Origin: a virus
Direction: 5' to 3' (one strand)
DNA: 41,091 nt
IMG/VR virus record: IMGVR_UViG_3300035703_000179
Location: 1-41,091 of that record
Shown here: positions 1 through 41,091 of the stretch, in pieces
How the letters are laid out: the number at the start of each line of letters is the position of its first letter
How positions within the stretch are numbered: the first letter of the stretch is position 1
Notes under the pieces: generated by a model
The model's database searches: none
What the model was told of the DNA's origin: nothing
What the model saw: the letters and a program-made list of their open reading frames with translations, nothing else
Program-made: the position numbers and the translations under genes

Positions 1-6
1 CTATAG

Positions 7-30
7 AAGACCCGTTCAAACGGGTCTTTT
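7..30. terminator. Rho-independent terminator-like hairpin in the left repeat copy
   Basis: AAGACCCG pairs with CGGGTCTT around a short loop, and the right arm runs into TTTT. The flanking A and T residues would let it act in both directions. The same hairpin is unchanged in the right repeat copy (40754-40777). Confidence 0.7.
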
Positions 31-83
31 CCGAGTGGGTTGGGAAAGTATTTTCCCAGACCCCCTCTCTTTATGCGTACGAT

Positions 84-97
84 GTGACGTAGGTCAC
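84..97. promoter_or_regulatory. Dyad symmetric site GTGAC-N4-GTCAC
   Basis: The left copy reads GTGACGTAGGTCAC, with one break in symmetry; the right copy at 40831 reads GTGACGTACGTCAC and is a perfect 14-bp palindrome. Such dyads suit a dimeric DNA-binding protein. The binder is unknown. Confidence 0.45.
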
Positions 98-350
98 ACT
101 TTCCGAGGAGTACTTTCAGTACTCTGAGGGGGGGATTAAATATAACAGAAAATTATTATGGGAGTATATATATACATACAAACGCGTTTTTAATAAACCT
201 CGGGTCAAAGATGCGCATTTATGCGCTTATTGTGCGTGTTATTGAGTGCATGAATGAATTGTGAATGAGTAACTCTCTCCATGAGAGTTTCATAAATGAT
301 TTCCCCCGTTAATAAATAAATAAATGCAGCGCAAATAGTTAGGCGATAGA

Positions 351-368
351 TAGTTGAATGTTCAACTA
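351..368. repeat. Inverted repeat TAGTTGAA-TG-TTCAACTA
   Basis: Perfect 8-bp arms are separated by two bases, just after the end of the 344-bp repeat. It could be an operator-like dyad or a replication/packaging landmark. The rest of the gene-free stretch 345-542 holds palindrome copy 1, the GCTCAC repeats and promoter P1. Confidence 0.5.
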
Positions 369-383
369 CTTTCCCTCGGGCAT

Positions 384-399
384 GGTCGGCCAGCCGACC
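384..399. repeat. GGTCGGCYAGCCGACC palindrome, copy 1
   Basis: Full 16-bp match with centre CA. It lies upstream of promoter P1 rather than next to a start codon. It is the first of nine copies found only in the rightward arm (384-5579). Confidence 0.9.
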
Positions 400-410
400 G
401 CCACGCGTAG

Positions 411-430
411 GCTCACGCTCACGCGCTCAC
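411..430. repeat. GCTCAC short direct repeats
   Basis: Three GCTCAC units (411-416, 417-422, 425-430) follow palindrome copy 1 and are followed by an A-rich run. Short tandem units beside an A-tract resemble iteron-type protein-binding arrays, but the number is small. Function is not known. Confidence 0.4.
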
Positions 431-464
431 GATTTACGCTCAAAAAAAACTTTCCCAAATGGTG

Positions 465-491
465 TTGCAAATCGTATTTATGCCCTACAAT
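465..491 (+). promoter_or_regulatory. Probable promoter P1
   Basis: TTGCAA (465-470) and TACAAT (486-491) resemble sigma-70 boxes, though the spacing is only 15. The expected transcription start near 498 fits a 45-nt leader before the first gene at 543. Confidence 0.5.
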
Positions 492-542
492 AGAGACATG
501 GAAATAGCCGAACGCGCTATCCATAGAAAAGGTAAAACCCAA

Positions 543-1145
543 ATGACAAAAGCAACATCAGCTAAGGCAAAAGTAAATACAACTATTCCCGCTGTTAATA
601 CCGCATGGCGTACTTTCTGCAAAAGCACAACCAACAATGAAAAGGCCAACCGCACAGCGGTGTTAGCACTGGCCGACATCATCGAGGCTCAGAGTGCCAG
701 CATCAACTCGATTAAGAAAAGCATCGATGACACAGCCCAAGTGTCACCGCTTATCACTTCAAGCCAAGTTCGCACGCTCCCAACTTTCAAGGCACTAGAA
801 AAGAAAAATGCAGAGTTCCGCGCACTACCCTTGAAAAAGGCCTTAACCCTTGCAGCAAAAGCCTATGACCTACTCGGAAAAGGTGAGGCAGAAAAGCACT
901 CATTCTCTGACATGGAAAAGTTGGTCAATGACGCGCAAGCAGAAAAGACACGCAAGGCAAAAGAGGCAAAAGCAGGCAAGCCAGCAAAAGAAAAGAAAAG
1001 CGCGAGTCTGCTCGACTCACTCCAAGCGGTCTATGTCTTAATCGAGTCAATAGACCCAGCCCAGATTAACGATAAGGAGATAGACCTACTGAACACCATC
1101 ATGGCGGTCATGGAGTTAAAGATGCGTGAGGATGCAGAAATCTAG
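543..1145 (+). CDS. Hypothetical early protein, 200 aa, Lys/Ala-rich
   Basis: I do not recognise this protein. The frame is open from 459, but I place the start at the ATG at 543, because AAAAGG lies 10 nt upstream and the probable promoter P1 overlaps the earlier codons. The product is largely helical and charged, with a Lys/Ala/Glu-rich stretch near residues 130-155 that could be a flexible or nucleic-acid-binding linker. A C-terminal acidic helix follows. It has no signal peptide or membrane segment. It is the first gene of the rightward arm and is followed by its own strong terminator, so it forms a monocistronic early unit. The TAG stop lies within the second palindrome copy. Confidence 0.75.
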   Translation: MTKATSAKAKVNTTIPAVNTAWRTFCKSTTNNEKANRTAVLALADIIEAQSASINSIKKSIDDTAQVSPLITSSQVRTLPTFKALEKKNAEFRALPLKKALTLAAKAYDLLGKGEAEKHSFSDMEKLVNDAQAEKTRKAKEAKAGKPAKEKKSASLLDSLQAVYVLIESIDPAQINDKEIDLLNTIMAVMELKMREDAEI

Positions 1146-1159
1146 TCGGCCAGCCGACC
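1144..1159. repeat. GGTCGGCYAGCCGACC palindrome, copy 2
   Basis: It matches 15 of 16 positions (first base A) with centre CA. It overlaps the stop codon of the preceding gene and comes just before the terminator. Confidence 0.85.
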
Positions 1160-1161
1160 AG

Positions 1162-1191
1162 CCCTCGCCCCGAAAGGGGCGGGGGTTTTTT
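1162..1191 (+). terminator. Strong Rho-independent terminator
   Basis: A 10-bp GC-rich stem (1162-1171 with 1176-1185) is closed by a GAAA tetraloop and followed by six T. It ends the transcript of the gene at 543-1145. Confidence 0.9.
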
Positions 1192-1223
1192 CATGCCCAA
1201 AAATTGCGCTCGCGGAGGCAATT

Positions 1224-1319
1224 CCAACACAAACTTTCGAGCGAGCGACGACAGCCACCGACCTACGCCAAAAAAAAATCCGACACAAACTTTGCGAGCG
1301 ATTGGCGACAGATACCGAC
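1224..1319. repeat. Pair of imperfect ~39-bp direct repeats in gene-free DNA
   Basis: The stretches 1224-1262 and 1280-1319 share the blocks ACACAAACTTT, GCGAGCGA and CGACAG in the same order. They are separated by an A9 run. The whole 1146-1490 stretch has no convincing gene: a 47-codon frame from 1193 lacks a ribosome site. It holds the terminator, these repeats, palindrome copies 3 and 4, and promoter P2. Confidence 0.6.
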
Positions 1320-1341
1320 TTGCGACAACGGCATGAGTCAT

Positions 1342-1357
1342 GGTCGGCCAGCCGACC
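1342..1357. repeat. GGTCGGCYAGCCGACC palindrome, copy 3
   Basis: Full match, centre CA, immediately upstream of promoter P2 (1380-1408). No gene starts at the usual distance. Confidence 0.9.
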
Positions 1358-1379
1358 ACTATCTGATGAATAACAAGGG

Positions 1380-1408
1380 TTGCACAAATAATCTTTAAGG
1401 CCTATACT
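1380..1408 (+). promoter_or_regulatory. Sigma-70-type promoter P2
   Basis: TTGCAC, a 17-nt spacer and TATACT form a good promoter. The spacer contains AATAATCTTTAAG, identical to that of promoter P3 230 bp downstream. It drives the 41-aa gene at 1491. Confidence 0.75.
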
Positions 1409-1455
1409 TAAGTCATTGGCAGGGGCTATGCCCTTACTGATAACTAACCCAAAGC

Positions 1456-1471
1456 GGTCGGCCAGCCGACC
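1456..1471. repeat. GGTCGGCYAGCCGACC palindrome, copy 4
   Basis: Full match, centre CA. It lies in the leader of P2, 19 nt before the ATG at 1491 and just upstream of the ribosome site AAAGGAA. Confidence 0.9.
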
Positions 1472-1490
1472 ACGACAGAAAGGAACGGAA

Positions 1491-1616
1491 ATGACTATCG
1501 AGGAGTTTATCGAGAGTATGCAGGTGAAGGTGAACATCATGAACGAGCAGAAGGCAGAGCGTGAACGCTATGAACAAGGCGTACGCGCCATGCAAGATGC
1601 AAAGAACAAGGCTTGA
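1491..1616 (+). CDS. Small hypothetical protein, 41 aa
   Basis: The ATG at 1491 follows AAAGGAA at a good distance, and the frame is preceded by promoter P2 and palindrome copy 4. The product is a short charged helix rich in Glu, Lys and Arg, of unknown function. Its stop codon TGA (1614-1616) lies inside the -35 box of promoter P3, so gene and downstream promoter are interlocked. Confidence 0.6.
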   Translation: MTIEEFIESMQVKVNIMNEQKAERERYEQGVRAMQDAKNKA

Positions 1617-1641
1617 CCCAATAATCTTTAAGCAGTAGACT
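1613..1641 (+). promoter_or_regulatory. Sigma-70-type promoter P3
   Basis: TTGACC, a 17-nt spacer and TAGACT. The spacer shares the 13-nt AATAATCTTTAAG with P2, which points to duplication of a promoter cassette. The resulting leader is ~155 nt, long and structured. Confidence 0.75.
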
Positions 1642-1657
1642 AAAGACCTTAGCGGAT

Positions 1658-1688
1658 AGCCTTGCCTGAATTTGGGCAGGCATAGGCT
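1658..1688 (+). other. Long leader hairpin
   Basis: AGCCT-TGCCTG pairs with CAGGCA-T-AGGCT, an 11-bp stem with one bulged T and an 8-nt loop. It is the first structure in the P3 transcript and directly precedes the tRNA-like element. Confidence 0.6.
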
Positions 1689-1692
1689 GGTG

Positions 1693-1742
1693 GCTCACTC
1701 TGGTGACATTGTGGAGCGCAGGTTCAATTCCTGCGGTGAGCG
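1693..1742 (+). other. tRNA-like element (acceptor stem and T arm only)
   Basis: A canonical T arm, GCAGG-TTCAATT-CCTGC (1718-1734), is followed by GGTGAGC, which pairs over 7 bp with GCTCACT at 1693-1699. Only 18 nt, containing TGGTGA, lie where the D and anticodon arms should be. It is therefore a tRNA-like minihelix or a decayed tRNA, not a working tRNA, and it lacks an encoded CCA. GCTC at 1693 can alternatively pair with GAGC at 1714, so two folds compete. Confidence 0.5.
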
Positions 1743-1767
1743 CGTTGGTAGCAAATCGCTATTAACT

Positions 1768-1783
1768 GGTCGGCTAGCCGACC
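1768..1783. repeat. GGTCGGCYAGCCGACC palindrome, copy 5
   Basis: Full match with centre TA, which makes it a perfect palindrome. It ends 20 nt before the ATG at 1804, just upstream of AAAGG. Confidence 0.9.
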
Positions 1784-1803
1784 ATGTACTGAAAGGTTAT
1801 CAA

Positions 1804-1953
1804 ATGGAACTATTCAACTTAGAAGTAAGCAAGTGGGGCATCAGCCTTGAAACTTACTTTGGTGACATTTACTTGTATCACCGCGCATGGCTTACTGTGC
1901 TAGGCATTGTCGTAGCACTGCGTATCGTCAAGCGAATTCGTGAGGTATGGTAA
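1804..1953 (+). CDS. Small single-pass membrane protein, 49 aa
   Basis: The ATG at 1804 is preceded by GAAAGG at a suitable distance; upstream codons of the open frame overlap the structured leader and are unlikely to be translated. One hydrophobic helix (about residues 28-42, WLTVLGIVVALRIV) is followed by basic residues, giving a probable N-out, C-in topology. The function is unknown; small early membrane proteins of phages often act on host envelope processes or superinfection, but nothing here shows which. The stop overlaps the next start as TAATG. Confidence 0.65.
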   Translation: MELFNLEVSKWGISLETYFGDIYLYHRAWLTVLGIVVALRIVKRIREVW

Positions 1954-2138
1954 TGTACCCAAGCGCAGATGATTTAGTCTCAGGAATTTCCGACACAAAC
2001 ACTGTCTGGGAGTCCAAACTCGATTACCAACTTGTCCAAGAAATCCTGGGGCATGACCTATCAATAGATGAATGGGAGCAAATGGTGGACTACCTCAATG
2101 ATGTGGTGTTTGAGACAGTTATGAGTTTTCAGAGATGA
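1953..2138 (+). CDS. Small acidic hypothetical protein, 61 aa
   Basis: I choose the ATG at 1953, which overlaps the preceding stop (TAATG) and has GAGG 7 nt upstream, rather than the in-frame ATG at 1947. The product is acidic and soluble, with no recognised motif. It lies in a tightly coupled series with the genes before and after it, ending in an ATGA overlap. Confidence 0.6.
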   Translation: MYPSADDLVSGISDTNTVWESKLDYQLVQEILGHDLSIDEWEQMVDYLNDVVFETVMSFQR

Positions 2139-2305
2139 TTACTGTAACTTTTACGGATGCTGAGGTGAACCTTGTGCGACAAGCACTGAGGGCTGAGCAT
2201 GACCGCATGATGAAGCAAGGGTATGCAGGGCTGGCCAAAGTCGTGGAGAGTGCCAGAGATACCTTAGCAAATGCCATAATTGACAGCAAAGTAGTTAAGG
2301 CATAG
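2135..2305 (+). CDS. Small hypothetical protein, 56 aa
   Basis: The ATG at 2135 overlaps the previous stop as ATGA. The translation begins MITVTFTDAEVNLVRQALRA and continues as a mostly helical, amphipathic protein to TAG at 2303-2305. It is not recognised; the layout, a short beta strand and then two helices, would suit a small dimeric protein. The stop codon is the first half of the -10 box of promoter P4. Confidence 0.6.
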   Translation: MITVTFTDAEVNLVRQALRAEHDRMMKQGYAGLAKVVESARDTLANAIIDSKVVKA

Positions 2306-2308
2306 AAT
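2280..2308 (+). promoter_or_regulatory. Sigma-70-type promoter P4
   Basis: TTGACA (2280-2285), exactly 17 nt, then TAGAAT (2303-2308): the best promoter in the window. It is embedded in the end of the preceding gene and drives the amidoligase operon. Confidence 0.8.
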
Positions 2309-2311
2309 ACT

Positions 2312-2332
2312 CTTATTGCAAAGCGCAATAAG
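2312..2332 (+). repeat. Inverted repeat CTTATTGC-N5-GCAATAAG at the P4 start site
   Basis: Perfect 8-bp arms around AAAGC lie at the expected transcription start of P4. It could be an operator, or a hairpin at the 5' end that stabilises the messenger. Confidence 0.55.
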
Positions 2333-2337
2333 TAAAT

Positions 2338-2353
2338 GGTCGGCTAGCCGACA
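2338..2353. repeat. GGTCGGCYAGCCGACC palindrome, copy 6
   Basis: Centre TA, last base A, so 15 of 16. It ends 15 nt before the ATG at 2369 and adjoins the ribosome site GGGAAGG. Confidence 0.85.
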
Positions 2354-2368
2354 GGGAAGGTAAGGCAA

Positions 2369-3625
2369 ATGACAGATAAAGTTGATGAAGTTGTTTTACA
2401 CAGTTGTTCGGTATGTGAATACGAAACTGATGCAGACAACTTAATCACGACAGATTACGATAGTCTGGTGTGTGATGATTGCGCCCAGATTTGCCAGCGT
2501 TGCGACAGTGTTGGTACATCCAATGATGTCTTTCACACAGTAGACGACGACTCTTTATGGTGTGAGTCGTGTACCGAGAGGCGTGCCTATTGGTGCGAGT
2601 CATGCGAGGGGTACAACTCTGATACCTCGTACTATGTCACAGATAGGGCTGAGCATTGGTGTGCAGATTGCTGTGATAACAATGCTTACTGGTGTGATGA
2701 TTGCGACGAGTATAATGCTGACGGCTGTGACAGATGCGGTAGCGAGGATGGTATCCGTATCATCCATGATTACAGTTACCGCCCTGATGCTATCTTCCAT
2801 TCGACCAGTAATGATGAGCGTTTATTCTTTGGGCTAGAGATTGAGGTAGAAGCACGCGACAACCTCAGAGAGTCTGCCGAGTACGCACACCAACTGGAGT
2901 CAATGGACTTAGCCTATCTCAAACATGACGGCTCTCTCAATAGTGGCTTCGAGATAGTCACGCATCCAATGTCACATGACTTCTTCAAGCATGAGGCTGG
3001 AGACTTCTTTGCAGTACTGGAAGCCTTGCGTACTCAATCAGGTATCCGAGTTAAGTCATGGGATACTCGTACCTGTGGCTTACACATCCACATCTCACGC
3101 ACTGGGTTTAAGAATGGCGCACACATGCACCGCTTCCTCAACCTTGTGTATTCTAATCAGGAACTATACGAAACCCTAGCAGGTCGCTCATCTGAACAAT
3201 GGGCTAAGTTCACTGACATCAATGTACGCGAGTACAAGCGCGACGAAAATGGTGAGCGTATCTTTAACATGGATTATGGTTACGAGATTACCACCAAGCG
3301 TTCCTTTGCGCACAAGTTACAACCCGACCACCACTCCGACCGATACTCAGCGGTTAATACAAACAACCGCGAGACACTTGAGATGCGTATCTTCCGAGGT
3401 ACTGTCAATGGTGAGACAATCAAAGCCCATCTAGACTTAGCGCACGCCAGCGTTGAGTACACCCGCAATCTTACTGTGCAAGATGTACTGCAAGGTGCAT
3501 TGAGTGCAGATAACTTCATGTGGTATGTATTCCAGAATGAAGTGTTGTATCCAGAACTATCAGCCCGTCTCGATAAGTTAGTAATTAGCGGTCGGCTAGC
3601 CGACCAGAAAGTGAGCACCATCTAA
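2369..3625 (+). CDS. Zinc-finger amidoligase (COOH-NH2 ligase family)
   Basis: Residues 13-123 form a cysteine-rich array of repeated CxxC pairs, enough for about five zinc sites. Residues 150-365 carry the amidoligase hallmarks: FGLEIEVE (154-161), HDGSL (186-190), HIHIS (239-243), RYSAVN (325-330) and EMRIFRGT (338-345). Known relatives (glutamine-synthetase-like fold) are predicted to join carboxyl and amino groups using ATP, often beside a glutamine amidotransferase, exactly as here. The zinc array may bind the target protein or nucleic acid (inference). The ATG follows AAGGTAAGG; the gene is driven by P4. The C terminus SGRLADQ is encoded by palindrome copy 7 and overlaps the next start by 1 nt. 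The substrate is unknown. Confidence 0.8.
   Translation: MTDKVDEVVLHSCSVCEYETDADNLITTDYDSLVCDDCAQICQRCDSVGTSNDVFHTVDDDSLWCESCTERRAYWCESCEGYNSDTSYYVTDRAEHWCADCCDNNAYWCDDCDEYNADGCDRCGSEDGIRIIHDYSYRPDAIFHSTSNDERLFFGLEIEVEARDNLRESAEYAHQLESMDLAYLKHDGSLNSGFEIVTHPMSHDFFKHEAGDFFAVLEALRTQSGIRVKSWDTRTCGLHIHISRTGFKNGAHMHRFLNLVYSNQELYETLAGRSSEQWAKFTDINVREYKRDENGERIFNMDYGYEITTKRSFAHKLQPDHHSDRYSAVNTNNRETLEMRIFRGTVNGETIKAHLDLAHASVEYTRNLTVQDVLQGALSADNFMWYVFQNEVLYPELSARLDKLVISGRLADQKVSTI
3590..3605. repeat. GGTCGGCYAGCCGACC palindrome, copy 7 (inside a gene)
   Basis: Full match, centre TA. It codes for GRLAD near the end of the amidoligase and ends 19 nt before the ATG of the amidotransferase, so it keeps the same distance to a start codon as the intergenic copies. 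Confidence 0.9.
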
Positions 3626-4461
3626 TGTGTCTACTCGTTGTAGCCTCGCCTAATTCCACGCCTCGTAAGAAGGACTTGGAATGTGCATCATGTAATAATC
3701 CGCATGGCTTTGGCTTTGCGGTAATCACGCCCAATGGAATTGTCACTGGTCGTGGTATGTCCAGCAAGAAAGTAATCAAGCAGTTCCTAGAAGTACGCAA
3801 GCAGTATCCAGATAGTTATGCTATGTTCCATGCTCGCTATGCTACGCATGGTGTCAAGAATGAGGATAACTGTCACCCATTCAAGGTGCCTAGCAATCCT
3901 GATACATACCTAGCACACAATGGTATCCTTGACATCAACATCTCAGCAGGCGACCGCAGAAGTGACACGCGTATCTTTGCAGAGGATACCTTACCTGCTA
4001 TGGGTGGTGTTGCTGCATTAGACGACGACCATGTGTGGGCTATGGTTAGCAAGTGGGCATTAGGTAGTAAGATAGTTATCTTCACCCTTGACCCTAGTGC
4101 TAAAGAGACCTGCTACATCATCAACGAGAACGCTGGTCACTGGGATGATGAGGGAATGTGGTGGTCTAACTCTACCTACAAGCAATCTGCTTGGGGCAGT
4201 TACCTAGATACACCCAGTTACTCATCTGCCGTAGCACTTAACGACAGCGGTTATGGTGCAGGTGAGCAGGCTTCATGTGCTCACTGTCTCAGTGTGGGTG
4301 AGTTAGACTCTAACCCTTACTACTGCGAGATGTGCTTTACTTGCTATGACTGCGATGGTATGTACCAAGATACTTGCCTATGCTGGACACCTGAGTCTGA
4401 CCGATACGCATACAACAAGAAAGGAAAGGTAGGTTATTACAATGACTACTTCGGCTTCTAG
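3625..4461 (+). CDS. Class II glutamine amidotransferase with zinc-ribbon tail
   Basis: The second residue is Cys, the N-terminal nucleophile exposed after removal of Met. Family motifs follow: RYATHG (71-76), LAHNG (97-100) and NENAGHW (167-173). Class II enzymes hydrolyse glutamine and pass ammonia to a partner. Residues 218-253 add a cysteine-rich zinc-binding tail (CAHC, CEMCFTCYDC, CLC), echoing that of the upstream amidoligase, so the two may share a docking target. The ATG overlaps the amidoligase stop (TAATG), which indicates coupled synthesis. The likely role is ammonia supply for amidation or peptide-bond modification by the upstream ligase. Confidence 0.8.
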   Translation: MCLLVVASPNSTPRKKDLECASCNNPHGFGFAVITPNGIVTGRGMSSKKVIKQFLEVRKQYPDSYAMFHARYATHGVKNEDNCHPFKVPSNPDTYLAHNGILDINISAGDRRSDTRIFAEDTLPAMGGVAALDDDHVWAMVSKWALGSKIVIFTLDPSAKETCYIINENAGHWDDEGMWWSNSTYKQSAWGSYLDTPSYSSAVALNDSGYGAGEQASCAHCLSVGELDSNPYYCEMCFTCYDCDGMYQDTCLCWTPESDRYAYNKKGKVGYYNDYFGF

Positions 4462-4651
4462 TGGTCGGCCAGCCGACCATGACCCGTTCAAGGGAATGTG
4501 GGTGTCTGGGTGGATTACCTCAACACAAACTGTCGACGGACTTGTGCATTATGGTCCATTCGACACGCAAGAAAAAGCCCTTGACTGGGCTAAAGAACTA
4601 ATCAACGCAGAGGTGTATCGAGTATTTGTACCCTCTTACAATGCAGGATAG
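4442..4651 (+). CDS. Small hypothetical protein, 51-69 aa
   Basis: Two starts are possible. The ATG at 4442 has AGGAAAGGTAGG upstream but overlaps the amidotransferase by 20 nt and translates palindrome copy 8 as SGRPAD. The ATG at 4496 lies 17 nt after the palindrome, as in other genes, but its AAGGGA is very close. The core (WVSGWITSTQTVDGLVHYGPF, then a helix ALDWAKEL) looks like a compact alpha/beta protein of unknown function. It belongs to the amidoligase operon by position. Confidence 0.6.
   Translation: MTTSASSGRPADHDPFKGMWVSGWITSTQTVDGLVHYGPFDTQEKALDWAKELINAEVYRVFVPSYNAG
4463..4478. repeat. GGTCGGCYAGCCGACC palindrome, copy 8
   Basis: Full match, centre CA, immediately after the amidotransferase stop. 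It ends 17 nt before the alternative ATG at 4496. Confidence 0.9.
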
Positions 4652-4658
4652 GAGTATC

Positions 4659-4790
4659 ATGACGACAGAACAGAAGGAACAGTTGCGGGAAGTCCTGATA
4701 GACTACCTGCAAATGCTTACAGCAGAGACAGACATACGTCTGGATAAGAAGATAGCGCAAGTCCGATTACTACTACGAGAGGTGGCATAA
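4659..4790 (+). CDS. Small helical protein, 43 aa
   Basis: The ATG at 4659 is preceded by AGGAG. The product (MTTEQKEQLREVLIDYLQML and onward) is one long amphipathic charged helix or helical hairpin, possibly a dimeric coiled coil. The function is unknown. The stop overlaps the next start (TAATG), which supports it being translated. Confidence 0.6.
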   Translation: MTTEQKEQLREVLIDYLQMLTAETDIRLDKKIAQVRLLLREVA

Positions 4791-4975
4791 TGAGCATGGA
4801 TGTTACGGAAACTAAGTATGAATGGCGGTTTGGAGATTACTCTGTGCATACCTATGTAGGTGAGTATGGGGTACACGCAGAATGGTTCAGAGGTGACAAT
4901 GACATAGATAGCAACGATGTCCCTGACATTGTAATGGATGCCTACGAACAACTATGTGAGGAGGAGGGGCTATGA
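4790..4975 (+). CDS. Small acidic hypothetical protein, 61 aa
   Basis: It starts in a TAATG overlap and ends in an ATGA overlap with its neighbours. The sequence is acidic with several aromatic residues (EWRFGDYSVHTYVGEYG), suggesting a small beta-rich fold followed by an acidic helix. No family is recognised. Confidence 0.6.
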   Translation: MSMDVTETKYEWRFGDYSVHTYVGEYGVHAEWFRGDNDIDSNDVPDIVMDAYEQLCEEEGL

Positions 4976-5103
4976 GTTACGAACCACCATTGAATGATGA
5001 TGTATTCGAGTTGGATGATGATTATGAGGAACTTGACGAGGATACACTTGACGACCTGATTGATTACGACGGAGAACCAGACAGGATGTGGGGAGATGAT
5101 TAG
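4972..5103 (+). CDS. Extremely acidic 43-aa protein
   Basis: The ATG at 4972 overlaps the preceding stop as ATGA, with GAGGAGGGG as ribosome site. Twenty of 43 residues are Asp or Glu, with only one basic residue. Such a charge pattern is known from DNA-mimic proteins that block host nucleases or DNA-binding proteins, but also from disordered tails, so a mimic role is only a suggestion. It overlaps the WhiB gene by 8 nt. Confidence 0.6.
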   Translation: MSYEPPLNDDVFELDDDYEELDEDTLDDLIDYDGEPDRMWGDD

Positions 5104-5509
5104 TCAATTGCAAGGTCTTTGTAGTGGGGATGCCAACCCTGACGCATGGTTTCCAACTGTGCCTAATGGTGGCAGACCTGACACTATTCTAAGGCGTATG
5201 GTGCCAGAGATTAAGTATGCTATGAACATGTGTGGCCGATGCCCTATTCGGGAGAAGTGTTTAGAAGAGGGTATGAAGCCTGAGAACCTAGCGTATGGCA
5301 TCTGGGGTGGTATACTTGCTGGTCAAAGAATAGCGATGGCTAAGGAACGAGGGCTTGATTATCGTGTCGACCCTTACAATAAAGGACGAAAGGTTCGTTC
5401 AAGATACAGCGATGAAGTAGGTCCAAGTCGCAAGGTTACTTCTGATGAAGAAGAAGCAGCGGTTATGTTTGCGACAAGGATTAGACCCTACTTGGAAGGT
5501 GTAGTATGA
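5096..5509 (+). CDS. whiB: WhiB-family iron-sulphur transcription regulator
   Basis: Four cysteines (C9, C46, C49, C55) in the WhiB pattern C-Xn-C-X2-C-X5-C bind a [4Fe-4S] cluster, and GIWGG (68-72) is the family turn motif. A basic tail with GRKVRSR near 97-103 would contact DNA. WhiB proteins act with the principal sigma factor in Actinobacteria, so this marks the host group. In phages, WhiB copies can redirect host transcription or exclude other phages. I choose the ATG at 5096 (AGGA 9 nt upstream) over an in-frame TTG at 5060 that would overlap the previous gene widely. The stop overlaps the next gene as ATGA. Confidence 0.9.
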   Translation: MISQLQGLCSGDANPDAWFPTVPNGGRPDTILRRMVPEIKYAMNMCGRCPIREKCLEEGMKPENLAYGIWGGILAGQRIAMAKERGLDYRVDPYNKGRKVRSRYSDEVGPSRKVTSDEEEAAVMFATRIRPYLEGVV

Positions 5510-5898
5510 CCAAGAAACTGATTGTATTACTTGTCGTAACAGTGGTGTTGTTTCTATTTACTCGGTCGGCCAGCCGACCAGAGGAAGCATCAATGCCAGT
5601 AAGAGAATGGGTAGTTGCAGATAGCAAGGCTTATGCTCAGGATGTAGTACTTGCATGGTCTGCTAATCAGTACGAGTGCTTAGATAAACTATGGACACAG
5701 GAGTCCAACTGGCGAACGGAAGCATACAACAAGGTAAAGGTAATGGGTAAGAACGCTGGGGGTATACCTCAGATACTAGGACTAGACCCTAAGTTGCCTG
5801 CCACATTACAGATTGACAGAGGCTTTGCCTACATCATGCACAGATACGGCACGCCTTGCATGGCATGGAAGTTTCATCAGAAGAAAGGTTGGTACTAG
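5506..5898 (+). CDS. Membrane-anchored or secreted lytic transglycosylase-like protein
   Basis: Residues 5-18 (LIVLLVVTVVLFLF) form a signal anchor. Residues 41-130 match the short actinobacterial transglycosylase domain, with the probable catalytic Glu66 in LWTQESNW, a GGIPQ motif (85-89) and the end block RYGTPCMAWKFHQKKGWY. These enzymes cleave the peptidoglycan glycan chain. The first ATG has GGAAGGTG upstream and overlaps WhiB by ATGA. A second in-frame ATG at 5593 (Met30) has its own GAGGAAG and lies 13 nt after palindrome copy 9, so a shorter form without the anchor may also be made. The early location is unusual for a lysis enzyme; cell-wall remodelling or a spanin-like or superinfection role is possible. 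Confidence 0.75.
   Translation: MTKKLIVLLVVTVVLFLFTRSASRPEEASMPVREWVVADSKAYAQDVVLAWSANQYECLDKLWTQESNWRTEAYNKVKVMGKNAGGIPQILGLDPKLPATLQIDRGFAYIMHRYGTPCMAWKFHQKKGWY
5564..5579. repeat. GGTCGGCYAGCCGACC palindrome, copy 9 (inside a gene)
   Basis: Full match, centre CA. It codes for residues around SASRP between the signal anchor and the enzyme domain. It ends 13 nt before the internal ATG at 5593 and abuts the internal ribosome site GAGGAAG. Confidence 0.9.
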
Positions 5899-6074
5899 TG
5901 GCTAGTTATGATTACAAGTGTGACAATGACTCAGAAGTTATCACTGTTACTAGAGGTATGACAGAAGATGAAATCATACCCTACTGCGACAAGTGTAATG
6001 AACCTATGTCGAGGTTATACTCAGCACCACCAGTTAAGTTTAACGGCTCTGGTTTCTATTCTACAGGAGGGTAA
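5898..6074 (+). CDS. FmdB-like small zinc-ribbon protein, 58 aa
   Basis: I choose the GTG at 5898, which overlaps the previous stop (TAGTG) with AAAGG 10 nt upstream. The start gives VASYDYKC, typical of FmdB-type putative regulators. A CxnC-x2-C pattern (DYKCDND, then CDKC) would bind one zinc, and the tail FNGSGFYSTGG is also typical of the family. The biochemical role of the family is unclear. Confidence 0.7.
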   Translation: MASYDYKCDNDSEVITVTRGMTEDEIIPYCDKCNEPMSRLYSAPPVKFNGSGFYSTGG

Positions 6075-6188
6075 ATGAAAGATGAAGAGATGCAGAAACT
6101 ACAAAACGAAGTTGTTGAGAGTATCGAAGAATACTTTGAGAGTTACGACTGGGACAAAGCATGGACAAAATACATGGAGGGCAAATGA
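6075..6188 (+). CDS. Small acidic helical protein, 37 aa
   Basis: The ATG at 6075 directly follows the previous stop and has the strong ribosome site AGGAGGG. The product is a single acidic helix with a Trp/Tyr-rich end (YDWDKAWTKYMEG). The stop overlaps the next start as ATGA. Unknown function; the strong ribosome site argues that it is real. Confidence 0.6.
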   Translation: MKDEEMQKLQNEVVESIEEYFESYDWDKAWTKYMEGK

Positions 6189-6610
6189 AAGATAGTAACT
6201 GGGACCTAGACTACAGAGATGGCATGGTAGGTGAGAGCAAGATAGCAGACTTGCTCCACCTTGATACAGTAGAAGTTAAGACAGACAGGAAATGGGTTCA
6301 GACTGGCAACCTATACATCGAGACTGAGTGTTGGTATGTAGGTGATGAGAGTTGGAAACCATCTGGTGTTAGAGTAAGTCAGGCTACACACTGGGGATTT
6401 GTACTAGAGGACTCAGTACTTATTGTTCCAATACATAGACTCAAAGAAGCAATCTGGGAGATAGGTAAGCCTGTCACCTGCAACATCCCACCTAATCCGT
6501 CAAGAGGTTATCTCATTACCCCTGGACAGTTGATTGAACACGTAAGAAACGCCAGAGGTAGAGAGATTGCTGAGTTCGAGGAACATGAGCGATGGGAGAT
6601 TTATGGATAG
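6185..6610 (+). CDS. Probable PD-(D/E)XK-type nuclease, 141 aa
   Basis: The start at 6185 is supported by GGAGGG and the ATGA overlap. The pattern GESKIADLL (helix with Glu17), then DTVEVKTD (Asp27, Glu30-x-Lys32), fits the PD-(D/E)XK core, in which Glu-x-Lys and an upstream acidic residue bind metal. The following beta strand (NLYIETE) and helix agree. Proteins of this layout in phages process DNA ends or branched DNA. It is the last of the main rightward gene series and ends 4 nt short of the convergent sigma-like gene. Confidence 0.55.
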   Translation: MKDSNWDLDYRDGMVGESKIADLLHLDTVEVKTDRKWVQTGNLYIETECWYVGDESWKPSGVRVSQATHWGFVLEDSVLIVPIHRLKEAIWEIGKPVTCNIPPNPSRGYLITPGQLIEHVRNARGREIAEFEEHERWEIYG

Positions 6611-6701
6611 GGAGTTACTCGTTGGCTTCCTGTTCTTCCTTACCATTATCTTCATTATGACTATCGTCTTGCCCAACCTCGCTCGCCTCGTCTTTATCTA
6701 G
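6603..6701 (+). CDS. Possible 32-aa membrane peptide, antisense to the next gene
   Basis: The ATG at 6603 overlaps the preceding stop and has GGGAG upstream. It encodes one hydrophobic helix (LVGFLFFLTIIFIMTIVL) followed by basic residues. It lies opposite the acidic tail of the convergent sigma-like gene, and antisense of Asp/Glu codons naturally reads as Phe, Ile and Leu, so it may be accidental. Confidence 0.3.
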   Translation: MDRELLVGFLFFLTIIFIMTIVLPNLARLVFI

Positions 6702-7301
6702 GTATGGGCGGAAACCGCCAAGCCTAGTGATGAGTCTTTTAATTGCACGATTATGCCTCATGCGTGCAGCATCATCACTAGGTAAGGCGAGTTCCTCTGC
6801 AATTGCAGCATTACTTAATGAGTTTGCATACTTGTGATAGAGAATGTGTCTATCCTCTGTAGATAGTTTCAGATATGCAGCCTTAATCTCAGCCATCATA
6901 GCCATCATGTTACCACCCTCTGCTGGCGCAGAAGGCTTTCCAGGCATACCTAAGTTAAGCACTGGTGCTTCTGTTATGTCACCGCGTAGTACTGCTGGCA
7001 AGATAGCCTCAACTACCGCTGGCTCATAGTAGAATAAATCTGATGGCTCATAGCCTAATGACTTTGCTTTCCAGTATAGACAATAGTCTAATGCTTGATT
7101 GCGAAGCGAACGATACAGTAGGTTCTGCGCAGACTTCTTTGAGAAGCCTTCCCATTCAGTTAACTTCTTAGGGTGCGACACAAACCATTCGTAGAGCGAC
7201 TGCTTAATGTCATCACGGTCGACCATAGAAAACTTCTTATTATATTCATCGGCAACGTGTGATACGATGTATTCCCACGGCTTAATACGCTCCCAGTTCA
7301 T
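6615..7301 (-). CDS. Sigma-factor-like HTH protein
   Basis: The C-terminal part holds a sigma region 4-like helix-turn-helix: LSTEDRHILYHKYANSLSNA, then AIAEELALPSDDAARMRHNRAIKRLI (about residues 146-195). The N-terminal half has helices resembling sigma region 2 (VDRDDIKQSLYEWF, then a basic helix), but the match is weaker. An acidic, probably disordered tail follows. The ATG at 7301 overlaps the preceding stop as ATGA; a GTG at 7310 is an alternative. It is the last gene of the leftward replication operon and could direct host RNA polymerase to phage late promoters, with the phage WhiB as possible partner. Confidence 0.6.
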   Translation of the reverse strand: MNWERIKPWEYIVSHVADEYNKKFSMVDRDDIKQSLYEWFVSHPKKLTEWEGFSKKSAQNLLYRSLRNQALDYCLYWKAKSLGYEPSDLFYYEPAVVEAILPAVLRGDITEAPVLNLGMPGKPSAPAEGGNMMAMMAEIKAAYLKLSTEDRHILYHKYANSLSNAAIAEELALPSDDAARMRHNRAIKRLITRLGGFRPYLDKDEASEVGQDDSHNEDNGKEEQEANE

Positions 7302-8041
7302 CGACCCCACACCTTACCTTCTACAATGAACGAGCCATCCTTAGCAATTGGGATAGTCACTGGCACTACAGTACGACCATCGACATACAACATACCAAAG
7401 CCCTGTTGCCATGTGAATAGTCCACCCTTAATATACTTTGCTTCTTTATACTTCATGAGGTTGCCCACTTCCATACCCCATACAGTTTGAGGTGTGGCGG
7501 AGCCATAGGCTTGCGTATGATGTGATAGACCCATGCGGTGAGTATGACCGCAGACAACGGACTTACCTGTGCGCATCGCTAAACCTAATGCAGTGAGTCC
7601 GCCGATTGACTTCATCGAACCTTCATCACCATGCATTAACAACCAGTTAGGTGCTAACTCATAAGGCTTCTCATGATATGTAGCACCAATATCTGGTAGA
7701 CGTAGGAACTGTGGCAAGTCCAACTCGGGTAGCCCGAGCAACCCAGGAGCACGCATCATAACAGTGTTATACAATCGGTCCGTGTGGTTTGACCGAATGA
7801 TATGCTTGACCTTGAGTGACTCGAGCACCCGAGTTGTCTCGTCTCTATCCCGTCCGATAGAACGCTCATACTCTAAAGGGGTACCCTTTGACCATTTAGA
7901 AATAGTCTGCATATCCATTTCATCTCCAACGGATACTACTTCGGTTGGCTTGTAGGCCTTGATAAAAGCAGCAAGGTTAGCGACGGCACGCTTATCGTGA
8001 TAAGGTACTTGTAAATCGGACACACAGACTATAGTTTTCAT
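7298..8041 (-). CDS. Calcineurin-like metallophosphoesterase
   Basis: Family motifs occur in order: SDLQ (8-11, in place of the usual DxH), GDEMD (39-43), SNHTD (84-88), MHGDE (136-140) and GHTHR (165-169). These ligate two metal ions. His15 may substitute for the missing His of the first motif. Such enzymes hydrolyse phosphodiester or phosphomonoester bonds; phage versions may trim nucleic-acid ends or signalling nucleotides, but the substrate cannot be told from sequence. Both ends overlap neighbours by 4 nt in the replication operon. Confidence 0.8.
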   Translation of the reverse strand: MKTIVCVSDLQVPYHDKRAVANLAAFIKAYKPTEVVSVGDEMDMQTISKWSKGTPLEYERSIGRDRDETTRVLESLKVKHIIRSNHTDRLYNTVMMRAPGLLGLPELDLPQFLRLPDIGATYHEKPYELAPNWLLMHGDEGSMKSIGGLTALGLAMRTGKSVVCGHTHRMGLSHHTQAYGSATPQTVWGMEVGNLMKYKEAKYIKGGLFTWQQGFGMLYVDGRTVVPVTIPIAKDGSFIVEGKVWGR

Positions 8042-8364
8042 GGCTTCTTTTTAACCGCTTTCTTAGTAGTCTTCTTGGGCGCTGCCTTCTTAGTTGCACG
8101 TCGCTTGTTCTCTAGTCCCACATTCTTACTTTTGGAAATGACTCTAAGGTTTTCAATCCTGTCGTCACCTGCTCGACCTTTGTTGTTCTTGTGGTCGACC
8201 TCCGAGTCTCTCGGGAGGCTCTTACCCGTTGCTTTCTCATAATCAACGCGAGCCTTATTCGAAGACGTAGTGGTAGTAGAGCCGTCCTTTTTCTTGCGCT
8301 TAAAGACATAGATTGGTCTACCGCCGTTCTGTTTGCTTCCTTTGTATGGTCCGAATATCTTCAT
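8038..8364 (-). CDS. HNH endonuclease-like protein with Lys-rich tail
   Basis: Residues 50-85 (LPRDSEVDHKNNKGRAGDDRIENLRVIS) match the HNH fold: a DH pair, then Asn in ENLR and a later Asn. An N-terminal basic beta region (IYVFKRKKKDGS) may bind DNA, and the last 25 residues are Lys/Ala-rich. HNH enzymes nick or cut DNA; roles in phages include packaging, homing and host DNA breakdown. It lies within the replication operon rather than by the terminase and overlaps both neighbours by 4 nt. Confidence 0.7.
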   Translation of the reverse strand: MKIFGPYKGSKQNGGRPIYVFKRKKKDGSTTTTSSNKARVDYEKATGKSLPRDSEVDHKNNKGRAGDDRIENLRVISKSKNVGLENKRRATKKAAPKKTTKKAVKKKP

Positions 8365-8657
8365 TCGTTATCCCACTGTCCTCTCAGTACTAGCAATCCG
8401 ATGATTGCATAGTTTGCCATATCCTTAAATGAATCTTCTAATGACTCATGTTCTGGGTCTGCACCGCTATCAACTAGGTTATTGATACGTGCTAACTTGT
8501 CATGCATACGTACTCGTAGTCCATTGATAGCACCGCCAGGGGCTAATGATATGTTCTTTGGACCATAGTCACGATGCTTGCTAACTAACAACTCAACCAA
8601 CTCAATGACTGTATTGTCTAGGTGTACCTCTAGATGTAACTCACGTTGTATGCTCAC
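8361..8657 (-). CDS. Nmad1/DUF1599-like nucleotide-associated protein
   Basis: The sequence KHRDYGPKNI (27-36), then GLRVRMHDKLARINNL (46-61) and ESLEDSFKDMANYAIIGLLV (71-90), is characteristic of the small all-helical family called nucleotide modification associated domain 1. Acidic residues of the last helix and the HRDYG motif recall MazG-type nucleotide pyrophosphohydrolases. The family is linked to nucleotide-pool or DNA-base modification in phages, but its reaction is not firmly established. ATGA overlaps on both sides. Confidence 0.65.
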   Translation of the reverse strand: MSIQRELHLEVHLDNTVIELVELLVSKHRDYGPKNISLAPGGAINGLRVRMHDKLARINNLVDSGADPEHESLEDSFKDMANYAIIGLLVLRGQWDNE

Positions 8658-8995
8658 TTATCCTCCTCTAGTAGTTCTTTTAATTCTAAATCTATTTCAG
8701 ACATGTGCTCATGTATGATTGCATCTTCGACCAACTTCTTCATCATACTTATGTTAGTCTCTGCTGCATACAATGTGCCGTAAGTTAACTGAGTAATGGT
8801 GCGTACTTCCTCTGGATTGTCAGCACTCTCAAACAGTTGACGTAGCATACTGCCCACTAATAACCTATACCCATTGGGCAAGACTATCTCTGGATTGAAT
8901 TCTTCTTCACCACTATCTTCGATAAGGTGGTCGGTTGCCTCAAAGATATTGTCGAACTGTTGTCCGCATATACCACAAGGTGGAATCTCAATCAA
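8654..8995 (-). CDS. Zinc-finger hypothetical protein, 113 aa
   Basis: An N-terminal CGICGQQFDNIFEATDHL (7-24) looks like a C2H2-type finger without its last His, or a treble-clef fragment. The remainder is acidic and helical. The only reasonable start is the TTG at 8995, which overlaps the primase gene by 8 nt. The function is unknown; the position suggests a partner in replication. Confidence 0.55.
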   Translation of the reverse strand: MIEIPPCGICGQQFDNIFEATDHLIEDSGEEEFNPEIVLPNGYRLLVGSMLRQLFESADNPEEVRTITQLTYGTLYAAETNISMMKKLVEDAIIHEHMSEIDLELKELLEEDK

Positions 8996-9614
8996 TGTTT
9001 AGTCCCATCTTTTCTTTAATGAAGCCCGCCCCGTATTTAATATATGCTGAGTTAACATCTTCTCCATCTCCGAGGGTAACCGTGGTGACTGGTAGTTCAC
9101 GCGATAATCCCGCGGCAAACTCACGACCTGGGGCATCACCGTCGGCGAAAACAAAGATACGTTCGAAATCCGCAAGGAGTCTTGTATAGTGCTTCTTCCA
9201 AGAGTTCGCTCCAGGAACGCCAACGCAGGGAATTCCAACCAAGCGAGACATAGTAAGCGTATCCAACTCGCCCTCACAGACTCCAATCCAATCGCCAGCA
9301 TACTCAATATCAAGTACGTTGTACATGCGAGTATCAACACCAACCATACCCATATACTTCGGTTCAACGGCAGGATTAAGAGAGCGAAAACGCAAATCAA
9401 CCACGCCAGTCTTCGTGATATACGGAATACTGAGCCTTCCTGCGTACTGTTCATGTCCAGGTTCAGGCTCCTCTACTACGCCTAATCGCGCCAGACGCGC
9501 TACTTCCCTTGTTATTCCCCGACTTGCTAGGTAATCTTCCGCCAGAGAGATGCTTCCCGCGTACTTGCTGGTGGCTCTCCCCAGTAATTCCTTCTGCGAT
9601 AGACTTTGCTTCAC
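8988..9614 (-). CDS. DnaG-type primase, Toprim half
   Basis: YLASRGIT (28-35) resembles the linker found after the zinc domain in phage primases. CEGELDTL (113-120) and FADGDAPG (156-163) give the Toprim acidic residues (Glu and DxD) that bind metal for primer synthesis. I place the start at the GTG at 9614, which has GAAGGG upstream; an in-frame TTG lies at 9641. Its first 152 nt overlap the zinc-ribbon gene in another frame (+1). The two products would act together as one primase, or be joined by frameshifting. Confidence 0.75.
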   Translation of the reverse strand: MKQSLSQKELLGRATSKYAGSISLAEDYLASRGITREVARLARLGVVEEPEPGHEQYAGRLSIPYITKTGVVDLRFRSLNPAVEPKYMGMVGVDTRMYNVLDIEYAGDWIGVCEGELDTLTMSRLVGIPCVGVPGANSWKKHYTRLLADFERIFVFADGDAPGREFAAGLSRELPVTTVTLGDGEDVNSAYIKYGAGFIKEKMGLNID

Positions 9615-9837
9615 GTATATCACACCCTTCTTTCTTAGCAATTATTTGAATGCTATTGCCTTGCATACCACACGCGAAGCAATTAAATATATTCTGTCTT
9701 GTATTAAAACTTGCACTTGCATGACTATCATTATGGAATGGACACTTGATGTTGACTTGACCAGAGGCACGTGTGATGTTGGCACCGTAGTGCTTCAACA
9801 CCGACACTATGTCTGGTAAGTCATCCACCAAATACAT
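9463..9837 (-). CDS. DnaG-type primase, zinc-ribbon half
   Basis: CPFHNDSHASASFN (32-45) and FNCFACGMQGNSI (51-63) form the CHC2 zinc ribbon (C32, H35, C53, C56) that reads the template in bacterial and phage primases. After about residue 75 the sequence becomes low in structure (Gly/Ser/Arg-rich), consistent with a tail that overlaps the Toprim gene in another frame. The ATG at 9837 overlaps the resolvase-like gene by 17 nt. It is too short to be a primase on its own and needs the downstream Toprim half. Confidence 0.75.
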   Translation of the reverse strand: MYLVDDLPDIVSVLKHYGANITRASGQVNIKCPFHNDSHASASFNTRQNIFNCFACGMQGNSIQIIAKKEGCDIREAKSIAEGITGESHQQVRGKHLSGGRLPSKSGNNKGSSASGAIRRSRGA

Positions 9838-10189
9838 CGCCCAACCTTAATACTAGATACGAATCTGCTATTGACTTGCCTCTTGCTTTAATTATGAGTG
9901 ATGGTAGTACTTTGCCCTCTTCAAGTCCTCTTGCCTCCGCGTAATGTTTTGATTCGAGTTGGGCTTCTTTGGTCCATCCACTAAGGTCAATCTTATTTCC
10001 TGCTCCTGGCGCTTTGCATTCGATAACTCCAATGCTACCAAGGAAGTCTTTACGGACAACAACGTCGCCCTCATCTCTCGCACCTGTTCGAGCAAGTCGT
10101 TCAGCGTCGTATCCATTTGCTCTAAACCAGTCACGGATGTCTGTTTCAAAGGTCGCACCTCTAGCCTTGTGGCTCTTCCTTGTTGTCAT
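9821..10189 (-). CDS. Holliday-junction-resolvase-like PD-(D/E)XK nuclease
   Basis: GATFETDIRDWF (Glu15 helix), ARDEGDVVV (Asp42) and GVIECKAP (Glu57-x-Lys59) match the Hjc-like arrangement of catalytic residues, followed by the helix WTKEAQLESKHY. Such enzymes cut four-way junctions in replicating or recombining DNA, freeing branched phage DNA for packaging. The ATG at 10189 has GAGG 6 nt upstream; TTG and ATG codons just upstream (10201, 10195) are alternatives. It overlaps the small gene before it by 29 nt. Confidence 0.7.
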   Translation of the reverse strand: MTTRKSHKARGATFETDIRDWFRANGYDAERLARTGARDEGDVVVRKDFLGSIGVIECKAPGAGNKIDLSGWTKEAQLESKHYAEARGLEEGKVLPSLIIKARGKSIADSYLVLRLGDVFGG

Positions 10190-10331
10190 CTTCATCCTCA
10201 AAGTTAGGTACTGCTACGGATTCAATTGCTGCACGTAGTGCGTTCTCAAAGTTGGATGTAACTGCATCTGCTGCATCCTGCCAACCTTGGATGTATGCTT
10301 CCTGCTGCTTAATCTTAATTGTCTTTTCCAT
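10161..10331 (-). CDS. Small hypothetical protein, 56 aa
   Basis: The ATG at 10331 is preceded by AGGGGAC. It translates as MEKTIKIKQQEAYIQGWQDA, then a helix and an acidic tail (NFEDEDDNKEEPQG). It sits 8 nt after the helicase gene and overlaps the resolvase gene, so it belongs to the operon. A helical protein with an acidic C terminus could be a small single-strand-binding accessory, but no family is recognised. Confidence 0.6.
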   Translation of the reverse strand: MEKTIKIKQQEAYIQGWQDAADAVTSNFENALRAAIESVAVPNFEDEDDNKEEPQG

Positions 10332-10339
10332 TGTGTCCC

Positions 10340-11122
10340 CTAAACATTCTCTGGTATATCATCGATATACATGTATTCTGGATTAAACGCTAGCCATGTC
10401 ATTAAAGTCCCATTCGCATCTGCTCTTCCGTAGCGATTCTTGACTGATGCAACGCCCATCGATGTGCCAACAGTCCCGAGTGTACATATAAGTGCAGGGA
10501 GTTGAGAGACTTTTCCTTGGATTGCACTTCGCGGTTGACAAGGATTTCCTGGAACTGCTTCCGAAGTATGATGTAGTACAACAATCGCTGCATTAGTATC
10601 TCTCGCAAGGAACTTCAACTCCTTCATGATTGCTCGCATAGAAGCGAACTCTTCGCCACCATCTGTGGCTACATCCATGAGGTTGTCCAAGATAATGAGT
10701 GATGGGCTGCATCCCCACAACTCCTCAAACGCTTGGACTTCCTCATCGATGTCTTCTAACGTTGGTGACGATTCGAACGACCAGATTATGTGACTTCCTT
10801 TTTGGAGGACTGCTTTAGTCCAACCAACATCAGTATTAAGTTTCTGCTCTACATCTGACTGACTTTTCCCCGAAATCATTGATGCCAAACGCATAGCCAT
10901 AGTGTGTGCATTAGTATCCGCAGATATGTATAGAGTTGGAACATTAGTCTTGAGTGCTAGCGCTAAGGCTAGTGTAGACTTACCTGCTCCAGGTGCTCCT
11001 GCAAACATAGAAACTTCTGAACGACGTATGATAATCTTGTTCTGTTCGAACGCCTTAAAGGAACTAGGAAGAGGTTCTCCACCAATTGATGCACGTCCTA
11101 CTGAGCGTACTAGTGTTCTCAC
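10340..11122 (-). CDS. DnaB/RecA-fold ATPase, probable replicative helicase
   Basis: Walker A GAPGAGKST (42-50), Walker B LIILDNL (142-148) and VVLHHTSE (181-188, the sensor/H3-like motif) define a RecA-type motor of the DnaB/gp41 class. At 260 residues it is a single motor domain without the N-terminal primase-binding domain of full DnaB, as seen in several phages. With the split primase it would form the replication fork machinery; loading factors were not found. The GTG start at 11122 has a very strong AGGAGGAGG ribosome site. Confidence 0.8.
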   Translation of the reverse strand: MRTLVRSVGRASIGGEPLPSSFKAFEQNKIIIRRSEVSMFAGAPGAGKSTLALALALKTNVPTLYISADTNAHTMAMRLASMISGKSQSDVEQKLNTDVGWTKAVLQKGSHIIWSFESSPTLEDIDEEVQAFEELWGCSPSLIILDNLMDVATDGGEEFASMRAIMKELKFLARDTNAAIVVLHHTSEAVPGNPCQPRSAIQGKVSQLPALICTLGTVGTSMGVASVKNRYGRADANGTLMTWLAFNPEYMYIDDIPENV

Positions 11123-11165
11123 TTGGTCCTCCTCCTAGTTACTTAAAATGGAAACTCTTCTGGTG

Positions 11166-11570
11166 TTAGTTGACTGGCTTGCATTGGTCCGCGCCTTGAG
11201 GCATCGGACACACCCACATTGCGTATGGATTTCCCGTCTTGCTCGAGATTCCCGACTTGTACTTGCGGGGTCCGTGTTGGCAAGTTGGTCCACCCTGTTG
11301 TTGGGTTGTTGGAGCCGTAGCGGACGGAGCCTGCGCCTGGGGTGGAGCGGATGATACTGGTGGCGGAGTGCTTTGAGTTGAAGCCGATGTCGCTAAAGGG
11401 AGCGCTCCGTAAGCACCTACAATCAGCCGTTGTACCGAAGCGACTTGATGAGAGTAGTCACCAATTCCCTCAAGTAATACACTGAGTTCGTCTGCTGTCT
11501 GAGCGCGTACGTTAATCATGTCACCCGAAGGGGTCTTGTACGATACTTGTAACTTCCAGTCTTCTGCCAT
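11166..11570 (-). CDS. Hypothetical protein with Pro/Ala linker and zinc-ribbon end
   Basis: An N-terminal region (WKLQVSYKTPSGDMINVRAQTADEL) looks like a small alpha/beta domain. A Pro/Ala/Ser/Thr linker (about 55-93) joins it to a C-terminal ribbon, TCQHGPRKYKSGIS, then YAMWVCPMPQGADQC, resembling single-strand-binding topoisomerase-type zinc ribbons. This suggests a nucleic-acid-binding accessory of the replication complex (inference). It lies between the nuclease and the helicase; a single-strand DNA-binding role is possible but not shown. Confidence 0.55.
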   Translation of the reverse strand: MAEDWKLQVSYKTPSGDMINVRAQTADELSVLLEGIGDYSHQVASVQRLIVGAYGALPLATSASTQSTPPPVSSAPPQAQAPSATAPTTQQQGGPTCQHGPRKYKSGISSKTGNPYAMWVCPMPQGADQCKPVN

Positions 11571-12188
11571 TTATTTATCCTTCTTGATAGAGAATTGACA
11601 GTACTCTGTGAGTCCGCACATGTACTGGCAACTGTTTGTGTTGGGCAAGAATATCGCGCTCTTGCGTGCGTTGTCAAATTGCGTGATTAGATATTCCATC
11701 TTGTCATAAGTGTACTCAGACAGGTCAACCATCTCCGAGACATTACTGCCACGTGACATGTAGTATGTTCCCCACTTGACTTCGATGCCGAAGGTCTGTT
11801 CAAGACCTAACTTGTAGAAGCCAAGTTGTAGACTGCTAGTTGGTGTATTCTGTGAAGTCTTGAGGTCGACAATGACCAACTCTCCGTTGACTTCGAATAC
11901 GCGGTCGATAATCATCTTGACTGCGACATTGTTGACGACAGGAGTAAGCGCAAGTTCGATTCCAGGATTGCCATCTGGTGCTATCCAGATTTTCCAATCA
12001 GGATTAGTCTTGCGCCATGCGATGTAGGCATCTACCCAACGTGGTCCTTGAGTCTGCCAGAAGTTGACATCCTCCTTGTTAGGGTTAGCCTTGGTAGCAC
12101 GACCGCCAACACGTGCATTGGTTAAGTCGGTATCACCCTTACAGACATTCCAGGATTCAGTCCATAAGTTTTGGACATCACTTATCAT
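11571..12188 (-). CDS. RecB/Cas4-like nuclease, C-terminal part
   Basis: IIDRVFEVNGELVIVDLKTSQ (93-113) carries the RecB-family metal-binding core (Asp95, Asp108, Lys110), followed by QLGFYKLGLE (121-130), the conserved Gln-Tyr motif. Cysteines C187, C191 and C197 match the distal part of the Cas4/AddB iron-sulphur site. The N-terminal part of the usual domain is missing here and is encoded by the preceding 63-aa frame, which overlaps by ATGA. Together they make one nuclease, likely a 5'-3' exonuclease in recombination or DNA processing. Confidence 0.75.
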   Translation of the reverse strand: MISDVQNLWTESWNVCKGDTDLTNARVGGRATKANPNKEDVNFWQTQGPRWVDAYIAWRKTNPDWKIWIAPDGNPGIELALTPVVNNVAVKMIIDRVFEVNGELVIVDLKTSQNTPTSSLQLGFYKLGLEQTFGIEVKWGTYYMSRGSNVSEMVDLSEYTYDKMEYLITQFDNARKSAIFLPNTNSCQYMCGLTEYCQFSIKKDK

Positions 12189-12376
12189 AGGTTATCCTTA
12201 TCGTAGGTTTCGCACGCTAGGTGGAACGCTGAACCGCCAACAGACCAGACGGATGGGGCTTCTTCCTTGTTGAGGAGTCTGCCTAGGTAGTATTGGTACC
12301 CACAAGTTAAGTAGGTTGAGAACGCAGAGTACGAGATGTGCTCTGGTAAGGTATATTCTTCTAGTTGGATTGACAT
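12185..12376 (-). CDS. RecB/Cas4-like nuclease, N-terminal part, 63 aa
   Basis: ISYSAFSTYLTCGYQYYLGRL (from residue 14), then VGGSAFHLACE (46-56), matches the N terminus of Cas4/RecB-type nucleases, including the first cluster cysteine (C25) and the motif I His (H52). I take the ATG at 12376, because a perfect TATAAT lies 7 nt upstream, implying a leaderless messenger; longer in-frame starts would lie upstream of that promoter's start point. The stop overlaps the second half (CTATGATAA). First gene of the leftward operon. Confidence 0.7.
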   Translation of the reverse strand: MSIQLEEYTLPEHISYSAFSTYLTCGYQYYLGRLLNKEEAPSVWSVGGSAFHLACETYDKDNL

Positions 12377-12383
12377 ATATACG

Positions 12384-12389
12384 ATTATA
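12384..12389 (-). promoter_or_regulatory. -10 box TATAAT of the replication operon
   Basis: The perfect hexamer lies 7 nt before the ATG at 12376, so the transcript would begin at or next to the start codon. No good -35 box is seen. Leaderless messengers are common in Actinobacteria. Confidence 0.55.
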
Positions 12390-12460
12390 CACAACGGTTG
12401 CCACACCGTGGCTATCCAACGATTGGGTTATGGCTGTGTATAATTTATATATAAAGAAAA

Positions 12461-12487
12461 TATATAAAGGCCTTCGGCCTTATATAT
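12461..12487. repeat. Hairpin AAGGCC-TTC-GGCCTT in AT-rich DNA
   Basis: A 6-bp GC-centred stem is extended by TATATA on both sides with one bulged A. It could be a cruciform or terminator-like element within the candidate origin. Confidence 0.55.
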
Positions 12488-12522
12488 AGTATATATTATT
12501 ATAACTATATCGAAGGAGTACT

Positions 12523-12675
12523 ATGTCAAATTTCCTAGAAGCAGCATTAGGTTCACTCGCTGGTATCACTGTATTCTATGTCCTTGAAGCGCTCTACTAT
12601 GAAGTCAAGGCTCGAATCAATGGCCATAGGTACGAGAAATTCCTGGAAGAATTAGAGGAAGAACTCCAATCCTAA
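12523..12675 (+). CDS. Small single-pass membrane protein, 50 aa
   Basis: The ATG at 12523 follows GAAGGAG. Residues 8-26 (ALGSLAGITVFYVLEALYY) form one membrane helix, followed by a charged, acidic helix ending EELEEELQS. It is the only rightward gene in this part and has its own AT-rich promoter region and a terminator. The function is unknown; a membrane anchor for replication or an envelope-active early peptide is possible. Confidence 0.65.
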   Translation: MSNFLEAALGSLAGITVFYVLEALYYEVKARINGHRYEKFLEELEEELQS

Positions 12676-12690
12676 CCCTTTAGAAACGAC

Positions 12691-12738
12691 AAAAGACCCC
12701 CTCGCCCTAGTATAATCACTAAGGTAAGGGGGTTTCTT
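12691..12738. terminator. Bidirectional terminator between convergent genes
   Basis: CCCCCT (12697-12702) pairs with AGGGGG (12727-12732), with a second inner stem CCTAGT/ACTAAGG. The outer flanks are A-rich on the left and T-rich on the right, so it can end both the rightward small gene and the leftward late operon. Confidence 0.8.
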
Positions 12739-12773
12739 GTCTTAAAAGGGCCTTGTAGGGCTTATTAGGGGTA

Positions 12774-12968
12774 TTACTTGGAGCCTAGTCCGTACTCATC
12801 TTCTGTCTTATCCAATGCCTTGGCAGCAGGACCTGCTAGAGAGGCGATGGCAATTGAGATTGCTGGTTCCAACCCTAGTTCGTTTCCTGCTAGGAAGGTT
12901 AGGAAGGATACAAGCACACCACGTAGGTATGACTTTAATACTGCCTTTTGCTTTGTAGATAGTTTCAT
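12774..12968 (-). CDS. Holin-like membrane protein, 64 aa
   Basis: Two hydrophobic stretches (about 16-28, GVLVSFLTFLAGN, and 34-49, AISIAIASLAGPAAKA) are separated by a short turn, with a basic N terminus and a charged C terminus, as in small phage holins of Gram-positive hosts. It is the last gene of the late operon and overlaps the endolysin by ATGA. Holins form the membrane holes that time lysis. A terminator follows. Confidence 0.75.
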   Translation of the reverse strand: MKLSTKQKAVLKSYLRGVLVSFLTFLAGNELGLEPAISIAIASLAGPAAKALDKTEDEYGLGSK

Positions 12969-13432
12969 TTGTTTACTTTCTTCTTCGGTAGGGGCTTTAG
13001 TCTTGATGCCGCTAACCTGGCTTGGTCAGCAGTCTTAAACACGGGCTTGTCCGTCCAAGGGAACCAAGGAGATGTGTCGTTCCCACAAGATTCGTTGATT
13101 GATATATGTAAATGCTTGTTATGCTGGTTCACTCCGTCGTACTTGAGTTCACCTTTCTTGGCAGACCAAATCTTTCCCTTGAAAATCAGGTACTTAACTC
13201 GCTTGTCTGCTTGTAACTTCTGGTAGATTTCTACACAGTCAATACCCCGAGCAGGGTCGTGTGTTAGGTCTACTGCATATCCTGTGTTATGGTCGCTGTG
13301 CGGGTTCTGTGCCAGATGTGCTTTCGACGGCAGAAGTCCATCGGATGCTTTCGAACGCGACGGTGCTATCTTGGTGGCTTGTCGAAGGACAGCAATAGCG
13401 GCAGGTGTGGCTTTCTTGGCAACAGGCTTCAT
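12965..13432 (-). CDS. Endolysin, probable M15 peptidase
   Basis: HSDHNTGYAVDLTHD (45-59) and NKHLHISI (105-112) provide the His/Asp/His metal site of VanY/M15-type peptidases, which cut peptide cross-links of peptidoglycan. The N- and C-terminal Lys-rich tails may help bind the wall; no signal peptide is seen, so export depends on a holin. It lies between two small membrane-protein genes with 4-nt overlaps on both sides, a typical lysis cassette. Confidence 0.75.
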   Translation of the reverse strand: MKPVAKKATPAAIAVLRQATKIAPSRSKASDGLLPSKAHLAQNPHSDHNTGYAVDLTHDPARGIDCVEIYQKLQADKRVKYLIFKGKIWSAKKGELKYDGVNQHNKHLHISINESCGNDTSPWFPWTDKPVFKTADQARLAASRLKPLPKKKVNK

Positions 13433-13635
13433 TCATCTCTTCCTCGCTGTAACATCATCTGGTAGAGGATTTCTACCTTCTCTTCAAGTCGTATGACCGA
13501 ATCCTTTAGGCTTGAGCCTGAGTTAGGTTTCAATTCATAAAGGTAATGCTTAACTAACCATCTGACTGAACCAGCAAATGCAGATACAATTGCGATTACA
13601 GATACGATTAGTCCAGCCCAGTTTGCTGCGGTCAT
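13429..13635 (-). CDS. Second small membrane protein of the lysis cassette, 68 aa
   Basis: A single N-terminal membrane helix (6-28, WAGLIVSVIAIVSAFAGSVRWLV) is followed by a coiled-coil-like region (43-62, LKDSVIRLEEKVEILYQMML). This layout is common in actinophage lysis cassettes, where such proteins are annotated as holins or holin regulators. It overlaps the endolysin start by ATGA. Whether it or the downstream protein is the pore former cannot be decided from sequence. Confidence 0.65.
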   Translation of the reverse strand: MTAANWAGLIVSVIAIVSAFAGSVRWLVKHYLYELKPNSGSSLKDSVIRLEEKVEILYQMMLQRGRDE

Positions 13636-13650
13636 TTGCGCTCCTAAGAG

Positions 13651-15618
13651 TTATACGGTACGGATAGTGATTTGAAGGACTCCACCAAAGCCGTCGAAAC
13701 GCTTGTCTGGTGGTGTTAAACGGGTGAACGTTACTTGTTCAATAACAGCCTGACGAGACTCGCCAGTTGTTAGGTCTTGCCATGTTACAACGTCGCCTGT
13801 ACCTTCGATATCCTCAAGTAGGCGAATCTTATCGAATGCTCTACCTTCGTATCCTAGAAGTACATTGTATCTGTCTGTTTCAATATCATAGCAATATACT
13901 GGGAACTGCACTACACGCTGACGTGGAGTAGCAATTGTAGCCTTTGCCTGATAACCCTTGAATTGTGGACCCTTGCTTGCATCGGTACCATCGCGGTACA
14001 TAATGAACTTATAGGCAAGGTATTCCTGTGCGGTTGCTGGAGAAGATGTGGTTACTTCTGGAGCACCAACTGAGTTGTCGTAGGAGATAACATCATACTC
14101 AACACCATTTTGGTCAACTGTGTCTAAAGTCATTGAGCCGTAGGTGAAATCACCACGACCAAGTAAACGCTTGAAGTTTTTCTTCTCAAGTGTATTGTAA
14201 CGAATGTTACCTGTTAGGAGGTAGCCAGTTGGTGTTAGTTGCGACATGTTCTCCATGTATACATAACCAACCGCAGATGTTGATGCTGCTGTTACAAATG
14301 CCATCTGTTCTGTTCCATTAACAAAAGCACACCCTGTTGTTTGGTGTCCAGTAACTCCTGGATAGTAGACATCGTTAGCGTAAGCAAATACTAGGTTGTC
14401 AATCTCTGTACCTAGGTCGATACGTATAACTCCTGGCTCTCCATCTACAGATGTAGCACACCATACAAAGCGGTCACGTGCTGCAAAGTCATAGCAAGGC
14501 TGGTCTGTCTTTACGAACAAAGGTCCGTACTTAAGTGAACCATCTTGCTCGCTAACCTGTGCTGCGCGAATACCCTTGTTAGTTCCAATAAGCATTGTAC
14601 CTAGGTAGTAATAAATCTTGTGGACTACTTCACCCACTGGTAGTTCTGCTGCTACTACCGCTTGGGTAAGTGTTGGCATTACGCCAGCAGTAGACAGTGT
14701 GAACTTAAGAATAGTTGACTGGATACCGTTGTAGCCAGATACATAGATAGCAGGACCAGAGGCTGCCACAGATGTAAATACGTGAGTAGTTGATGGGTGT
14801 GTATACACCGCAGTTGGCATCGCAGATGCAGATGATGAGAACTCATACACCTTGTTGTCTGCACACATTACAATACGTTCTTTTACGAACTCCATTGTTG
14901 CGTTAGCGACAGTTCCAATCTCATCAAACATAGTAGTAGGAGAAGTGGTAGATGTGCCAGTTAGCGCCTTCTTGTATACTGTCTTTTTGGTTGCAGTATT
15001 AGTAATCCAGAATGCTGTTGTTCCATCATCACAGATAGCATAAACTGGAGAATCTGTTCCAGCATTGTAATCAATAAAGTGGGTTACTGCACCAGTAGAA
15101 TCAATCTTGTCTACATCGTATTCATCCCAAAGAAGAATGCCAGGAGTATCGTTCCACTTGATTGAGCGAGCAGTCTGAAATGGTTGTCCATTTGAGCGCA
15201 CTTGTCCAGTGATGTTGTGACCTTCGGTCATGTTATTAAGTAGGGTTACTTCGCCCTCTTCAAAGACATCTACGCCTTTGCTATCTGCAAAACGATAGTG
15301 TCCAAACTCGTCTGCAGTTTGAGGGTCGAAGTAAGTAATCCCTGTGCCACCATGGAAAGAAGATTGTGAACGAATCCACCAGCCAGTTAGAGATTGCTCT
15401 CCTGGTTCTGTCTGGTTGTCGAACTGGTCTTTACGAAATGGTGCTGTCTGTCTAACGTATGGTCGTGAATCACTGATAGCGTAGATGAATGGTAATCCAC
15501 CAATTGCTACATCGTAATTGATGTCCGTATTCTGCCATACTGCACCGTCGGAGACGATACCAATATCAGTTGCGATGGCTCGCGTTGGACGACCTTCGGT
15601 AATATCACGACCAGCCAC
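13651..15618 (-). CDS. Large structural protein, probable tail component, 655 aa
   Basis: I recognise no named family. The sequence is beta-rich with repeating short strands and Gly/Asp turns (for example FGHYRFADSKGVDVF, and LRLAQVSEQDG-type blades), as in beta-propeller or tubular tail proteins of short-tailed phages. It has no membrane segment. The GTG start at 15618 has AAGGAG upstream. It lies between the adhesin and glycosyltransferase genes and the lysis cassette, so a role in the tail tube, nozzle or baseplate is likely. Confidence 0.55.
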   Translation of the reverse strand: MAGRDITEGRPTRAIATDIGIVSDGAVWQNTDINYDVAIGGLPFIYAISDSRPYVRQTAPFRKDQFDNQTEPGEQSLTGWWIRSQSSFHGGTGITYFDPQTADEFGHYRFADSKGVDVFEEGEVTLLNNMTEGHNITGQVRSNGQPFQTARSIKWNDTPGILLWDEYDVDKIDSTGAVTHFIDYNAGTDSPVYAICDDGTTAFWITNTATKKTVYKKALTGTSTTSPTTMFDEIGTVANATMEFVKERIVMCADNKVYEFSSSASAMPTAVYTHPSTTHVFTSVAASGPAIYVSGYNGIQSTILKFTLSTAGVMPTLTQAVVAAELPVGEVVHKIYYYLGTMLIGTNKGIRAAQVSEQDGSLKYGPLFVKTDQPCYDFAARDRFVWCATSVDGEPGVIRIDLGTEIDNLVFAYANDVYYPGVTGHQTTGCAFVNGTEQMAFVTAASTSAVGYVYMENMSQLTPTGYLLTGNIRYNTLEKKNFKRLLGRGDFTYGSMTLDTVDQNGVEYDVISYDNSVGAPEVTTSSPATAQEYLAYKFIMYRDGTDASKGPQFKGYQAKATIATPRQRVVQFPVYCYDIETDRYNVLLGYEGRAFDKIRLLEDIEGTGDVVTWQDLTTGESRQAVIEQVTFTRLTPPDKRFDGFGGVLQITIRTV

Positions 15619-15627
15619 TTAGACTCC

Positions 15628-16350
15628 TTAAGGTTTATCTTGCTCTATTTGCTGCTTTAATGTTTGCCAACTCCAGTAGAGGCTGTAGTAATCAGCATCT
15701 AATGAGAATCGTTTCATATGTCGTACTAACGCACCTGTGTGTGCGTACAGTGGAATGCCTGCTTCTTTGAGTTTGCGGAAGAACACAATGTCCTCTCCTA
15801 CAAACTTATCGCCAATGCCTTCTTGCTCTGCAAACAAGGATTGGTCTGGGTACTTCTCTCGCATAATCGGAATGATTGACTTATGCATTAGGGTAAAGCC
15901 TAATCCTGCTGAGTCAACTGGTATTACCTGATTGTTTGGTAGCGGATGAACGTGACGTAGCGTGTGCTCATCTACGTTATGGAACAGCGCTGGGAACGGT
16001 TGGGCTAGTGTGCCTTCGTTCTGCTTAGAGATAAAGTAAGTACCAGTCACTACTGGCTTACCAATCTTGTCTGCTGCATCCCATACTTTGGTCAGTACGT
16101 GGATATCCATTACGATGTCTGAATCAACCCATAAGAGCCAATCAGTTTTAATCTGGTCTGCCCAGTAATCAAAGAGTACTTGGCGTTGTCTTCCGATTTG
16201 GTTACCTTGTACTCGCATACTGTGTGTAATTTCAATACCATTAGCAGGAGCCTGGAGGGCAATGGAAACCATACCCTCTGTGAACTTGCCATCTGTATTG
16301 CCGTTGTCACACCAGCCTAGTGCTACTGTTCCCTTGTTTACTTTAGCCAT
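15628..16350 (-). CDS. GT-A type glycosyltransferase
   Basis: LLWVDSDIVM (72-81) contains the DxD motif of GT-A glycosyltransferases, which binds a nucleotide-sugar through metal, and GVGEDIVFFRKLKEAG-like sequence at about 190-205 (FVGEDIVFFRKL) is the usual acceptor-side acidic motif. It has no membrane segment. Placed within tail genes, it could glycosylate virion adhesins or host surface sugars; base modification seems less likely because no hydroxymethylase was found. It ends 9 nt before the large structural gene. Confidence 0.75.
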   Translation of the reverse strand: MAKVNKGTVALGWCDNGNTDGKFTEGMVSIALQAPANGIEITHSMRVQGNQIGRQRQVLFDYWADQIKTDWLLWVDSDIVMDIHVLTKVWDAADKIGKPVVTGTYFISKQNEGTLAQPFPALFHNVDEHTLRHVHPLPNNQVIPVDSAGLGFTLMHKSIIPIMREKYPDQSLFAEQEGIGDKFVGEDIVFFRKLKEAGIPLYAHTGALVRHMKRFSLDADYYSLYWSWQTLKQQIEQDKP

Positions 16351-16366
16351 TGCGTCCCCGCTTCTA

Positions 16367-16741
16367 TTATTCTGTTGGTAGTACTACTTCAACCCAAGAT
16401 AGACTTGGTTCGTCCCAAGTAAAGAACTTTCCAGTCTCAGTAGGAAATGGTACAGGAGGCTGCCACTTAGCATCAGCATCTAATGTCCACGATGGGAATG
16501 GCTGAGGTGCAAAGAAGTGGTCAGCAACTGGGTCATAGGTATAGCCAATACCAGCATAGTTCTTACGGATGTTGCCGTTGTAAGATGTCTGAACCCAACG
16601 GGTATCATCACCTAATAGAGACTTGCAAAACATAATGCCCTTAGTCTCGTTCTCTACTCCATCAAGAAGTAGTTCTTCGTTAGCCACAACGATTACTTGT
16701 GTGACTACATTGTTTTCATCTAGTTGTGCAAAGTGTGCCAT
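16367..16741 (-). CDS. Small virion-associated protein, 124 aa
   Basis: The sequence begins MAHFAQLDENNVVTQVIVV, a start seen in many phages of aquatic bacteria near tail-fibre genes. Trp/Pro-rich repeats follow (PFPSWTLDADAKWQPPVPFP). I choose the ATG at 16741, with GAGGGA upstream, rather than the GTG at 16753. The protein is probably a structural or tail-fibre accessory; its exact role is unknown. Confidence 0.6.
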   Translation of the reverse strand: MAHFAQLDENNVVTQVIVVANEELLLDGVENETKGIMFCKSLLGDDTRWVQTSYNGNIRKNYAGIGYTYDPVADHFFAPQPFPSWTLDADAKWQPPVPFPTETGKFFTWDEPSLSWVEVVLPTE

Positions 16742-16749
16742 CTCATCCC

Positions 16750-16974
16750 TCACTTAGATAGTGCAGCAATTTCCTCGGTGGTTAATCCAAGGGCTGCTAA
16801 CTTAGCCTGTGCTGATTCCTTAGCAGCCTGTGCTGCCTCAAGTGCTGCAATGCGCTCTGCCTCTGCTGCAGCGTATGCTGCTGCGTCTGCTTCGCGTTGT
16901 GCTAGTTCCTCTGCTGTCAAAGGGCGTTCAATGACTTCCCCTGTTTCGCAGTTTACTTCAATTGCTGTTGTCAT
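16750..16974 (-). CDS. Coiled-coil tail accessory protein, 74 aa
   Basis: After a short N-terminal strand segment with one Cys, residues 20-62 form an Ala/Glu-rich helix with heptad spacing (ADAAAYAAAEAERIAALEAAQAAK). The C terminus (LGLTTEEIAALSK) resembles that of small tail-fibre assembly or chaperone proteins. It lies directly downstream of the adhesin genes, which would suit a chaperone. The function is inferred from position. Confidence 0.5.
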   Translation of the reverse strand: MTTAIEVNCETGEVIERPLTAEELAQREADAAAYAAAEAERIAALEAAQAAKESAQAKLAALGLTTEEIAALSK

Positions 16975-16983
16975 TGTTTCTCC

Positions 16984-17493
16984 TTATGATGATTTGATGC
17001 CGTAGAGGGTTGCTGTTGTAAACTCAACAAAATTGTTAGCACCAGCAGGTGCAATTTTGATGCCAGTAATTGCTGCAGTTTGGGACCATAGCCCACCAGT
17101 TAGATATGAATAAACTGTAGTTTGATTGCCTTCATCTACCGAATCAACTGAAAAAGATTTATTGTTAGACCCTGCATAGTTTGGAATATAAATTTCCATA
17201 TTTCCAAAAGTGTTGGCTGTCATCGTTGATGCTGGAACATCAGCAACCTGACTATTAGAAGCACCATAAGAAGAAGCAGCAGAGCCATCACCAATTATCA
17301 TTTTAAAAGAAAAATCTGAGTTTGATGTATTAAAATATAACTGTATATTTTCTTGCTTTTGAACTTTATTTGTTCTTGCAGAAAACTTTAAGCATAAATC
17401 TGTATAAGTAGAAGGTATAGAAGTGAATTCAACGTTAGCCGCACCACCTGAGCCTACGGTAACGGATGCAATTTTAACAAATGTGTTTGCCAT
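16984..17493 (-). CDS. Beta-rich adhesin-like protein, paralogue 1
   Basis: First of three neighbouring proteins that share a core pattern: VTVGSGGAANVEFTSIPSTY near the N terminus, a GDGS motif and the C-terminal end LYGIKSS. They resemble jelly-roll or C1q-like tips of phage fibres. It lacks the N-terminal ISLKTG-type tag found in the upstream Gly-rich proteins. It starts in a TAATG overlap with paralogue 2. Confidence 0.55.
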   Translation of the reverse strand: MANTFVKIASVTVGSGGAANVEFTSIPSTYTDLCLKFSARTNKVQKQENIQLYFNTSNSDFSFKMIIGDGSAASSYGASNSQVADVPASTMTANTFGNMEIYIPNYAGSNNKSFSVDSVDEGNQTTVYSYLTGGLWSQTAAITGIKIAPAGANNFVEFTTATLYGIKSS

Positions 17494-18002
17494 TATGCCG
17501 CCTTAATTCCATAGAGAGTAAAAGTAGAGCCTGCTGCCATATTATTTGCAGATTGAAAAATTTTAATTGTATTTATAGCAGATGTAGAACGCCATAAATT
17601 TACGGTTGCAACTAAGTTTTTTTCAGAGTTACCACCCCTACCTAGAAAAGTTTTATAGGTAGTAGTGTTTGAGTAATTCATTAAATTTGTTATATATAGA
17701 TTAGGTATATTTGTAGATGTACCAATTCCTGGACCGTTTAAGTAAGCCGCTGTATCATTTGACGCTCTATCAGAACTAGCAGCAGAACCAGTACCAAATA
17801 ATTCGGTCAATGAATAATTTGCTCCTGTATCTATAGAACCATTACCTACTTGAAATTGAAAAGATGTATTAGTCGCAGTGTTATTAAGTGATGCTATAAC
17901 TAGTACTAAATCGGTATAGGTACCTGGAATAGAACTAAAGGTAACTGATGCAGTTGCTGTAGTTAAAGTTGTAGTATTAAGTGGTTCGTATGTCTGTGCC
18001 AT
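17493..18002 (-). CDS. Beta-rich adhesin-like protein, paralogue 2
   Basis: It carries the same pattern, TASVTFSSIPGTYTDL, then a variable middle and FTLYGIKAA at the end. Most middle residues differ from the paralogues, suggesting duplication followed by fast divergence. Together the three genes may offer alternative or combined receptor-binding tips. Coupled by TAATG to the next gene. Confidence 0.55.
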   Translation of the reverse strand: MAQTYEPLNTTTLTTATASVTFSSIPGTYTDLVLVIASLNNTATNTSFQFQVGNGSIDTGANYSLTELFGTGSAASSDRASNDTAAYLNGPGIGTSTNIPNLYITNLMNYSNTTTYKTFLGRGGNSEKNLVATVNLWRSTSAINTIKIFQSANNMAAGSTFTLYGIKAA

Positions 18003-18005
18003 TTG

Positions 18006-18590
18006 TTACCCCTTAATTCCGTATAGCGCAAATGATGAATACTGTGCAAAGTTTGCAGCATTATCTGTTGTAAAAGTTATAGATGATATTGCATCAGTTG
18101 TTTGAACTAAACCGCTAGTAAATCTTGCATTGCCAGCGCCATTAGTATCAACACCATTTAATGAGCGTATCGTTTTATACTTATTAGTATTTGAATAATC
18201 TAATAAATCCCATACTGACGCACCAAAAACAGATGCCGTTGCACCAGATGCTGGGAGATATCCGCCATATGTATAACTATAAGATGTAGTTGCAGCAGCA
18301 TTGGCTGATGAACCATCACCCCAAAGGTAATGAATTGAATAAGTGCTTGATGAAATACCATTTAGCCTTACAACAGCAGGGTCAGCCGTTCCTGCAGAAG
18401 TGCTTCTTGCTATAAATCTTACTTGTAAATGTTGATAAGTACTAGGGATGCTACTAAAAGAAACACTAGAAACACCACCCGCACCAACTGTTACAGTAGC
18501 AATAGACTCATAATCATTAGGAATATAAGGAGCATTACCATTAAGCAGTGAGCCACTTTTAGTTTTGTTTTTAATACTGATAACAGCCAT
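18006..18590 (-). CDS. Beta-rich adhesin-like protein, paralogue 3, with N-terminal tag
   Basis: The core repeats the theme SVSFSSIPSTYQHLQVRF, LWGDGSS and FALYGIKG. Unlike the other two it begins with ISIKNKTKSGSLLNGNAPY, similar to the start of the two Gly-rich proteins upstream. It is therefore a hybrid of the shared N-terminal tag and the SIPSTY/LYGIK body. The start overlaps the preceding stop by TAATG. Confidence 0.55.
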   Translation of the reverse strand: MAVISIKNKTKSGSLLNGNAPYIPNDYESIATVTVGAGGVSSVSFSSIPSTYQHLQVRFIARSTSAGTADPAVVRLNGISSSTYSIHYLWGDGSSANAAATTSYSYTYGGYLPASGATASVFGASVWDLLDYSNTNKYKTIRSLNGVDTNGAGNARFTSGLVQTTDAISSITFTTDNAANFAQYSSFALYGIKG

Positions 18591-19471
18591 TATTTTGGAT
18601 ACCTAACTATAACGATTCCTGAACCACCCGCTCCAGCATTAAAACCATAATCTGAACCACCGCCTCCTCCGCCTGTGTTAGCAGTTCCTGCAGTTCCTGT
18701 TGATTGCCCAGCGTTATCACCACCACGACCACCACCACCTAAGCCGCCAGTACCGCCAGGGTTGCCACCGTATTGACCACCACCTCCACCACCAGCGTAG
18801 TAACCACTGTTAGCGCCAGTTGAAGTTGCTGTAGCCCAAGATGAATAAGCGTTAGTACCATTACCACCATTACCAGTGCCTGTATAACCAGCACTACCTG
18901 ATGCTCCCGCACCTCCACCGCCGCCTCCGCGATAAGGTGAGGCGTATCCTGAAACACTTCCACCACCGTTACCTTGTCCAGAGGTTGCAGTTCCACCAGT
19001 CCAAGAAGTGCCACCATTATTAGATGAAGCAGCACCACCACCAGAACCACCATTGCCACCATTAGGTGAGTCGTAACCACCACCGCTACCACCACCAACT
19101 GCAGTGGTTAATGAACCTACTACTGAATCAGAACCATTGGTTCCACGACCATTACCAGTACCTGCTGCACCACCGCCACCAACTGTTACAGTTTGATTAG
19201 TGCTAATAGAGTTGCTTGCAGAGTAAACTAAACCACCAGCGCCGCCTCCACCAGATTGGCTACGCCCTGCACCTCCACCACCTGCAACAATTAAAACATC
19301 ACAAGTTAATGATTTAGTAGGAGAGAATGTGCTTGATGAAGTAAATGTGTGATACCAATAAGTTGAATCAGAAGTAATGGTTCCGCCAGTTGCATAAGGT
19401 CCATTAAATGCTGTATTACCAACAAGGAGACTGCGACTAAATGCTCCAGTCTTAAGACTTCTAATAGCCAT
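18590..19471 (-). CDS. Glycine-rich tail adhesin 1, 293 aa
   Basis: After the tag RSLKTGAFSRSLLVGN (4-19) and a short beta region, residues 65-285 are dominated by GGGG runs and end in GSGIVIVRYPK. Repeats of this type form polyglycine-II layers in some phage adhesins (for example the tip protein of phage S16), where loops between layers bind receptors. That fold is inferred here. Thr/Ser/Tyr-containing loops between Gly runs would be the variable contact surface. Confidence 0.6.
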   Translation of the reverse strand: MAIRSLKTGAFSRSLLVGNTAFNGPYATGGTITSDSTYWYHTFTSSSTFSPTKSLTCDVLIVAGGGGAGRSQSGGGGAGGLVYSASNSISTNQTVTVGGGGAAGTGNGRGTNGSDSVVGSLTTAVGGGSGGGYDSPNGGNGGSGGGAASSNNGGTSWTGGTATSGQGNGGGSVSGYASPYRGGGGGGAGASGSAGYTGTGNGGNGTNAYSSWATATSTGANSGYYAGGGGGGQYGGNPGGTGGLGGGGRGGDNAGQSTGTAGTANTGGGGGGSDYGFNAGAGGSGIVIVRYPK

Positions 19472-19480
19472 TGTTACTCC

Positions 19481-20368
19481 TTAGTAAGTGATTGTGCCTG
19501 AACCAGTAAATTGATAAATATGGTAACTACCAGAAGTTGAATAAGTTGGTGAACCTGTAGTTGATGCTGCTGCTTGAGTTGCACGAACAATAACTATACC
19601 GCTACCACCTGCTCCTCCAACTTTATCTCCACCAGAAGCACGAGAGCCTGCTCCACCTCCACCACCGCCTGTGTTAGCGGTTCCTGCAGACCCAGCAGCG
19701 TTTCCACCACCTGCACCACCACCTCCAGCGCCTCCAGCGCCGCCAGGAGTTCCAGCCCTGCCACCACCACCACCGCCTGCGTAGGTTACGGAAGAACCAG
19801 AGTAAGAAGATGCAGTACCAGCACCACCAACTCCTGCTGTACCTATAACACCATTAGTTCCAGCAGCGGAGGCTCCACCGCCGCCACCACCTGTATTTTG
19901 TCCAAAACCTTGGTCCCATTGTCCAGAACCACCATTATTGCCTTGTGATGGTGAAGTTGAAGGAGTATTACCAGCACCACCTGCGCTATCATTAAAAGCA
20001 CCACCACCACCGCCAGAACCGCCAGCATTGCCAGCACCTATGTATTCACCACCACCACCGCCAGTAGATGTAATAGTAGAAAATACAGAATTAGAACCAT
20101 TGGCTCCGCCACTTTGACCTGTACTAGTACCACCACCGCCAACTGTTACAGTGACTGGAGAACCAGCAGCAACTAAGAAAGATGTACCAGTTCTAAATCC
20201 ACCAGCACCACCACCACCGCTGCCTAAATAACTATCTGCTTGTGAACCACCTCCACCACCGCCGCCAGCAACTACTAGGTAGTCAACAAACACGGGAAGA
20301 TATGGAGAGTTTCCAGCCAGAATGCTTGAAGGAGAGACTACGCCAGTCTTAAGACTAGAGATTGACAT
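19481..20368 (-). CDS. Glycine-rich tail adhesin 2, 295 aa
   Basis: The protein has the same layout as adhesin 1: tag SSLKTGVVSPSSILAGNSPY (3-22), a beta strand VDYLVVAGGGGGG, long Gly runs and GSGIVIVRATQ, with an extra Ser/Thr-rich tail ending HIYQFTGSGTITY. Loops differ strongly from adhesin 1 while ends are conserved, as expected after duplication and selection on receptor contacts. The start overlaps the preceding stop as TAATG. Confidence 0.6.
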   Translation of the reverse strand: MSISSLKTGVVSPSSILAGNSPYLPVFVDYLVVAGGGGGGGSQADSYLGSGGGGAGGFRTGTSFLVAAGSPVTVTVGGGGTSTGQSGGANGSNSVFSTITSTGGGGGEYIGAGNAGGSGGGGGAFNDSAGGAGNTPSTSPSQGNNGGSGQWDQGFGQNTGGGGGGASAAGTNGVIGTAGVGGAGTASSYSGSSVTYAGGGGGGRAGTPGGAGGAGGGGAGGGNAAGSAGTANTGGGGGGAGSRASGGDKVGGAGGSGIVIVRATQAAASTTGSPTYSTSGSYHIYQFTGSGTITY

Positions 20369-20694
20369 TAGACCGAAGCCTCGTCTCCAAACGCCTGGAA
20401 AGCAACGTTTGCTGTAGAAGCGTAGACTGATAGTACATCTGTTGTTGCAAGGGTTAGACCTACTGTAATGATTGTTGAGTCAGATGCTCCGACTGTAATG
20501 TCATATCCGATGTAGTGCTTGTTCTCAATTGATGCACCTGCTGGACGTACTGCCAGTCTAAATGTTGCAGCAGTTGATGTTAGGTTAGCAACTGAGATAG
20601 ATGAGACTACCGCTTCCTTCGCAGAAGGAACAGTGTAGAGAGTTGTAAGTGTTGTTGCAGATGGGTTTACTTGCCCAAGTACTTTCTTTGCCAT
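20368..20694 (-). CDS. Small virion surface protein, 108 aa
   Basis: The sequence begins AKKVLGQVNPSATTLTTLYTVP and continues with alternating beta strands (VVSSISVANLTSTAATFRLAV, DSTIITVGLTL), a pattern often found in small phage proteins beside tail fibres. It could be a decoration or fibre-collar protein. No catalytic motif is seen. Confidence 0.55.
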   Translation of the reverse strand: MAKKVLGQVNPSATTLTTLYTVPSAKEAVVSSISVANLTSTAATFRLAVRPAGASIENKHYIGYDITVGASDSTIITVGLTLATTDVLSVYASTANVAFQAFGDEASV

Positions 20695-20710
20695 TGTTTA
20701 TATCCTTTGC

Positions 20711-22411
20711 TTAGGCACCCATCAGCATAAATACTGACGGTGTAGGGTCGGTTACGATTGATGCCCAACTTGCTGCTGAGCCGTTAGTTGTTAAATACTT
20801 TCCTGAGTTACCTGTCTGAGAAGGTAGAGCATCTACCACTCCCCAAGATGATACAGTTCCATTTGTAGTTAGATACTTACCTGACTGTCCCGACTGTGAT
20901 GGTACCACATAGACACTTGTTGTGTCAAGTTGCACCGTTACAGCGCCAGAGGTTCCTCCGCCTGTAAGACCAGTTCCAGCGGTTACTGCTGTAATGTCTC
21001 CAGGGTTTGCTGCAGTCCATTCAAGTCCTGTAGCAGTTGCTGAGTTTACGCTGAGAACGTATCCATTAGTTGCTGCAACTGTCAGTGGGCTAAAGGCATC
21101 TAGCCCTGTACCAACCAGTAGGTCTCCCTTAGCATCAAATGATGCAGCGACTGCTGCTGCTGCTGTGGCAGCACTTGCTGCTGCGCTTGTAGCAGATGTG
21201 GCAGCCGCTGTTGCTGATGCTGCTGCGCTAGTGGCTGATGTTGCTGCAGCCGTTGCTGAGTTAGCAGCAGAGGTTGCAGAAGTTGAAGCATTGGTTGCAA
21301 ATGTCTGAGCAGATGTTGCGCTAGTTGCAGCAGCGGTTGCGCTGGCTGCAGCCGATGTAGCAGATGTTGCAGCAGCGGTAGCACTGTTAGACGCACTCGT
21401 TGCTGATGTTGCTGCTGCACTTGCATAGCCTGCAATTGTTGCTACTGAGTTAGCAGCAGTCGTTGCACTTGCTGCAGCAGATGTGGCTGATGTAGCCGCT
21501 GCTGTGGCTGAGGCTGCTGCTGAGGTAGCACTAGTTGCTGCTGCTGTTGCTGAACTTGCTGAGGTAGTTGCAGATGCTGCTGATGCAATTGCTGATGTCT
21601 CTGCACTTCCAGCCGATGTAGCAGCAGATGCTGCGCTAGTGGCTGCAGATGCAGCACTTGTTGCTGCAGAAGTTGCAGAGCCTAAGATGCTATCTACGTA
21701 TGACTTTGGTGTAGCAGAAGAAGTTGACATACCAGCAGATGAAAGACCAGTAAGTGTTACACCAGTCATATCAATAGTCTTGTTAGTCAAAGTCTGGGCT
21801 GCGTTAGCAATTACTACTGTACCAGTTGTATTAGGTAGGGTAATTGTATTATCTTGAGTTGGGTCTGTTACTGTGAGCGTGGTCTCGTACGCATCTGCAG
21901 TAGCACCTTCAAAAACAATGCTTGCATCTACACCAGCACCAGAGATGCTAGGGTTAGTAATAGTAGGTGCTGTTAAAGTCTTGTTAGTAAGAGTCTGAGT
22001 CTTAAGTGTACCTACAACGTCGCCTTCGCCTGCTGCGATACCATGCATTGTGTGTGCGCCAGTACCATCGTTGTATCCACCAGTTGCTTCAATGTGAAGG
22101 TTGGCTTCTCTAAAGTCACGACCAATTGCCATATGGCGAACAGCAGCACCAGCGGAGTGAGCCTGTCCAGTACCAGCATTCTCAATGCCACGGGTAATAG
22201 TTAATACGTTAGTACTAACCGCCGTGACATCTACAATTTCTTCGAGCGCTGTATCTGGGTCAATGACAACAGTAAATGTTGTACCAGCAGGGACGGTTGC
22301 TCCACCAAGTAATGCTGAGCCAGATACTACTGTACAACTTGTTGCTGTATCTGTAATACCTGCTGCTAGCGTAGTTTGCTGTGAGCGAGAGGAGTATTTT
22401 CTTGTTGTCAT
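20711..22411 (-). CDS. Tail fibre with long Ala/Ser/Thr heptad repeat, 566 aa
   Basis: Residues 1-135 form a beta-rich head with a possible virion-binding role. Residues 138-220 include two LTNKT motifs and the strand-rich ITLPNTTGTVV block known from phage fibres. Residues 245-425 are a near-continuous S-A-T-x-A-A-x type repeat, likely a trimeric coiled shaft. The C-terminal part (430-566) contains a duplicated SGKYLTTNG-x5-W block typical of fibre tips. It heads the adhesin gene group and so probably anchors or carries the smaller adhesins. Confidence 0.75.
   Translation of the reverse strand: MTTRKYSSRSQQTTLAAGITDTATSCTVVSGSALLGGATVPAGTTFTVVIDPDTALEEIVDVTAVSTNVLTITRGIENAGTGQAHSAGAAVRHMAIGRDFREANLHIEATGGYNDGTGAHTMHGIAAGEGDVVGTLKTQTLTNKTLTAPTITNPSISGAGVDASIVFEGATADAYETTLTVTDPTQDNTITLPNTTGTVVIANAAQTLTNKTIDMTGVTLTGLSSAGMSTSSATPKSYVDSILGSATSAATSAASAATSAASAATSAGSAETSAIASAASATTSASSATAAATSATSAAASATAAATSATSAAASATTAANSVATIAGYASAAATSATSASNSATAAATSATSAAASATAAATSATSAQTFATNASTSATSAANSATAAATSATSAAASATAAATSATSAAASAATAAAAVAASFDAKGDLLVGTGLDAFSPLTVAATNGYVLSVNSATATGLEWTAANPGDITAVTAGTGLTGGGTSGAVTVQLDTTSVYVVPSQSGQSGKYLTTNGTVSSWGVVDALPSQTGNSGKYLTTNGSAASWASIVTDPTPSVFMLMGA
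21137..21679 (-). repeat. Repetitive coding DNA of the tail-fibre shaft
   Basis: About 180 codons of Ala, Ser and Thr give GCT/GCA-rich repeats with a 7-residue period and a 14-residue super-period (AATSATSAAASAT). Long open antisense frames here are by-products. Such DNA can gain or lose heptads by recombination, changing shaft length. Confidence 0.8.
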
Positions 22412-22419
22412 TTAGTTAC

Positions 22420-23337
22420 CTATCGGCTGTAGTGAACACGAATTGGATATTGGGCTTGCTGTCTATCTGTCTCTTCCTTAAGGCGCTGTTGATACAAAGC
22501 GTACAACTGCTTGGTAGCAGTACCGCTAGCACCGAACGGACGCTTGCTGTCTGTCTCGTCAGCCTGTGGGCTAACCTGAGCAGCACGTGCAGGGTCAAGA
22601 TATGTAAGAAGACGATATGATGCGCCAAGAATTACTACGTCCCGTGTGGAATTTGGCAGACCAGTTTGTGTTGAGTAGTCTTCTGTATTTGTTGTAAATG
22701 GTTCAGGGTCTGTTGCATAGACAACCTTGATTGTGCGACCAGGCTGTACATAGTCACCAATTGTTACTGTCTGTGCTCCAGCACCAAATGCTGTGGTAGA
22801 TGCTACTGAATCCCATGACCAGTGACGGATAGGAATCCATTCCTGTGAAGGTCCAATATCTTGCCACATCATTGTCATGATGTTGTGGATGTTTAAGTTG
22901 TTAAATGCATACGTTGTCTGTGCTGCATTAAAAGTAAATGTTGTTGTCTTGACCGCAAAGATAATAGCACCGAATGCTGAGATGGTATCATTGATTGCCT
23001 TCTTGATAACATAGCGTGGGAAGGTTGGTGTGATTGTAACCTTTGCTCCAGCAGTGTGGGTAGTCTTAGTTGTACCTAGGTAGCCACGACCCCAAGGTGG
23101 TACGGTTGCTGTGTTAGACACACGGTCAAATGAATCTAGCCAGATGAGTTCCTCATCAATCTCAATTGTACCCTTACCGATGTTATCGGTAGAAGCCAAC
23201 TGTAAGATTACTGGGTTAGCAATAGTAGATGCATCTGCAGTTACATTGTCAGTAATGTAAGTTGCTCTATCCTGCTGGTATGTATAACCTGCAAGGTTGA
23301 TAAGCACTTCATCAATCATGTCATTCAAATTAGGCAT
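22420..23337 (-). CDS. Probable head-tail adaptor protein, 305 aa
   Basis: The N terminus (NLNDMIDEVLINLAGYT, then strand pairs and IDEELIWLDSFD) and helix KKAINDTISAF resemble the tail-tube/adaptor proteins that sit below the portal in podoviruses. The middle is beta-rich; the end is a basic helix (LYQQRLKEETDRQQAQYP). Placement between the small capsid-side genes and the fibre supports a connector role. No enzyme motif. Confidence 0.5.
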   Translation of the reverse strand: MPNLNDMIDEVLINLAGYTYQQDRATYITDNVTADASTIANPVILQLASTDNIGKGTIEIDEELIWLDSFDRVSNTATVPPWGRGYLGTTKTTHTAGAKVTITPTFPRYVIKKAINDTISAFGAIIFAVKTTTFTFNAAQTTYAFNNLNIHNIMTMMWQDIGPSQEWIPIRHWSWDSVASTTAFGAGAQTVTIGDYVQPGRTIKVVYATDPEPFTTNTEDYSTQTGLPNSTRDVVILGASYRLLTYLDPARAAQVSPQADETDSKRPFGASGTATKQLYALYQQRLKEETDRQQAQYPIRVHYSR

Positions 23338-23602
23338 TAATAGTCCTTAACGCTGCAAGAGCAGATAGTCCAGTAGTAGATGCTAATTCATTGCAGATAG
23401 CATTGAGATTCTTAAAGTTATTAGGTTGACGATTTGCATCAGCCTTATAGTTAAGGGCTGCAATTAGTCCCTTACCTGTTGTTCCAGCCCAGGCATTGGC
23501 AGCACCCTGCGATTCTTTGAACGCAGTCATTAGTGGATAATCTCCACCATTTGCTAAACGATTAAGTTCAGCGCACATTGATAAACCAGGAATGCTTGCC
23601 AT
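23330..23602 (-). CDS. Small conserved-looking virion protein, 90 aa
   Basis: A compact helical protein (LSMCAELNRLANGGDYPLMTAF, then GLIAALNYKADANRQPNNFKNLNAICNELAS) with one Cys pair at a distance. It overlaps the adaptor gene by 8 nt. The helical, soluble nature and location suggest a head completion or connector accessory, but no family is recognised. Confidence 0.5.
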   Translation of the reverse strand: MASIPGLSMCAELNRLANGGDYPLMTAFKESQGAANAWAGTTGKGLIAALNYKADANRQPNNFKNLNAICNELASTTGLSALAALRTINA

Positions 23603-23622
23603 GCTTGGACCTCTTTCTTAAA

Positions 23623-24390
23623 TTACTTGCTCTTTTTGTTTGATGCGTTTGCGCGTGCTGCATCTGCTGTGCGTGCCTTAATTGTTGCACGTGCTGATGC
23701 TTGTCCAGCCTTTGATGCGTACTCTGATGGAGTACCCTTGCCTGACTTAGCCTGCTGCAATGTGGTCTTACCGAATGAACCCTTTGGTCCAACTGTAACC
23801 TTTGCTGCTGCTGCCTTTGGTCCTTGTGAAGCCTTGAACTTTGCAAGCATTGATGGTGACATCTTTGGTGTTGAGCCAGCAAGAGCGCGACCAACTGCTG
23901 ACTTTGCAAGTCCTGGTGCCAACTTAGCGGCAGCACCTGTAGCCTTACCCTTTGACGCTGCTAGCACACCAAGTGCTGCTGCTGTTCCAAGAGTTCCCTT
24001 AATTACATTTGCCTTAGTGTTGCTCTTTGCCATTGGCTTAGCCTTTGTAGATACGGCCTTGATAGCAGCCTTAGTTGCAGGCTTAGCACCAGATGCACTT
24101 CTACGAGCAGCATCTGCTGATGTTGACTTTGCTGGTAGATACTTGTCTACACGGCTACCGTACATACGGCGAGCGCCTTCAATAAATTCTTTACTTGCTG
24201 GGACGTTGCGTCCTCCAGGTTGGCCAATACTCTTTAGTGCTTCAAGAGTCTTTGACATACCCATGCTCTTAATGTTATCAATTGTCTTCTGTGATACTTT
24301 AGTACCAGGAGTTACAACTGTCTTTCGTGGAGCAGGCTTCTTTGCTTTTGCAACATTAGATGCGCTGCCTCTGTATTCTGGATTAACCAT
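23623..24390 (-). CDS. Lys/Ala-rich basic protein, 255 aa
   Basis: The protein is very basic and rich in Lys, Ala, Ser and Thr, like histone H1-type or core DNA-binding proteins. A moderately ordered segment (about 35-90: KVSQKTIDNIKSMGMSKTLEAL, then RRMYGSRVDKYL) may be the folded part. I choose the ATG at 24390 (TAATG overlap, AAGGTGA 8 nt upstream). It is the largest of six consecutive basic proteins; they may neutralise packaged DNA or travel with it into the cell. Confidence 0.55.
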   Translation of the reverse strand: MVNPEYRGSASNVAKAKKPAPRKTVVTPGTKVSQKTIDNIKSMGMSKTLEALKSIGQPGGRNVPASKEFIEGARRMYGSRVDKYLPAKSTSADAARRSASGAKPATKAAIKAVSTKAKPMAKSNTKANVIKGTLGTAAALGVLAASKGKATGAAAKLAPGLAKSAVGRALAGSTPKMSPSMLAKFKASQGPKAAAAKVTVGPKGSFGKTTLQQAKSGKGTPSEYASKAGQASARATIKARTADAARANASNKKSK

Positions 24391-24668
24391 TACCATTTCA
24401 CCTTATCTGCCCAATATGCGGCACTCATTTTACCTTTAGATATATTGCTTGCGTGTCTTGCTTTGAAAGACTTTCTTCGTGCTGCATAGGATGCAGATTC
24501 TCCTTTTTTCTTAGGTGAGCCAGAAACGCCTTGTTGCCCAAAACGTATGGTCTTTACCTGGCTACCTACCTTAGCCACAACAACGTGTGACTTAGTAGGG
24601 TGGCTTGGTGTACGCTTTGGCTTGTTATAGCCTGCGACACCAGCCCGTTTCAATCTTGAGTCTTTCAT
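24390..24668 (-). CDS. Basic virion-type protein with RRKSFKARHA motif, 92 aa
   Basis: KTIRFGQQGVSGSP, then RRKSFKARHASNISKGKMSAAYWADKVKW, forms a distinctive conserved-looking block that I associate with small proteins of other phages of aquatic bacteria, though no function is known. His/Arg/Lys spacing would suit nucleic-acid binding. ATGA overlap upstream and TAATG downstream. Confidence 0.55.
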   Translation of the reverse strand: MKDSRLKRAGVAGYNKPKRTPSHPTKSHVVVAKVGSQVKTIRFGQQGVSGSPKKKGESASYAARRKSFKARHASNISKGKMSAAYWADKVKW

Positions 24669-24820
24669 TTCTTTTTCCTTGCTGCTGCATTGTCCACTAG
24701 ATTTGGATAAGTTCTACCTGCTGCCTTAGCACGTGCCTTAGCCCTAGCCTTCTGTGCTGGCGTTAAGGGTGTTGACTTCTTTTTAGGATTTGGCTTATCC
24801 CAAAACGCTTTCTTCTTCAT
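24665..24820 (-). CDS. Small basic protein, 51 aa
   Basis: The translation is MKKKAFWDKPNPKKKSTPLT, then a KARAKARAKAAG helix and RKKK end, with about 19 basic residues. It overlaps both neighbours by 4 nt, which supports translation although the frame is short. Probably part of the basic virion-protein set. Confidence 0.55.
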   Translation of the reverse strand: MKKKAFWDKPNPKKKSTPLTPAQKARAKARAKAAGRTYPNLVDNAAARKKK

Positions 24821-25005
24821 TTCTTCTTTGCCTTCTTAACCACACCTGAAATCTTCTTTAGGCGAGGGTTCTTCTTTAGTGCTGCAGGCGAAGCCTTGCG
24901 AGCACCTGCTGCTAGGATTGCTCCTGCGCGTTCCATAGGAATACCTTGCTTTGCAGCAATCTCCTTTTGAACAGCCTTAAATCCGCGATGTGCTTTCTTC
25001 TTCAT
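24817..25005 (-). CDS. Small basic protein, 62 aa
   Basis: It starts MKKKAHRGFKAVQKEIAAKQ, like the start of the next gene, and ends in KKISGVVKKAKKK. The middle (GIPMERAGAILAAGARKAS) looks like a small helical hairpin similar to phage proteins called KxxK-type structural factors. ATGA overlaps on both sides. Confidence 0.55.
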   Translation of the reverse strand: MKKKAHRGFKAVQKEIAAKQGIPMERAGAILAAGARKASPAALKKNPRLKKISGVVKKAKKK

Positions 25006-25256
25006 CCCTTGTACACATCCTTGCCATACTTGTTCTGTAGAATCTTTAGCATTGCTTTATCTTGCGCTGTCATCTTTGGCTTTAACTTGTTGAGGTCAAA
25101 TGTCTTTGCTACTGAACCCTTGGCTACTGCCTTTTTTGTTGATGTAGAATTAAAACCAAAATCTTTAGCAACTTTAGTTGCAGTTGCATCTGCTGTTGCT
25201 TTTGCCTTTTTGGTAGTAGTGTATTGTGCTCTAGGCTTTTGTGCTCCTGCTGCCAT
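25002..25256 (-). CDS. Small basic protein, 84 aa
   Basis: Lys/Ala/Thr-rich N-terminal half (probably disordered) and a short ordered C-terminal helix, MTAQDKAMLKILQNKYGKDVYKG. A member of the basic set; it overlaps the next gene by ATGA. Confidence 0.55.
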   Translation of the reverse strand: MAAGAQKPRAQYTTTKKAKATADATATKVAKDFGFNSTSTKKAVAKGSVAKTFDLNKLKPKMTAQDKAMLKILQNKYGKDVYKG

Positions 25257-25258
25257 GA

Positions 25259-25453
25259 TTACATACCACGCTTTCTTACCATTGAACGCTTTGCTACTGC
25301 CTTCTTAGCAGTCTTCTTGACTGCCTTCTTTGAACCGTATTCAACCATACGTTCCATCTTTCCTTCTGTCTTTTCGTGCTTTTTTGCAGCCTTCTTAGCA
25401 GCCTTGATTCCTGCTGCTGTGTAAGGAAACTTCTTACCCTCTACCATTGGCAT
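25259..25453 (-). CDS. Small basic protein with KKFPYTAAGI motif, 64 aa
   Basis: GKKFPYTAAGIKAAKKAAKKHEK is a motif I associate with short virion proteins of other aquatic-bacterium phages, followed by a second Lys-rich helix and RKRGM end. The first gene (in transcription order) of the basic set; its ATG adjoins the zinc-protein stop. Confidence 0.55.
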   Translation of the reverse strand: MPMVEGKKFPYTAAGIKAAKKAAKKHEKTEGKMERMVEYGSKKAVKKTAKKAVAKRSMVRKRGM

Positions 25454-25890
25454 TATATTGCTCCCACTTCTTTGAGTACTTCAACCGATTTTTTATTAAT
25501 GTCTTGCGCCTTGGGCATCGTGTTAGCATCGTAAGGCTTGTTAAGAGCCTCACTAGCAGCGTATGCTTGCTGGATGTGTTTATGTGTTGTTCCTGCTGGT
25601 TGGATACCTTGCGCTCTTGCATCTTTATAGGCATTCAACTCACCTACCCACTTCTTATCAGCGATAGGTCGTTTTGCATCTCCTGCATTAAGTTGTAGAT
25701 TTTTAGCCTTACAGCCAAAGCAATCAGGTCCACACTTGGTGTGGTCGATAAACACATCACTAGTTGGAAACGGTTCCTCTGATGTGGCATCACATTGAGT
25801 ACATCCATACAAAGCAGAGAATGGAACCATGTCCCCCTCCTCTAGTCTATAGCCCCACTTAAGCACTTTACTAATATGTTCGTGTTCCAT
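25453..25890 (-). CDS. Zinc-binding hypothetical protein, 145 aa
   Basis: C30-x2-C33 (CTQC) and H50, C53, C57, C60 (HTKCGPDCFGC) give one or two zinc sites. The second half is a helical domain (RPIADKKWVGELNAYKDARAQGIQPAGTT). The placement just before the basic proteins suggests it is also a virion or assembly protein. The family is unknown to me beyond similar-looking phage proteins. Confidence 0.55.
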   Translation of the reverse strand: MEHEHISKVLKWGYRLEEGDMVPFSALYGCTQCDATSEEPFPTSDVFIDHTKCGPDCFGCKAKNLQLNAGDAKRPIADKKWVGELNAYKDARAQGIQPAGTTHKHIQQAYAASEALNKPYDANTMPKAQDINKKSVEVLKEVGAI

Positions 25891-25895
25891 TGTCC

Positions 25896-26165
25896 CTACA
25901 CTTCTGTGAAGTTTGCTTCTGTTATCCCAATATCTGCTGCAATTAAAGCAGCCTTAGTATCATCGTTTACTTCATAGTTTCTTCCACCACGATAGACTTC
26001 TTCGTAGGTTGGAATGTCAGAGTCTACTAAGTAGCGTGCAAGATAGTAGACACCTTCATCTTTTACAACTGATACGCCAACGTCCATCTTGTAAAAGTAG
26101 AATAGGCGTGCTCCGCCTATAGGACCTTCTTGTACTGTTGGTGTTTTGAATAGCCAAGTAGCCAT
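25896..26165 (-). CDS. Small hypothetical virion protein, 89 aa
   Basis: A mixed alpha/beta protein with an aromatic-rich middle (RLFYFYKMDVGVSVV, then YYLARYLVDSD). It lies directly downstream of the capsid gene and could be a head-completion or decoration protein. No motif identifies it. Confidence 0.5.
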   Translation of the reverse strand: MATWLFKTPTVQEGPIGGARLFYFYKMDVGVSVVKDEGVYYLARYLVDSDIPTYEEVYRGGRNYEVNDDTKAALIAADIGITEANFTEV

Positions 26166-26193
26166 TAGTCCTCCTTAGTGAACTTACTGATGA

Positions 26194-26211
26194 GCAGAGG
26201 TTTCCCTCTGC
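26194..26211 (-). terminator. GAAA-loop hairpin after the capsid gene
   Basis: On the transcribed strand, GCAGAGG-GAAA-CCTCTGC forms a 7-bp stem with a stable tetraloop in the 64-nt gap after the capsid gene. There is no T run, so it is more likely a partial terminator or a messenger-stabilising end than a full stop. Confidence 0.5.
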
Positions 26212-26229
26212 CCACCCGTCAATTAACTA

Positions 26230-27429
26230 CTAGAGAGCAGCGATTGATGAGCCTGTTTCAATACGATACAGTGCTTCTTCACGGTAGCGTGCAAAGCCGA
26301 GTACGCCGTACCAACCCATTGGGCGGAAACGCATCAACTTGTCAACGACTGGTCCGATAACTGTGTGTGGCTCTTCTGCAACAGCCTGAGCCATTGCTTG
26401 CTTTCCACATACGATTGTAGAGAATACGCGAGTTACTGGTGTAACTGTAACAACTGTTGTTGCTGTAACTGCTGCTGTGTTAGCAACGTCTACAGTGATT
26501 GTTGTTGTTGAGCCTGATGTTGAAAGAGCAGTAATCTTAGCACCTGATGCGATACCAGTTCCTGCAATCTTGTCGCCAACCTCAGCGCGTGATGCGATAA
26601 CAGATGTTGAAGCAACGCCGAATGTGAATCCTGCTGATGTTCCTGCAACTGTTACTGCTGTTGTAGTCAACGCTGTCTGGTCTGCACCTGACTTTGTTGA
26701 GTACAAGCGTGGTGACTCTACGAAGAATGCTCCTTCGTACTGTCCAATTTCGCCAGCCCAGATGTTATCTGGTGCTGAGTAATTGTGTGGGTCGCGCCAT
26801 CCTGCTGCGCCTGTCTCTGCACGAAGGTCGTGTGAAACTTCTGGGTGGATACCAGTCCAGTATAGTGAACCCTTGCGGTATGCAGCCTTGTTTGAACGCA
26901 ACTTAGCAACTGCCTTACGGATGTCTGCTGAGTCTAGTGTAGCAGCGGCAGTAATTGTCGCTGTTGATGTAGCGGTTGAACCGCCGTAGATTACGTTGCT
27001 TCCACCGTTAAGTGTGGTCATTGCAACCTTATCGATTGAGTCTGCAAGGTTGAAAGCGATTACGTTAGCAATTGCTGGGTCAACGTCTGCAAGTGAGAAT
27101 AGTTCCAAAGCACGTGTTACAAGAACAGAGTTACCGTACTCGTTAAGAGTAATTGTAACTGTGTTAGGTGTTGACAATGCTACTGCATCTGGGTCAACTG
27201 TCTCTGTAAGTGTGTCTGTTACTGCGTTTAGGTCAACGTACTTCTGTAGAACTACTGTTGAACCTGGGATTGATTGCTGTGCTGGAGTCTTGTCTGCGAC
27301 TGAACGAATTAGTGGTTCGGCGCGGAGAGCGAATTCTAGAAGACGGTCGTATGCCTTCTGTACAAGACCTGCACCACCAACGGTACCTCCGAGAGAGGTA
27401 CTTCCTGTGGATGTATAGGCGTTAGCCAT
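26230..27429 (-). CDS. Major capsid protein, N4-gp56 type
   Basis: The N terminus (TVGGAGLVQKAYDRLLEFALRAEPLIRSVADK) with GSTVVLQKYVDL and the core (LNEYGNSVLVTRALELFSL, LYWTGIHPEVSHDLR) match the N4-gp56 branch of the HK97 fold. Residues 245-332 form a Thr/Val/Ala-rich beta insertion (KIAGTGIASGAKITALS) that likely protrudes from the shell surface. The gene has a perfect GGAGGTGA ribosome site 6 nt before the ATG, as expected for the most abundant protein. It follows a scaffold-like gene. Confidence 0.85.
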   Translation of the reverse strand: MANAYTSTGSTSLGGTVGGAGLVQKAYDRLLEFALRAEPLIRSVADKTPAQQSIPGSTVVLQKYVDLNAVTDTLTETVDPDAVALSTPNTVTITLNEYGNSVLVTRALELFSLADVDPAIANVIAFNLADSIDKVAMTTLNGGSNVIYGGSTATSTATITAAATLDSADIRKAVAKLRSNKAAYRKGSLYWTGIHPEVSHDLRAETGAAGWRDPHNYSAPDNIWAGEIGQYEGAFFVESPRLYSTKSGADQTALTTTAVTVAGTSAGFTFGVASTSVIASRAEVGDKIAGTGIASGAKITALSTSGSTTTITVDVANTAAVTATTVVTVTPVTRVFSTIVCGKQAMAQAVAEEPHTVIGPVVDKLMRFRPMGWYGVLGFARYREEALYRIETGSSIAAL

Positions 27430-27435
27430 ATGCGG

Positions 27436-27443
27436 TCACCTCC
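27436..27443 (-). promoter_or_regulatory. Perfect Shine-Dalgarno of the capsid gene
   Basis: GGAGGTGA on the minus strand, 6 nt before the ATG, is the longest ribosome-site match noticed in the window and fits high capsid output. It overlaps a 5-bp inverted repeat (GTCAC/GTGAC). Confidence 0.7.
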
Positions 27444-27464
27444 AAGTGACTATGAACGGATAAA

Positions 27465-27941
27465 TTATTGTTGCGAGCGAAGAATTGCTAGAATGTCCTC
27501 TTCGGATGTTGCTTGGGACATTCTGTATTCAATATCATTTGCTCGGTCTGGTGTCAAAGCGTTCTGTGTAACCAAGTCTTGATTGCGCAACGCTGCGCGG
27601 TCCTGTTGGTTTACATCTGACTCTTCTGCAACCGTTAGTCCGAACAAGTCTGCATTATCGTCAAGCCAGTTAGAAACTGACTCCTCGTTAATCTCATCCA
27701 AGTCCTTCATTACTAAACGGGCTGCCTTAAGATTGACACCCTTCTTTTCTAGTGTCGACTTGACAATTGCCTCACGCTGCGCCTTGGAGAATCCCTCAAG
27801 TTGCTCTGTAAGTTCTTTGATACGCTTCTCGTCTGCACGCTTGGCTTTACGCAACTTTTTAAGTAAGTCGCTTCCATCCATCGGTGCTTCTTCGATTGTA
27901 TCTAGGTCATCGTCTTCGTCGTCCCAGTAGTTGTTGCTCAT
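27465..27941 (-). CDS. Scaffold protein, 158 aa
   Basis: Acidic N terminus (DDEDDDLDTIEE), a long charged coiled coil (about 24-58) and a helical C-terminal end, directly upstream of the capsid gene: the standard features of a phage scaffold. It would guide capsid assembly and then be removed, possibly by the HslV-like protease encoded upstream (inference). The ribosome site is GAAGGGTG. Confidence 0.7.
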   Translation of the reverse strand: MSNNYWDDEDDDLDTIEEAPMDGSDLLKKLRKAKRADEKRIKELTEQLEGFSKAQREAIVKSTLEKKGVNLKAARLVMKDLDEINEESVSNWLDDNADLFGLTVAEESDVNQQDRAALRNQDLVTQNALTPDRANDIEYRMSQATSEEDILAILRSQQ

Positions 27942-28063
27942 AGCAACGCCACCCTTCTATTCGTAGTTAGTTCGCAGGCCACAGATTCCATTCGGGGAAA
28001 TGGTCTGGCTCCTACTGTCGGTCTATTACGCTGGCGGGGCCGATGGGTCCGCTCAGGATTCTA
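27942..28063 (-). other. Structured gap upstream of scaffold and capsid genes
   Basis: This 122-nt stretch is the longest gap in the late operon and is richer in GC than its surroundings. It contains a hairpin CCATT/AATGG (27988-28003) and a GCGG/CCGC pairing near 28034-28052. A TATAAT lies at its upstream edge (28068-28063), without a good -35. It may hold a late promoter or processing site boosting capsid expression. Confidence 0.35.
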
Positions 28064-29779
28064 TTATATTGCTCTGTTTGCTCTGTTGCGTGATGCTAGG
28101 CTTCGTGAGCCAAATGTTCCAGAAGCACCAGAGAAGCGTGCTGCTTCCTTTTCTGCTTCTAGACGAATCTGCTCTTGTGCCTTTACATCTTGCTGGAAGA
28201 GAGACTTAATGAGGCTCTCCTGAGCAGCAGCAGGCTTAACTGCTTGTCCTGTGCTAATTTCAGTCAACTTCTGCAATGGCTGTGCGCCCTTTGCAACTGT
28301 ACCGAAGTTAGTAAGTGAAGTATTGTAATCAAAGTTTCTAGCAGCAATATCTGCAGCAAGTGCGCTTTCAAGAGCAACGCCTTGTGACTTAGCAGCAGAT
28401 AGTACGCTAACTTCCTTGATTTGCTTCTGTAGTTCTTCTGCACCACGCTTACCAAGTAGCAGTGCCTTAGCAATAGATGTTCTATCTATCCCTGGTGCTA
28501 CTACCTGTAGGTCTTTCTTGAGCGCTTCTGGTGCGTTATCGATAGTCATAAACACATCGTTGACTAGGTTAAGTACTGTGGCAACTGACTTTCCAGTTCC
28601 CAATACTTCGCCAAGAAGTTCTTGAGTTGCTAAATCACCCAATCCAACTTCACGTAGTTTATCACCAAGTGTTGCTTCTGACTTGAAAAACTCTGCAATA
28701 GTTGGCACATCAATTGCCTCACCCTTTGCAAGGCGGTCTTGCAGCGCATACACACCAGCAAAACGCTTTGTGAATGGCTCTAGTTCTGGCTTATTACGTG
28801 CATCCTGTAATGCAAGGTTAAGTGACTCATCAATGGTAGAACCACTCTTGTAATAACTTGATACAACCTTAAACAAGGCGTTAGCCCATGGCTGTGACAT
28901 TTCTTTTGCACCGAAGAACAATGCAAGAGTATTCTTAAAAGTATCTTGGGCAAGCGTTCTATCGCTGCCTGTTTCCATGCCAGTTGCGCCTGGATTTACA
29001 AGTGTATTAGTCCAACCTGAAACATTATCCCATACCCAGTTGCCTTCACCTGCAGGCTTTGCTGGCATCTTCCATGTTTTGCTAATTGGGTCATAAACAA
29101 ATGCTGGAGGAGTACCAATCGGACGTGTTGGCGTAGTAGTTTTTGTTCCTATAATCTCACTAGACTTATCGTCGTAAGTAACGGTAAATGTTCCATCACC
29201 ATTGTCTACGCGAGAAACTTCTTTCTTTCCACCAGCACCAGATAGTTTTTTGTTAATAACATCAGCAGATGGTTGTTTAACTTTTCCAGTTGCTGCATCA
29301 AAATAATCTGCAAGAGTGCCACCATACAAATCAACAAATTGTTGAGCAGTTGCTTTGGCATTATTATAAGCCTCAGTCTGCTCAGCAGTCTTTGTTGTTG
29401 AAGTTGTAGCAGGCGTACCTGATGTCCACCCAGCAGCCTTTGAGCCAACAAGTGGAGAACCGATTGGCATAATAACCTGCCAGTTGCCATCAACGCTACC
29501 AACCCATTTGACCTGTCCGCCACCAGCGATTTGCTCTGGAGACATAACTGGCTTGCGCTGTGCAGCCTGTGCTGCCGCTACTTGTGCATCAATGTTTGCT
29601 GCATAGTCAACAGAAGAACCGATATCTCTGCCGAGTGCTTTCTCAACTGGTGATTGAAAAGTTTTAGTTGATGCAGTTGGCGTAGTTGTTGTTACAGGGA
29701 GTCCAAGAAGTTTCTTTTCTTCATCTGTTAATGACTGACCAGATTGCAACTTTCGAAGTGCTGATGCTGCCGTTGCCAT
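28064..29779 (-). CDS. Probable internal virion protein, 571 aa
   Basis: A largely helical protein with Ala/Thr/Lys-rich stretches and an N-terminal low-complexity part (to about residue 170). It contains a repeated Trp/Gly strand region (GNWQVIMPIG, GNWVWDNVSG) and ends in a charged helix with FSGASGTFGSRSLASRNRANR. Together with the next two upstream genes it forms a block of large proteins between the protease and the scaffold, the usual place for ejection proteins in podoviruses. No enzyme motif was found. Confidence 0.5.
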   Translation of the reverse strand: MATAASALRKLQSGQSLTDEEKKLLGLPVTTTTPTASTKTFQSPVEKALGRDIGSSVDYAANIDAQVAAAQAAQRKPVMSPEQIAGGGQVKWVGSVDGNWQVIMPIGSPLVGSKAAGWTSGTPATTSTTKTAEQTEAYNNAKATAQQFVDLYGGTLADYFDAATGKVKQPSADVINKKLSGAGGKKEVSRVDNGDGTFTVTYDDKSSEIIGTKTTTPTRPIGTPPAFVYDPISKTWKMPAKPAGEGNWVWDNVSGWTNTLVNPGATGMETGSDRTLAQDTFKNTLALFFGAKEMSQPWANALFKVVSSYYKSGSTIDESLNLALQDARNKPELEPFTKRFAGVYALQDRLAKGEAIDVPTIAEFFKSEATLGDKLREVGLGDLATQELLGEVLGTGKSVATVLNLVNDVFMTIDNAPEALKKDLQVVAPGIDRTSIAKALLLGKRGAEELQKQIKEVSVLSAAKSQGVALESALAADIAARNFDYNTSLTNFGTVAKGAQPLQKLTEISTGQAVKPAAAQESLIKSLFQQDVKAQEQIRLEAEKEAARFSGASGTFGSRSLASRNRANRAI

Positions 29780-30711
29780 TATACTCCAAATCCAAACGCT
29801 CTTGCAAGCCCTGTTGCTGCATCGCGTGCGTTCTCATTTGCTTCTTGTGTGAGGTCGTACTTAGGGTCGTTTTTAGCCTTCATAAGCAAATCGTAGTAAG
29901 ATGGCTGTTGCCCCTTGCCGTCTGGACCTGCGTAGTTAAGATAAGACATTACATATGGGTTATCCATCTTAATAGTCTTTGGGTCCATCTGCCATGTCTT
30001 TGCCAACATATTAATAATAGGAGAAGCAATATCGTATGTAGTTAAAGTTGGGTCCTTAGCAAAACGGTCTGCAAACTGTGGGTACTCTTTGCTAGCAATT
30101 CGCTGCAGTTCTACATTGTAGTCTTCTATAGTCTTGTTGCCCATTGCAATTTCTTTTGCTGCAATACGCATATCATTCTCAGTAACACCAAGAAGTTGGA
30201 ATGCGTCTACCAAACCACGAACCTTAGCAAAAGCGCTAAGTGCCTTAGCACCCAACTTGCTCTCATCCTTGAAGTCAATCTTTGAGTAGATAAAGTTCTT
30301 TGCAAAGTCTGTAGGCTTAAAGAATGATGGGAACTCTTGACGAGCAACAGATTCCACAATCTTCTTCTGTGCTTCTGCAGTTGCACCAGGTGTAATCTTT
30401 GTACGAGCAGATGTAACAATCTTTTCAATTTGCTTGTTCTGCTCTGTCTCAAAAGCCTTCATAAAGTCTTTAATGTCATCTGCAGTCAACTTACCCATAA
30501 AGTCAGCCTCTTTCATGGCCGCTTCAAGAAGCGCCTTGGCTGAGTTGTAGGTTAGTTTAGTTACAGATGTTTGAGTTGAAGACTGTGATGTGTCTGATGG
30601 CTTACCAGCATCGGTATTCTCGGCTAGCAGGCTTTGTAAGAATGGCGCGATACTTGCCAAGATAGCAGCATCTTGCGCATCCTGGTTAGGTGTTGCTGAT
30701 TTTTCTGCCAT
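29779..30711 (-). CDS. Probable internal virion protein, 310 aa
   Basis: Almost entirely helical, with an Ser/Thr/Gln-rich linker near 35-52 and many Lys/Ala helices. It lies in a 1-nt overlap series between the 1664-aa and the 571-aa proteins. Such mid-size helical proteins form rings of the ejection complex in T7-like phages; that role is inferred from position and composition. Confidence 0.5.
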   Translation of the reverse strand: MAEKSATPNQDAQDAAILASIAPFLQSLLAENTDAGKPSDTSQSSTQTSVTKLTYNSAKALLEAAMKEADFMGKLTADDIKDFMKAFETEQNKQIEKIVTSARTKITPGATAEAQKKIVESVARQEFPSFFKPTDFAKNFIYSKIDFKDESKLGAKALSAFAKVRGLVDAFQLLGVTENDMRIAAKEIAMGNKTIEDYNVELQRIASKEYPQFADRFAKDPTLTTYDIASPIINMLAKTWQMDPKTIKMDNPYVMSYLNYAGPDGKGQQPSYYDLLMKAKNDPKYDLTQEANENARDAATGLARAFGFGV

Positions 30712-33700
30712 TAGTTAACCGCCTTCAAACTGTCGTTATCGAAGTAATTCTTAATTAGAGTCTCCAAGTTAGGGTCCCACTGCTTTACATACTGAGCAAC
30801 CCATTGGTTGTACCCATCACGAATTACAGCCTTACGAGGGTCGTAATCTGGTAATGATTGATAGAATGTAACAAAGATGCTACGTGCTTTCATAAACAAC
30901 TGAGTGTCTTTCCAGAACTGACTATTCTGTTGCTTACCCATAAACTTAGGGTCTTGGGTAATAAGAGTCAATGCTCTAGCGTACTTGTAAGATGTATCTC
31001 CACTAGCAGATAGTTGGTACTCATCATACCATGCTTGGCTTTGATTCTTAAATGTAGTCTCTACTAATTGCTCTAGTGGGGCCTTTAGTTCTGGGTGAGC
31101 ACGTAGTGTCTTACCATCAGTAATCTTAGCCTCTAGTGCATCACGAACCAAGTTGTACTGGTCCCATGTACGTTGCTTCATGCGCTCGCGCTCAACTTCT
31201 TGAGGTGTTAACTTGAAGTCATTGATACGCTTGCTGCTGCCAGGAAGTACAAGGTTAGGATTACTTAAGATAGAAAGAATATTAGTTGACTGCTCTGCTG
31301 GGTCTCTGCTGAGGTCAGCAGTCAATAGACTTACTAATCCAACATCGCCCTTTTCAATTGCAGCAAGTTTACCAACTAAGTCATCATTATCTTCAAATAC
31401 GCGCTTGTATGCTTCGTATGTTGCTGGGATACTGATGTTCTTTGTAGAACCAGTAAAAGTAATGCGGTCAAGCATGAACTTAGGACCCATGATAGCAAGC
31501 ATTTCATCGCCTGCAGCATCACGTGCCTGCTGTGTTCCATAACCCATCTTGTTGTACTTCTCAAGCAACTTGTAGTACAAGTTAGTTGACATACGCATAG
31601 GGTTGGTTTCTACCTTGAAAGGCACACCAGTGATAGAGGCAAAGCCTGAAATGAACTTCTCAGTCCATAGCGCCTTTACTTCTCTTTCAATCTCTGCATC
31701 TGATGGGAACTTGTCAGTTACACCCATTTCAACTAACATCTTGTGGTAGTTGTACACTGAGCGCCATGATGCTAGGTAATCTGCTTTGCCTGGGTTACCA
31801 GTTGCAGCGTTCCATAGCGAATTAGCCCAAGGTGGTGTTAACTGCTTAGTTAAAGATGTAGGTGCTCCGTATGGGAAGATAATATCAAAGTAGTTAGTAC
31901 CGTTAATAGTAAGCGCTTCCTTGATACCTTCTTCTGTACCAGGGAAGTTCTGCATTACCTTACCAACAGATAGTGCTGTGATAAATGATGGAGATGGCTG
32001 GTTAAGTAAGAATCCAAGAGACTTTGCATTCAATGCAATGCCCTCATCCATATATCCAAGACCCATTTCTTTGGTTCCTGGTAGGATTAGGTGTGTCATG
32101 TCTGCTAGGTTCTCAGTTGGATTACCGTTCTCATCCACACCAAAGTTCTGGAATACTCGTCCATAGTTATATGCAAACTGTGTAGCGCGAACTGGGTTCT
32201 TCGCTGCAAGTCGACCATATCGGTAGAAAGCATTAACTGTTGCTGTTGGGAATGCTACGGCAAAGCGTGCATTGTGCAGCAAACGGTTCTCACGGCGAAC
32301 TGTGTAAACAGTCTTCTCAAGTTCCTGAATTGCTTCACGACCAGCAGACTGACGTAGTGCGTTCCAGCGTGCAGGTGTCATTTCGATACCCTGCTGAATC
32401 ATGTACTCTGCTTTACGAGCCATTGCATCTAGTGCAACGTTATCAAAGAATGCATTACGGATAGGGTTTTCAGCACTAGCCATCTTACGGAAAATCTTTG
32501 CGCTAAAGTTGTTAACAGCGTTACTCAACTCAGCATACTTGCCAACACCTAGGTTGGCTGAGCCGTAGTTGTAGTTACTTGGCACAATGTCGTAGAGTTC
32601 ATCTACATATGGTGCAAGCCATGTCTGCAGTTCTTGTCCTGTTACTTCGCGCTGTAGGATTGCTGCACGTGCCTCAAATGATGGGAACGTACGGTTAACC
32701 AAAGCAATCTTATCTGCAAGGTATGAATTGACTTCTTTAGGGTCAAATACATCAAATGCACGTAGGTACTGGATACCTGCGCTACTAGATGCCCAACGTT
32801 GCAGTTCGCTAATTGGTGTGTTACCTAGGATTAAATCGATAAGTGGGTCGCCACGCATTACGCGGTTAGCGATGTATTCTAACTCACCAAAGTATAGTGG
32901 GTCTGATACGCGTACCACATCTAATGGAATCTTGCGCTCTACTAGAGACTTGCGAGTTCCAACAGATAGTTCACCTAGGAAGTTAATATCAGTTGTACGT
33001 GCGTTACTGATTTCTGCACGTATTGCTGCGCTAAAGTTCTTATCTCCAGTTACGAATGAATCAATTGCAACGTACTGCCCATTGACCATACGGTACTGTG
33101 ACTCTTTAGCGTAGTAACGCTTCTTAAACTTTGCAGTCTTGCCCCAGACATCTGCCTGTTGCTTAAGCACTGGACCTAGTTCATTAAGAATATTATCGAT
33201 ATTCTGATATGCTGCAGCAACTGCGTTATCGGCATCAACGATGACCTGCTTATTGCTTGCCATCTTGTTAATAACATTTCTATAGTTAACAATAGCAGCC
33301 TTTGCTGATGCAATCTCTGCTGCCTTTGCTGCAGATGCTGGCTTAGACTCTAAGAATGCAATACGGCGTTCTAGCGTTGTAACGCCTGGAATTGCTTCCT
33401 TAACACCTAGTGGAACTACTGCAGAGCGCAAGTCTAGTTCTACTTCATCTAGGATAGATGATGCTGCTTTAAGTGCTTCGCGTGCTGCAGTTAAATGCTG
33501 TGCTTTAGTTGCAGGTGATGTGTTTCCAGACAGCAAGTCTTCTAATGAAGCCTGTGCGCTATCCTTGATTGCTGCTGCGCGAGCATACATTTGCTTCTTA
33601 TCAGCAACTGCTTTGTTGACAGCAATGCGCTCTTTGCGATTCTTAATCTTGCTACCAAGACCCATACCCCAGTTGCCTAGGTTACGTAGTGCATTAGTAG

Positions 33701-35705
33701 AAATATTCGCTGCGTCTTGCCATAAAAATTCCATACCCTGTGCAATAGTTGCACTAACGATAGGCTCACCAAGTGACTGCTTAACAATGTACATAGGGCG
33801 TACAAGTACGTCAAATGTCCACAGACGGTTAAGGTCGCGGAATACTTGCTGACCAATGTTTGCTGTAGTGCGTACGCCAGCCTTTAGAGCACTCTTTTCA
33901 GTAGTTGCAATAAACTGGCTCTCGATTGCATCCCAAGGTGTAAAGCGATATGATTCAGTCATCTGGCGGATTGTCTGTGGGTCTACCAAAATCTGGCTAC
34001 CATCATGACCAATACCAAAACCATTTTGCTTTACTGATTCAATACCACGATTTACATTACCACGAAATGAACGAATGTGTGCTGAAATCTCACGCTCATC
34101 ATAGATGCCAGCCTTGTATGCAAGCATACGGCCAATTGACTCATCAATCTTATCAAGAACTTCTACTTCGTTCTTTCCAAGAGCCTTCATGTATTCTTCT
34201 TCGAAGACGCGACGTACGTCTGCTACCTTCTCGAATACATTAGGTGCTGTTTCGACTTTGGCTGCGCCATCCTGGAATATCTTAAGGTTATTAAGGAATG
34301 CATTAAGTTCTACGCGACCATCAAGTGGGCGTACACCAGAGAATGTAACAAAGCCTAGTGGCTTGTACTCTGATTGGCGTGTACCAAACTTTACTAGACG
34401 TACAGTTGCACGACCAAGACCCTTACCAAGTTTAGTCTCAAAGATATCAGCAAACTTATCAAACTCACGGTATGCTGCAACTGACTTAAACTCACGAATC
34501 TTCTCGCCTGCGCGGATAGCAGCAGCCTTACCAATTACTGGTTCCATTGGGTTGTATAACTTACCACCAGGAGTTAGGCTGTAATCAGGGTCAAAGAATG
34601 CATCACGAATCTTCATGAACTGTGGTTCATTAGCAATAGCAGCATCAAATGCTGACTTTAAGCGTGGAACAGCAGGACCTTCTGGAATGTAAGTCTGTCC
34701 AGTCTGCAGGAACTTATTCTGCAACTGAGATGAAGTACCTGATAGGTCAAACAACTTATCTGGTGCAGTAGCAGCAAGACGCTCTAGTGCAGCGATGTTA
34801 CCCTTATCTGCAAGAAGCAAGTCTTTGATTGCATCTGCATCTGTTGCTTCATGAATAAGCGGAATAAGTTTTTCATTAGTACTATACTTAGTTACAAGGT
34901 TGGTGATTACTCCCCAGTCCTTGCTCTCTGCAAGTACAACTGCATGGTTTCCTGATACTGTTTGAGAACCCATAGCGCCATTAGTCTTAGCGTATTGGAT
35001 ACCATTTTCCATATCCAATGCTAATTGGTCTATAGTCTTGTTCTTAGTATAAAGACCAGCCTTACCAAAACCTACTTTACCGCCAGCAACTGCAAGTCGG
35101 CCTACGCCACCAAGGGCAGCGTTACCAACTGCAAAGTCAGTCAAGCCAGTAAACCAGCGACCAACTGCATTATCTACAAAGTTTTGCTTAAGACTTTCGT
35201 CATTCCACAAATCAATCTTATTAACATCTAGTCCACCCATAGGTAGAACCATTGCTGCTATGCCGCTAATAGGTGTCATGTCTGACATTGTAAGTGCTTG
35301 ACCTACAGATACCTTAGCACTGCGGTTGTATGCAGCCTTTACATCGTCAAACTGAAAGCCTTCTTCGTACTGACCCTTCTTGTAAAGGGGAGACTGAAAG
35401 TCTGTAAGAAGTGCAGCAGTTGATATTGGACGAAAAATATATGGTGATAGTACTTCTTGATTGAGAGTAACTGCGCCTTGGAGTAACTTATCTCCAACAC
35501 CCTTAACTACCTTCTTGCCAATACCAAATCCAGGAACATTACTTAGTCCTGTATCAATGCCACGTAGTGCATCTTTTACGGTATTGTGAAGAACTTCTTC
35601 TTTTGCTCGTTCTTCATCACTGAGGTAGTTTCCGCCACCTGTAAGTCTCTTAAGAGCCGTAGGTACTGCAGCAATAGAGGTTGTGAAATCATTCCACCAA
35701 GCCAT
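30711..35705 (-). CDS. Giant internal virion / DNA-ejection protein, 1664 aa
   Basis: The product is the largest in the window. It is mainly alpha-helical and has moderately hydrophobic, Gly-rich segments (about 185-215, VGNAALGGVGRLAVAGGKVGF; about 635-690 near YIVKQSLGEPIVSATIAQ) that could insert in membranes during ejection. Long charged coiled stretches near 700-830 may form a rod. I see no transglycosylase Glu motif and no polymerase motifs. The strong ribosome site CTAGGAGG precedes the ATG. By position and size it is the counterpart of the T7 gp16-type protein that leads DNA into the cell. Confidence 0.6.
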   Translation of the reverse strand: MAWWNDFTTSIAAVPTALKRLTGGGNYLSDEERAKEEVLHNTVKDALRGIDTGLSNVPGFGIGKKVVKGVGDKLLQGAVTLNQEVLSPYIFRPISTAALLTDFQSPLYKKGQYEEGFQFDDVKAAYNRSAKVSVGQALTMSDMTPISGIAAMVLPMGGLDVNKIDLWNDESLKQNFVDNAVGRWFTGLTDFAVGNAALGGVGRLAVAGGKVGFGKAGLYTKNKTIDQLALDMENGIQYAKTNGAMGSQTVSGNHAVVLAESKDWGVITNLVTKYSTNEKLIPLIHEATDADAIKDLLLADKGNIAALERLAATAPDKLFDLSGTSSQLQNKFLQTGQTYIPEGPAVPRLKSAFDAAIANEPQFMKIRDAFFDPDYSLTPGGKLYNPMEPVIGKAAAIRAGEKIREFKSVAAYREFDKFADIFETKLGKGLGRATVRLVKFGTRQSEYKPLGFVTFSGVRPLDGRVELNAFLNNLKIFQDGAAKVETAPNVFEKVADVRRVFEEEYMKALGKNEVEVLDKIDESIGRMLAYKAGIYDEREISAHIRSFRGNVNRGIESVKQNGFGIGHDGSQILVDPQTIRQMTESYRFTPWDAIESQFIATTEKSALKAGVRTTANIGQQVFRDLNRLWTFDVLVRPMYIVKQSLGEPIVSATIAQGMEFLWQDAANISTNALRNLGNWGMGLGSKIKNRKERIAVNKAVADKKQMYARAAAIKDSAQASLEDLLSGNTSPATKAQHLTAAREALKAASSILDEVELDLRSAVVPLGVKEAIPGVTTLERRIAFLESKPASAAKAAEIASAKAAIVNYRNVINKMASNKQVIVDADNAVAAAYQNIDNILNELGPVLKQQADVWGKTAKFKKRYYAKESQYRMVNGQYVAIDSFVTGDKNFSAAIRAEISNARTTDINFLGELSVGTRKSLVERKIPLDVVRVSDPLYFGELEYIANRVMRGDPLIDLILGNTPISELQRWASSSAGIQYLRAFDVFDPKEVNSYLADKIALVNRTFPSFEARAAILQREVTGQELQTWLAPYVDELYDIVPSNYNYGSANLGVGKYAELSNAVNNFSAKIFRKMASAENPIRNAFFDNVALDAMARKAEYMIQQGIEMTPARWNALRQSAGREAIQELEKTVYTVRRENRLLHNARFAVAFPTATVNAFYRYGRLAAKNPVRATQFAYNYGRVFQNFGVDENGNPTENLADMTHLILPGTKEMGLGYMDEGIALNAKSLGFLLNQPSPSFITALSVGKVMQNFPGTEEGIKEALTINGTNYFDIIFPYGAPTSLTKQLTPPWANSLWNAATGNPGKADYLASWRSVYNYHKMLVEMGVTDKFPSDAEIEREVKALWTEKFISGFASITGVPFKVETNPMRMSTNLYYKLLEKYNKMGYGTQQARDAAGDEMLAIMGPKFMLDRITFTGSTKNISIPATYEAYKRVFEDNDDLVGKLAAIEKGDVGLVSLLTADLSRDPAEQSTNILSILSNPNLVLPGSSKRINDFKLTPQEVERERMKQRTWDQYNLVRDALEAKITDGKTLRAHPELKAPLEQLVETTFKNQSQAWYDEYQLSASGDTSYKYARALTLITQDPKFMGKQQNSQFWKDTQLFMKARSIFVTFYQSLPDYDPRKAVIRDGYNQWVAQYVKQWDPNLETLIKNYFDNDSLKAVN

Positions 35706-35714
35706 TGCTACCTC

Positions 35715-35924
35715 CTAGAAATCTCGTTTAATGTAATTATATTCTCGTCCGCCCTTGACATCTTCGCCAGTAACGCCCATAATGAAAGCATCGCGGTCAT
35801 CTATTGACTTCCAAGGAATTAGTGCAAGTTCAAATACTATTCCTGCATTCTGATAACCAAGTGAGGCAGCAAACTTGTCTACGTTATCAAAGAAACTGCC
35901 AGGCATGAATGTTACATCTGCCAT
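35715..35924 (-). CDS. Small hypothetical protein, 69 aa
   Basis: A compact alpha/beta protein (FFDNVDKFAASLGYQNAGIVFELALIPWKSIDDRDAFIMGV). It starts in a 1-nt overlap with the next gene and precedes the giant virion protein. Unknown function. Confidence 0.5.
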   Translation of the reverse strand: MADVTFMPGSFFDNVDKFAASLGYQNAGIVFELALIPWKSIDDRDAFIMGVTGEDVKGGREYNYIKRDF

Positions 35925-36376
35925 TATTGTGCCATTAAATAGTTAACAAAACGCTTAAATGAGTCTGGTGCATCCTTAGACTGTGCAGCAATTACCAAAT
36001 CTGGTAGGTATTGCTTTGCAATCATTGCATTCTCATCTGGACGAGTGTTATTCTGAAAGCCTTTAGGTAGTGCTTCTGGTCCTGCACCACGGAAACCCTC
36101 TACGCCAGTTGTCATTGGCTCCATTGGATTAGGGTCTGGGTCAAATAGTGTGCCAAGTTCTGGGAAGTTAATACCACCATATGGTGCTTCTGACTCAGGA
36201 ATTACTGGCTTAGTTGATGCCACTGCTTGATTACCTTCAATACGCTGTTGGTTAACTGCTTGATTCTGTCCATAGGCAAATCCTGTGTAGTTACCGCTTT
36301 GTCCAGCGCCACCTACGCCTGAAACGTTGGCAGGGTTGTTCTGTGGCGCACCTGGGCGCATTCCTCCACTGACCAT
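35924..36376 (-). CDS. Pro/Gly/Asn-rich virion protein, 150 aa
   Basis: The first two-thirds are Gly/Pro/Asn/Gln-rich and probably disordered; the last 45 residues form helices (DENAMIAKQYLPDLVIAAQSKDAPDSFKRFVNYLMAQ). The strong AGTAGGAGG ribosome site suggests high expression. Its place beside the protease suggests a capsid assembly or internal protein. Confidence 0.5.
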   Translation of the reverse strand: MVSGGMRPGAPQNNPANVSGVGGAGQSGNYTGFAYGQNQAVNQQRIEGNQAVASTKPVIPESEAPYGGINFPELGTLFDPDPNPMEPMTTGVEGFRGAGPEALPKGFQNNTRPDENAMIAKQYLPDLVIAAQSKDAPDSFKRFVNYLMAQ

Positions 36377-36384
36377 TGTTCCTC

Positions 36385-36951
36385 CTACTTAAATTGTCTA
36401 AATGTATGAATTGGTTCAGAGCACATGTTATCATATTGGATTGCGATAGCAATTGCTTTACGAATCATTGTCTCTGCTTGATTAACTGTCTTTACTTTTT
36501 CCACACCCAACGCTGCCAATGCACCGAGGGCGACATCACCACCGCTACCCATAACATATACATTACGAACATCGGTATCCCAAGAGTAATCATCAGAAAT
36601 CGAGAAAACTTGTCCCTTAATGGAAACGAGGAATCCACCTTCGTTTTGCGCAACATCGCCGTCCTCTTTCATGTCAATACCTGCATCAACAAAGTTCTTA
36701 CGCATCTGCGGAATGAACTTCTGTGTCATGTAAGTATTCAAATCTTCTTTTACAGTTGGCTTAGGTTGAGTATAGCCATAATGTAATACGTTGCTTGCGC
36801 GAGATGAACCACAACCAGCAATCAATACACCATTGTTTTCTACAATCTTTGGTGTCTTGCTTACTTGAAAACGACCATGCTCATCGCTTAATCGGGAATC
36901 ACATCCTAGTACCGACCATCCGTCACCCTGTATCGCTACCAAAGTAGTCAT
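36385..36951 (-). CDS. Proteasome/HslV-like Ntn hydrolase, likely prohead protease
   Basis: Residues 2-9 (TTLVAIQG) expose an N-terminal Thr after Met removal, the proteasome nucleophile. Asp18 (CDSRLS) and Lys35 (KTPKIV) match the Asp17/Lys33 pair of the proteasome beta site, AGCGSS (45-50) the substrate-binding strand, and VMGSGGDVALGALAAL (133-148) the HslV Gly-rich helix start. No ATPase partner is encoded. The position between portal and capsid genes, where phages normally keep the maturation protease, and the lack of any other protease point to prohead processing. Confidence 0.75.
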   Translation of the reverse strand: MTTLVAIQGDGWSVLGCDSRLSDEHGRFQVSKTPKIVENNGVLIAGCGSSRASNVLHYGYTQPKPTVKEDLNTYMTQKFIPQMRKNFVDAGIDMKEDGDVAQNEGGFLVSIKGQVFSISDDYSWDTDVRNVYVMGSGGDVALGALAALGVEKVKTVNQAETMIRKAIAIAIQYDNMCSEPIHTFRQFK

Positions 36952-36952
36952 T

Positions 36953-38731
36953 TTATCCCCTAGTTGTTACTCGTCCCGTTGCTTTACCACTACCACTTAG
37001 GGTAGATAAAATTGTTTGAATGTCTGGTGCTGGTGCTGCTGGTGGCATACCCATCATTCCTTCTGGTGGAAGGCCTCCTGCTGGAGCCGCGCCTGGAACA
37101 GGGGACGGCTGCTCAACAGGGGAAGGTGCAGCCCCAACAGGAGGAACTGGTTGCTGTGGAGCAAATATTTCCGCAACAGCGTCCTCAAGGGTTACACCCT
37201 TTTGACGAGCAGTAATAACTCCTGCAATTTTAGATACTATGTCTGCTGCATTTCCACCCTGTGTAGCCATTGCTGGAATTGCTTGTGCCATAGCAGTAAT
37301 GCCACCAAGAAGTGACTGGCGCATGTTTTCGATTTCAATCTTTTCAAGTTCCTGTGTTACGTTAACTGTAAATGGAAGTTCACGCATAGCCATATCCTTA
37401 GAGATAAGACCGCCACCTAGGGCCTGTAGCATAAAGATAAGTCCCTGTGCTGGGTTAAGACCCGCAAGCATACCATAACGAACATCTGCAGAGTAATCAC
37501 CCTTGATGTCCTTCTTTGGATTGTATGTAATCTCGTATGGAGAACCAGAATCTACACCACGAATGGTCTTTTCTTCTGGATACATCTTCTCGTCAATTTC
37601 AAAGCACATGCTAATAACATCACGTAGAGCAGATGCAAAGATTGCCTGTGCTGATTTGACCTGTGTATCAAATGCACCCATAAGTGCTTGTACGCCTTGA
37701 CCAGTAACAATGCTTGCATCAATGTTACCAGAACGTCCTTCTGGATAACGAGTACCTGAGCGAAGTTCCTGGTTAAGGAGTTGAGATTCTGTGAACGCGC
37801 CTTGTGGAATGTTTAATTCGACACGACGAACGCCAGCAGGGTTGGCGGTACGGATAACCGCATCGCCACCCAACTGGAGTTCTTGTACGTCTTGAGGTAA
37901 TACAATTGGTGCTTGAACACTTTTCTCCGCTGCTTCCATTGCCAATAAGGCGAAACGGTTGCGAAGAAGTTGGATACCTAGTACGTCGTCGAATTGTCCA
38001 CGCAGTTCACCATCAATAGATGGCTTACGCGCCACGACAACCATCATCTTACCAAGGGGATTAGCCGCGTAAGATAAAACTAAATTCTTTTTGGTTGGTA
38101 AATAGATTAATGATTGGTCCTTATCGTAGTACCGAATCATCTCTACCTGTGAATACAAGTCTTGCTTGTATCCATTAGCGCCAAGTAGTTCGCGCTCGAA
38201 CTCAGGGAACTGAGAAACCAGTTCTCCAAGTGTCATTATATATCGCTTAGCAAATGCAACGCAGCGTCCATAGCGGTCGAATTCTGGGTAAGCCCCAATC
38301 GGATTTTCTATGCGAATACGCGGCATCTTTGCTTCTTCGTCCAATTCAATCATGAATGGAACGAAACCATATGTGAGATACCAGTCTGCACCTGAGTACA
38401 TCTGTACTGCTAGGTCAGAGTGTGAAAAGTAATTTGATGCAATACGAGTACGCTTATCAGCAAAAGCGCGAGCCTTGTCTGATACAGAGTTAGCAGCCGA
38501 ACAATTTACCGCAGGAAGTGGAGCCATGACCTCAGAAAGGTCGCGTGCTACCACATCGATAAAGTTTGCAACTACGTTAGCGTCTACACCATCTGGAAAG
38601 AAGTCAGGGTAAACCTGTGAGATTTGACCCTTACGGACTGCAAGGACATCTTGGTTACGAGCATCGCGCTCGCTATTACGGTAACGCAACGCTTCAACGC
38701 GTGCTGCTACCTGTTCCATCGATAATGCCAT
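36953..38731 (-). CDS. Portal protein, 592 aa
   Basis: Length, position after the terminase and features such as RIASNYFSHSDLAVQMYSGADWYLTYGFVPFMIELDE (wing/stem), the basic helix GIQLLRNRFALLAMEAAEKSV and the Pro/Gly-rich C-terminal tail fit podovirus portals. The portal forms the 12-fold ring through which DNA enters and leaves. I choose the ATG at 38731 (AGGA 5 nt upstream), because the longer frame would overlap the terminase without a ribosome site. Confidence 0.7.
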   Translation of the reverse strand: MALSMEQVAARVEALRYRNSERDARNQDVLAVRKGQISQVYPDFFPDGVDANVVANFIDVVARDLSEVMAPLPAVNCSAANSVSDKARAFADKRTRIASNYFSHSDLAVQMYSGADWYLTYGFVPFMIELDEEAKMPRIRIENPIGAYPEFDRYGRCVAFAKRYIMTLGELVSQFPEFERELLGANGYKQDLYSQVEMIRYYDKDQSLIYLPTKKNLVLSYAANPLGKMMVVVARKPSIDGELRGQFDDVLGIQLLRNRFALLAMEAAEKSVQAPIVLPQDVQELQLGGDAVIRTANPAGVRRVELNIPQGAFTESQLLNQELRSGTRYPEGRSGNIDASIVTGQGVQALMGAFDTQVKSAQAIFASALRDVISMCFEIDEKMYPEEKTIRGVDSGSPYEITYNPKKDIKGDYSADVRYGMLAGLNPAQGLIFMLQALGGGLISKDMAMRELPFTVNVTQELEKIEIENMRQSLLGGITAMAQAIPAMATQGGNAADIVSKIAGVITARQKGVTLEDAVAEIFAPQQPVPPVGAAPSPVEQPSPVPGAAPAGGLPPEGMMGMPPAAPAPDIQTILSTLSGSGKATGRVTTRG

Positions 38732-38738
38732 TGTTATC

Positions 38739-40604
38739 CTAACTGTATTGTTGTGACCACTGGTCAGCGAATGCGTCATCTAAGTTGATTGCGTATCTGC
38801 GTTCAACCTGAGCGCGTGTCGCCCATCTATTATTTGCGTACTGTGTTGCTTGGCTTGAGCGTTGCATCATTTCTCTGATACGAATCACTGCAAACCATAA
38901 AGCCATAACAACGTCAGTTGGGTTCTTAGTGTCTGGCTTCCAAGTAATAAGTTCTTGTACTAAGGTCTTCAGACCTTCAGAGCCTTCGTTACTTGGTAGT
39001 TCAATAATGTTGTTATCCTGGAAACGACCATCACGGGTATTGCCAAAGAGTGTAGCCATAGAAGCCACACCGAAGGATGTGTCCCACTTGTTCTTGCCAG
39101 TAAAGTGTGAGTTCAGTTGCGTGCCGTAGCCAGCAAGGAAGTTACGCAAGTTATCATCCAGGGCGTAAGCCTTCTGGTGTGCGTTAATTTCAATACGCAG
39201 TTCTTGCGGTCTATACTTCTCAACCCAGTCCTCGATGAGATTCTGAATCTTGGCAGGAGTTGGCTCTGTCATATTGACAGCATCTAGAACGTAGATACGC
39301 CCATCTGCTCTGTTGTAGGTACATACTACCGCACCTGTAGCACCTGCCATAGCAGGGTCAAGTCCGATGATGGTATAACCTTCAACATGCTGGGGATGTC
39401 CTGGAGCACCTGGTTTTAGAGGTCCTCTTTTTCGCATTCCGTTGACTGAGCCAGCCACACAGGTTGGAGAGAATATTGAGTCTTCTTGGACATCTTCCTG
39501 CTGGTAGACCATAGCCCAAACTGACGGAGCGACCTCAGAGCGACGCTTAAAGAGCGAGGGTCCGTCCCATTTCGGGTATAATCCATTTTCAAGTACGTCG
39601 TCCAAATCGTTTTCTTGCTGGTCAGTTTCTGGCCAGAGGGTTTGCCAATTCTTAGGTTTTTCGTCAAACTGCAATACGGCAGGCATAGCACAATATGTAA
39701 AGGGGGTTTTGCCACCTGTCCATTGTGAGCCATCTCGTATCATCTTGTACAGGTCAACAGAGGCTACACGGGTACCAACTATGATTAGTTTACCGTGTCG
39801 TCCCAAACGGGTTATAACTTCCTTTTGCAACCACTCAATTTGTTTTTCCCACTCATGAGCGTTAGAACCCATCACCACGTCATCTAGGATAATTAAATCT
39901 GCACGTGCTCCGTAAATCTGAGAACCAAAGCCCAGTGCTTGGACTGTAGGGTCCTTTTCACCTGAGTCACGTCCTGTGCCTAGATAAATCATATCGGCGG
40001 ACCATTGTGTTGCGTCCGCCTTGTACCCACCGTTAGGACCGAAAGCGGTCTGTAGTTTCATGTAGCCTGGGTGGGAAAGGCGCGTCTTAATAGCGCCTAG
40101 GAACTTGCGAGCCATACCCTGGGTTTTAGAAACGATAATTACTCGCGTATTAGGGTTGGTCACAATCTTATATGTCACATAGTTAGTTGTGATAGTTGTT
40201 GACTTGGCGTGCTCTGGTGGTACGTTGATGAGCACACGGTTAGGGTCTCCCATCTCGTAGGTCATACCAGGCGGTAGCCAACGAGGGGTCTTACCCTCAA
40301 TGAGGTCAATCCAGTTCAGTTGGTGGTTAAATAACTTAGAACCAAGGAACTGCTCTGAGAACTCATGAAAAGGCATATCCTTAAGTTCTGCTAAATCCTG
40401 TTTAATGCCCTTGCCTGCAAGGCGGGCTTTATCAGCCTTTTCCTTGAACTCAGCATCTTGCATAGACCACTGGCGGAAGGCTGTGTCCTGACGGTCCACG
40501 GCGGCCATAGCGGCTGTAATAGTGGCACCCTGTTCTAGGAGGGCTAGTACTTTAGCCTGTGCCTCATCCTTACTAAAGGACTGTTTTCCTGCTTTGCGAC
40601 CCAT
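38739..40604 (-). CDS. terL: Large terminase with fused N-terminal HTH
   Basis: Residues 10-63 form an HTH-like unit (ATITAAMAAVDRQDTAFRQW) resembling the DNA-recognition part of small terminases. The motor follows: Walker A-like PPEHAKSTT (129-137) and Walker B LIILDD (237-242), with a coupling motif GTRVASVD (277-284). The nuclease domain shows IIGLDPAMAG (412-421), an EIN motif (about 476) and a late Asp in DVVMALW. The enzyme cuts concatemers and pumps DNA into proheads. No separate small-terminase gene is found, so the HTH may replace it. First gene of the late operon. Confidence 0.85.
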   Translation of the reverse strand: MGRKAGKQSFSKDEAQAKVLALLEQGATITAAMAAVDRQDTAFRQWSMQDAEFKEKADKARLAGKGIKQDLAELKDMPFHEFSEQFLGSKLFNHQLNWIDLIEGKTPRWLPPGMTYEMGDPNRVLINVPPEHAKSTTITTNYVTYKIVTNPNTRVIIVSKTQGMARKFLGAIKTRLSHPGYMKLQTAFGPNGGYKADATQWSADMIYLGTGRDSGEKDPTVQALGFGSQIYGARADLIILDDVVMGSNAHEWEKQIEWLQKEVITRLGRHGKLIIVGTRVASVDLYKMIRDGSQWTGGKTPFTYCAMPAVLQFDEKPKNWQTLWPETDQQENDLDDVLENGLYPKWDGPSLFKRRSEVAPSVWAMVYQQEDVQEDSIFSPTCVAGSVNGMRKRGPLKPGAPGHPQHVEGYTIIGLDPAMAGATGAVVCTYNRADGRIYVLDAVNMTEPTPAKIQNLIEDWVEKYRPQELRIEINAHQKAYALDDNLRNFLAGYGTQLNSHFTGKNKWDTSFGVASMATLFGNTRDGRFQDNNIIELPSNEGSEGLKTLVQELITWKPDTKNPTDVVMALWFAVIRIREMMQRSSQATQYANNRWATRAQVERRYAINLDDAFADQWSQQYS

Positions 40605-40747
40605 TATATATCCCGTCCAATAACGCCGATTTAACGCCTCTTAGAAACGGCATAACTATCCCATTTTGATAAAAAATTCAAAAATTATATTATATATAGG
40701 AGGAGCGGAGTCTTAAACGGAGCGACTCCGTATATATTATCTATATA
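40605..40747. promoter_or_regulatory. Late-operon promoter region
   Basis: AT-rich gene-free DNA upstream of the terminase. On the minus strand TTGAAT (40681-40676), 17 nt and TAGTTA (40658-40653) make a weak sigma-70-like promoter; the -10 lacks the final T. TATAAT-like A/T runs lie just upstream. On the circular map this region adjoins the 344-bp repeat. Confidence 0.4.
40706..40730. repeat. Inverted repeat CGGAGTC / GACTCCG
   Basis: Perfect 7-bp arms flank an 11-nt loop that itself contains CGGAG, so two pairings with CTCCG compete. It lies between the late promoter and the right copy of the 344-bp repeat. Possible operator or terminator-like element. Confidence 0.5.
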
Positions 40748-40753
40748 CTATAG

Positions 40754-40777
40754 AAGACCCGTTCAAACGGGTCTTTT
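40754..40777. terminator. Terminator-like hairpin in the right repeat copy
   Basis: Identical to the hairpin at 7-30 (AAGACCCG/CGGGTCTT followed by TTTT). It separates the leftward late promoter region from the rest of the repeat. Confidence 0.7.
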
Positions 40778-40830
40778 CCGAGTGGGTTGGGAAAGTATTT
40801 TCCCAGACCCCCTTTCTGTATGCGTACGAT

Positions 40831-40844
40831 GTGACGTACGTCAC
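40831..40844. promoter_or_regulatory. Perfect palindrome GTGACGTACGTCAC
   Basis: A 14-bp perfect dyad at the same place as the imperfect one in the left copy. It is a candidate binding site for a dimeric regulator or replication protein. Confidence 0.45.
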
Positions 40845-41091
40845 ACTGTCCGAGGAGTACTTTTAGTACTCTGAGGGGGGGATTAAATATAACAGAAAAT
40901 TATTATGGGAGTATATATATACATACAAACGCGTTTTTAATAAACCTCGGGTCAAAAGGCGCATGATTGCGCCATGTCTGGTGCGTTATTGTGTGCATGA
41001 ATGAATTGTGAATGAGTAACTCTCTCCATGAGAGTTTCATAAATGATTTCCCCCGTTAATAAATAAATAAATGCAGCGCAAATAGTTAGGC

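Follow-up and report, generated by a model that had tools for sequence, protein, structure and literature searches.

The window, that is, the whole stretch of DNA analysed here, is an IMG/VR virus record of 41,091 bases that we read as one genome-length contig. In addition to the large terminase subunit (terL), portal and major head proteins were identified in it. The terminal stretch of the window is a noncoding gap, extending from the start of terL to the first rightward open frame (459). Adjoining the portal gene, the protein encoded at 36385-36951 (- strand) matches Proteasome-subunit in Pfam with E = 9e-06, which passes the curated cut-off, and may be a head maturation protease. Elsewhere, neighbouring frames at 2369-4461 (+ strand) look like those for an amidoligase (E = 4e-10 to phrog_2443) and, with a score under the Pfam cut-off, for a glutamine amidotransferase, and 11571-12188 (- strand) encodes a PD-(D/E)XK nuclease that matches the Cas4 family.

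Within the phage collection the closest entries are OX376640 and OX376641, the cultured Planktophila phages LanE43-AprE7 (E7) and LanE43-AprF5 (F5), whose hosts belong to the freshwater actinobacterial order 'Ca. Nanopelagicales' (PMC10202952). The two phages share 82.5% DNA identity with the window across 44-45% of its right half, and the window terminase is 84.6% identical to the terminases of both. Judged on the terminase and the right-half DNA match, the window phage appears to belong with the Planktophila E7/F5 family. Coordinates of the features discussed below are collected in the table.

Features of the terL-upstream region and its surroundings in the window (a slash between coordinates marks a junction)
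Feature	Position	Strand	Basis or remark
Terminase large subunit (terL)	38739-40604	-	phrog_38, E = 8.6e-65; Terminase_6C; the gap upstream is the repeated region
Left copy, terL-upstream noncoding region (strain allele L)	1-344	+	Direct comparison
Right copy, terL-upstream noncoding region (strain allele R)	40748-41091	+	Direct comparison
Hairpin GACCCGT-TCAA-ACGGGTC	9-26; right copy 40756-40773	+	Almost invariant in relatives
Hairpin GGGAAA-GTAT-TTTCCC	42-57; right copy 40789-40804	+	A-U pair changed to G-C in 10 relatives
Dyad TGTGAC-GTAG-GTCACA	83-98; right copy 40830-40845, centre GTAC	+	All 41 sequences keep the stem; the centre varies
Hairpin GGAGTACT/AGTACTCT	107-125; right copy 40854-40872	+	Both sides changed in L063
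Hypervariable block, allele L (36 bp)	210-245	+	Direct comparison; hairpin GCGCA-TTTA-TGCGC, inverted repeat GCGCAT/ATGCGC at 213-226
Hypervariable block, allele R	40957-40992	+	Direct comparison; hairpin GGCGCA-TGAT-TGCGCC at 40958-40973
Exact 99-base match to the final 99 bases of the window (40993-41091)	246-344	+	Putative assembler k-mer joint
Candidate DNA end	273/274, also 41020/41021	.	Contigs of seven relatives stop exactly there
Invariant hairpin in the terL spacer, upstream of the repeat	40705-40731	+	Alignment of relatives

An earlier note on this DNA had described 344-bp repeats at its two ends that differ at about five scattered bases and in one patch, with a hairpin kept in both versions of the patch, and direct comparison bears out this description. 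In a gapless alignment the 344-base ends show 28 differences, namely, at 67, 71, 92, 101 and 117, and at 23 positions inside the block 210-245, leaving exact runs between the copies at 1-66, 118-209 (92 bases) and 246-344 (99 bases). All five scattered substitutions lie outside stems, a number too small to carry meaning. The note had also held a dyad at 84 to be perfect in the right copy only. An uninterrupted palindrome is indeed confined to that copy, but the six-pair stem is present in both, since in TGTGAC-GTA(G/C)-GTCACA the sole difference between the copies, base 92, sits in the four-base centre.

To see how the region is arranged in related phages, we retrieved 80 viral contigs with related terminases. 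Those spanning the gap have the order terL, spacer, a single copy of the region and the rightward genes. A search of whole records (n = 16) found a single match in 14 of them, and in the other two (G005 and G015) the second match covers only 23-27 bases. E7 and F5 carry the region once each, and their ends do not overlap. The sites at which the window copies differ vary among the relatives as well, and few parts of the region are less conserved than the 210-245 block. The initial 30 bases of the allele L block are those found in two relatives (L007 and L008), and a close variant of the allele R block is present in two others (L006 and L182). When E7 and F5 are compared with each other (L084:35956-36575 and L085:22032-22651), near-identical flanks enclose, at the place of the 210-245 block, an unrelated block that ends at the motif GAC/TATC. 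One contig (L060:1-399) has a second, partial terL start with spacer, which lies about 2.3 kb from the full copy in that contig and is 90% identical to it; this is either a chimera or a real duplication.

Across 41 sequences the upstream part of the region is almost unchanging and folds as separate hairpins. The earlier note had proposed to look for covariation in related contigs, and compensatory changes were found in the GGGAAA hairpin (10 sequences) and in the GGAGTACT stem, where one pair is altered on both sides in L063. Beneath the doubled ends there is a genuine structured element, conserved and present once per genome unit, with one hypervariable hairpin. No Rfam family reached its gathering score anywhere in the window; a weak match to rsmX (E = 0.04), far under its gathering score, was set aside. 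Promoter-like matches in the region were close to shuffle level, and terminator-like matches, above that level, are accounted for by the hairpins themselves. The end region had no DNA match in phage records.

The patch hairpin does not stay at one position in the alignment and is for this reason absent from the RNAalifold consensus. Pairing in the block was therefore tested by shuffling and by fusing half of one allele to half of another. The 29 distinct alleles have a mean stem score of 10.7 compared with 6.5 after shuffling, and none of the 2,000 shuffles reached 10.7. Joined halves of different alleles scored 8.2, and again none of 2,000 reached the real mean. These two tests do not fully remove shared ancestry and do not distinguish DNA from RNA pairing. 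A strong patch stem is present in 16 of the 29 distinct alleles and missing from 13. The claim that conserved pairing shows the structure to matter finds support at the family level, where stems are kept or compensated, but does not extend to every allele, and pairing in the block appears to be favoured, not obligatory.

The non-identical terminal repeat is very probably an artefact of closing a contig across mixed strains. The genome unit would carry the noncoding region once, flanked by the leftward terminase gene and the first of the rightward genes. On this reading the assembler would have overshot the full circle slightly, traversing the region at the right end along the sequence of one strain, and would have halted at a 99-base word common to a second strain, whose version had opened the contig. 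The differences between the copies would then be those between two strain alleles, an explanation whose checkable predictions were borne out. The contig stops directly after its final 99 bases, which match the left copy exactly. The authors of CheckV found that terminal repeat lengths have peaks, for instance at 55, 77 and 99, which they ascribed to the assembler k (PMC8116208). The exact end match thus equals one of the assembler k-mer lengths listed in the CheckV paper (99). The window overlap resembles the CheckV cases in its exact run at a reported k, but is longer than k and contains a strain-divergent stretch, so that its ends are not identical. Where relatives close at another point of the genome, the overlaps are plain and exact, mostly of 123 or 127 bases. 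Two relatives, G004 and G005, have non-identical terminal overlaps at other genome positions (652 bp, 94% identity, exact terminal run of 124, and 949 bp, 91% identity, exact terminal run of 127, respectively). In both, the terL gap lies in mid-contig, and a non-identical overlap is therefore not peculiar to the terL-upstream region. Strain heterogeneity is a documented hindrance to viral assembly. One point speaks against the mixing of strains, namely, that the 66 identical bases at the left end correspond to no k-mer joint. In a distant full-length relative (G018; L290, L291) the ends have exactly 100 bases in common, in the same terL-upstream region, and its right end, past the 100-base match, enters a G-rich tail resembling a sequencing artefact.

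The earlier note had offered mixed strains in the assembly or two maintained variants as the cause of the differences. The single copy in relatives, the 99-base signature, the equivalent artefact in G004 and G005 and the occurrence of both alleles as population variants strongly support the former. That the phage itself maintains terminal repeats of two kinds, each end having its own variant, is barely credible: the deposited contig does show such ends and the hairpin is kept in both versions, but relatives, including the cultured E7 and F5, have a single copy, and the 99-base suffix and the artefacts in G004 and G005 count against this reading as well. Moreover, terminal repeats are identical when packaged from concatemers. 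A different alternative is a genuine direct terminal repeat, covering roughly 1-273 and identical within a strain, with the window merely joining two strains. Contigs that halt at 273 from the terminase side agree with such a repeat, as do the few left-side contigs that start upstream of 273, at about -5, 1, 12, 121 and 163. However, these left starts are scattered, several of them about one k-mer ahead of 273, as assembly predicts, and in a short-read graph a collapsed repeat should not leave a dead end at 273, making a repeat of this kind unlikely. The window resembles T7-type direct terminal repeats in the terminal position of its copies and in their comparable length range, but the copies differ from each other (28 differences) where those of the T7 type are identical, relatives have a single copy, and there is no fixed left end.

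The halts at 273 bear on the real termini of the genome, a matter compatible with strain mixing as the cause of the copy differences. Seven relatives from separate metagenomes (L003, L012, L013, L017, L034, L035 and L037) stop exactly at 273 on the terminase side, and two more (L006 and L144) stop 3-4 bases past it. The motif [AG]AC/TATC at 273/274 is kept amid variable sequence, both in the relatives and in the sister clade, and the divergence between E7 and F5 ends at this motif. Strain branching was considered as a cause of the exact stop and rejected: relatives whose sequence continues past the site almost always have T as the following base, so branching fails to explain the stop and a DNA end is the better reading. 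We regard 273/274 as a candidate packaging cut; of the role in packaging or replication that the earlier note had suggested, it is the sole hint. That it is cos-like, with the region cut once per genome and without a long repeat, is a possibility we hold tentatively, since none of the few left-type contigs sampled starts at 274, and sister-clade contigs run past their version of the site, none stopping there. As in the cos sites of tailed phages, the candidate cut lies in noncoding DNA beside the terminase, at a motif that is short and conserved; the difference is that the cut is here proposed from contig ends and that no small terminase was identified. The Planktophila phages E7 and F5 (PMC10202952) share the hairpin-rich gap with its GAC/TATC motif, but have a single copy per isolate and a longer variable block of other sequence.

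The likeliest role of the region would be both that of the packaging start, with a cos-like cut and hairpins recognised by the terminase or a partner, and that of the upstream leader of terL, a proposal to which we give somewhat less than an even chance. It is rather improbable, though conceivable, that the block, which lies between the conserved hairpins and the candidate cut, is a strain-specific recognition element for the start of packaging or replication, exchanged by block replacement that keeps the fold, in which case co-occurring strains of freshwater actinophages would have no packaging signals in common. A 'repeat' at the ends of a viral contig may be a strain-mixed overlap, which an exact suffix of k-mer length can reveal, and should not pass for a genome terminus. 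The candidate packaging cut beside terL, for its part, can be tested in the cultured relatives.

What the first reader, a model, noticed from the sequence alone, without database searches (positions are those of the whole stretch)
11571..12376. RecB/Cas4-like nuclease split into two proteins that would share one iron-sulphur cluster
The 63-aa frame holds the first cluster Cys (C25) and motif I His (H52). The 205-aa frame holds the Asp/Asp/Lys core and the last three Cys (C187, C191, C197). Gene order and the ATGA junction indicate coupled synthesis of two chains forming one active site. A single-base sequencing error would produce the same picture.
Basis: partly seen in the sequence, partly recalled or inferred. 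Interest (0 to 1): 0.6.

Follow-up and report, generated by a model that had tools for sequence, protein, structure and literature searches.

The report
Phage DNA nuclease made in two pieces
Many freshwater actinobacterial phages make a Cas4-like DNA-cutting enzyme as two separate proteins that each carry part of the active site and part of one predicted iron-sulphur cluster, and cultured phages exist in which this can be tested.

Summary
Window 12185-12376(-) encodes 63 aa with C25 and H52; 11571-12188(-) encodes 205 aa with D95, D108, K110, Q121, Y125 and C187/C191/C197. They overlap by ATGA.

It is not a sequencing error. All 80 of 80 closest IMG/VR relatives keep the split, as do the two cultured Planktophila phages E7 and F5. 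Of 404 loci classified, 316 were split (two are broken fused genes), 68 fused, 20 cut off at a contig end. The 314 real splits give 254 distinct sequences in all three relative frames; 73 have at least 120 nt between the halves, and where read this holds whole genes. Frameshifting cannot join those. All four Cys and the catalytic residues are invariant; the small chain is under strong purifying selection. One relative (L286) is a natural in-frame fusion; its AlphaFold model (pLDDT 95.9) matches AdnA, AddB, ACE1 and Cas4, with the split in a loop.

Assembly, cluster and activity are inferred. Nine text searches found no description.

The parts
12185..12376 (-). N-chain gene, 63 aa: first cluster Cys (C25) and motif I His (H52)
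   Evidence: PF12705 profile 1-50, E 3.7e-6; invariant residues; dN/dS 0.058
11571..12188 (-). C-chain gene, 205 aa: D95, D108, K110, Q121, Y125 and the last three Cys C187, C191, C197
   Evidence: PF12705 profile 116-247 and Cas_Cas4; phrog_1870
12185..12188 (-). ATGA overlap of N stop and C start
   Evidence: ATGA or GTGA in 79 of 80 near relatives
12195..12199 (-). AAGGA, ribosome-binding-site-like, inside the end of the N gene, 6 nt before the C start
   Evidence: 67 of 68 distinct set-1 sequences have a 5-mer or longer match, control 5.6%
11166..11570 (-). next gene, Phage_gp49-like (context)
   Evidence: PF25690, E 1.1e-10
10340..11122 (-). DnaB-like helicase (context)
   Evidence: phrog_243, E 5.8e-76

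Best explanation
The window, from an uncultured actinophage, encodes one RecB/AdnA/Cas4-like PD-(D/E)XK nuclease as two separately translated chains. SHOWN from sequence: the two genes, their separation in relatives, the conserved residues, selection on the N chain, and a natural fusion. INFERRED: the C chain starts at its own start codon, helped here by a ribosome-binding site inside the end of the N gene and by the ATGA overlap; the N chain (helices with the first cluster Cys, then the helix with the motif I His) docks on the C chain in the way the fused enzyme folds; one Fe-S cluster, held by one Cys of the N chain and three of the C chain, staples the two together; and the complex trims DNA during phage replication or recombination, beside the DnaB-like helicase and the two primase parts.
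For: Split kept in 80 of 80 near relatives and 314 loci / 254 distinct sequences, in three relative frames and with whole genes between the halves. Every C gene with more than 463 nt of upstream sequence has its N gene. All four Cys, the motif I His and the catalytic residues invariant in rows with a letter. N-chain dN/dS 0.058 and 0.087. Natural fusion L286, whose model has pLDDT 95.9, matches AdnA Z 16.8, AddB 14.4, Cas4 13.2 and puts the junction in a loop. Four Cys columns align with AdnA Cys. Present in two cultured phages.
Against: No protein-level data: binding, cluster and activity are all inferred. The model is of the fused relative, not of two chains, and sulphur distances were not measured. 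Cys mutants of Pcal_0546 stay active (PMC4176176), so the cluster may be dispensable. N-C distance correlation is no better than that of C with its downstream gene. 47 of 65 distinct L081-type sequences show no ribosome-binding-site match. L286 is a single contig.
Confidence: 0.8

Rival explanations
1. Sequencing or assembly error, or a recent frameshift mutation, in an ordinary single gene.
For: Fused homologues exist in cultured actinophages; two Manuel-type loci (L252, L276) do show such breaks.
Against: 80 of 80 near relatives split; 254 distinct split sequences; both cultured Planktophila phages split; conserved start and ribosome-binding site.
Confidence: 0.01
2. Programmed ribosomal frameshifting makes a fused protein from the two frames.
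For: In the window type the second frame is -1 to the first and a ribosome-binding-site-like AAGGA precedes the junction.
Against: Relative frame is not fixed: 2, 1 and 0 in 133, 98 and 23 of 254; whole genes lie between the halves in many loci; the junction letters vary and I saw no repeated-base slippery run by eye in the window type.
Confidence: 0.03
3. The two chains are separate proteins with different jobs: the C chain is the nuclease and the N chain a regulator or inhibitor that no longer forms part of the fold.
For: The genes can lie apart, by up to about 840 nt or more.
Against: The N chain keeps exactly the residues that the fused enzyme needs (C25, H52), was found with every C gene that had enough upstream sequence, and is fused to C in L286.
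Confidence: 0.06
4. Two chains form one enzyme, but no Fe-S cluster is shared: the Cys act structurally or hold zinc, or the cluster is dispensable.
For: Cys mutants of Pcal_0546 lose the cluster but keep activity (PMC4176176); clusters cannot be seen in sequence.
Against: One-plus-three Cys pattern as in Cas4, invariant in 313 of 313 split and 68 of 68 fused rows, aligned with AdnA cysteines.
Confidence: 0.1

Closest known systems
Actinophage 'Cas4 family exonuclease' of the PF12705 clade (Mycobacterium phage Goose gp69, Streptomyces phage Manuel gp62, Rhodococcus phage RER2 Orf49, Propionibacterium phage P100_1 gp36)
   Same: Same profile, same motifs and four Cys, same genomic neighbours
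   Different: One ORF of 269-315 aa there; two genes here
AdnA nuclease domain (mycobacterial AdnAB) and AddB
   Same: Closest solved folds, four Cys aligned with AdnA
   Different: Domain at the end of a large helicase chain, not split
Cas4 (SSO0001, Pcal_0546) and ACE1
   Same: RecB-like fold and one N-terminal plus three C-terminal Cys for one cluster
   Different: Single chain; CRISPR or Argonaute context
Split phage enzymes: Aeromonas phage Aeh1 NrdA, phage 25 gene 43A/43B polymerase, T4 topoisomerase 39/60 (PMC2988022)
   Same: One enzyme made from two genes that reassemble
   Different: Linked to homing endonucleases or an untranslated insert; no shared metal cluster between the halves is mentioned in the passages seen
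Clusters bridging chains (nitrogenase Fe protein, photosystem I FX: recalled) and the split sdhB gene of Euglenozoa (PMC2663770, listing and abstract start only)
   Same: A cluster bridging chains (first two), or an Fe-S protein gene split in two (sdhB)
   Different: None is a nuclease; from recall, in split sdhB each half would hold its own clusters

Membership tests
RecB/Cas4-like PD-(D/E)XK nucleases (PF12705 phage clade) | Motif I His, motif II Asp, motif III Asp-x-Lys and QhXXY | tested here: met
   H52 315/315, D95, D108, K110, Q121, Y125 315/315 rows with a letter, spread over two chains
RecB/Cas4-like PD-(D/E)XK nucleases (PF12705 phage clade) | Four conserved Cys, one N-terminal and three C-terminal | tested here: met
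   313/313 split and 68/68 fused rows; pattern as in PMC4176176
RecB/Cas4-like PD-(D/E)XK nucleases (PF12705 phage clade) | RecB-like fold | tested here: met
   Model of the natural fusion L286, AdnA Z 16.8, Cas4 13.2; the two-chain form was not modelled
RecB/Cas4-like PD-(D/E)XK nucleases (PF12705 phage clade) | All motifs in one polypeptide | tested here: not met
   Two genes in 314 loci. The fused relatives meet it; this is the variant feature, and the Pfam and PHROG family matches stand for each chain
RecB/Cas4-like PD-(D/E)XK nucleases (PF12705 phage clade) | Nuclease activity and Fe-S cluster | not testable with these tools
   Needs protein
CRISPR-associated Cas4 | Gene beside cas1/cas2 | tested here: not met
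   Neighbouring genes are gp49-like, DnaB-like, RusA/Mrr-like and primase parts; no Cas1 or Cas2 among the 22 window proteins scanned, which is not every ORF of the window
Split gene caused by a homing endonuclease | Homing endonuclease or intron between the halves | tested here: not met
   No room in the window (ATGA overlap); 6 intervening proteins of relatives scanned, none a convincing endonuclease; no Rfam intron in 5 sources. A past role is not excluded
Programmed frameshift gene | Fixed relative frame, halves directly adjoining | tested here: not met
   Frames 2/1/0 in 133/98/23 of 254; 73 of 254 with at least 120 nt between halves
Split intein (trans-splicing) | Intein halves at the end of N and the start of C | tested here: not met
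   N ends 3-19 aa after the N profile match and C starts 0-17 aa before the C profile match in 254 sequences; 63 + 205 aa is no longer than fused homologues

The most novel reading that the evidence does not exclude
The Fe-S cluster is the obligatory link between two separately encoded chains, so that nuclease assembly itself depends on iron and redox state: an 'iron staple' turned into an inter-chain switch. The fused gene may also have been broken at this same loop more than once and healed once (L286), with the gap serving as a landing site for small phage genes.
Probability: 0.4. Interest if true: 0.78.

Novelty: new variant of a known kind. Interest (0 to 1): 0.62.

Why it matters
If confirmed, it would be a nuclease whose Fe-S cluster and active site are built from two gene products, kept over hundreds of phage contigs. 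It bears on an open question, namely what the cluster is for in Cas4/AddB/AdnA-type nucleases, because splitting the staple across chains makes 'holding the fold together' directly testable as subunit binding. [quoted passage not shown] Two cultured phages with the split exist (PMC10202952).

Tried and rejected
Single-base error and programmed frameshift: rejected for the reasons given under the rivals.

Homing endonuclease or intron as the present cause: no Rfam match in window, L081, L199, L227, L233; no endonuclease family at a convincing score among 6 intervening proteins (the nearest was phrog_2340 'endonuclease' at E 0.064; Pfam).

Co-evolution of distances: r(N,C) 0.58 and 0.66 against r(C, downstream gene) 0.53 and 0.79 in sets 1 and 2, so no support from that test.

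Number of origins: in the FastTree tree of 66 representatives fused L300 and L314 fall among split clades with support 0.33 and 0.66. Forcing all split rows plus L286 into one clade is not rejected (p-AU 0.155, 49 of the 66 rows used, with IQ-TREE's warning of too few replicates). One to three origins remain open. L286 sits with the L081 type in both trees.

Single-sequence AlphaFold of L286 was poor (pLDDT 37.6). Genome-contig scan: 19 stretches matched, none a relative. L401 looks fused but lacks about 100 aa of the C chain; it is counted as fused and was left out of the trees. L252 and L276 scored as split but are frame breaks in Manuel-type fused genes; dropped before the 314/254 counts and before the trees. 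The ribosome-binding-site count picks the best of several start candidates, which flatters it outside set 1; in set 1 there is nearly always one candidate.

Literature: the paper search (nine searches; listings and abstract starts seen); nothing describing a split phage Cas4/RecB nuclease was seen. Only open-licence PMC papers are held.

Full report
OBSERVATION. The minus strand at 12376-12185 encodes 63 aa and at 12188-11571 encodes 205 aa, overlapping as ATGA. The first holds C25 and H52. The second holds D95, D108, K110, Q121, Y125 and C187, C191, C197. Both match PF12705 in complementary parts of the profile (1-50 and 116-247 of 247), the second also Cas_Cas4 and phrog_1870 exonuclease at 5e-43.

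NOT AN ERROR. The 80 nearest IMG/VR loci (82-93% identical in the C chain) all have both ORFs in different frames. In 79 of 80 the stop and start overlap as ATGA or GTGA, with varied letters around them; L041 overlaps as ATGACTAA. In this set 67 of 68 distinct sequences carry a 5-mer or longer ribosome-binding-site match before the C start, against 5.6% of control start codons.

MORE DISTANT SPLITS. OX376641, 58% identical to the window C chain, is also split, but with the C frame on the other side (+1 instead of -1) and an overlap of 11 or 17 nt. This record and OX376640 carry the names LanE43-AprF5 and LanE43-AprE7, the Planktophila phages F5 and E7 reported as the first cultivated phages of 'Ca. 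Nanopelagicales' (PMC10202952, first part of the text read). OX376640 is split in the same way. Using L081, alignment A3, L317 and L306 as further queries, I classified 404 loci with N and C profiles: 316 split, 68 fused, 20 without an N hit. By set: window scan 80 of 80 split; L081 set 78 split and 3 without N of 81; Manuel/A3 set 64 fused, 14 split, 2 without N of 80; L317 set 69 split, 9 without N and 1 shortened fusion (L401) of 79; L306 set 74 split and 6 without N of 80; plus the window (split) and three named phages (fused). The 20 without N have their C match within 463 nt of the contig end. Some contigs appear in more than one set. After dropping L252 and L276, 314 split loci reduce to 254 distinct N-to-C sequences with relative frames 2, 1 and 0 in 133, 98 and 23; 73 of 254 have at least 120 nt between the halves.

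GENES BETWEEN THE HALVES. L199 has two genes (107 and 218 aa) between N and C, L227 and L233 one (109 and 114 aa), L306 two (77 and 64 aa), L395 one of 171 aa. They adjoin or overlap their neighbours as ordinary phage genes do. Pfam and PHROGs gave nothing convincing for the six scanned; the best was a DUF7574 match below the curated cut-off in the 218-aa protein. For such loci no frameshift or readthrough can simply join the halves, so N and C must be separate products.

BOTH CHAINS MATTER. In split loci Cys1 is C in 313 of 313 rows with a letter, motif I His in 315 of 315, D95, D108, K110, Q121 and Y125 in 315 of 315, and Cys2-4 in 313 of 313; in fused loci all four Cys are present in 68 of 68. 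Median dN/dS is 0.058 (N, set 1, 777 of 800 sampled pairs), 0.087 (N, set 2, 724 of 800) and 0.106 (C, set 1, 793 of 800). The small chain is therefore not a decaying remnant.

A NATURAL FUSION. L286, from the same kind of phage (same neighbours), has one ORF of 253 aa reading GGRAFHLATELNELWVKAW across the junction; compared with its relatives it lacks a few residues there. No other of the 324 loci then held had this junction pattern. It groups with the split L081 type in both trees. I read it as a secondary fusion by deletion; it is one contig only. It suggests that the two chains do one job. AlphaFold on an alignment of 107 rows (fused proteins plus separate N and C chains) gives pLDDT 95.9 and pTM 0.91. 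The junction L56/N57 lies between helices 42-56 and 60-68; C24 and H51 are on the N side, D146, D159, K161, Q172 and C238, C241, C247 on the C side. The model matches AdnA (Z 16.8, 224 residues, rmsd 3.9), ACE1 (15.3), AddB (14.4), Cas4 (13.2), Dna2 (12.1) and Exo5 (11.2) (Foldseek; viral models). The sequence profile aligns the four cysteine columns with cysteines of AdnA.

HOW IT PROBABLY WORKS. In Cas4 SSO0001 and Pcal_0546 the four Cys, one N-terminal and three C-terminal, hold one cluster, called an iron staple, that in SSO0001 is needed for activity and in Pcal_0546 is not (PMC4176176, passages). In the window that staple would join two chains. The chains are made from neighbouring genes, the second with its own ribosome-binding site and a stop-start overlap that favours re-initiation (inference). 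The complex most likely acts as a DNA exonuclease in replication and recombination (inference): the pair stands just upstream of genes for a gp49-like protein, a DnaB-like helicase, a RusA/Mrr-like nuclease and two primase parts, a slot like that of the single-gene exonuclease of Propionibacterium phage P100_1. Substrate and polarity are unknown.

SPLIT ORIGIN. Fused homologues in Mycobacterium, Streptomyces, Rhodococcus and Propionibacterium phages make fusion the likely older state. One origin of the split is compatible with the data; up to three cannot be excluded.

HOST. The window also carries WhiB, a sigma-70 region 4-like protein and a glycosyltransferase-like protein (these two score below Pfam's cut-off), features that PMC10202952 reports for the Planktophila phages, and has 41.1 kb at about 45% G+C. 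A freshwater actinobacterial host is likely, not shown.

NOVELTY. Split phage enzymes are known (Aeh1 NrdA, phage 25 DNA polymerase, T4 topoisomerase; PMC2988022, passages), and clusters held between chains are known from recall (nitrogenase Fe protein, photosystem I FX). I found no report of a split Cas4/RecB-type nuclease in the listings or in the passages of PMC5704561 and PMC5050341; PMC6802176 held none of the terms sought. I rate it a new variant of a known kind.

Noticed in passing
window 1141-5584: Eight copies of a palindrome GGTCGGC(C/T)AGCCGACC spaced 114-1252 nt apart in the plus-strand gene region, several at the ends of ORFs; possibly operator or terminator elements.
   Followed up: partly
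window 9463-9837 (-) and 8988-9641 (-): The DNA primase is also in two ORFs, a zinc-ribbon part and a Toprim part, as P100_1 is annotated with two primase genes gp31 and gp30.
   Followed up: no
window 12374-12389 (-): TATAAT at 12389-12384 stands 7 nt before the N-gene ATG, and no ribosome-binding site is seen by eye: the N gene may be read from a leaderless mRNA.
   Followed up: no
window 2369-4461 (+): Neighbouring genes matching Amidoligase_2 (418 aa) and weakly glutamine amidotransferase GATase_6 (278 aa), a pair that might modify proteins or cell wall.
   Followed up: no
L276 1940-2560 and L252 1940-2870: Manuel-type fused genes with a frame break, a natural contrast to the true splits: errors or broken genes.
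   Followed up: partly
L306-type loci (L404-L483), between the N and C genes: Two recurrent small families lie between the halves, of about 60-67 aa and about 71-78 aa, the latter with CxC and CxxC-like motifs; function unknown, perhaps partners of the nuclease.
   Followed up: partly
L401 1417-1960: An in-frame deletion joins the N chain to the last ~100 aa of the C chain, losing the motif II Asp; probably a defective gene or an assembly artefact.
   Followed up: no
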